Positions 1 through 44,463 of a stretch of 44,463 nt of DNA are shown in pieces. The DNA is taken from contig NW_026252183.1 in NCBI RefSeq assembly GCF_025399195.1, positions 1 to 44,463 on the forward strand, written 5' to 3'. The position numbers were made by a program, and so were the translations under genes. This DNA is from Umbelopsis ramanniana AG. Lineage: Eukaryota > Mucoromycota > Umbelopsidomycetes > Umbelopsidales > Umbelopsidaceae. The notes below the pieces were generated by a model. That model worked only from the letters and a program-made list of their open reading frames with translations. It made no database searches and had not been told where the DNA came from. Position 1 is the first letter of the stretch; each line of letters opens with the position of its first letter.

Positions 1-3
1 GCA

Positions 4-1744
4 ATGGAGGACGTCAAGTCCTCCCCAAAAACAAAAGCTGCAACCCCCCCCCCGTTCGCGCTTCCCAAGAAAGCACTCACCCATTTTCTTGTTGAAAACG
101 ATCGCATCAGTCTTTCGGACAACGATGACTTCCTTCCTGCCCCAAAGTATCGTCCCGTTGCAGTTGGACCTGTAAAGGTTTCAGCGCGAGCTCCTCAGCT
201 TAGCCAAGCAACGGCAAGCTAGAGAAGCTGCTATTCTCGCCAACCAAGTTCCTGCCGCTCCTATTGCTACCGCTGAGCCATCTCTTTCGCCCTTGCGCGA
301 ATCGTCTGACTACCAAGCCCGTCTTCGTCAACTTGCTCTACATGATCCCGTCACCGATCAAAGGTTTGGTCCCTCTATTCCTGCTTCATTCCACTCTAAT
401 GCCTCTTTGAATGCTTCTCTCCGCTCCGCTGATGGTGACGATTCTGAATCGACGCTTTCCACTTTTTCTAAAGGCAAAGGAAAAGCGCCCTTGAAGCTTA
501 CCTCGCGCATCGGTACCATGGTTAACAACCTTCTTGGTTCTAACCGTAGCCGATCCCCTTCACCAACTGTAACACTGTCTACAACCAAACGAGCTGCTTC
601 CCCGTCATACTCTGACAATAATCGGGCTACCCCTATCCGTATCATCAACCGTTACACTTCCGGTGCTCCTGGTTCTGCCACTGCTGTGACAGCTCCAATG
701 GAAGCCCTTCAAAGAGAAAATGAAGACTTACGACGACAAAACGCGGATCTTTTATTTCGAATCACTGAACTACAGCGAACCAACGAAATACAGTTGAAAA
801 AGATGGATAATCAAGCTACGCAAATGCTTGATTTACAATATTCCATTAATAACCTAACGAAAGACCTATCCGCCATGAACCATAACTACCAGCAACTTCT
901 TTCACAGGCTAGTGAAAACCGAGGTACGCTAGCTTCTAAGCATGCTCCACCTACAACACCTACAACAGCTCCCGCACGCCCCGACGCCATGGAACTCTTC
1001 GAAAATACAGCTGCTGCCGAACTTGTTGGTGATAAAAACAACGCCCGCCGCAACCAGAAGAACCAGAAGGACCAGCACCAGCGAGATATGACCGAGCAGA
1101 CTCCAAGCCCTGTACACCCCAGGCCTTGGAATGCCAAGCATATCCCTCAAACCACCATCACGTATGCTTCCGTGACCAAAAAAACAGTTGCCCCTACTGG
1201 CCGACCCAAGCAAAGTTATTCTGCTATTGCCGAGAAGCTGGTTTCCAACAAACCCACCGCTAACGCAGAAGCTGCTAAGAGTGCGCTCGCTTTCTTCCAC
1301 CAGAAACGAGTCCCTCATAAAAGCAGCACCGAACAGCGTCTTGGCCTGCGACGTATCTACGACAACGGCATCCCTCGAACCAGCTATAAGGATCTCAAAT
1401 CCCGCCTCTTCGCGTAGCACTTCATGTTAACAAAAATTGTTAACATAAGCTACATCGCCCAGAACTGTGTGGAATTTGTGATCCAGGATGACTACACCAC
1501 GTCCTTTCTCGCTAAGTGTAAAACTTTCCGCTTCCAAGTGATTGAAACAGATCCTACTAAACCACTTGATCCTAATTTCCCTGTAGATAAACTTGATGAA
1601 GTTAAGGCTTTGTTCGCCAAACGAGTCGCTAACATCATTCAAAACACTAAGCAAGACTCCGTTAAGGAGTTCTTTACTCAATATGCCGCAGAACTCAACA
1701 TTCTTTTGCCGATCTCTGATACTCCCATGGAATCTTCCCCATGA
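4..1744 (+). pseudogene. LINE ORF1 remnant (coiled-coil, nucleic-acid-binding-type ORF1p)
   Basis: Reading begins in one frame (4 to about 180) and continues in another (about 182-1417), so a single-base indel lies near 172-190. A TAG at 1415-1417 then interrupts the second frame, which reopens at once and runs to a TGA at 1742-1744. The middle (about 700-905) encodes a clear coiled coil with Leu/Ile heptads (ENEDLRRQNADLL, ITELQRTNE), typical of the trimerising part of LINE ORF1 proteins. The flanks are Ser/Pro/Thr- and Lys/Arg-rich and low complexity. No CCHC zinc knuckle or RRM is obvious. The stop overlaps the ORF2 start (ATGA at 1741-1744), suggesting that in the intact element ORF2 was translated by termination-reinitiation. 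Confidence 0.75.
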
Positions 1745-3846
1745 AGATATACCTACAAAATATGAAAGGGTTTTCACCCGAAAAACTAACTTCTTGCATT
1801 CAACTTCTAGACAAACATCTTGCCGATATGATCGTAATCACAGAGTCTTGGCATTTCTCTCGCTATAACACATACACTCCTTATCTATTAGCAACGTCCA
1901 CCCATGTCCCCAGGACAAACGGCCCAAGCGCCGGTGGACTAGCCATACTTGCACGACCTAATTTACGATCCAGCTTTACACTCCTTCACCAAACGACTCA
2001 TTCCATCACCTTCTCTCTCCACGGCCACTGCCTACATGCACTATACTTACCCCCGAGTATGCCATGGAATGTATGCCAACAACATATGCCCAAAACCAAA
2101 GTCTCTGTCCTTCTAGGCGACATTAATTACCATCCCAACGTTCCTTCTAAAAAATACATACCCTCGCTAATCCTGGATCCAAGAAAACAAGGCATCTCCG
2201 ATCTATGCCTTCAACATGATTTAAATTGGATTACGGACACCCCACCCTTCAAATATGACCATGTCCTCTTAGACTCTTCTCTCTTTACGACTGCCAACAC
2301 CCATGCTCCTATACACCCAAAAACCGACCATCACCTCGTCACCTTTATGCTTCCCCCAAAACCACCTCCATCACCCACATCCACTCCCCAAGCCATCCGA
2401 TTTAACCTCAAATACCTCGACGAACCTCTGCTCGCTGACCAACTGATCGCATGCTTTGAATTGTTATGGAATGAGCATTACCAACTCATGCACTTCCTTT
2501 CAGATCAAATAATGCAGTCCCAAGATATTTCCACCACGCAAGACATTATCGATACCGTTTATGCATTATACATGTCTTTAATCTCTACGTGTTGCGAAAC
2601 CATCCTGGGTACTTATACCCCTCAGCAACGCTGCTCGGAAATCGACCACTCCTTAAATCCAGCACTGCCCACTACCATACCGTCCGACTCTTCAAACGAA
2701 GTCAACGAGGAAATAGCAAGACACTCCTCTCCGATGATCCACTGCTTTCCCCTCTGGAAAGCGTTACTGACTTCTATACCAACCTCTATAACCCTCCACA
2801 CTCTGATCGCTTCCATTCCACCCTTTTCCACCGACAAGTGCACCCCCTCCCTGATAATCCACTACTTTTCTTTTCTTACACCAGAGAAGATTGCCAAACA
2901 TATTATGAAATACCCCAGTGCCAAAACCTTTGGCCTGGATGTCCTTCACAGTCGCATCTTCAAAGCACTCTCCTCTTCAACTGTTTTCCTTTCCTCTATG
3001 CAACTCCTCTTCTCCACATTTCTTTTTTCTACTCTTACACCTAGTATGTGGAATATATCCCAAATAACTCCTATACCCAAAAAATCCGATTCCTTTACCC
3101 CATCCTCCTCACGCCCAATCTCTCTCACACCATGTCTTCGCTAGATCTTTGAATCCATTCTCCTATCCTTTCTATACTCCCAACCCAAGCTCAACGTCTT
3201 TTCTCCCTTTCAAGCTGGCTTTTGCCCTGGCTACACCACCATCTCTCATTTATGGTGAGCCAATGCGTCAGCACACGCTCCATCCCAACAACGCAATTTC
3301 CATATCTTTCTTGATTTAGAGAAAGCCTATGACCGTGTCCCCATTTCCCGTCTCCTGGATAAACTTATCCTCCGCGACACTCCCACCGCACTAATTCAAC
3401 TTGTCGACTCTCTCTTCTCCTCTTGCTTTTCCCAAATGATTGTCAACCAATCTGTTGGCCCTCTATTGTCTCGCTCTGTAGGCCTCTTTCAAGGCAGCCT
3501 TCTCAGCCCATGGCTGTTCAATGTCTATATCAACGACCTTGCCGAAAAAATCGCTCGCATCGACTTCCATCCCTTCATTCCTCCTCTCCTCCTCTTTTCC
3601 GACGACATCTTACTCCGAACCCTCCACTCCTTCCATCGCCAAACGTATGCTATCCATTGTCCAAACCTGGATTGTTCACAATGGTATCAATGTCAATGTC
3701 AATGTCAACAAATCGGCCATTATTGACACCCCCTCCTCTCGCACTCTTAAACTGGCACTGAACGCTGTCCTATCGTTACTTCCTGTGATTACCTTGGCAT
3801 CCCCTTAACAGCCAATGGTCTTAATCATCTCTCTTATAATAAATGC
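1741..3846 (+). pseudogene. LINE ORF2 remnant: APE-type endonuclease plus reverse transcriptase
   Basis: The N-terminal endonuclease keeps the whole catalytic signature: LQNMKG (Asn), ITESW (Glu), GGLAIL, LLGDINYHPN (Asp/Asn) and TDHHLV (Asp-His). The RT part follows: TPIPK, RPISLTP, FQAGFCPGYTT, LDLEKAYDRV (first catalytic Asp), QGSLLSPWLFNVYIND and FSDDIL, the FADD/YADD box with a Ser variant. Damage: the frame changes near 2600-2700 and returns near 2860, there is a TAG at 3142-3144 and a TGA near 3256, the frame changes again near 3610-3660 and once more before YLGIPL. A hexamer TGTCAA repeats around 3686-3709. The C-terminal end and 3' UTR are missing. Confidence 0.85.
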
Positions 3847-4030
3847 TAAGAAGTGATAGTAGTCATCGCTATTTATTACCCATAAATGCTGATAAAGCAG
3901 ACATTCGATTGTACTTGTCGCTGTTGGCTATTGTCTGAAGCGGATTTAGTTGTATGAATTAAAAGCGGTTTTCGATATAGAAATTTGTAGAACTCTTTAT
4001 TGATATGTGTAGAAATGGATGACACAAACA

Positions 4031-4791
4031 CTAATGTTTAACGGAAGCGACAGCTCCATTGTATCCGTCCATCAGAGCTTTATAAGTAGGGATGTGGGAA
4101 CCGAACAAAGCTGCAAGACCTTCAAGGTCCATTCGCCAATCACGAGCCAACTCACAGGCAACAGCAAACCAGTTCATGAGTTGAATTCCGCCAGCTTCCA
4201 TTCGTGACCATGAGGCGTCTCTGATAGCTTCATTAAATGTACCGGAAGCATCGGTAACCACAAAGACTTCATAACCAGCAGCCTTGGCAGATAGGGAAAC
4301 AAATGTTACGCATACATCTGTAACGATACCGGAAATGATAAGCTGTTTCTTTCCTGTAGCTTCTACGGCTTTGACGAACTCTGGGTCATCCCAAGCATTA
4401 ATTTGTCCTGGTCTAGCAACGTAAGGCGCATTTGGGAACTTGGCCTTGAGCTCTGGCAGCATAGGACCATTAGGACCGTCTTCGCGGGATGTGGTTAAGA
4501 CTACTTTCAAGTCAAAGAATTTTGCAGTGTCACCGACAGCCAAGATAGTGTTCTTAAAGGAATCTGGGTTAGTGTCTTGAACTAGGTTGAATAATCCAAC
4601 TTGGTGATCGATGAAGAGAACAGCTGCGTCCGATATGTTCAAACGATTGTAGTCTTCTACTAAAGGTGGTTACTATCATTCTGTCTAAAAAAAAAACGAC
4701 ATTCCATATAACACATACTTGCAGCCGAGGCATAACTGGCAATAGACAAAAGCCCAACGAGGGCTGTGGCAAAGTTGAAGGTGACACGCAT
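4031..4791 (-). CDS. Secreted isochorismatase-like cysteine hydrolase (YcaC type)
   Basis: Two exons, 4791-4719 and 4659-4031, with a 59-nt GT-AG intron (4718-4660), give 233 residues. Exon 1 encodes a 24-residue signal peptide, MRVTFNFATALVGLLSIASY then ASAA, so the product probably enters the secretory path, which is unusual for this normally cytosolic family. The body is a full isochorismatase fold: FIDHQ with the catalytic Asp at 42, the ARPGQINAWDD loop, and GIVTDVCV with the nucleophilic Cys at 141. It resembles bacterial YcaC-like hydrolases whose substrates are unknown, so isochorismate is not implied. A TATA box on the minus strand lies at 4872-4879. Exon 2 alone has no usable ATG, which supports the spliced model. 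It stands alone next to the LINE remnant. Confidence 0.85.
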
Positions 4792-4871
4792 TTCGAGAGA
4801 AGACTATTCGTGGCAAAGGATTGCTTGTGTACTTGAATACTGTGATCAAGCCCTTTGCGTCGAAGCCCTGA

Positions 4872-4879
4872 TATTTATA
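4872..4879 (-). promoter_or_regulatory. TATA box of the isochorismatase-like gene
   Basis: TATAAATA on the minus strand, about 80 nt upstream of the ATG at 4791. The spacing matches other TATA boxes in the window. Confidence 0.5.
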
Positions 4880-6018
4880 CACCTGAATCGTGTATATTAA
4901 AACGAGATGATCGAGCACCAAAAATAAATTCCGGTTCGGTGCTTACACATCAATTGCTAACAGCATTAACGCAGGCACTTTGATCAAATACAAAGAGATA
5001 CAATACATGCATGGATGCTGTTTTACATTTCATCGGCATTATGATCTGATATTGAATTTCAACCTACCATCTACACCATAAACCACTACCAAGCTCTGTG
5101 CTGGTGTAGATCTCAAATCCACAAACACTGTACACCCTCACCGGAGCATAGGCGTTCTTCTCTCTTGGTTCGTATGTCCTATTTACCGTCGTCGAATACA
5201 AAGATCAATATCTATTTCAGCCGCGAATGTTTCGCAGATCTATTTATCAAGCTGACATCAATCATTTTCTCCATTATCGGTGAATGTTGGATGATAACAT
5301 AGCCTCCGGCCAACGGACTACTTTATTCAGGGCGAGTGATATCCATTTTCAGTTATTGCGCGATTTTGTAGTCGATCATCTTCTGGTATTATGAATAAAG
5401 TAATTATTTTTTTACGGACGCTTCTTCGCTTTTCGTAAGGTAATATGTGTTTATGCCCCCCCGCGACTATTATTAGCACTTTCATGCATCAATACTATTC
5501 TTCTTTTCTGGAAGCACCACCATATAGAATAGAGGTCATTCACCGATATTTAATGTTATTGATAGAGCGAGAGCAGTTGAGGAGAGAACATTCTGAGAAA
5601 CATTCGTACCTTACGCTTGCACGGAGCATGTTCGAAATGGTTTACTTTGATCCCAGCTAAAATAAGCATGACCGCAATGGAGATCCCACAACATTCATTT
5701 CCGTTCAACATGGCACCAGCTTCAACTTTACGGAATTGCACTGCATAGGAAAAAAGTCATATTTAGACGCAACTGCAATAAAATATTTCATGCTGGATAT
5801 GTCTGAGAAGCGACCTGGCTGGCTGACTCCAACCAACCCGCCCCCTCCGCGGTAAATTTACGTGAGGTTGTGGAAACGGGTAATTCATTCCTTAATAAGC
5901 TTTACTGTGCCCTGCAAGACCTCCAGTTGTTAATAACCAGTACTATGGTACAATATCCGCTGGGTGTAGTCTTAGAAGTTTATTCTTGCGGAGTCTGTAC
6001 TGGAACAACGCTGTCATT

Positions 6019-6032
6019 GGTACCTAGGTACC
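6019..6032. repeat. 14-bp perfect palindrome
   Basis: GGTACCTAGGTACC is identical to its reverse complement. It lies in gene-free DNA with no nearby start codon, so no role can be assigned. Confidence 0.6.
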
Positions 6033-6291
6033 CATATTGAAACCTGGCACGCTCCTGCACAAGCATTTGAAATGGCAAGGATCTTGAGGATTTCTTAGAA
6101 ATTCAAATAAACTATTTTTATACAAGCCTCACACCAGTGTCAATAGTTTGCTGAAAGTGAAGACTTTTTAGAGGAGTTTTGCGAACATCCTGCCTGGCGG
6201 GAATTTTGCGGGGAAGAGCTGTTTTTGCATACATAAAAAATCACCGATACAATCTTCTCGGAGAGATAGAGTCAACGACCTTTCATTTTAA

Positions 6292-6334
6292 CGCACGTTC
6301 CTAACCGCACGTTCCTAAGGGACGCATTTCCTAA
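6292..6334 (+). repeat. Three tandem copies of a 12-13-bp motif
   Basis: CGCACGTTCCTAA occurs at 6292-6304 and 6306-6318, and a diverged copy, CGCATTTCCTAA, at 6323-6334. This is a short direct-repeat cluster in gene-free DNA. It could be a binding-site array or a minisatellite seed. Confidence 0.6.
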
Positions 6335-7760
6335 CCTGTTTTCAGCTTGGATACCCTTGAATCACTCACAACTGAAATCTGATCGTTGGCAACTATTTAG
6401 AAAGGCTCAAATTGTGCCCGCGTTGTGTTGGAATACAAGTGGACGCAGGCCAATGGGGACTCATCCTCTGGGGATCAACCTATTAATGTCAACGTACGAA
6501 ACTAGGTGCTATAGGAAAAGAACCCCCGGTAATGTAGACAGTACGACCGGCCATAGTTAGCGGTGGATTATGAACTAATAAGTGGTCCTACACAGCCCCT
6601 ATCTCATACACTGGGTGTGTAAAAATCAAGATAGAGACATAGCCATCCAACCATCAAATGATACCTGCTTCACAATTGTCAAATTTGAATGACTTGAAAT
6701 CTTGCAAGCTTCATTTATGAAATAATTGGTCAACTATGCAGTAAGCCGATTTTACTACACAGCTTTGAACGGTTGAGCATTTATTGACAAATCATTATGC
6801 CGACGACATATACTGAATTTACTTATCTTGTTCGATATTGGGTACAACTTGTGGTTCTTGTCGATATTAATACAGGCACCCATTTTTTCTTATTAGCAAA
6901 CAACGGTGCATATTGTCATTGGAAATAAGAAGCATTAAAGTAATATTATAATTTAAGTAGGCTATCAAATATGAAAGAGATAAATATTCAAAGTAATCTG
7001 TCGACTTCGACATTTGGGCAGCTAAAGATAGCACTACAATCGCCGATAATCCAAGGAACACTTGGTATTTGGAGAACGAACCTTTTCAGTGAGAAAAGAA
7101 AGTGACTTCTACCTATGGGTCGATGATGTCTCACCGATGAAAGCAAATCTTAAAAGTTACAGTATGATAGCATAAAGAATGAGCTCAGCAGTCGCTACAG
7201 CACCATGGTGGTTGGAAAGTCCAGCCTTGCCAGTAATGGAATCATGAACATTGGTGATATGGATGTTCCATGCGTTTTTTAGATTCCATTGTCATGCACA
7301 TATTTGACACGTTCATCTCACCAATTTGCCGTCTCGCACCCCAATGGAAATCCCTATGTAATATGAACAAGATTCGTTCCGATGTACTTAACAAAAGTGG
7401 GTGAGGCGGCGTACATAATAAATGGGCTTGACGAGTAAACGTATCGCCTCGCTTCCAAGCTTTCCAACAAGATTGATAACACTTTATTGATTTCGTCCTT
7501 TGGCAACTTCTTTGACATGTACAAAGTTATTTTAAAATAGCATTTAAGAATCTGTTTTAAGGATTGGTTTAAATTTTTTCTTTTCAAAAATCAGTTTAAC
7601 AGTGTTTCCATCGAGGCATTCTGAACAGGTTTCCAGGCAATAGGTTGTGATTAGAGAACGTTTTTATTGGTGCACTTAAAACACAATATTTTTAGCGTTG
7701 GATGCCAGCTAGTGCAATCGCTATCAATACTGAAACATAATTGAGATATATAAAAATTAT

Positions 7761-10103
7761 TTAAGCTGGAATACGAGATACATCTCTGTCCCAATGTCGG
7801 TGCTGTCCGACGGCTTCGATAAATGACTTTGCAAAGTTGCCAGTTTTACCAACGCTTTTGACAGCCTCAATGGCGCTTCCAACAATCGATTCGGATTCCT
7901 TAGAAGCAGAGTATACGCCGGCTGTCACAACACCTTTTTCTGAAGTAATAGCTTCATCAATAGAAATGAGCGAGGGAGGGATTGCAGACTCGCGTAAGAG
8001 CGCAACACCGTCGCTAACAGCACCGATAGTCTTAAAGTGCTTATAGGCTTCATTGATCCATTGGAAAGCTTCTCCATTATTCTTCAGAGTATTGATGCTC
8101 TGAGCTCCGCCAGGTACGATGATGGCATCGAATAAGGTGGACTTTGCAGTAAACAAGGAGAAGTCAGCGTAAATGCCATAGTCAGATGTCTCAGGTGAAG
8201 TTCCCTCCGGCTCTTCTTCCTCAGGGTTTTCCATTTGTTTGGAACTCTTGATTTTTCCTCTTCTTGGCCCAATGATAAAGGTCATGGCGCCGGCTGCTTT
8301 GACGGCTCCTCGAAGTTCCAAAAGTTGGGTGCTATCATATCCATCGGCAACAATGAATGCTACCTTTCTTGTAGCAGGTGAACCAAAGACTGTGTTCAAC
8401 TGACTAAGGGCAGGGGATTGTCGGCCATGGTTCTGCACGGCAGCCTCGGATGGAATCTTGATGCCAAGACCATCAGCTACGCGCTTAGCAAACTCGTGGT
8501 CAACGTTCAGGAAGTTTTCGACTTGACGAGTTTGAATCCTAAGATCGTCGACTCTTCCAAGCTCAAATCTTGCGGCGGCAACCAAGTGATCCTTCTCAAC
8601 GTCTGACATGGAATTCCAAAACATGGTGGCTTGTTTGTAATGTTCCTTGAACTTTGGAGCACGTAATCGTGTCTTCAAACCTTCGGTCTTTTCTGGGAAA
8701 TGCATATACGGATGATCCTCCTCTGCAGCAGGTCTGGGATTTACGTAGCGGTTTGGCCAATAATTGACTTTTCCCTTGTTGATACGCTGACGATTGAAGC
8801 CATCGCGCAGGTTGTTGAAGAAGGGACAGATCGGCTTGTTGATTGGGACTTCATTGAAATTGGGACCGTTGAATCGATTCAACTGAGTGTCCAAATAAGA
8901 GAAGTTACGGCCTTGTAACATTGGATCATTGCTAAATCCAATACCAGGAACAACGTGTTGCGTACAGAAGGCCACCTGTTCGGTTTCAGCAAAAAAGTTG
9001 TCTGGATTGCGGTCCAATGTCATTCGACCAATCCAACGAACGGGGACTTGTTCCTCAGGGATAAGCTTGGTACAGTCAAGAAGATCGAAGTCGAAGTTAT
9101 GTTCGTCCTTTTCTGCGACAATCTGGATACCAAAATCATACTGAGGATAGTTTCCAGACTCAATGGCTTCCCACAAATCTCTTCGATGATAATCAGGATC
9201 TTGTCCACCAAGCTTTTGAGCTTCATCCCACACAAGACTGTGTGTACCCAATACAGGCTTCCAGTGGAACTTGACAAAGTGGCGTTCCATCTTTTCATTG
9301 ATTAAGATGTAGGTATTGACGCCAAAGCCTTGCATCATTCGATAACTTCTTGGGATAGTACGATCGGATAAAATCCACATCAACATATGTGTTGATTCAG
9401 GCATCAGAGAAGCGAAGTCCCAAAAGTTGTCGTGAGCTGTCTGGCCCTGAGGGATTTCGTTATGAGGTTCAGGCTTGAGCGAGTGAACCAAATCGGGGAA
9501 CTAATAAAATTCAGATTAGTGTGAAGGTCGCCTAAAGTTTCAGATTGAAAATTGGCCACTGACCTTGATTGCATCTTGAATGAAGAAGACTGGAATGTTG
9601 TTACCAACAAGATCCCAATTTCCTTCGTCGGTGTAAAACTTGACAGCAAATCCACGAACGTCGCGTACAGTGTCGGCTGAACCTCGAGATCCTTGAACGG
9701 TACTAAAGCGAACAAAAACTGGAGTCTTACGAGAAGTATCATTCAATACTTTGGCGCTGGTAAATTCTGCTTGAGATTCAAAGAGTTCAAAGTATCCATG
9801 AGCGCCAGACCCTCTAGCATGAACAACTCGCTCAGGAATGCGTTCATGGTCAAATTGAGTGATAGAATAACGGAAATGGAAGTCTTCCATCAAGGTAGGA
9901 CCACGTTCTCCAGCCTTGAGTGTATCGTCTGTATGGTCTATCTTAACACCTGTGGGTGTAGCAAGAACATGGCCAGGTTCTTGGTCCTGTGTACGGTTTT
10001 CCTGTTCGAGAATCTGATCTTTCTTGCTGGACCCAGGTTTGGTTGCCGAATCTTCGGCAAGTTTGTCTTTCGTAGCAGCAAGGCGGTTGACTAAATCGGT
10101 CAT
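7761..10103 (-). CDS. Large-subunit (clade 2) catalase with C-terminal DJ-1/PfpI-like domain
   Basis: Exons 10103-9564 and 9500-7761, with a 63-nt intron, give 759 residues, the usual length for HPII/CAT-1-type catalases that split hydrogen peroxide. Catalytic His95 lies in [15 protein letters not shown], the active-site Asn in [11 protein letters not shown] (168/169), and the heme ligand is Tyr382 in RNFSYLDTQ. Cys359 lies exactly 23 residues before Tyr382, where E. coli HPII has the His of its His-Tyr crosslink and Neurospora large catalases have a Cys-Tyr bond. From about 555 a flavodoxin-like DJ-1/PfpI domain follows ([20 protein letters not shown]). Its nucleophile elbow reads AVSDGVALL without Cys, so it is structural, as in HPII. 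An acidic loop near 604-620 (PEEEEPEG) looks enlarged. There is no N-terminal signal peptide. The ATG at 10103 follows a TATA box at 10145-10152. Confidence 0.95.
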
Positions 10104-11562
10104 GGTGAAATGTAGTATATTTCCGCTTTGCCTCTCTGAAGTCACTTATATATTCACAATTGCGTTGCAATCCTGTCACTCATACGTAATGTTTTCGAAG
10201 ACATCCTACCCATGCAAGTGGCCGCGATGATCGACGATATTTTCTTCCCAATCCTGCATTATAACACATTAAATATATTTAAACAGCTTCATTTCATAGA
10301 GGACGCACAATATATTCCCTCACGTAATGTTTGCTCTACAAGCTAGAAGTAAGCAGAAGAGGGGTCTGCAAAGGCGGAGATTGAAATTGCATGATTATGA
10401 CAGTAAGATTTGTTCAAGCACAGACCACGGGCAACGCCTGGATTCGGGGGTTCCGAAACCATGGTCCAAGAAAACTGTTTGACTTCGGTGAAGTGTGCCT
10501 ATGCCATTTTTTCGTCATGTGAAGTTTCTGAGTTGAGATCTTTCCCACTTTTCGTGGGTGAAACAACCTTTCTATCCCTTTCGAGAATCGATTTTTAGTC
10601 AGCAGCAGTTAATTTTGAAGATCTTGACGTTCTAAAAAGAGACCTGGCATACTTTTGGTTCAGATCCGATAGCCCAGCCACTCAAGGCAATACTCACAAA
10701 GTCCTAACAACTAATATTTTGAACTGCTTGTAAGTTGTAGTTTAACTGAGATAGATATCGACAGTCGGTTATGACAGCAGCCGGAGATACCTTGTCGAGC
10801 TTTGATTGTTTCCGTGGATGCGGCTATAAAATACGTAACCATGATCGTGGATTACTTCCCTGTTGCCTTGCGCGTTACAAAAGTGTTCGGGTCCAGCCTG
10901 TATGATAAAATCTGATCATGTCCACTCAATCAATTCAAACTAGCTCGTCGTAGCATAATACGGTGGGTTGGTGTAGCTTAAGTCAAGATAGCTCATATAT
11001 GTGGATGGCTTACCATTCAATGGTGAGGGGGGGGGGCTGTTACCTTCTTACTGGTCGACGGTGGAAAATTTTATGTCACTCTTTGGTACGTTTCCATTTG
11101 CTGTGGGTTTTGAGGAAGAATCATAGACGTTTGTTAGCTGCTGCCTAGTATCACTACATAAATTGATTACAATGTGGAATGCAGGTATACAGCGTGTTGT
11201 TCATACCACCTACTGTTTTTACAATGAAATTCGTCACATCATTGCAACCTAAATTGCTAGCTTCTGTATGCCGGTTGCAGCTTGTGAGCACCGGCTTCTA
11301 ACTATATATGGGGGACCTTTACTTTGTAACACCTGGGTAAGTGCATCTTGTGGACAAAAAACTTCCTAGCTAGCAAGTTAACCTAAATGGACTCCAATCA
11401 TTACCTTAGAGAGATTGAAATTTCGAATTGTGATGCTGCTCAGAAAGAGATCACCAATGTCGGGATTCATTCGCAGTATTTGTTGTCCCTGTACACGCGA
11501 GATCAAAAAATTCACTGGGTGTAATTTTTTTATTTACGACTACTCTGTTTGCTTCACTACTA
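10104..11562. other. Intergenic: catalase promoter side and 3' side of the reductase gene
   Basis: No frame here carries a recognisable domain. It contains the catalase TATA box and a run of 10 G (11027-11036). The upstream control region of the catalase is presumably within its left few hundred bases. Confidence 0.6.
10145..10152 (-). promoter_or_regulatory. TATA box of the catalase gene
   Basis: TATATAAG on the minus strand, about 42 nt upstream of the catalase ATG at 10103. Confidence 0.55.
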
Positions 11563-12723
11563 TCACTGTTCAATAGGTCCGATTGGTTTTTCGGGCTCAA
11601 CCCAATCAAAAGTACCTTGGCGCTTTGTCCAAAAGACATTACTTGGCTTGGTGGCACTGAATAACTCTCCACCGACATTCAGATTACCACTGAGGAAAGT
11701 ATTTGGATAGCCAGGATCAAATTCATAGGCATTTTCGATTTCCTTCATTTCTTCTTGGGTCAAGTAAAGACTTAAAGCTTCAATATTGCCTTTGAGGTGC
11801 TCTAACGTCCTTCCGCCAACGATTGGAAAGACATATGGCGCTTTTTGTCTGACATATGCGAGTGCAACGCTGGTGAGGATTGTGCCATGTGCATTAGCGA
11901 CGTTTTCCAGGGCCTTGGACACAGCCTTTTCCCGCTCGGAATATTGTCTTCCTTTGCGACCCGGGTTGTTAATTTCGCGCTCTTTATAACCTTCTTTAGT
12001 ATGGAATCGTCCTGAACCCAAAGCTCCATACGGTAACAATCCCATGCCTTCAGCACGACACATTGGGATAATTTCTCGTTCCAAATCGCGAAGGCCAGCG
12101 TTCCATTGTCCCTGATAGACGGTGAATTGACGCAAACCACGTTCACGAGCATATTCATTGCATTTTACAACAATCCATGCTGGTGTATTGGAGATTCCCA
12201 AGTACAATACCTTGCCGGAAGCCACAAGATCGTTCAAGCCGTGCATCAGCTCTGGAATATTAACAGTGTAGTCCCACCAATGCAAGTAGAACAAGTCAAT
12301 ATAGGTTGTCTGAAGGTTTTTAAGGGATTCTTCAACCGAAATGCGCATAGACTTGAGACCGTTACCACCATAGTTTGCTTGAATCTTGTCCTTGAGATGT
12401 AATTTGTAGGCAGTACAGTACTTGGTGGCGATAACCATTTCATCTCGATTTTTGCGGGATGCCATCCAATCTCCAAGCCACTGTTCAGATTCCCCATCTT
12501 GATACATATTGGCTGTATCAATAAAGTTACCGCCTTGACTGGCGAAATGATCTAGTATTTCAAATGAAGTTTCCTTGTTGCATTCACCCAAGCCATCTTT
12601 ATATGCCTCACCAAAGTTCATGGCACCCAGGCATAATGGGGAGACTCTGACCGAAGCAGACGGAGCCAGCTGACGATAACGACATAGGAAGGATTTAGAC
12701 TGTTGATTATCTTGTAGAGACAT
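11563..12723 (-). CDS. Aldo-keto reductase, aryl-alcohol dehydrogenase (AAD) type
   Basis: A single exon of 386 residues starts MSLQDNQQSK and ends GPIEQ. It has the TIM-barrel AKR fold with the complete catalytic tetrad: Asp69 and Tyr74 in NFIDTANMY, Lys101 in IATKYC and His148 in LHWWD. The LGAMNFG segment near 33 and the cofactor region IVGGRTLEHLKGNIEAL fit NADPH-dependent AKR9/AAD enzymes, which reduce aryl and aliphatic aldehydes. The length of about 386 is typical of fungal AADs. TATAAAAG lies 55 nt upstream. The ATG at 12723 is preferred because the tetrad spacing fits and nothing conserved lies further upstream. The physiological substrate cannot be told from sequence. Confidence 0.93.
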   Translation of the reverse strand: MSLQDNQQSKSFLCRYRQLAPSASVRVSPLCLGAMNFGEAYKDGLGECNKETSFEILDHFASQGGNFIDTANMYQDGESEQWLGDWMASRKNRDEMVIATKYCTAYKLHLKDKIQANYGGNGLKSMRISVEESLKNLQTTYIDLFYLHWWDYTVNIPELMHGLNDLVASGKVLYLGISNTPAWIVVKCNEYARERGLRQFTVYQGQWNAGLRDLEREIIPMCRAEGMGLLPYGALGSGRFHTKEGYKEREINNPGRKGRQYSEREKAVSKALENVANAHGTILTSVALAYVRQKAPYVFPIVGGRTLEHLKGNIEALSLYLTQEEMKEIENAYEFDPGYPNTFLSGNLNVGGELFSATKPSNVFWTKRQGTFDWVEPEKPIGPIEQ

Positions 12724-13626
12724 GTTTTTCGTGATTGAGATAGTTCTGATTTGTTTTTTATCACCAGGTAAATGGTCCTTTTATAATTTAGACGAGTTGG
12801 TTTGTTTCCACTTATGGTCACCGGTAGTACTAAAGACACCGAATACCCTTATGTGCATATTCACCGATATTCATTGAACACATTACCCATTTCTATTGCG
12901 CAGTAACTAAATGCCAGCTTGCGTAATAACTTCTTGGGTACCTTGACAGTAATGAAATCAAAGATAAGCTTGCGTAAGTGATCGGACTCTTAATCGGATG
13001 AACGCCGGCTCAGTAACGCAACCAAGTACTTTTAAATATACTGCTATCTTCATCACATTACCAGGGAAACACCAAAAGTTTTCATTTTTGAATGCTGTCT
13101 TTCTTCCAGTCATTTTCTCTTTATATGTGAGCTATCCTTCAATGGAAAGGGTTAATAAGTTTCGATAACTAGTTGATGTGACCAGCATCAGAAATGTAAA
13201 TGGCTTGATTTTTCATATTGCAACTTGGATCAAAATCAAAGTATATGTTTATTGACATACAAACTCGATGTAGAAAAATTTTCAAAAGCTTACCAATCAT
13301 GCTGTATTGAGCTGCTGCGGCAGGTGCCTGGTGTTGGTTTACCAAAATTTTCAGCTTTCCCACAGAATTTCTACAAATCAATTGTATTTGCTTTGAAAGC
13401 ATTGATAAGCAAAGTCATTCATAGAAACTAAGACGTCCAGAAGCAAAATATGTAGATAATTATATGCATTCAAAGCTTTTTACATTTATTATCATGGGGG
13501 GATAAATGATTGAAATGGATGTATGATTATTCAAATTCGATAAGCATCGAAAAGGTTAGAAGCTTGCTAGTGATGGTTATGTAGTAGGTGGAGGTGTCTA
13601 TTGTGAAAATGCGTATGTGCAGTTGG
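12724..13626. other. Intergenic, no supported gene
   Basis: Contains the reductase promoter at its left and the 3' flank of the P-type ATPase at its right. Open frames such as 13169-13402 show no motif. Confidence 0.6.
12778..12785 (-). promoter_or_regulatory. TATA box of the aldo-keto reductase gene
   Basis: TATAAAAG on the minus strand, 55 nt upstream of the ATG at 12723. Confidence 0.6.
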
Positions 13627-16600
13627 TTACCAGGCCAGCTTGGCAATGATGCTGTTAGGGAAGGAGCGAACTAATAATTTGCGGATTTCATCCATCATAA
13701 GGATACCCAGAGCCAGAGGGAAAGGAAGGAACCAATGTTTGATGGGTACAGAACCAGTTAGTAAAGTATTTTGGATCCAAGGAACTTCAGTGACAATAAT
13801 GGCGACAATCAAAGAACAAGTCATTCCGACGAATAACCAAAGGTTTCTACGAGCAGGACGAATAGGATCCGCCTGAAGTATAGACAGCTTTCGATTGCGA
13901 ATGGATAGAATGTTGCCCCACTGTAAGATGACCAAGGTGACAAAGGTAACGCACTGACCACTGAAGCTGATAGTAGTAAACTGATCAGACGTCAAAGGGT
14001 TTCCTGTAGAATCCCATCCCCATGTTTGATTGTCTTCAGGGCCCCAAGGTCCACTACTGTATGTGCCAACCCAGTCGTACCAGGTAAGACCAGTATGCTC
14101 CTTCATAAATAGGAAGAACATGGAGAGTGAACAAATAGTTTGCATAGATCCCATGAATCTTGATAAAGCAAAAGCAAGTTAGATGAGCCCCTCGTACAGT
14201 TCTCCGAAAAATATAACAAGACTTACATATATGATTGAAGGTATATCTTGAAGTTGATCAGGTGATCACGCTTTGGGTTACGAGGTTTTTGGGACAACAA
14301 GTCAAATTCTTCGCGTTCCATAATCAGTGCTAAGCACGGGAATAAGTCCGTAAAGCAGCAAATAATAATCATTAGGAAAGAGCTTAGAGGAAGAGGTGTA
14401 CCAGCGAAAGCATTAACCAAGACTGGCCAGATTTCGGACCATGAACCAGCGGGAAGAAGATAGCCAATAACTTTTTGCAAGTTCTGGAACACAAGTCGAC
14501 CAAGACGAATAGCTTCGGTAATAGAGTCGAAGCCTCCAAGTAGAACCAAATCAGCAGCTTCAATGGCAACATCGCTACCACTAACGACTGCAACACCAAC
14601 ATCGGCGGCTTTCAAAGCAGGAGCATCGTTGACACCATCACCTGTAACGGCCACAACATTTTCACGCTTTTGAAGTTCCTTGACAATCCTGAGCTTTTGT
14701 TCTGGTGTAGTACGAGCAAAAACAATTTCTTCATATTTAGCCACGATATCCCATTCGATATCACCAAATTTAAGAAGATCACTTCCAGTCAAGAGTAGAC
14801 TGGTCACACCTTCGAACTTTTCATCGGCAGCATCCGACTTGGTTACATCAGTATACGTATCGGGATCCCTGGTAGTGGTGAAAATTCCAATTTGACGAGC
14901 GATAGCAGCGGCGGTTAGTCCAAAATCACCAGTAATCATGAAGAATCGAGAGCCTGATCGGCGACAGTCAGCAACAGTTTGAAGGATTTCGGGACGAGGT
15001 GGGTCCATAATACCGACAAGGCCGATAACAGTCAGATCTTGTACAGCGTTGCGCACTATTTCGTCTTGAAGTTCATTTGATCCCAATGCACTTGATGGCA
15101 AATAAAAGCGACTGCAAAGCAGGAGGACACGTTGTCCTTTACCAGCCCAAGATTCTTGAGTAGCATTCAAGCGAGAAATGACTTCAGCAGTCAAAGATTT
15201 AACAGTGTTGGTAGCCGAGGAGAGAACAGAAGTACACTTTGGTAAAAGAATATCAGGAGCACCTTTGACGAAAACCAAAGACTGCTTGCCACTTCCACCG
15301 TAAACTTTTTCCATGGCTTTGGAGTCTTCAGCAGCTTGATACATGGTCAGCATCCACTTATTCTTGGAGTTGAAGGGGATTTCAAAAGTACGGACGAATT
15401 CTTTGGCTACTTGTTCAGTGTTGCCGAGTTCAGCAGATAATCGAAGAATTGCAGCATCAGTTGCATCGCCATTGACAAGTCGATCAGAGATAGGTAAGTT
15501 CAAAGTAGAAGCATCGAAGGTGGAGTTATTGCAGAATAGCGAAGCAAGGTGAAGCTTTTTGTAGGCAGCGGCGGTAGGAGATGCTTTATCCTGTACCATT
15601 CTGTCTCTGCATTCCTCAGGAGTGCATTCAGAGTCTTCGAAGCCAATAGAGGTTACGAACATTTTGTTTTGTGTGAGGGTTCCAGTCTTATCAGAGCAAA
15701 TGACAGTAACGCAGCCAAGAGTTTCGACCGTGGTAAGAGCTTTAGGGAGAATGTTGTTTTGTTTCATACGGCGTGCAATCATCATCATGGTCATAGCAAC
15801 GCCAACGGGCATACCCTCTGGAATGAAGGCAACAACGCATCCCATCAAGTTCATCAACAATGCAACAACGTTTTGGAAGTCTGGATGTTTTGGACGGAGG
15901 AAACTATTGGAAAACCATGTTAGCTTTTGCTTTCTTACAAATCTTATGACTCACAGGATACTTACGCAAGCCATTCAATAAGAAGAATTGATACAAGAAC
16001 GCAGGTCAAGCAAACGATAATTCTAACGAATCGAGAAATCTCTTGCTGGATCAAAGTAACTTTTTCCTTTGCAGCAGTGGTCAGTTTGTTGATTCTTCCC
16101 ATGACTGTATTGTTACCTAGCAATCACGCACATGTTAGAGTATGATTCGATGATGGATAGACAAGTTGATATATTGATCATTACCAGTTAGGACAACGAC
16201 ACCTAGACCGCTTCCATTAACTACATGGGTTCCCATCAAAGCGATGTTTTTGGATTCCAAGAAGTTTTCGTCTGTCATGGAAATGGTACCTTCAACTGGT
16301 TCACTCTCGCCAGAAAGGACGGCACGGTCGAATTTAAGATCGCTAGAAACTTGAATAAGTCGGAGATCGGCAGGAACCTTGTTACCCAACTTGATCTGGA
16401 CAACGTCTCCAATAACGAGGTTGCTTGCTGTCATTTTAGTGGGGACTCCACTGCGAATAACTAGACATTCTGACGGAAGTAAGTTGAGAATGGAGTTCAT
16501 AACGCGAGAAGTTGACCAGTCTTGGAAAGCGGAAAAGGAAGCTTGAAGAAAGATGACAATGATCTAAAGTGACCATTATTTTCCGGTTAGGTAAAAGAGA

Positions 16601-17134
16601 AAAATGCTCGCTGATTTAAATGACGTTACTTACAACAAGAATAGCGAGAGCAAGATTGACAACACTTGGGCTTCCGCCAGGACTGACTGGAGGAGTACTC
16701 AGAGGCATCCAGCAAAGGAAGAAGGTGATGACTCCAATCCAAAGAACAGAACAGAAACCACCAAAAACATAACCCAGAACTTTCTTGACATAGTTTGGTT
16801 TGCGCTGAACCAGCACATTAGGACCATTTCGCTTCAATCTGTTTTCAGCTGCCGAAGTGTCCAAGCCAACAGTATCAGAGGTATTGAAGCGTTGGACGAC
16901 TTCTTCCGTAGTCAATTTATGAAACTCCATGGAAGCAAAGTATTCTGAATCGTCCAATTCCTTTTCTTTGTTCTTGCTCTTGTCGTTAGGGACATGGATG
17001 GAATCAGTGACATGAATAGATAGAGTGCGAAATTCGACAGGTATATTGTGATGAGTTCCTTCGGTGACTCCAGAACGACGACGAACGTCCTCACCAAATG
17101 TCAGTTGAGTGCGCTTTTCTTTATCAGTATTCAT
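13627..17134 (-). CDS. Type IIC (Na+/K+-ATPase alpha-like) P-type cation ATPase
   Basis: Five exons, 17134-16634, 16563-16185, 16116-15966, 15903-14227 and 14158-13627 (introns 62-70 nt), give 1079 residues. Order: cytosolic N-terminus; M1 (GGFCSVLWIGVITFFLCW); A domain with SGES (251-254, TGES in most pumps); M4 with FIPEG (Glu373); phosphorylation site DKTGTLT (Asp415); P-domain TGDGVNDAPALK; M5-M10. The C-terminal part (VILQWGNIL, FPLALGILMMDEIRKLLVR) matches animal Na,K-ATPase closely. An ungapped alignment of M5-M6 to animal Na,K-ATPase shows Glu779 and Asp808 kept (Glu834, Asp863) but Ser775, Asn776 and Asp804 replaced by Gly830, Ser831 and Cys859, so ion choice may differ. No beta subunit is seen in the window. 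TATAAAAG lies at 17228-17235. Confidence 0.92.
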
Positions 17135-18383
17135 GTTTTATATATGTGCTGACAATGTCAAGCCAGGTGGTGAAGAGAGGAATACCGGAGAGATCGACTG
17201 ATAAATTGAAGCTGGGCAAAATTCTGGCTTTTATATCATTCGATGTATGTTCGTTTATGTTGAATTAGGAAAGCTTATTTCAAAATGCCTCATTTTACAC
17301 ATACATTATTTTGTCAGCGGCACTCCAATTGAACATCTTTTTTTTTACATGCGGCAACAAGAAGAAGCTCGAGACATTGGCAACTGATAGCCCATCATAT
17401 TGCTTACAATATCTATGAAGCATGTAGTCTACTCAACTAAATTTCTGGGTAAAATTAACAGTTGAACTCAATAGAGGGAAATAGTTTACAGCATATTTCG
17501 TAAGAAGTAATTGTATCGGGTCAATGTGGTGAAGACCAAAGTCAATCATTGTAAAAAATGTTACACGTGGGGAATGCGCTTAGCAAATATCGCGCAAAAT
17601 TGGTTGGATCTCGTTAACGCTGGCTGCTTTTTAACCTCAACAGCAAATTTAGCGCAAGCATTGTCTGAGGTTGAAGCGATACCACCTCGCCACATAGCTC
17701 GTATGTGAAATGGGTAAACGAGCGCTATGGACGAAAAAAATACACTCGCTCGAAGGCTCAATACTCTCATAGAACGATGTTACCGGAAAAACTATAGCTG
17801 CCAGGTGATAAAACGGATTATCCTGTACTTCAGGTGCCATGACGACGCATAATTCACGCTTTATTAAGCACTCCGGCTTAACAGAGATCTACTGGCTATG
17901 AGATACCTTCTGGAATGACATGACGTTCCCATATATATTAAGTGCTACCAGTTGTACGCTGAATTTGACTGTACTTGATACACTATTGGTGAGTGATAAG
18001 ATATAGATCCTAAGCTCTCATTAAGGGTAAAATGAGTCTTGTGTGTTGAATTTCCTCAAGCTGATAGGAAGAAATCTCCACATGGTGAAAGTGTGAAGAT
18101 AAGGACAGCAACTTCGATTGTGGCAGTAAGGCTGAGTTATTTTTGCCAATGCTGTGTACGTTCTTTTGATCCAAATTCACTCAGTGGAGTTTGAACCGTC
18201 AATCTCTAAATGCCTCACATTTCGCCTTCCTTCGCCAAATCAATTATTTTATGTGTGTGAATATCATTGAACAACGGAACAAAACACAGTGAAGCGTTCG
18301 ATTCAGTACCACGTCCTAAAAGTCGAGCCATTGCTCTTTCTTTCAATCAGCAACCCGTTTTATTACAACAAAATTAAATACAA
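17135..18383. other. Intergenic, no supported gene
   Basis: ATPase promoter on the left, amidase 3' flank on the right. Short overlapping frames on both strands around 17511-17840 show no family signature. Confidence 0.6.
17228..17235 (-). promoter_or_regulatory. TATA box of the P-type ATPase gene
   Basis: TATAAAAG on the minus strand, about 95 nt upstream of the ATG at 17134. Confidence 0.5.
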
Positions 18384-20012
18384 TTACGCTTTTTGCAAAG
18401 CATCGGTGATCACGCCGGCAAGCTTCAACGCTTTCTCGTCCTCGTATCTTCTAGTGATAATCTGAAGACCAACACATCCTCCATCACAGGCAACAGGATC
18501 AAAGTCGTCCCAAAGTCGCTTTTCAACTGGTGAGATATACTCCAAATCTGGCTTACCATCAATAGAAGCATCGGCTCTGAGTACTGGGAAAGCTACAGCA
18601 GGGTAATCCACAATATTCCAGTAGTTGGTATAACCAACATAGTTGGCCTTGCGGTGAGGGTATGCTGGTACGGCGGTCACAGGAGCAATGATACCATCTA
18701 TGACTTGTCCAGAGGATGACACCTTAGAGCTGTTGTTCCATTGTGCCAAAATGGCCTTTTCGATACCGACTCTCTGTCTTTGAGCGGCCCAGATAACGCT
18801 GCCTGGAATTTCTTTGAGCAGGTGACTTCCCATTGCCTGATGTTCTAGCAAAGGTTCATCTTCCAAAGCTGCCCTGATGCCAGCACCACCGTCTGAGGTG
18901 AAGAAAGCAAGCATCAAATTGTCGAGTTTATCGTGGTCAATAGGTTCCCACTCTATCACTTCGTGGCCTTGGGCCTTGACGGCTTCCACAGCCTTTTCAA
19001 CAGCTCGTGTCACCGCAGGTGTAGGTCGGCAATATTTGTCAGATCGAAGGACAGCAAACACCAGTCTCTTGGGTAAAACGGGCTCTCTCCATGGAATGGG
19101 TACACAGTTTTCGTCCAATAGTTCAGGATGGCTGTTGTAAAGGACCTTGGCTAATAATTCTACGGATTCAAGCGATCTTGCCATGGGTCCAGCAATAGAC
19201 TTGACGTGGAATTGTCCTCCCAATCCTGCAAGAGTTCCAGCTGTTGGTATACGACCAGAGGTTCCTTTAAGTCCAAAAAGACCATTGTAGTTAGATGGGA
19301 TACGAATACTTCCACCAATGTCGGATCCAAAACCAACAGGAGAGCCCCCAAAAGCAGAGAGCGCGCCTTCACCTCCTGAGCTACCTCCGACACCGTGGCT
19401 TCTGTTCTTTGGATTGGTTGTTACACCATAGACTCTCGATTCAGTCTCGCAAGACATCATCGCCAAGGGGACGGTAGTTTTGCAGTAGACAACAGCGCCC
19501 ATATCAATGATGAGCTGAGCAATGACAGAATTCTCTTCGTAAACCTTTTCCGTCCAGCTTGTGAAGCCGACACCAGATGTGGTGCCTTTGAAAAGATGGT
19601 TGTCTTTGATGGAAACTGGAAGACCGTGCAAAGGACCCTTCAATTTGCCTTCTCTTTCGTAGTAGTCGTCGAGTTCCTGGGCTTCGGCAATAGCTTGTTC
19701 GAATCGCATTTCGGACAAACAATTGAGGAGTTGTTGGGCATAGGCAGCGCGCTTGCTGTAAGCCTTTGTCACTTGAACGGCTGACCATTTCTTCTCTTCG
19801 ATGTTTTTCAAAAGGACAGGTGCAGACACTTCTGTGATTTCCAGTTCTTCTTCTGAGAATAATCCAGATTCTCTTGGGAAGTTGGAGACATCCAATACAG
19901 AGTCATCAGGCATTTTGTCCTTGGGGATGCGGTATTCATCTGGTAGTTGCTTTTCACGGCGTTCTTGCGCAGCATTGGCTCTTTGTTGCCATACGGGTAT
20001 CTCGACAGTCAT
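18384..20012 (-). CDS. Amidase-signature hydrolase, acetamidase (AmdS)/FAAH-like
   Basis: A single exon of 542 residues. The amidase-signature Ser-cisSer-Lys triad is complete: Lys136 in VSIKDN, Ser211 in GVGGSSGGEGA and Ser235 in GSDIGGSIRIPS. The 75- and 24-residue spacings equal those of fatty acid amide hydrolase. Overall length and the N-terminal pattern (DEYRIP, SGLFSEEELEITE, GPLHGLPVSIKD) closely follow Aspergillus acetamidase AmdS. It hydrolyses carboxylic amides to acid and ammonia; small amides such as acetamide are the likeliest substrates by family, but fatty-acid amides cannot be excluded. There is no signal peptide, so the enzyme is probably cytosolic. The ATG at 20012 gives the expected family N-terminus. 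Confidence 0.94.
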   Translation of the reverse strand: MTVEIPVWQQRANAAQERREKQLPDEYRIPKDKMPDDSVLDVSNFPRESGLFSEEELEITEVSAPVLLKNIEEKKWSAVQVTKAYSKRAAYAQQLLNCLSEMRFEQAIAEAQELDDYYEREGKLKGPLHGLPVSIKDNHLFKGTTSGVGFTSWTEKVYEENSVIAQLIIDMGAVVYCKTTVPLAMMSCETESRVYGVTTNPKNRSHGVGGSSGGEGALSAFGGSPVGFGSDIGGSIRIPSNYNGLFGLKGTSGRIPTAGTLAGLGGQFHVKSIAGPMARSLESVELLAKVLYNSHPELLDENCVPIPWREPVLPKRLVFAVLRSDKYCRPTPAVTRAVEKAVEAVKAQGHEVIEWEPIDHDKLDNLMLAFFTSDGGAGIRAALEDEPLLEHQAMGSHLLKEIPGSVIWAAQRQRVGIEKAILAQWNNSSKVSSSGQVIDGIIAPVTAVPAYPHRKANYVGYTNYWNIVDYPAVAFPVLRADASIDGKPDLEYISPVEKRLWDDFDPVACDGGCVGLQIITRRYEDEKALKLAGVITDALQKA

Positions 20013-20799
20013 TTCTGGGTATGTAGAAGAGAGAGGAGATAATGTGGAACAGCTGTTTTAAATGTGAGGAACGAATAAAAAATAGGTTATGACTAACTGA
20101 GAATACGTATCTAAGGTTTTGGAACTTTAATACCGTGTGCCTGGGAACAAAAAATATTGGATGCTGACAGAATGAGCGTGAAAGATCTAGCAATGCTTGA
20201 CGATGCGCATCCAAATAGTGCTCCACGCTAAATCCTAGTTCTATTTTGAATACAGAGGATTTTATGCATGTCTTCGGTCATGTTCCTGGCATGTAATTTG
20301 GAAAAGGACAGTTGCGTGCTTTTGGCGCATAGTTGGTAATTATTCATTTAAACTCCAGCGTGTTATCATGTAACGAGCACGGCCTAGACGGTACATTTAA
20401 GCCCTACGTCGGCTTGCTGCCGTTTCTTGTTGAGTTTTTAAGCTTGACCTCTTTTCAAAAGAACCTTTTGTGATGAACCAATGTTTATATGAGGCTCTCT
20501 CAGTGATCTTTGGCTTTATGTGCGGGCACCAATCAAAAGGTGACGTTTGAAATATCCACTGATTGCCCCCCAATACAAACGATAAAAGCAATAATAGTCT
20601 CTGTAGGCCATTCGAAAGCTGTTTTTTCTTTCAACAAAAAAAGCGCACTACAAAGTGCAATAAATATATTGAAACCGCTACTTGTTCTTTTTTTTGGACA
20701 CTCAATACTAACTAAGTATCTGTATTATGATGTTTGCTGTACCTGACAGACTGAAAAATCTCATACATGAAACCATTGTGGTCCAATAGCAGTTAAAAT
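20013..20799. other. Intergenic, no supported gene
   Basis: Amidase promoter on the left, 3' flank of the 3D-domain gene on the right. Small frames (for example 20397-20591) show no domain. Confidence 0.6.
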
Positions 20800-22021
20800 T
20801 TAAGGGAATCCGCATGTAATAGAGGACGTTGATGTTTGTTGACACACCGTTCCAGTGCCGCATTGGAAGCTGACCCAAGTGTTGTTGACGCACTCCTTGT
20901 AACCGCTGGATCCGCTAGCTGTACACAAGCTTTGACCGTTGTTAGCCGAAGTGCAGGCGGTAGATGTAGAGGTTGGCGACTACAAATATCGATCATATAA
21001 TGTTATTACTTTGATGAATCAATTGTAATCACCTCGCAATACTTACCTGCGATGTTGTGGTGGTGGTAGAAGATGCCTTTGTGGTTGTCTTTGTGGCTGA
21101 TGTGGTAGACGCCTTGGTTGTTGTCTTGGAAGAACTGGTGGTGGTGGTCTTGGAAGAAGTGGTGGTGGTTGTAGTAGTTTGGGTACTGCTGCTGGAAGAC
21201 TTTGATGTGCTGGTGGTGGTAGTAGAAGTAGGTGTAGATCCTGAGGGAGGATTGGCAAGATCACCCACGATCGTGATGTTGCGATACTGTACACCCCAGT
21301 TTCCAGCTTGTTCATCAGGAAGCCAGATATCAACAGCATTATCCTGAATCCATGTTCCAATATCAGTAGCAAGACAGTATCCGTAATCTGGAACGTAGAA
21401 ATAGGTTCCCCAAGGGATAACACGGGGATCCACAGCGCATCCACCGAGTTGAGCGTTGTATCCGGTTGCGGTGGGACCAAGGTTGTTGTAAGATGTGACT
21501 CTAACTTGGAAAGTCTTTCCGACAGGAGCGCTATAAGTTCCTAGCTGACCGTTGCTCTGAATTTGATAGGGTAAAGACATGACGCCCATCGAAGTATCAT
21601 TACTGTTGCTATCTTGCATGGCAACAATGGTGTAAAACCCTCCATCACAAGGGGCACTATCGACAGCTGAAAGAGAAGGCTGGCCCCAGTCGCTCACCCA
21701 AGCAACAGCATTGGCATCTCTCCAGATACGATAAGCGGCTGCGCCAGTTTCACGGCCTAGTGTGATGTTGACGGATCCACCAGAGTAGGTTCCAGCAATA
21801 TTAGGTGGGACTGGAAGGCGAGCAGCTCCAAGAGTATTCTTTGCAATGCTTAAGACTGGGGACTGTTGGTAAGGAGCGATAAACGAAGTGACTGGGCGAT
21901 CAGGAACAGTAATGTCTCCTCCCCAAAATGCACAAGCAGGAAGACCAGATTGTCGCTTGGCCAGAGGATAGGACATTGCCACCGAGGCAAAAGCAGCGTA
22001 GATAGCCAGAGAAAGACGCAT
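20800..22021 (-). CDS. Secreted 3D-domain protein with Thr-rich linker and CBM19-like tail
   Basis: Exons 22021-21047 and 20979-20800 (67-nt intron) give 384 residues. There is a signal peptide (MRLSLAIYAAFASVAMS) with a Kex2-like site after AKR (23). Residues about 25-195 form a domain I do not recognise. Residues 195-253 are a 3D domain with its three Asp at 198 (VDPRVIPWGT), 220 (CLATDIG) and 231 (VDIWL), the double-psi barrel found in bacterial YuiC and MltA-type peptidoglycan enzymes. A Ser/Thr linker (about 262-330) is probably O-glycosylated. The spliced tail 334-384 has six Cys (334, 344, 355, 365, 371, 381) with CVNNTWVSFQCGTGTVC, a CBM19/chitin-binding-like pattern. TATAAAAG lies 61 nt upstream. 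Without the intron the protein would lose the binding module. Confidence 0.87.
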
Positions 22022-22081
22022 GTTAAAGGAAAGGAAGTGGGATGCGTTGATGATGTATTGGCATCGACATTTTCCTATAAC

Positions 22082-22089
22082 CTTTTATA
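22082..22089 (-). promoter_or_regulatory. TATA box of the 3D/CBM19-like gene
   Basis: TATAAAAG on the minus strand, about 61 nt upstream of the ATG at 22021. Confidence 0.6.
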
Positions 22090-23493
22090 AGAATCATCCT
22101 CTCACAAAAAGAAATATAATAGCACACTTTAAAAAACCCATGCTGCCCTGTACCTTCCAAGTCCAAACCTGATTGTGATCGTCGGAGGATTTTAATGAAC
22201 TGTTTATGAGTATTACAGAAGATGAATATTAAAGGGTCTAGTGTTACGATATCACAACCATACGTACTTGGGATGGAAATTATGGCCACGAAGGGTGCTC
22301 TTTACTGTGGCGAAACAAGCCTGCCCTCCTATTCTGGGTAGAAAGAATGCAAATGTGGTGGTATCGTCCATGCAGCGACCCTGACTAACTTCCTTAAACT
22401 CTCGGTTACACCATTGTAATTACCTGCGCGTAATCCAGTTATTACTATTAAAATGATGTGGATTGCATTTTCCACTGAATTACAAGAGTTACACACCTGT
22501 ATTCCAAAATGTGCTACAAAGCAAGTTCGATTTCTTTTGGAATTTTCTTTGCTCAAGGACCCTCTTAAGTGCTAGTGGTTGTGTACCTGGTGTTAAACAT
22601 TCTACCGAACTCAGTCAAGTACGACTTTTGCATAGATCATAGGATGACTTCTCTGACCATAGTAAATAAGTGGATTGATGAAAAATTGCCCAACCTTGAT
22701 AGATATATAACTACCATTATACTCATCGTTCTTCTAGGTCGTATTGAGACGCCTGCTTCATATTCATGAAGTGTTGCTATTGAGTAGACGTGAGAACTTT
22801 TAGAGATTTCCAAAGGCTTGTGGCTCTGCATGCAGTGCATGTAATAGAAGATTGCATATAGTGAATTGAAAGAAAAAGATGGTAGAAAAAAAAATAGTAA
22901 TTCACAGCGGTATAAGAAATCAATTGATAAATTATGTATATTCTGTCCTGAATTCAATGCTCTGCTCTTAGTTTTTTGTCGATATCAGTGCATACTGATG
23001 ACACACGTGCTTGCTACTGCTTTCAGTAAATGTAATTGCCAGGGTCTAGCGAAGACCCTACTTGTGATCAGGGTTCACTACCACACACCATCATTGATAA
23101 CTTTCTTTTACATATCCAGTTTTTTACATCTCATCACAGCAAATTTTTATAAATGCAACTGATGTCGACTTGAGTCTAGTCGTCGATCGTATTAACCTCT
23201 GGTAAAAGCATACATATGACGCCATATTATGTGCCTTCGAGTTCAAGTACCTGGTCAATTCATACAGTATACTATACGTGGTACTTGTTTCACTGTTGTA
23301 CAGCGTGCAACTTACCAAGTTGCTCAGGGTTCGTTTCCTTGGTGTCTTACAACAAGCTTCTGACTCTAACCAGCAATGGTCGTTTTCCTAACATCTTATG
23401 GCAGGGATGTGGATTGATAAAAGGATAAAGTGAATGTTCAAAGTAGACCGGTCTTCATACTGTCCATTGTACATTGACTGTATGTGACGATTT

Positions 23494-23814
23494 TTATCGT
23501 TTCGGGTAGGAGCGGGGAAGGTTGATAAAGAAGTAGGTGCATGGAACATCCTGACGGCAGCGGATAGGTACAATCGGGTTCTCGTTATATTGCGTACCGT
23601 CACACATGAGGTTGTGTCTGAATGGGTCAATTTCTGTCGAAGCTCTCACACCTGTACACCGGAGGTTTCTGATTGTGTGATCCTTCGGCTTTTTGCTAAT
23701 GTCACATACTTTTGCGCCGCGATATGGAAAGCCACACCACCTGTATTGATCAGGCACGCCCAACCGATATTTGTGTCGCTTGAATCGGCTTTACTGGAGA
23801 TAGCAAATATACAT
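23494..23814 (-). CDS. Possible small cysteine-rich protein, last exon plus uncertain first exon
   Basis: An open frame ending at 23494 encodes six evenly spaced Cys (RWCGFPYRGAKVC, LRC, LMCDG, IRC, VPC) and ends LPRSYPKR, composition more like a secreted cysteine-rich protein than like random sequence. The frame has no ATG of its own and is closed upstream by a stop at 23791-23793. A good 54-nt intron (GTAAAG at 23794 to ACAG at 23741, with a CTGAT branch-like site) would join it in phase to an ATG at 23814, giving 88 residues, but the resulting N-terminus is too short for a signal peptide. A further upstream exon, or a dead gene, is equally possible. No family recognised. Confidence 0.3.
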
Positions 23815-24558
23815 TGATATTATGATGCCAGTGGTTCATGAGATATAAGTATACTCTGTTATTATTGATGGAACTGAATGTGATACTAGGAATGGAGAAT
23901 TACACGATAGGTTTATATTATTGAAATAATGAAGGTCAGTGCCAACACTCTACTATTGAAGAAGTATGCCAAGGTGTAAAAACATTTTCTTTTCGTTTAC
24001 TATCACACGCCAGGTAACTGCAAGATATTAACCGTATGGATGAGTGAGGTTCTGAAAAGCACGTGCGATTAAAATAAATAGGAGTTTGGTAAAGCTGTAC
24101 AAAACATTGACTGTATAGCCTCCAGCTGCTTTGCTTGCCTTCTCTGAAAATCTCAAAATATTACTTAACAATAGGCTTTTGTGTGCTTTTATGTCATAAG
24201 TGCTGTTTCCAATGTCAAGTTGCAAGTGTACCTTGATGATCACTCTTGATTGCGCTTAATCCAAAGCGTTCTAAAAACACCAGCATTTACTTCAAAACTG
24301 TAATCTTTAACAATCTTACGCAGATGGCTAAATTCTACATCCTCGCTCAAAAAGGGTCCACTTGAAATTTTTATAGATAAGCCATGTTAGAAGTGCGAAT
24401 ATCTGGATTCGCGAGTCAATGCCTAGTATTAGCCTCTAACCTCCTGAAGAGAGTGAGGCACATTCGCATATAGTTTGTTTAGCTAAAGCCTTCACATTTA
24501 CCAGTACCAGTGCAAAATACTGGGCATAGTTTATTTTCTTTCCCTGGTTCTATTTCTC

Positions 24559-25258
24559 CTAATGGCATGCTTTGCCCAACGCTCGAAGTCTCCAGTAATT
24601 ATATGGAAGAGGAACAATATAGCCTGCTGCAGCGCTGGCTGCTGCTGCTAACCAGAACTTCGGATCTTGCAACATAACCTGACCACCAGTCAAGTGCCAG
24701 TCTACCACATTTTCTGCCGTTTCCATAGCCAGCATGGAGACAAAGCTCATGCCCATGGCCGTTTTAAAAGCTGCGGTATAAGGAACCTTCATTGAGCGTT
24801 GTAATAGCACAGTCTCAAGAGCAAGGGACGTTGTAATTCCCGCAACCTACATGACTCTATTGTTAGATAAATCATTTCCAAACATGATACAAGCTCTGAA
24901 CCTTACCATCGACATAGCTGTACAGGTTAAAGCCGGCATACTCGGATAAGCAGACTGCAAGTACCACATAGTACTGAAGTCACCTGCTGTACAGCCCACT
25001 AAGCATCTACATCAACCAATTAATGCGATTGAGGCAATACCATTGATATCCGAATTTGACAACCCACCTCAGAGTATTAATTCTTGTCCTTTGCCAGGTG
25101 GTTTTATCCGACCAAAAGTCGAGCGTGACCATACTTGGCTTTGCCGCCTTACAGCTCTTGCTAGACTTTTCTGCATGACAGCTGGAAGTGAAGACTCTTT
25201 TTGGGGTTAATAGTAACAGGGTTGAAGATTTTTTGCATGTATGGAATATGTGGTACAT
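24559..25258 (-). CDS. DUF4396-domain membrane protein
   Basis: Exons 25258-25068, 25006-24907 and 24846-24559 (introns of 61 and 60 nt) give 192 residues. After a 45-residue N-terminus with Lys/Cys-rich SSCHAEKSSKSCKAAK comes a complete DUF4396 domain: DFWSDKTTW, NTLRCLVGCTAGDFSTMW (created by the first splice), AGITTSLALETVLLQ, KTAMGMSFVSMLAMETAENVVD, and the end signature VPLPYNYWRLRALGKACH. Four hydrophobic helices are visible. The family is widespread in bacteria and fungi; its function is unknown, and bacterial members are sometimes annotated next to copper-handling proteins. The paired Cys/His/Met (GMSF, AME) could bind metal, which is inference. The first ATG of the open frame is at 25258. 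Confidence 0.85.
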
Positions 25259-27230
25259 AGCGGACAGCTGAGGACAAAGCGTGCCGCTGCGGTTGTTTTT
25301 ATTGTGGTTATGAGAGAAAAACAAGCAAATTGTGCCGACATGGGAATGGAAACTCCGGCGAGCTTAATGGGTCGGCATTGGAAAATTCACCATCCCTAGG
25401 TGCTTCAGCGTCCTCAGTTACAATGACAAAATGCGTTCACAATTCCTTTGCGAGAGCATCATTAATCCATATCTCGAATGGCAAAATGAGGAGGCATGGT
25501 AAATATTTTTCACTTATCCGCATTTTACAAATTCGTTCGACATTGCGACTCTGCAACAGATCGTGGCTGCAGGTTAACTTTACAAGCTGTCCATAGACCT
25601 TTCTCTTTAACCAACCTAGTCTTGTCATTGGGATGGTGAAAGTATGTAAATAGCCCGCCAAATACCGACAAGCAATGCAATCATGCAGAATATGGTGTAA
25701 GCAACCAGGGCGCAAATTGTGAAGACTTCCAGATGAGAAAGTGCTCAAGGTAGCCGCCTCATGTCAAATACTAAAATTGACATACGTGTAGCTTGCAGTG
25801 TCTCTCGATTTGAAACGAACTACCTGCGACGACTAAGGTACATTTCGTAAAGCTCTTCGGAATTCGAATCATCAACAAATCGATGTTTTGTAACTACATT
25901 TCGTATTGCTGTTAGGATTCTCAACTACTGACAAGCCGGTGTACAGCACAGACATCTACAGAAGGGTACCAGGTGTTATGGAAAAGTGATGACACGGCCA
26001 AAGCAACATCAGCTCAACGATGCTGCGCGGTTAGTTATGCCCTAAACCGTTCACTACCATCTGCATCTTTACCCCGCTCTATCAGAGCGAATTACGCTGC
26101 GATAACCTTTGGCAGCCGTTGAAACAGCGCCACTTCCAACTTGTATACTATTATTTATACCTTCAGTGCAGGAAACCAACAGTTTCTAAGATTCTCTCCA
26201 TTTCATACATTCAGTTTTGCCTGACGTTTATACCACTTTTTAAAAAAAAAAATTTAGAACAAAATCTCATACCATCGTTCAGAAAGTATAAGGACGTATC
26301 TATATATCCGTGTTCATCCATTTAAGTGTATGAAGTCGGTAATGAAACCAGAGGAGACGACAATTTGGAAAGCTTAAGGCAAATTACCGACCACCGGAGC
26401 ACTTAAAAGCGCACTAGGTTTAGCGGAAACAAATGAAAGTGGCCTGGGGTTGGAGGTCAATGTGTACGCCGAATGCGCGGTGTATCCGCCACGTATTTAC
26501 TTTCCAGCAGTTCTTGATTTGACTTTATCAAGATGGATATCACGCATGCGGCGATGATTTTTTATGCATCGATCATAATACAGCACAATGCACTTTTGGG
26601 AATTATAAAACTATCATTTTTCGTTGCGATATCATATCTTATCGATACTACTTTGCCACCAGGCAAACAAATGTCAAATATGGTAACCTTTATATTCGGG
26701 TCTTGCTGCGGTGCAGGGAATTGCAATGGCATATTATCATTGACGCACTTTGAGTAAATGACAAACACCGATAATCACCAAATTGGTATGATCCCTACCT
26801 ATAATGAAACGGGCATGTCAAGAAGCTGGCCGCAGCAATGAGAGCCGGTGCGGCGGGGAAAAAAATTCTTTGGCAGTCAAAAAACGACACATTTCCCATA
26901 TTGACGCTGCGGAACGTGTTCCACCCAAAAATAGGAAACGCATGCCCAGCGTTATAACCGCTCGAAGCTATTGTCCTCCAACAATCAGCATACATCTTTA
27001 GATAGATACGTTCAGGCAAGATTAACTACCTAAAGGAATGCACATGTGACACTCCTGTTAACAGTTTGACCAACCGTGAGCTTGTGAGACCAGGGCACGG
27101 CAGTTGACGTAAAATGTGTTGTCGTCACTTCACGACCGCAGTCGAGGACGATCAAAGCGCGCGCATGGTGGATCACTTGCTGAGTAAGAAATTTCATGAC
27201 CTGGACGGCGCGACGGAAGTGTTCAAAAAG

Positions 27231-27238
27231 TATATAAG
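27231..27238 (+). promoter_or_regulatory. TATA box upstream of a 57-residue ORF
   Basis: TATATAAG lies 67 nt before the ATG at 27298, the same geometry as the recognised genes here. It is the main reason for listing the small ORF. Confidence 0.4.
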
Positions 27239-27297
27239 TCTACATCTATCGAAGTGATGAAGATCTTATAGCAATCATAGTACACTTTTCTCAAAGC

Positions 27298-27471
27298 ATG
27301 AAATTCTTCAAGAAAGGAATCAAGGTCGATCCCAACTCAAAGCAAGCCAAGTCCAACGAGACGAAGCAAAGCATCAAAAGCAATAGCTCAAGTTCAAGCA
27401 AATCATCTAAAGGCAAGATTCTGATAACTCCCTTCAGCACGCCTCTTACAATGGGAATGTCCAGGATGTAA
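27298..27471 (+). CDS. Possible small basic Ser/Lys-rich protein
   Basis: 57 residues starting MKFFKKGIKVDPNSKQAK and ending TMGMSRM. Very basic and polar with a run of Ser and Lys in the middle; no signal peptide, no membrane segment, no recognised family. Support is contextual: a TATA box at 27231-27238, the first ATG after it, and a codon mix with many AAG/TCA/AGC unlike the flanking DNA. A GTAAAG just before the stop could be a donor, adding only a few residues. An alternative 47-residue frame (27114-27257) overlaps the TATA box, and both could be chance. Confidence 0.35.
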   Translation: MKFFKKGIKVDPNSKQAKSNETKQSIKSNSSSSSKSSKGKILITPFSTPLTMGMSRM

Positions 27472-27660
27472 AGAAGTTCCTCCAACACCACTACAACTTC
27501 AAACATGTTTAGTATGAATGGCTGATTCCATGGATTCAACACTGTCCTGATATCCATTACACCCTAACACGTACCAAAATATACCATCCACTGAATCTGT
27601 AGATATGATACATACCATTGTCATTGGCATTTGCTTTTGTTTTTTTTTTACACTTTTTAT

Positions 27661-27936
27661 TTACATTATTATTCTACATAAACGAATATACATCTTTTGA
27701 TACAATAAGACAAAAATCTGCATGTCTAACTTGAGCCTCGTCATAACTGTTTTCTTGGAACCCACTGTGAAAGTACCATACTTGCAACAGTACAAAGCCC
27801 TATTACCACATTTTCTCTGAAGAGTGCGCAGCAGAGAAGTAATATACATTGATCCCACCATTGCGAACACCACAACACCAACTACCATTGCTAAGATACT
27901 ACAGCTGAATCCTTGACCCGCCACATCATGATCCAT
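27661..27936 (-). CDS. Possible small single-span membrane protein
   Basis: 91 residues from the ATG at 27936 (MDHDVAGQGF). A strong hydrophobic segment (CSILAMVVGVVVFAMVGSMY) at about 12-31 is followed by a basic, Cys-containing stretch (QRKCGNRALYCCKYG), giving a plausible type III or tail-in topology. The stop codon merges with a canonical AATAAA (TAAATAAAAAG), which would serve as a poly(A) signal. No family recognised. It lies 3' of the Zn2Cys6 gene in the same orientation, and it may be non-coding. Confidence 0.28.
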   Translation of the reverse strand: MDHDVAGQGFSCSILAMVVGVVVFAMVGSMYITSLLRTLQRKCGNRALYCCKYGTFTVGSKKTVMTRLKLDMQIFVLLYQKMYIRLCRIIM

Positions 27937-28176
27937 ATTGGTTGGTTTGTGGGTGCTAATCTGATGAGTCACTGACACGTTATCAATTTCAACTGGTGAC
28001 CAATATATGCTGAATGATCAGGCGATGGAGACAGCAATAGCCGCAGCTTCACAAAAGCCATATTCGCCTTCATACTAGCCAATCCATCAAACTTGACCTA
28101 CATACAACAACGAGTGTTGAACATTTCTGCTCATGAGCGTTGGAAGTTGCCGTGCACTTCATGGGTATGTGATTGC

Positions 28177-29853
28177 TCATTCTCGTGACGGCGTGGGATA
28201 GCCGCCATTCTCAAATATCAAATCGTCCATTTGGGAGGCGCCTCGTAACAGCTCTTGTAACCACTCTTGGTTTCCAAGTATCGGGTCTGCAGCCGTAGGA
28301 GCTGACTCCAGAGTCAATGGTCTGTTGACAACAGGGAGAATTGGTTTGCCTATAACCTCTCGAGCGTATTGCGCAACTTGCAACCTTACGACATTTGCAA
28401 TGGGCCATGTCTCTCCAATTTGTCGGAGAGTACTGATAGCGAGCTGAATTTGCTCCTTCAACATTTGGGCCACAAAAGTTTCATTTTCTTCCTTATAGGC
28501 CGGCAACTGCACCGCTGTCGCAAAAGCGATGGCACACGCAAAGCACGGTGTATGCGTCTTAGTAGACTGCCCAGCAGACATGAGGCGAGTCAATCTAGAT
28601 GCGGCTTTGATGGCGGCTGCTTTATGACTTGCTGTATTTTCATCGACTTTTCTTGCTCTATCAGTCCAACAACTCGTTTTGAAGTGCTGTATACTTTGCA
28701 TTCCTGATCTGGGAAGATGAAGGCAAATGCTACCAAGGCTTATAAGCATATGCGCACAAAAAAGAACCTCATCGGTTTTACCGGAGCGAGAGATAACGTC
28801 CCTTTTGGGAACAGGTAAGTCCATCCAAAAATTTGCAATAGAGATCTCGGCTGCGTCAACCTGTGACTGAGTGGCCCAAGGGTCACCACTTAAATCGATG
28901 ATGTTAGTCATAATGCGGACCGCTTCAACCTTGTATGCGAATGACGACCAGGAAAAGCTTCCCTCCACCAGAAAGCGATGTTGCATATCTTGCAGAGTCT
29001 TTGTTGGTGAAGTTTGGCCATTGTTGTATTCCTCACAGTGGCAGGGCAATGGCAAGTTCCATGCGATGTCCACTTTCAACCCAAAAGGCATGATCAACGA
29101 AGCAATGCCGACTATTGTATAAAGTTCCCACCACGTACGCCTATAGCTCTCCCTGAGCAGCGCTTGCTCACCTAGCCCGTAATTTACATCGTTGAGACCG
29201 ATCTTTTTCGCAACATCGAGGGCCTGTGTCAGCATAATTCCTCCGGCTTCTCTTTCCAACCGAGCAAAAGAAGTTATTGCTAGAATGAGAAGAGCTTGAA
29301 CTTTGAATGCATCATCTGGTGCATCTGAAGTGAGAATTTCCATGACTACATTGAGATATGGCTCTGGATTCTTTGAAGTGAAGTGGCAGCCGACGGCTTG
29401 CATTGCTTTTTTCAGATGTTTGGGGATTATGCCATGATGCTGTAAATAGATACGTGGCGGTATTATAATGGTATGAGCTGGATGAAAGAACTGATAGTAT
29501 AAGTCGATCAAATATGTGCTGTCATCATCGTCGCTGAATTCTCGATCAACTGAAATTGTATCGTCTGTTGATGATAACGAAGCCGTAGAAAGTGGTACTG
29601 ATAAGTTTTGAAGCAGATCGAACGAAAAATCAGAGCCGCCACTTGTTGCCGTATGATCTCTTGGGGGCTGTTCAAGGTGTTTTCTTTTTGGACCTCGATA
29701 GCCTCGCCGGGATTCCACGTAGACGCAATCGCTACCTGTCGAAGTACACCGTGTGCATATCGGAATCCGACCATCGCATTTGACATGTTTGTTCCGACAA
29801 GCGAGACATGCCTTCGGGCTCGGCTTCATGACATTGGAGTCTGTTGAACCCAT
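28177..29853 (-). CDS. Zn(II)2Cys6 fungal transcription factor, probable regulator of the adjacent sulfur cluster
   Basis: A single exon of 558 residues. The binuclear zinc cluster is near the N-terminus: Cys16, 19, 26, 33, 36 and 43 (CX2CX6CX6CX2CX6C, in CLACRNKHVKCDG), followed by a basic linker RRGYRGPKRKH. Residues about 100-520 form the helical fungal-specific middle homology region (YLIDLYYQFFHPAH, RRTWWELYTIVGIASLIMP). Such proteins bind CGG half-sites, usually as dimers. It is divergent from the YeeE/YedE gene with 146 bp between start codons. That interval holds a CGG-N10-CCG pair and the TCGGGGACC element repeated before the neighbouring genes. The regulator role is inferred from position and sites; no ligand-sensing motif is visible. 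Single-exon, Ascomycota-like architecture. Confidence 0.9.
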   Translation of the reverse strand: MGSTDSNVMKPSPKACLACRNKHVKCDGRIPICTRCTSTGSDCVYVESRRGYRGPKRKHLEQPPRDHTATSGGSDFSFDLLQNLSVPLSTASLSSTDDTISVDREFSDDDDSTYLIDLYYQFFHPAHTIIIPPRIYLQHHGIIPKHLKKAMQAVGCHFTSKNPEPYLNVVMEILTSDAPDDAFKVQALLILAITSFARLEREAGGIMLTQALDVAKKIGLNDVNYGLGEQALLRESYRRTWWELYTIVGIASLIMPFGLKVDIAWNLPLPCHCEEYNNGQTSPTKTLQDMQHRFLVEGSFSWSSFAYKVEAVRIMTNIIDLSGDPWATQSQVDAAEISIANFWMDLPVPKRDVISRSGKTDEVLFCAHMLISLGSICLHLPRSGMQSIQHFKTSCWTDRARKVDENTASHKAAAIKAASRLTRLMSAGQSTKTHTPCFACAIAFATAVQLPAYKEENETFVAQMLKEQIQLAISTLRQIGETWPIANVVRLQVAQYAREVIGKPILPVVNRPLTLESAPTAADPILGNQEWLQELLRGASQMDDLIFENGGYPTPSRE

Positions 29854-29900
29854 ACAAAACGTGCTACTTGAAATACTTGAGAGACCAACTTTTTCAAACC

Positions 29901-29909
29901 TCGGGGACC
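29901..29909 (+). promoter_or_regulatory. Cluster element copy 1 (TCGGGGACC), YeeE/YedE and regulator promoter
   Basis: TCGGGGACC lies 99 bp before the YeeE/YedE ATG and 48 bp before the divergent regulator ATG. The 11-mer CTCGGGGACCA (29900-29910) recurs exactly at 33556-33566. It overlaps the CGG of a CGG-N10-CCG pair. Confidence 0.55.
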
Positions 29910-29917
29910 AGAGACCG
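29902..29917. promoter_or_regulatory. CGG-N10-CCG inverted half-sites
   Basis: CGG at 29902-29904 and CCG at 29915-29917, the spacing used by Put3-type Zn2Cys6 dimers. An identically spaced pair is at 31179-31194. Candidate operator of the divergent regulator. Confidence 0.45.
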
Positions 29918-29925
29918 TGACGTCA
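29918..29925. promoter_or_regulatory. CRE-like palindrome TGACGTCA
   Basis: A perfect ATF/CREB-type bZIP site directly abuts the CGG-N10-CCG pair. It could link the cluster to stress or sulfur/nitrogen bZIP factors. Confidence 0.4.
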
Positions 29926-29999
29926 TATCCCGAAGCCCGAAAAATGGAATACCTGTCAGATAAAAAGGGGTTCATTGTCGGAACTGTGTTTTACAAAGT

Positions 30000-31061
30000 A
30001 TGGATAGCTTAAAATCTACTAGCGCTGGCGTGGTCTTTGGTGCTGCCTTGACTTTATCCCGAGTCTACATACCAACAGTCATCATCAACCAATTGAGACT
30101 CCATGATTTTCATATGTTAGAGGTGTTCCTGACTGCCAGTGCATCTAGCGCGTAAGTTAACTTGACATAAATGATCTGCCAATACGATGATACTCACAGT
30201 AACTCCAGACTCATTATGTTGGGATTTGAGAAGTTCGGCATTGCTAAACGGTCTGTCAGAACCAATTCATCTCTCGGTTGGTTCTCCCGCTACGACGGAA
30301 ACATCATTGGTGGTAGTCTCTTAGGTGTCGGCATGGGCCTAACAGGAGCATGCCCTGGAACTGTGCTTCCTCAGCTTGCTCAGGGAATAGAATCCGCACG
30401 TTCGACCGCCCTAGGTGCAGTACTAGGTGGTGCCATCTACGCAAAATTCGGAAAGTCGCTGGTCTTCAATAGCCGTTTGAGCAAAGACGAGGTTCCAGCT
30501 GACCAAACCAATCATACTATTTCGTCAAAGTTCAACACATCGCCTTCAGCAACTTTGTTGACCTTTGAAGCCCTTGTGGTTACTTCTACTGCATTATCCG
30601 CTTTGTTGTTACCTGGAAAGACTTTTGCAATCTTGCCGACCGTGGTTGGTGGATTGCTCATAGGCGCTGCTCAAGTAGCCTCGATCTCCTTGACATCAAG
30701 CCCTCTAGGTGTTTCAAACGCCTACCAACAACTTGGCAGCTATCTTTGCAGAGTTATTAGGTTTAAGGATGTTCCACAACCACCCTTTCCACCAAAGTCC
30801 ATCCTCTTTGCGCTGGGTATACTGATTGGTAGTGCAGTTTCTGGTCCGCTCTTACCGACACTTGCAAACGCCGGAACTGTACCTATAACACATGTTCAGG
30901 CCATTGTAGGTGGATTTATTCTTATTGTTGGCGCTAGAATAGCAGGTGGTTGCACTTCAGGTCATGGACTGTCTGGCTTGGCAGCCATGTCATTTTCGAG
31001 TCTAATTACTACGGCGTCCATGTTTGGTGCTGGTATTATTACTCAGTTAATTTTAAAGTAG
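30000..31061 (+). CDS. YeeE/YedE (DUF395) family sulfur-compound permease
   Basis: Exons 30000-30151 and 30209-31061 (57-nt intron) give 334 residues. Two homologous halves each carry the family signature: GGSLLGVGMGLTGACPGT with Cys99, and GARIAGGCTSGHGLSG with Cys299. In bacterial TsuA (YeeE) such in-channel Cys residues relay thiosulfate by transient S-H...S contacts. About nine hydrophobic segments are visible, so this is an integral membrane protein, likely moving thiosulfate or a related sulfur species. The splice restores the first helix (AGVVFGAALTLSRVYIPT); an alternative acceptor at 30199 would give an immediate stop. It is followed 239 bp later by a persulfide dioxygenase-like gene, the pairing seen in bacterial sulfide-detoxification operons. 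Bacterial origin by transfer is possible. Confidence 0.9.
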
Positions 31062-31178
31062 ACAGACCTTTAATAAAACAGAGTATCCAGACCTTGCTTT
31101 AATTCGTACATCCTTCGCACATTCGTATGTTGAGCACATCTGAAACCTGCATTTCGGATTTCATTCCCTTGAACCGGT

Positions 31179-31194
31179 CGGCGATGTTCACCCG
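31179..31194. promoter_or_regulatory. CGG-N10-CCG inverted half-sites, persulfide dioxygenase promoter
   Basis: CGG at 31179-31181 and CCG at 31192-31194, 107 bp before the ATG at 31301. Same arrangement as at 29902-29917. Confidence 0.45.
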
Positions 31195-31208
31195 CTTCCA
31201 GTGTATTA

Positions 31209-31217
31209 TCGGGGACA
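31209..31217 (+). promoter_or_regulatory. Cluster element copy 2 (TCGGGGACA)
   Basis: TCGGGGACA lies 92 bp before the ATG of the ETHE1-like gene, in the same orientation as the other copies. Confidence 0.5.
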
Positions 31218-31300
31218 AGCCTGAACCCTCAAATCCGATAAATAGTGATCTTGTTCAAGTGATTTATCATTTTTTTTTAATTAGAATTTTCTCCTCAAGT

Positions 31301-32209
31301 ATGGATCCAATCGTACACTCCCTATATGAACCAGTCACTGGCACCTGGCAGTACGTTGTTGCTGACCCATCAAAGCGAGAAGCTACGATCATTGACCCAG
31401 TTCTTGACTATGACAAAGAAAGTGGTGATATCGACATTAACTCAGCAGACATCCTTCTCAAACTGGTTGAAGACAACAAATACAAAATCTGCTACATCTT
31501 GGAGACACATGCGCACGCTGACCATCTTTCAGCTTCTCGTTACCTCCAAAGCGTCCTAGGACATCGTCAATCTGTTGCGCCTGAGGTTTGTATTGGGCAT
31601 CGCATCGTACAAGTCCAACAGACTTTCGGCACAATGTACTCTATACCGCAAGCAGAACTTGAGAATGCATTTGACCGACTTCTGCAAGACGAGGAAGAAT
31701 TAGTTCTTGGCAATCTCATTATCCGTGTTATTCACTTGCCTGGACATACACCCGACCACGTTGGCTACATCATAGGAAGCAATGTCTTTACGGGCGATTC
31801 CATTTTCAACCCGGATGTTGGTTCAGCTAGATGTGACTTTCCTGGCGGTTCGGCCACAACTCTTTATCAATCTACACGAAGGCTTCTTAGTCTTCCAGAG
31901 TACTACAGGCTGTATACTGGACATGACTACCCACCACCTGATCGTTCTATTAATGTTGCATCAGATGAGTCAACGGCCGTTCCCTTTACAACTGTAGGAA
32001 AGCAGCGGCTTGAAAACAAGCATCTCAAGGCCGGTACCTCCGAAGAAGAGTTTGTGAATTGGAGAAATGAGAGAGACAGTGGCCTCCAAACACCAAAGCT
32101 ACTTGTTCCATCTATCAGGACCAATATTCGAGGCGGCCGTCTGCCACAGTCTAGTGAAGATGGATTTAAAATAGTGAAGGTGCCTGCAAGCGTGGTTAGG
32201 GTACAATGA
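31301..32209 (+). CDS. ETHE1/Blh-like metallo-beta-lactamase-fold persulfide dioxygenase
   Basis: 302 residues from the ATG at 31301 (MDPIVHSLYE). The frame is open further upstream, but that part is non-conserved and contains the promoter elements. The MBL motif THAHADH holds His70, His72, Asp74 and His75. HLPGHTPDH gives His149, GDSIFNPDVG gives Asp166 and TGHDY gives His208. The His70/His149/Asp166 set corresponds to the mononuclear iron ligands of ETHE1. GSARCDFPGGSATTLYQS is typical of the bacterial Blh/ETHE1 group that oxidises glutathione persulfide to sulfite. No rhodanese or DUF442 domain and no mitochondrial presequence is evident, so it is probably cytosolic. Next to a YeeE/YedE permease, it points to detoxification of sulfide or thiosulfate-derived sulfane sulfur. 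Confidence 0.9.
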   Translation: MDPIVHSLYEPVTGTWQYVVADPSKREATIIDPVLDYDKESGDIDINSADILLKLVEDNKYKICYILETHAHADHLSASRYLQSVLGHRQSVAPEVCIGHRIVQVQQTFGTMYSIPQAELENAFDRLLQDEEELVLGNLIIRVIHLPGHTPDHVGYIIGSNVFTGDSIFNPDVGSARCDFPGGSATTLYQSTRRLLSLPEYYRLYTGHDYPPPDRSINVASDESTAVPFTTVGKQRLENKHLKAGTSEEEFVNWRNERDSGLQTPKLLVPSIRTNIRGGRLPQSSEDGFKIVKVPASVVRVQ

Positions 32210-32294
32210 ATACCTTATCTCCGTAACTTTAAATCTTAAAAGAAAATACAACATTGTATTAAATCATCACTTTCTTTAAATAAAGCTTTGAGCT

Positions 32295-32308
32295 ATCTCG
32301 GCCGAGAT
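32295..32308. promoter_or_regulatory. 14-bp palindrome containing CGGCCG
   Basis: ATCTCGGCCGAGAT is its own reverse complement and holds abutting CGG/CCG half-sites. It lies 160-170 bp before the DUF1275 ATG and 86 bp after the dioxygenase stop, so it could be an operator or part of a 3' hairpin. Confidence 0.35.
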
Positions 32309-32373
32309 TTCGCTTCATATTCTTTGATTGACTTGAAAAGTTTCGGCATTCTTGAGTGCTGACAAAAATTTCT

Positions 32374-32382
32374 TCGGTCGCC
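32374..32382 (+). promoter_or_regulatory. Cluster element copy 4, diverged (TCGGTCGCC)
   Basis: TCGGTCGCC matches the cluster element at six of nine positions and lies 93 bp before the DUF1275 ATG, the same place as the other copies. It also forms CGG-N3-CCG at 32375-32383. Confidence 0.35.
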
Positions 32383-32466
32383 GATCATTTATTCACACTG
32401 AGCAGCCCAAAGCTGGATAATTTCTTTAAAAAGGGCCACCACCCAATTGTCCTCGTAACAACGTTG

Positions 32467-33297
32467 ATGATGACAGAGGAGATTAAATTTGACGAAGGAA
32501 CCATATCTACAACGAATGACGTTGACTCAAGCAACGCATTTCGGCAAATTCGGCCGCACTTGAACTCCCTCTGGCAGTATTCGCTTTTCGATTTAAGCGT
32601 AGATTCTCTCGTCGAGTTTCAACTGCTCCTTGCGACTTTCTGTACTGGATTACAGGACGCTATATCGTATCCTGACTTTCGCTGCTTCGCATCCAATCAA
32701 ACGGGTAACACCGTGGTGCTCGCTGTCGGTATTGCCAATTACAACTATTATGCCTCCCAAAAGGATTCGCTCTTCCATCTTCCGAATATCGCCATGTCCC
32801 TTGGTATGTTTCTCGCTGGTGCAACTATTACAGGCCAACTGGGGAATTATGTGGGAGGAAGAAGACGTGGATGGCAGTTTATTACAAATTTGGCGCAGAC
32901 AATGATGATATTCGGAGCAGCTGGAATCCAGTATGCCCATGATGTGCAGGAGACCGGACCGTGGGCTCTGGCAGTAGTTGCCTTGCTGGCGTTTTCTTCT
33001 GGTGCTCAAGTTGCAGCGGCAAGAGCTTTCCGAGTTCAAGAAATTACCACGGCAATGGCTACAGCTGCTTGGGTGGATCTGGTTATTGACCCAAAATTGC
33101 TGAAAACGAAGAACCATCCCCGGGATAGAAGGGCTCTTTTTCTCGTTGCACTCATTGCTGGCGGATTTGCAGGGGCTTTCATGTACTCTAAAATTGGAAG
33201 CCCTTCTGCACTCGTTATAAGTGCTACTGGCAAGACACTTGTGACCGCTTTGATGCTGCTTCCCAAGAAAGCTCACGAGGGGTCTAGTTTTGTATAA
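32467..33297 (+). CDS. DUF1275 (YoaK-family) membrane protein
   Basis: 276 residues from the first in-frame ATG at 32467 (MMTEEIKFDE). The family hallmarks are present: FCTGLQDAISYPDFRCFASNQTGNTVVLAVG near the first helix, then FLAGATITGQLG, ALLAFSSGAQVAAARAFRVQEITTAMAT and WVDLVIDPKLL. About six hydrophobic segments. YoaK/DUF1275 proteins are common in bacteria and filamentous fungi, are thought to be transporters, and have no firm substrate. It is the third plus-strand gene of the compact cluster, 257 bp after the dioxygenase, with a diverged copy of the shared promoter element 93 bp upstream. That suggests a transport role connected with sulfur compounds, which is inference only. Confidence 0.88.
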   Translation: MMTEEIKFDEGTISTTNDVDSSNAFRQIRPHLNSLWQYSLFDLSVDSLVEFQLLLATFCTGLQDAISYPDFRCFASNQTGNTVVLAVGIANYNYYASQKDSLFHLPNIAMSLGMFLAGATITGQLGNYVGGRRRGWQFITNLAQTMMIFGAAGIQYAHDVQETGPWALAVVALLAFSSGAQVAAARAFRVQEITTAMATAAWVDLVIDPKLLKTKNHPRDRRALFLVALIAGGFAGAFMYSKIGSPSALVISATGKTLVTALMLLPKKAHEGSSFV

Positions 33298-33556
33298 TGT
33301 TTAGAGTACTTAGAGCGCTGAAATATAACGCACGAATAATTGAATATCCAAAGACTGTGTGATTAAATAGCCGAGCTATACACCAATTTCGACACTACGA
33401 ACATTACACAGTAATGGTTAATGGTATGGCACAGCGAAATGTCAAGCTCAAATTCGAGTGATCGACTTGATCAGTAATGTTTCACTGAATTGTTTCCACC
33501 ACACAATACCCAGTTTAAACCAGCAATTCAGATAGGCGTTCAGCCCATCACGTGGC

Positions 33557-33565
33557 TCGGGGACC
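33557..33565 (+). promoter_or_regulatory. Cluster element copy 3 (TCGGGGACC)
   Basis: TCGGGGACC lies 98 bp before the ATG of the small cysteine-rich protein. It is part of an 11-mer identical to the copy in the regulator/permease promoter. A second CGG follows at 33573-33575. Confidence 0.5.
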
Positions 33566-33654
33566 ATCTAATCGGCGAACACATTTTGCGTGAATTATAT
33601 CTGTTCCCCGTTTTTCGCCAGACACTTCTTTCTTCTACACAGACAAAACTCGTC

Positions 33655-33884
33655 ATGTGCAAAAAGGCAACTTGTGATACCTGCGGTAAGTATGCCTACA
33701 ATCTGAATGACGTCTCTTCGCATATCTAACCTGTATTCCAGGCAAGCGCTCCTGGTGGGGATGCGGATACCATATTCCCTCCGTCATGGACTCTGTCCCA
33801 GAGGAAGAACGATGCAAATGTGAGCCCGCAGTTAAAGTAGAAGGCAAGGACTATCCGCCAAAGGCAGGAAAGCCGGACGAGTAG
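33655..33884 (+). CDS. Conserved 57-residue cysteine-rich protein
   Basis: Exons 33655-33685 and 33742-33884 (56-nt intron) give 57 residues: MCKKATCDTCGKRSWWGCGY, then HIPSVMDSVPEEERCKCEP and a basic/Pro tail. Six Cys (2, 7, 10, 18, 35, 37) plus a His form CxxC- and CxC-type pairs, suggesting a small metal- or sulfur-binding protein. I recognise the GCG-HIPSVMD-P-RC-CEP pattern as a small family of uncharacterised proteins in fungi and other organisms, from memory. Without the splice the first exon reads into a stop after 24 codons. It is the last gene of the compact plus-strand run and shares the TCGGGGACC promoter element, so co-regulation with the sulfur genes is likely. Confidence 0.85.
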
Positions 33885-34876
33885 GTACAAGCCGCAAAGT
33901 CAAACCGATATTGAAACCACTCATAGTGTTTCGCTTGCACAGATTGTGCATCATTTTATGAACAGAAGGCATAGATGGATTGTAGAGAAGTAAGGCATGT
34001 AGTTTGGAAGGGTTGTTCAGCAAATAAAGGCTTAGTTGATGTTTTGATCTTTGGGGTTCATCTTTGGAAAAATGGGGATCGGTTGACGACTCTCTTCATG
34101 AGCGCATTTTGAGAAGACGCGAAGGAGCTATTCTCATGATGCTTTGCTGTTGAAGGTCGATTGATATTACTTGCCAGTAATCCCAATTTGCTAGTGATAG
34201 TGTGAAATGGTTGGTAACATGAAGATCAATGATATGTGTTCCTCATTACCTGCTGCATTTGACCGGCTCGTTTCGGTGCCAGATAACCTTGTTTCTAACT
34301 TGGTGATCATTGGTGACGGGCTGGTCGGCATGTCATCATTTCAAATTGAAGCATATTTTTGCAACTAATGTAATTCACTTATCTTTGAAGAATCACACCG
34401 TGTTCATCTCATCCATACTACCTAGCAGTAGAGCTGCTCGCACAACAGGCGCACTGATCAAAGACTTGATATCCAATGCTTCACAGCTTCGTCCAAGATT
34501 TCACATCAACGCTAAAAAAATCATAACAATAACGAGTCATCTCCTTATTGCTTATACAACATAAGCAATACGAGCGAAATACTCAGCATTCTAAGATCTG
34601 GATACAAATCTTTCATGTCACACAGGAGTGGCCTTTATGAAGCCAGTATGAATTTAACAGATATGCTATGTACTTTTCATTAGCATAGAGTTGCAATATA
34701 GTTTACATATTGTTTGAGTTGCATCAATATTATACACACTCATCATAGATATACTTTCAATTCCTCTATATTGAGACATTTCGATATATGTACTAATACA
34801 TAAAAGTAAGAAGGAATGCTACTAATGCAGAATGTCTTGAAAGCGCTCTCATGTGAATGACCTCGGCATCTTCCAG
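33885..34876. other. Intergenic with a degenerate coding remnant
   Basis: Contains the remnant at 34207-34564 and the 3' flank of the GH25-like gene. Nothing else is supported. Confidence 0.5.
34207..34564 (+). pseudogene. Frameshifted coding remnant of unknown family
   Basis: Frame one (34207-34368, 53 codons) reads as protein-like sequence: LPAAFDRLVSVPDNLVSNLV, then IIGDGLVGMSSF, then a stop. In a second frame (to 34564) the apparent continuation reads FISSILPSSRAARTTGALIK and LRPRFHINAKKI. Both segments have balanced, non-repetitive composition and seem to belong together, separated by a one-base frame change near 34370, too close for a normal intron. The IIGDGLVG core resembles the first block of SGNH-type hydrolases, but this is weak. 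Possibly a fragment of a mobile-element or multicopy gene. Confidence 0.33.
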
Positions 34877-35578
34877 CTAACCCCTGGCAAACCTTTGCAG
34901 ATTATCTATTGAGCTCATCCATGCATCTGGGTATCCAGGCACGGGTCCCTTGTCAGCATATTGCCAGAAGACATTGTTAGTCCAACCGTTGGGTAAGGGT
35001 CTGGGCGACGGAGAATAGCTAATGATCCAAAGCGGATTGGTATTACCAAAGCTCGGATTGTCATTAGTGCATGCCTTCCACCAATTCGTGGATGTGCTGA
35101 TAACAGGATAACGGCCAGTGCGAGCGTGGTAAGTATTGCTGAAGTCTCTAATCCAGATTATCATAGAGGCCGGGGACAAGCCATAACAAGGATTCCCATA
35201 AGGGTTTCGCTCTAATTCTAACGCACCAGGAAGAGTTATTCCATCAGCAGTCCAGACACCTCCATAAGAAAGGAAATGGGTTGCCTGAGCAGCACCAGAA
35301 GACTTGTCAGGCAGGGCAACATGGTATGCTCCACGAATAAAGCGTGTGTGGGTTGCACCGAGGTACTGAGTGTTAAATGTACTGCTGACCATTTTCAATC
35401 CCTCGGTTGCTTTGATATAGACAAATGTAAGTCCGGTAGCCTTGACCGATGCCCAGTTTACATGGGGATTGTAATTGCTAATATCGAATCCTTGAACCAA
35501 ACTGGACAAGCCAACTTGAGCGCAAGAGAGCAAAGCTAGTGTGACAAGAATGAGTTTCGTTATTTTGTCGTAATGGAA
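34877..35578 (-). CDS. GH25 (Chalaropsis-type) lysozyme-like gene without an AUG start; possible pseudogene
   Basis: The frame runs from just after a stop at 35579-35581 to 34877. It encodes a signal-peptide-like stretch (KLILVTLALLSCAQVG) and a full GH25 domain: GFDISNYN, YIKATEG, IRGAYHVALP, GALELERNPYGNPCYG, TGRYPVIS and FWQYADKGPVPG. GH25 enzymes cleave bacterial peptidoglycan at N-acetylmuramic acid. Two oddities appear. No in-frame ATG precedes the signal peptide, although a TATA-like box (TATTTAAG, 35608-35615) stands at the usual distance; a C/T change and a one-base loss near 35563-35571 would explain this. The catalytic Asp-x-Glu motif reads Glu-Leu-Glu. Either translation starts at a non-AUG codon, a short first exon exists (ATG near 35634, weak GTAGTA donor), or the gene is dying. 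Confidence 0.7.
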   Translation of the reverse strand, partial: FHYDKITKLILVTLALLSCAQVGLSSLVQGFDISNYNPHVNWASVKATGLTFVYIKATEGLKMVSSTFNTQYLGATHTRFIRGAYHVALPDKSSGAAQATHFLSYGGVWTADGITLPGALELERNPYGNPCYGLSPASMIIWIRDFSNTYHARTGRYPVISTSTNWWKACTNDNPSFGNTNPLWIISYSPSPRPLPNGWTNNVFWQYADKGPVPGYPDAWMSSIDNLQRFARG

Positions 35579-35607
35579 TCAACGGTGGGTGAAAAGATAC
35601 AATGACT

Positions 35608-35615
35608 CTTAAATA
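35608..35615 (-). promoter_or_regulatory. TATA-like box of the GH25-like gene
   Basis: TATTTAAG on the minus strand, about 45-55 nt before where the start codon would be expected. Confidence 0.35.
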
Positions 35616-37781
35616 CTACAAGATCGGATCATGCTCATTTAGCATATAGCTTGTTTTCCCATTTCTTTAAGGGACGCGTATTACAGGATGTTCTCCTAAG
35701 ATTTATGTATTCTATTGCCGCCATCATAATTTTGCGTTACCCAGGCTAGTGTTTGGCACTTTCACACCTAACAGATTATTGATAGGAAAAGAAGATCGTT
35801 TATTGACTTTGCGCTTTGACAGTAATGGGTTTGTTGGAGGATAGTGATGAAAGCTTTCCTACTACTCACAAGCCTATATAATCTATACAAAGCAGTCCTG
35901 GCGCAAGGGTCAGTGACATAAGTACCCTCCTTGATTTGATGCAATACATACCGATACAGAAGATTCATTTTAATCGATGAGCAGTAGAATTTTGAATGGC
36001 GGAATACTTATACAAATGCACACAACTCAGTGCGAATATTATGACACGCATGACGCTACTGAGGACCATGTGTATTGAGCGGTGACCAAACATTATACAA
36101 CTGTATAGCCCTGCAACATGCTTTGACTTGGAATATCATAAACTTTTAATTTGAGAGGTAAATTTCTATATAGCTTATGATACTTACCTTAAAGTATCGA
36201 GGAGATGGAAACATCGTCATCACTTTAGTGCCGTAGAGTCAGTAAGCGGCCCATCCACTGGCAAATTTTTTTGATTTACCATATAGCTTCATATCTTCAC
36301 AGACAAAGTGAAAGGTAAAGACTCCAAAATAAGGTAACACAGACTAGCTTTCACGTAACGGTAGCTTCCTAGTGGCTGACAGATCTGTTCCATATCAGTC
36401 AATATGAGATCAGAACAGCGCATTTTCTTCACATTGCAATGGTTCATTGGAATCGCTGGTGCTCATTTAGTAGGAGCGACAGAGACAATCCACTAAGTCG
36501 CGGTCATCGCGGTGCATCGGATCCACCAAACAAGTATACTGTTTATTTCACGGGTCGCGCATTCCAACTCAGAATATCGGTGGTTGGCGAGGTCGAGAAT
36601 TTCGTGTATGTCACATACTCTGCACGAGGTTATTACAAACATCACTAGTCAACTTGAAATCAAATGGATTGAGGAGATACTATTTGGAAAAGCATTTTAG
36701 ATGGGAACTGGAATGTTTGAGTCCTCTCTTATGGACGGCTGATGGAGTAACCTGGCTTTAATTAGTATTAACGCTATACGAAAGGTATATTCGTTGCAGG
36801 GATGATCATGCTCGGTGTAAAGATAGGGCTTACCGATACGAAAAGCGTGATAGTTCTTTATGCAACAGAGAAATTCTCCATAAAGTTGTGTTGCTATGTT
36901 TAATAAAGAATAACAAATTAGGCGTAGGGAAGTTTCTTAGTGTTGGTGACCGAGCATGGAATTGCAGACCCGAAATGAAACTGGTTACTGTTGATCGTCG
37001 TTAAGATTTATTCACTGATATTATTTCCTAGTGTGTGCCATAAAAATGAAGTCTGGAGCCATGCCGTGAATAAGCCAAATTTCATGGTGCTGGGTTCTTG
37101 CGCGGCATCTGAACAGACAGTCTTGCATAATCACTAAAACTAAAGGGACACCCATTCTTTAGATAACGAGTGTTCTATTCTTACATTACATGGCATTTAG
37201 CTCGCATTTTAGAGCATTAGACGGTCTCTGAGCGCCCCATATGTGGCTCTCCATTTGGCTCATACCATACAAGGCAGTTTGTTGTTGACTGACGACATGA
37301 GCAAAGGTGGACGGACGGAGCTGACTATCTTTTGTTGTATACGACCTTCCATCAACAATAGCTTCCCTTGAAATGATAATGACAAATCAGGTTGATGGTG
37401 CTGTAAAGGTAGGGTAGGGGCGTCCGTGCAATTAAAATAGGCATTATGGTTTCAGCGAGAGCCTTGGGGACTAAGATTGACCCAATTACGTACTTTGCAG
37501 AATAATTAGAAACATTGACTTAGAGGATGAGCCAGGAACCAATTTTATTTTTACATTTGTTTATGAAATCTCTCCATTAAAGTCTAGAAAGTTGCCAAGA
37601 ATGATGTCAAGCTCAGGTCGATCGGCCATTGACAGTGTCGGGCTCAGCAGTCACACTAGGCTTATACACCTCTTAGACCGTCGGACAATGGTTCCCCGAT
37701 CCACTATGATGGAGAGAGAGGCTCTGGGTCTCAAAGGGATCTGAGCCATTCATCATACGCTTGGCAGTATCCTATAGAGGC

Positions 37782-37789
37782 TATAAAAG
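37782..37789 (+). promoter_or_regulatory. TATA box of the GPI-anchored protein gene
   Basis: TATAAAAG 60 nt before the ATG at 37842, followed by a pyrimidine-rich leader and CAACAATG, a good fungal start context. Confidence 0.65.
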
Positions 37790-37841
37790 GCGAGAGAATT
37801 TCCTACAGATTTTATTTTCATCATCTCCTCCCTACACAACA

Positions 37842-38912
37842 ATGAAGTCTGCTCTTTTCGTTTCAATCATCGGCTCCGTCATGTCTCTTGCTGCCGCACA
37901 AAGCGGTGCTCCAACCGGTAGCGTCCCTGCATCCGTTCCTTCTGGATCCGCTGGAGCTGGCAGTGCTGCTCCATCTGGAGGAGCTTCATCTCAGCCCGTC
38001 ACCATCACAGCTCCACTTACCGGTACAACCTGGCACGCTGGTCAACAAGAGACCATCTCTTGGACCAACGCTGCTTCCGACGTCCTTAGTCAAATTCAAT
38101 TGATGCAAGGACAAGCCAACGCCTTGCAGCCTGTTCAATTATTAGACCAAAACGTTAACACAAAGTCCGGCCATGTCAATGTCACTGTTCCCGCCAACGT
38201 GACCAGCGGTGCCGACTATGCTTTGGCTCTTGGTACTCCACCTCAAGTCGCATACATTGGTCCATTCTCCATTCAAGGTGGTAAGGGATCTGCTTCTGGC
38301 TCTCCCTCTGGAGCCGCTCCATCTGGTGCCGCTGCTTCTGGCGCCGCTCCTTCTGGAGGTGCAATTCCCTCTGGTGCCGCTCCATCAGGAGGTGCTCCTT
38401 CCGGAAACTCTGGTACACCCGCTGCTCCAGTTAAGCGACAAGCTAGCGGCTCTGATGGCTCTGGTGCTGATGGCTCTAGCGCTGATGGCTCCGATGGCAC
38501 TGCTGCCGAACCAAGTGCTTCTGTACCCGGTGGTGCTGATGCTTCTGGAACTGCCACTGGCACTGGTGCTGCTGCCACTGGTACGGATGCTGCTGGAACT
38601 GCTGCTTCCGGCGCTGCTACTGGCGCTGCCACGGGTGCTGCCGGTTCTGGTGCCGCTGATTCTGGTGCTGCCTCAGCTAGTATGCCTTCTGCTGCTTCCA
38701 GTGCTGCCACCTCTAGTGGAGCAGCCTCCGCCAGCATGCCCGTCATGTCTAGCATGGCTAGCGGAGCCAGCAGCATGATGGCCAGTGCTTCTTCTGCTGT
38801 GCCTTCTGCATCTTCATCCTCCTCCTCTAGCTCCACTTCTGGTGCTGGTCAACTTACTGTTGGAGCCCTCGCCATCGCCGCTCCTGTGGCTGCTGTCATG
38901 TATGCCATGTAA
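37842..38912 (+). CDS. Ser/Ala/Gly-rich GPI-anchored wall protein with Kre9/Knh1-type domain
   Basis: 356 residues. The signal peptide MKSALFVSIIGSVMSLAAA precedes Gln20. The frame is open upstream, but the ATG at 37842 has the signal and good context. Residues about 52-145 form the Kre9/Knh1 N-terminal domain typical of fungal serine-rich GPI proteins (ITAPLTGTTWHAGQQETISW, GHVNVTVPANVTSGADYAL, YIGPFSI). A long low-complexity region of SGAAPSGG-like repeats follows, surely O-mannosylated, with a Kex2-like Lys-Arg at 198-199 (PVKR-QAS) that may split the protein. The C-terminus is a short spacer after a Ser run and a hydrophobic tail (LTVGALAIAAPVAAVMYAM), a GPI-attachment signal. Strong promoter features and biased codons suggest high expression. 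Role in the cell wall is by family. Confidence 0.9.
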   Translation: MKSALFVSIIGSVMSLAAAQSGAPTGSVPASVPSGSAGAGSAAPSGGASSQPVTITAPLTGTTWHAGQQETISWTNAASDVLSQIQLMQGQANALQPVQLLDQNVNTKSGHVNVTVPANVTSGADYALALGTPPQVAYIGPFSIQGGKGSASGSPSGAAPSGAAASGAAPSGGAIPSGAAPSGGAPSGNSGTPAAPVKRQASGSDGSGADGSSADGSDGTAAEPSASVPGGADASGTATGTGAAATGTDAAGTAASGAATGAATGAAGSGAADSGAASASMPSAASSAATSSGAASASMPVMSSMASGASSMMASASSAVPSASSSSSSSSTSGAGQLTVGALAIAAPVAAVMYAM

Positions 38913-39783
38913 ACGCCTTCATCTCCTTTACCTCATAGAAACCTATGGTTGTACATTCATCTGATTGAAAAAGTCGATCTGTTTTAGAAGAAAAACCTTT
39001 CAGTCATTGTATATTTCAGATGTAATTCTTGCCTTTTTATTAAAGAAAAAACAGATTTCAATATAATATTCTTGAATCCTTCACATTTTGAATCAGAGTA
39101 TTGAAGTTATATGGTTGTGCAGCGGCGGAATATGTTGTTTAATACGGACATAAATTTGGATTAGATGACATTGCTTTATTGATGGGTATGAAAAATTTTC
39201 GGCGAGTGACAGAAAGGTCATAGTAAAATATTTATTTTCTTTTTTGATTTGTAAAGTGGTGAATGTCCCAACAGAGGAAGTAAAGGAGACGAATACAATG
39301 GCCGTTAAGCTGTAGACATCCATCCTGTTGCCCATAAAAGAGCCGGGAGCGAGATCACTCTTGCAAAGCTAACCATTTCAAAGGCCATAAAAAATACCCC
39401 GAAAAACATGACCAGCCCACCACGCTACAACAATGCTCTCCAACCTCCTCTTGGCAACCATAACGAGCATGAAGTAAATGATGAAACTGTAAAACTTTGC
39501 GAAGGGTAAAGAACTCGTTTGCCGAGGAAAATGAAAAATTTTATACTCGAGGCGGGGCTTGTGACTGGCAAATTTATGGCCAAAGGTACCGAAAAGCAGT
39601 ACTGATATTGGTTCAAGGCATCTACCCTTATTCTCTCATCTCATCACATAGCAGCCATGGTCTTCTATAAAAGTAATAACATGCTCTGATTATTATCATC
39701 AGCCAAAAAAATCCAAGTCCGTTTACGCAAAAAAAAATATACATTTTTTGAAAACGTAAGCAATATCACAAAATACATTATAT
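38913..39783. other. Convergent intergenic region
   Basis: Shared 3' region between the wall-protein gene (plus) and ARP2 (minus). A TATTAAAG/AATATAA stretch at about 39040-39070 may serve polyadenylation. No gene seen. Confidence 0.6.
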
Positions 39784-41459
39784 CTATCCGCTGGAGCCAA
39801 CAATGCCGAGCTTCTCCAAAGATCGAACTCCTTGTTCATCCCACTCCTGCTTGGTAATCCACCATGAATCCTTATCCTTCATGATATCAGCAAGAACAGC
39901 ACCACCAAGGAAGACCCTATTCATAACGCGTTAGGACACAGAAGCCAAAAATAATAATAACTGTGCAAAATACTTACATGTGTTTGCGTCTTGGGGGGTC
40001 CTCAATGCGAATTTTGAATTTCTGTGAAAACGAAGAGGTTTGAATAATGCGCGGGTCTGCATTACGGTACGTTGACCACACTTACGCTCAATCGACTTGC
40101 GTCACCACCAAGGACATTCGTCAAATACAATTGCTTCACTTCCTTTTCAAGACGGCTTGGCAAACCAGGGTACATGGTTGAGCCTCCAGAAAGGACAATG
40201 TGCTTGTAGAGTTCGGAACGAATATCAATATCAGCAGCCTGGATAGTGTTGAAGAGCATTTCTATGAAAAGGAGATTTGATGAGGGGAATGAACCATTTT
40301 GTTAAAAAGTCATGGTTGAAGGTCATACCTGCAACACCGGGTGCTTCAACATCGACCAAGTGAGGCTGGAACATACACTCTGGTGCCTCGAATCTTTCTG
40401 ATCCAACCTTGATGACACGACCATCAGGAAGTTCATATTCCTCCACCAAAACAGTGGTTTCATTGCCTAGCTTCGAGTCCAGCTCAAGGTCATAGCTGCA
40501 CCATATGAGTTCTTAGTACTTTTGCCTGGCTGGGTAACATGTTACTATAACCTACCTGACGTAGCACAACTTCTCCTTGATTTGACGAACAGTCTCGAAA
40601 TCAGCGGTTCTGTTGAAGGCATAACCTCGGTTGAGCAAAAGCTTGATAAGATGTCTCGTTATATGACGACCAGCCACATCTAAACGGCGAGTCAAGTTTT
40701 GTGGTGCGAAACCTTGATAGACAGGGACCTAAAGGAGAGAGCAATTTAGCCAAACGAAAGTATGGAACGGCATGAAAAAGCAACAAGACGTACAATGTGA
40801 GTAACACCATCACCAGAGTCGACGACAACACCGGAAAGAAGACCTAAACAAATCAAGCAGTGAGATAAGCTTGGGCACGTTGCGCGTTCTGACCAACTTA
40901 GCTTATTCAATAGCTTACCCTGAGCATAAAGTGTAAGGACGGCTTGGATGGCGACATAGACTCCCTGGAAACCATACTCCTCAAACATGACCTCGACCAT
41001 CTTTTCACGGTTAGCGCGTGGGTTCATAGGAGCTTCGGTGAGCAAGATTTTGGAGTCTCTAGGGTCGACCTTGAGTTTTTCATCGAATGTATAATTCCAC
41101 AAATGGCGCATATCTTCCCAGTTTCTAATAATTCCGTTCTCCATAGGGTATGACATTTGCAGGATATTGCGCAAACTGGCTGCGTCGTCACCGACCATAA
41201 GATCCTTCACTTCGACATTGCCGACTTTTTCTTCAGCGCGCAAAATGGGTCTACCGACGACGGAGGGAAAGACGTATTCAGGGAAGTTGGAGCCGGCATA
41301 ACCGCACTTGACAAACTAATGAGGAGAAGTGGATGGAGAAGCGGGTGTTAGTTGCATGATGGGTGGGTGGGTGATGGTTAGGGATATGTGGTGACTGGGA
41401 TGGAAAAGCAGACTTACTCCTGTTCCGTTGTCCACTACAAGAGTCTTGGATGCATTCAT
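39784..41459 (-). CDS. ARP2: Actin-related protein 2 (Arp2/3 complex)
   Basis: Eight exons: 41459-41418, 41315-40919, 40843-40794, 40728-40556, 40495-40329, 40261-40086, 40021-39978 and 39916-39784. Introns are 60-102 nt and the product 393 residues, the normal Arp2 length. It matches Arp2 throughout: [101 protein letters not shown], and the diagnostic [20 protein letters not shown]. Arp2 pairs with Arp3 to nucleate branched actin filaments at endocytic patches and hyphal tips. The ATP-binding loops DNGTG and DSGDG are intact. Each junction keeps frame and restores a conserved residue, for example Glu-Met before LFNTIQ. Exon 1 has only 14 codons. Confidence 0.96.
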
Positions 41460-41787
41460 GATGGAAGAACAGACAAGTGAATTTCGTAGAGGATGGGGAG
41501 TTTAGCTGAGTGAGTTTGTCGGGCGCGATGTCGCACTGCCTGAAAATTCGGACGTCATTCGTCTTGGCTTCCGCTTTGGGACAGACCTCACAACGTATTT
41601 TTATGTATTTACAAAGCTCTACAACTTCAAGTAAAGGAACGAAGCAAAGAATCAATAAACAACTACCACTACTATCGTCGTCTATCATATAATATCGAAA
41701 GATCATTCATGTATCCTTCCACCAAGTCTCGTTGTATCTGGTATCATCGTTAACACGCGTATCCTTCAAAGGCCGGCCCATTCCTTC
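41460..41787. other. Short intergenic region, ARP2 promoter
   Basis: 328 bp between the ARP2 start and the stop of the upstream U11-48K gene. It presumably holds the ARP2 promoter; no clear TATA box is seen. Confidence 0.5.
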
Positions 41788-42618
41788 CTATGAACCCACC
41801 TCAATAGCCTTCTTTTGCCCACTCTTGGTTCTATAAGTCTTCCTTCGTCGTTTATAGTCTCTCTCATCAGCTAGTCTTTGTTCTCGGCTTTTTGCTAATG
41901 CACTCTCTCGTTCTGTTATGTTCGCCATAAGTGACATGAGTCGCATACCATAGACTGTTGTACCATCCACTTACCTCGTCTCTCTTTTTCTCTCAGAACC
42001 AAGTCAGGCAGTATCTCTGCGCGATCGATGTCTTTCTTTGTAACAGCTCGGCTTATATCCACTAATTGTGCGTAGCTGGCTCTATCTGGTAGAAGTTGCA
42101 CGGGGTGTTGGCTTGTGGGTGCTTGAGCTGTTGGACACCCATTTATATCAGCATGGCCATCCCTTCCGACAATGGGTATCAGCCTTTACGGTCTATAGTG
42201 TACTCACCTGGGTCCTGTACAAAGGATACCACATTGCGACACTGGGTATAGAATGACACAGAGCTTTTCGGCTATATAGGAATAAAATGTTATTGAGTGA
42301 CTATGGGACGCTTGTCGTTTGAATCCATCATTTACCTCAGGCACTTTGGAATAGGTCACACGCTGGCAACGCATACTGTGTTTGGCATACGACGTCGACG
42401 GAAAAATATGACTCTCGTCCATCCGGCACACTTTGAGGTTGGCCCTGGTCTGCCACAGCAACATTAACATAGTCAATCCAGATGATATGTACGTGTGCTT
42501 CGTCTCTTACCTTGTACCATGATAGTAACTCTTGCTTATCCCATGCCAGAGTATCCAGCAGCTGGTCTATTTGGCTTGACAAGGCTTGACTGTCTTTTAG
42601 ATGAGCGGACAATGGCAT
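41788..42618 (-). CDS. U11-48K/SNRNP48-like minor spliceosome protein
   Basis: Five exons, 42618-42511, 42449-42336, 42271-42208, 42127-41975 and 41912-41788 (introns 61-80 nt), give 187 residues. A CHHC U11-48K-type zinc finger is formed by Cys44, His50, His60 and Cys64 (C-x5-H-x9-H-x3-C, in VCRMDESHIFPSTSYAKH), which in the human protein contacts the U12-type 5' splice site. The N-terminal helix (QALSSQIDQLLDTLAWDKQE) and the C-terminal block RDYKRRRKTYRTK also match SNRNP48, the latter strikingly. A GTSF1 or TRM13 identity is less likely because there is only one finger and the C-terminal block fits. Shorter than the human protein. It implies that the U11/U12 spliceosome persists. No U12-type intron was recognised in this window. 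It is divergent from ATP1. Confidence 0.82.
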
Positions 42619-42768
42619 GGCAGGTTGGATGAAATTTTTCCACTACAGAGAAAAAAAAAGATTTGTCGACGTCATCAAGTTTGCCCTGGGGCCGCTGCCG
42701 GTTGGATACAATTTTTTGTTTTGGGTTGAAGGACGCTTCCCTCTTCTTCTACAACAAACAACTTTGAA
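42619..42768. promoter_or_regulatory. Bidirectional promoter between U11-48K-like gene and ATP1
   Basis: Only 150 bp separate the two start codons. The interval has an A-run, a CRE-like GACGTCAT (42668-42675), a GC-rich middle (GGGGCCGCTGCCGG) and a pyrimidine-rich leader ending CAACTTTGAAATG before ATP1. Confidence 0.6.
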
Positions 42769-44463
42769 ATGTTGAGAACTGTCGCTCGTTCTGCCCTTGC
42801 GGCCACTGTCCGTAGAGCCGCTGCTCCCGCTGTGAGTATCTAATACTTGACTATTATCATCCCTACTATTTCCCCTTCGTCCACCCAATGTCAACAATAC
42901 AAGGGCCATCATGGTGAAACCTTTCCCCATGACTGGATGGTGAATTGCCTCGACAATCTCGCGTATGGACAACCGTTATTTTACAACTCAAAGCGACACT
43001 ATTTCTCTCAACATTGCTCCCTCTTTCGCCAACATCATCATCTTTCTATTTACTAATTGACCTTTAATCTTAGACTCGTCTCAACCTTGGTGCTGCCTCC
43101 ATTGCTGTCCGCAACTACGCTTCTGCCAAGCCCCAGACTTCCGAGGTCTCCTCCATCCTCGAGCAACGCATCCTTGGTGCCTCCGGAGATGTCGATATCC
43201 AGGAGACTGGACGCGTCTTGTCCATTGGTGACGGTATTGCCCGTGTCTATGGTTTGAAGAACTGCCAGGCCGAAGAGATGGTTGAATTCTCCAGCGGTCT
43301 TAAGGTACTGAATAGGTTGTCCACCGTGTTGATGATTGAAATACGATTATTGATCAACGTTTTTTTTTTTTGTTATAGGGTATGGCCCTTAACTTGGAAC
43401 CCGATAACGTCGGTATTGTCGTCTTCGGTAACGATCGTTTGATTAAGGAAGGTGACACTGTCAAGCGTACCGGTGCTATTGTTGACGTTCCCGTCGGTCC
43501 CGGTCTTCTTGGTCGTGTTGTCGATGCCCTTGGTAACCCCATTGATGGTAAGGGTCCTCTCGACAGCATTGGCCGTACTCGTGTCCAAGTCAAGGCCCCC
43601 GGTATTTTGCCCCGTCACTCCGTTCGCGAACCTATGCAGACTGGTATCAAGTCTGTCGACTCCATGGTTCCCATCGGTCGTGGTCAGCGTGAGTTGATTA
43701 TTGGTGATCGTCAAACCGGTAAGACTGCTGTCGCTCTCGACACCATTCTTAACCAGAAGAACTGGAACAACGGTTCTGATGAAGCCAAGAAGTTGTACTG
43801 TGTCTACGTTGCTGTTGGTCAAAAGCGTTCCACTGTTGCTCAGCTCGTCAGCACTCTTGAGAACAACGATGCCCTCAAGTACTCCATCATTGTTGCTGCC
43901 ACCGCTTCCGAAGCCGCTCCTCTTCAATACCTTGCTCCTTTCTCTGGTGCTGCTATTGGTGAATGGTTCCGTGACAACGGTCGTCACTCTTTGATCATCT
44001 ATGACGATTTGTCCAAGCAAGCTGTTGCTTACCGTCAAATGTCCCTTTTGCTTCGTCGTCCTCCCGGTCGTGAAGCCTACCCTGGTGACGTTTTCTACCT
44101 TCACTCTCGTCTTCTCGAGCGTGCTGCCAAGATGAACAAGGACTTCGGTTACGGTTCCATGACTGCCCTTCCCATCATTGAGACCCAGGGTGGTGATGTC
44201 TCTGCTTACATTCCCACTAACGTCATTTCCATCACTGACGGTCAGATCTTCTTGGAAGCTGAACTTTTCTTCAAGGGTATCCGTCCCGCCATTAACGTCG
44301 GTCTTTCCGTCTCCCGTGTCGGTTCCGCTGCCCAGACCAAGGCCATGAAGCAAGTTGCCGGTTCCCTCAAGCTTTTCCTTGCCCAATACCGTGAAGTCGC
44401 TGCTTTCGCTCAATTCGGTTCCGATTTGGATGCCTCCACCCAGTTCTTGTTGAACCGTGGTGC
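42769..44463 (+). CDS. ATP1: Mitochondrial ATP synthase F1 alpha subunit, cut by the window end
   Basis: Exons 42769-42831, 43074-43304 and 43379 to the edge; introns of 242 nt (with a TACTAAT branch site at 43051-43057) and 74 nt (with a 13-T tract). About 461 of some 550 residues are present. The N-terminus [20 protein letters not shown] is an Arg/Ala-rich mitochondrial presequence. Then [11 protein letters not shown], the beta-barrel [14 protein letters not shown], Walker A GDRQTGKT (207-214), the catalytic-core [40 protein letters not shown] and [11 protein letters not shown]. Alpha subunits bind nucleotide non-catalytically and carry the Arg finger SRVGSAAQ, present here. Codons are strongly biased to C-ending and CGT, as for a highly expressed gene, which also creates a long antisense frame. 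Confidence 0.97.

Follow-up and report, generated by a model that had tools for sequence, protein, structure and literature searches.

A short promoter element suggests a shared on-switch for sulfide-handling genes in Umbelopsis ramanniana

Closest described systems

A regulator encoded in a gene cluster together with its own recognition site is a familiar arrangement in fungi, and no description of a sulfur-dioxygenase target set for such a regulator was found in the literature searched. Among zinc-cluster proteins, Put3 of S. cerevisiae recognizes an upstream activating sequence of the form CGG(N10)CCG and also contacts bases of the spacer (PMC5729217). The Pho7 site of S. pombe reads TCG(G/C)(A/T)xxTTxAA, and a single site suffices at tgp1 (PMC5559640). 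In Xylella and Agrobacterium, the bigR operon places a regulator beside an ETHE1-type dioxygenase and a transporter in the service of sulfide oxidation (PMC5823870). Bacterial sensors that switch on persulfide oxidation have been described, namely BigR and SqrR; among the open-literature titles listed, none showed a fungal counterpart of these persulfide sensors, and none of the papers listed matched a fungal sulfide regulon.

The cluster and its genes

The locus considered here lies in a stretch of 44,463 nucleotides from Umbelopsis ramanniana AG (contig NW_026252183.1, positions 1 to 44,463), referred to below as the window. It comprises the following genes:

28177..29853, minus strand: Zn2Cys6 transcription factor, candidate binder of the element (PF00172, PF04082)
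30000..31061, plus strand: YeeE/YedE-type sulfur transporter, exons 30000-30151 and 30200-31061 (PF04143, E 2.5e-28, second exon)
31301..32209, plus strand: ETHE1/Blh-type sulfur dioxygenase, 302 aa (PF00753, metallo-beta-lactamase fold)
32467..33297, plus strand: DUF1275 membrane protein (PF06912, E 3.2e-38)
33655..33884, plus strand: Cys-rich protein, 57 aa, exons 33655-33685 and 33742-33884 (splice model)

As in the bigR operon, a regulator, an ETHE1-type dioxygenase and a transporter for sulfur compounds adjoin. The enzyme is a putative sulfur dioxygenase of the Blh/ETHE1 type; its match to the Blh model NF040641 (E 1.7e-84) covers only the dioxygenase half, model positions 142-421 of 423, and at 284 bits stays below the full-length cut-off of 625. 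There are also differences: Blh carries DUF442 whereas the cluster enzyme does not, the transporter of the bigR operon is TauE-related whereas that of the cluster is of the YeeE type, and the bacterial genes form an operon whereas the cluster genes have separate promoters. Moreover, the bacterial regulator is a winged-helix repressor acting at the -10 position, whereas the cluster regulator is a fungal Zn2Cys6 protein and not a repressor of the BigR type.

Matches of the YeeE-type transporter to the TsuA model fall far under the cut-off, the 57-aa Cys-rich protein belongs to no family in Pfam or NCBIfam, and a genome search returned no second match for the transporter, the DUF1275 protein or the small gene. 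The start of the ETHE1-like gene at 31301 agrees with two relatives of 302 aa, P0071 from Umbelopsis sp. AD052 and P0072 from a metagenome contig; further close relatives measure 301 to 325 aa, and even with the longest N-terminal extension among them (P0073) the start would still lie 3' of the promoter element described below. A longer reading frame from 31127, which would make the second copy of the element coding, finds no support in the starts of these relatives. The database copy of the Zn2Cys6 regulator (P0001) starts 8 residues later than the frame given above.

A positioned element in three cluster promoters

Scanning both strands of the window for TCGGGGAC gave three matches, all on the plus strand:

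29901..29909, plus strand: element copy 1, TCGGGGACC, 99 bp 5' of the YeeE ATG at 30000
31209..31217, plus strand: element copy 2, TCGGGGACA, 92 bp 5' of the ETHE1-like ATG at 31301
33557..33565, plus strand: element copy 3, TCGGGGACC, 98 bp 5' of the ATG of the small Cys-rich gene at 33655

The initial annotation had claimed that this word occurs at 29901, 31209 and 33557 and nowhere else in the window, in one orientation and at similar distances (99, 92 and 98 bp) from a start codon, and all of this held. In 100 shuffles of the window the mean number of copies was 0.57, and three copies were reached once. The 11-mer CTCGGGGACCA reported as common to copies 1 and 3 is likewise present in both (29900-29910 at copy 1), and at copy 3 an extended word, CTCGGGGACCAT, occupies 33556-33567. 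Two broader statements needed trimming. The 9-mer TCGGGGACC, put forward as the common element, is exact in two of the three copies, copy 2 ending in A instead; and the element precedes three of the four plus-strand genes of the cluster rather than every one, the DUF1275 promoter being without a copy. The diverged copy proposed there, TCGGTCGCC (32374..32382, plus strand), differs at 3 of 9 positions, which is not significant; it was dropped because matches to the 9-mer with up to three mismatches are no commoner than chance would give, with 535 in the window for an expectation of 557.

In all three cluster promoters the element lies upstream of a TATA-like box, which a promoter scan placed at -41 (YeeE), -64 (ETHE1) and -59 (small gene). 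Copy 1 lies in the divergent intergenic region, 48 bp from the ATG of the regulator (29853). Other recognizable words stand nearby, a bZIP-like TGACGTCA (29918) beside copy 1 and an E-box CACGTG (33549) beside copy 3.

A fourth promoter on another contig

Outside the cluster, a genome search with the cluster dioxygenase matched contig C55 in three rows and, more weakly, C10 and C9 in one row each. The closest relative elsewhere in the genome is a rhodanese-ETHE1 fusion on C55, encoded on the minus strand by eight exons (443 aa; spliced model, Pfam). The spliced product matches K450DRAFT_253893 of U. ramanniana AG at 443 of 443 residues, and this identity confirms L037:2468 as the start codon. 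One of the 39 genomic sites of the 9-mer, C55:44663, adjoins this gene: the extended word CTCGGGGACCAT lies at L037:2563-2574 and the 9-mer within it at L037:2564-2572, 96-104 bp 5' of the ATG. The claim of a cis-element shared within the cluster is strengthened by the presence of the extended word about 100 bp upstream of a rhodanese-ETHE1 gene on a different contig.

The C55 copy stands in reverse orientation, within the 132-bp gap that follows a queuosine-salvage gene (PF10343), with TGACTCA beside it. The promoter scan found no TATA-like word 3' of this copy, only TTAAAA at -136, upstream of the element. For a promoter that was noticed rather than predicted beforehand, the chance that one of the 37 9-mer sites outside the window would fall within 200 bp 5' of any of the three places matched on C55, C10 and C9 is about 0.001 by simple arithmetic, rising to about 0.004 when the count is widened to 13 sulfur-type matches.

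Chance, core promoter or regulatory element

Frequency carries no signal. The 8-mer occurs 140 times in the genome against 187 for the reversed control, and the 9-mer 39 times in 22.8 Mb against 44, so that the word shows no genome-wide enrichment relative to that control. Most of the 39 9-mer sites are probably due to chance, since their number matches expectation. The initial annotation had held that a motif frequent across the genome and randomly placed would speak against the element, and half of this applies: the frequency sits at chance, but the clump and the promoter positions exceed background. Arithmetically, 140 sites should give about 0.035 triples within 3.66 kb, and the triple of the window (within 3.7 kb) is the sole such clump among the 139 of 140 8-mer places listed.

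Both the word and the distance tolerance had been picked post hoc, and the whole class of 8-mers was therefore tested, asking for any 8-mer in at least three of four promoters with ATG distances within 10 bp. Against random genomic quadruples, which were random segments rather than mapped promoters and came from loci mostly holding the word, the condition was reached in 0 of 4000 cases at 300 bp and 0 of 4000 at 500 bp; the corresponding counts for Markov sets were 1 and 0 of 4000. When the draw was repeated, 8-mers of this kind appeared in 1 of 3000 cases and 7-mers in 11 of 3000. Once distance is disregarded, a shared 8-mer turns up often (300 bp, 227 of 4000; 500 bp, 923 of 4000), and it is thus the distance and not the word that carries the evidence.

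Surveying the 37 outside 9-mer sites, we found a sulfur gene at only one among the ORFs scanned with Pfam, which were selected by size and nearness, not exhaustively, in a genome where introns split many genes. One further site (L027), 106 bp 5' of an L7Ae-family gene, is oriented as that gene is, which shows that this kind of placement can occur with no link to sulfur. At least two sites fall inside coding sequence by Pfam (L039 and L041, the latter called in a first exon with a score just below the cut-off). The 11-mer CTCGGGGACCA has eight instances, two of them in the window: three are in sulfur promoters, two are the coding sites L039 and L041, and three remain (L022, L040 and L045), that at L022 being about 200 bp 5' of a possible fucosidase start. 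Among ten rhodanese matches, the one on C55 is less than 1 kb from a listed site, those on C17 and C25 lie about 3 kb from an 8-mer, and the others are farther from sites or on contigs with no site listed.

No Pyr_redox_2 gene was found near a site (13 matches; 10 of 53 candidates scored), a degenerate pattern for an SQR peptide gave no match, and codon usage gave too little signal for placing genes. A viral contig collection scanned with the transcription factor gave no relative and no fungal DNA, and a genome contig collection searched with a fungal ETHE1 profile gave 15 weak relatives that were of no use.

Could the pattern be a coincidence of three words in the cluster and one more on C55? 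The genome-wide count not above the reversed control, the frequent sharing of unpositioned 8-mers (923 of 4000 at 500 bp) and the L027 site at -106 of an unrelated gene all speak for this, but the positional coherence absent from 4000 random quadruples, the extended word at nearly equal distance in a fourth promoter and the uniqueness of the triple among the places listed make coincidence quite improbable. A general core-promoter element at about -95, with no specificity for sulfur, would account for the fixed distance to the ATG and for the copy at -106 of the L7Ae-family gene; we regard it as very improbable indeed, given only 39 9-mers in 22.8 Mb with no excess over control, the reversed copy on C55 and the sites inside coding sequence. 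TCGGGGAC is, very probably, a real regulatory element shared by these promoters.

The candidate binder and a proposed mechanism

A zinc-cluster protein is encoded next to the element, with PF00172 in 28177-29853. Among solved structures its DNA-binding domain is closest to Put3 (1AJY, E 2.2e-6), with Lac9 also near, and in the same alignment output it shares with Put3 a His where Lac9 has Lys; an alignment of 17 homologs shows this His in all 17. Read from the cysteine spacing, it would occupy the position of Gal4 Lys18, which contacts CGG (PMC5559640). By family resemblance the domain probably reads CGG.

The element contains one invariant CGG, and, counted from it, the next CGG or CCG downstream lies at +13, +25, +15 and +16 in the four promoters, with no fixed second half-site common to them. 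Copy 1 alone reads CGG-N10-CCG, as the Put3 site does; copies 2, 3 and C55, with their next half-sites at +25, +15 and +16, have no CCG at that spacing, and so do not form a dimeric site of the Gal4/Put3 type. The targets also differ, being sulfur genes here and not proline genes. A single TCGG core without symmetry fits, at the level of sequence, a monomeric Zn2Cys6 site of the Pho7/AlcR type, and the single TCGG without a symmetric partner is the likeness to Pho7 (PMC5559640). The 3' half of the Pho7 site is different, however, Pho7 serves the phosphate regulon, and it carries Asn at the Gal4 Lys18 position, where the cysteine spacing places His in the cluster regulator. With a Put3-like domain, no fixed dimer site and a single TCGG known from Pho7, the divergent Zn2Cys6 protein is the best candidate binder, a judgement we consider evenly balanced.

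Other binders are conceivable since the genome has 46 Zn_clus matches and words resembling bZIP or E-box sites adjoin three of the copies (TGACGTCA, CACGTG and TGACTCA beside copies 1, 3 and C55, respectively). The site might then belong to a real sulfur regulon read by another protein, for instance a sulfur or stress regulator of general function that had already controlled the old rhodanese-ETHE1 gene when the cluster came in. The single CGG without a fixed partner would suit this, as would the distribution of relatives, since the rhodanese-ETHE1 protein has named relatives in many Mucoromycota genera and the transcription factor no named Mucorales match, among the matches listed. Yet linkage to the cluster and a domain type expected to read CGG favour the divergent regulator, and among the papers listed for TCGGGG or TCGGGGA none gave a zinc-cluster factor, the string appearing, where present, only as a PCR primer. 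We see a different binder as a minority possibility.

The divergent regulator stays the preferred binder, and the mechanism we infer, in its activation, its ligand and its binder, would run as follows. TCGGGGAC(C)A would serve as an upstream activating element about 95 bp 5' of start codons, with the YeeE-type transporter, the ETHE1/Blh-type dioxygenase, the small Cys-rich protein and the rhodanese-ETHE1 fusion as predicted regulon targets. A sulfur-responsive activator at the element, most likely the divergent Zn2Cys6 protein contacting mainly one TCGG half-site, would turn on sulfane-sulfur transport and oxidation in concert, and through copy 1 the regulator could control its own gene. Taken whole, we lean slightly towards this explanation, an activating element of a small regulon for sulfide and persulfide oxidation in U. 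ramanniana.

History and significance

With an element of nine bases, four promoters as predicted targets and a single candidate protein, the question of a fungal persulfide sensor is experimentally tractable, and the system could also show how a cluster of patchy distribution gets wired to a native gene. The history given here is read from hit lists, limited to the matches listed, and not from a tree. Named homologs of the transcription factor lie in Umbelopsis and in fungi outside it, and the named non-Umbelopsis relatives of both it and the cluster dioxygenase are, among the matches listed, species that we take to be Pezizomycotina. The rhodanese-ETHE1 protein, by comparison, has its named relatives in many Mucoromycota among the matches listed. 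The transcription factor matches listed include none from U. vinacea or U. nana. A bolder scenario is that the zinc-cluster regulator entered Umbelopsis with the sulfide-oxidation cluster and took over the native Mucoromycota rhodanese-ETHE1 gene through gain of a site near -100, which would make it the first persulfide- or sulfide-responsive activator in fungi; we consider this unlikely as it stands.

Homologs of the transcription factor and of the cluster dioxygenase occur on contigs of equal size in at least five pairs, three of them from named Umbelopsis, AD052 (237,865), PMI_123 (1,059,948) and U. isabellina (1,888,633), and two from metagenome sources (60,566 and 92,219), which suggests that the linkage has been kept. 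The AD052 relative of the rhodanese-ETHE1 protein is also on a contig of 237,865, so that in this strain the cluster and the rhodanese-ETHE1 locus may share one scaffold. In U. isabellina, the tags of the transcription factor and the dioxygenase are 28 apart.

Sequence words around the element copies

Several copies of the shared promoter element are adjoined by the following words, which are possible bZIP or bHLH partner sites:

Window 29918: TGACGTCA, adjoining copy 1, before the YeeE sulfur transporter gene
Window 33549: CACGTG, adjoining copy 3, before the small Cys-rich gene
L037 near 2553: TGACTCA, adjoining the copy before a rhodanese-ETHE1 gene on another contig (C55)

The word CGGGGACAAGCC of copy 2, which precedes the ETHE1-like gene, is found again at window 35171, within a GH25-type gene on the minus strand, probably by coincidence. 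On another locus (L027, contig C31), TCGGGGACC lies near 2497, 106 bp upstream of the ATG of an L7Ae-family gene and in the same orientation.

Other promoter features

The ATGs of the YeeE and DUF1275 genes are each preceded at about 40 bp by the TATA-like word TAAAAAGGG, whose only two copies in the window lie at 29961 and 32427. Farther upstream of the DUF1275 ATG, at 159-172 bp, stands a perfect 14-bp palindrome with two CTCGG half-sites placed back to back (ATCTCGGCCGAGAT, 32295-32308), present in the window as a single copy.

Other coding sequences

Small proteins similar to the 57-aa product of window 33655-33884, which carries CxxC and CxC motifs, are present in many fungi; Pfam and NCBIfam searches of this product returned no family, and it has one match only in the genome. 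Near the start of the window, adjoining plus-strand ORFs (518-3144), the last with an endonuclease/exonuclease/phosphatase match under the cut-off, look like the remains of a retroelement.
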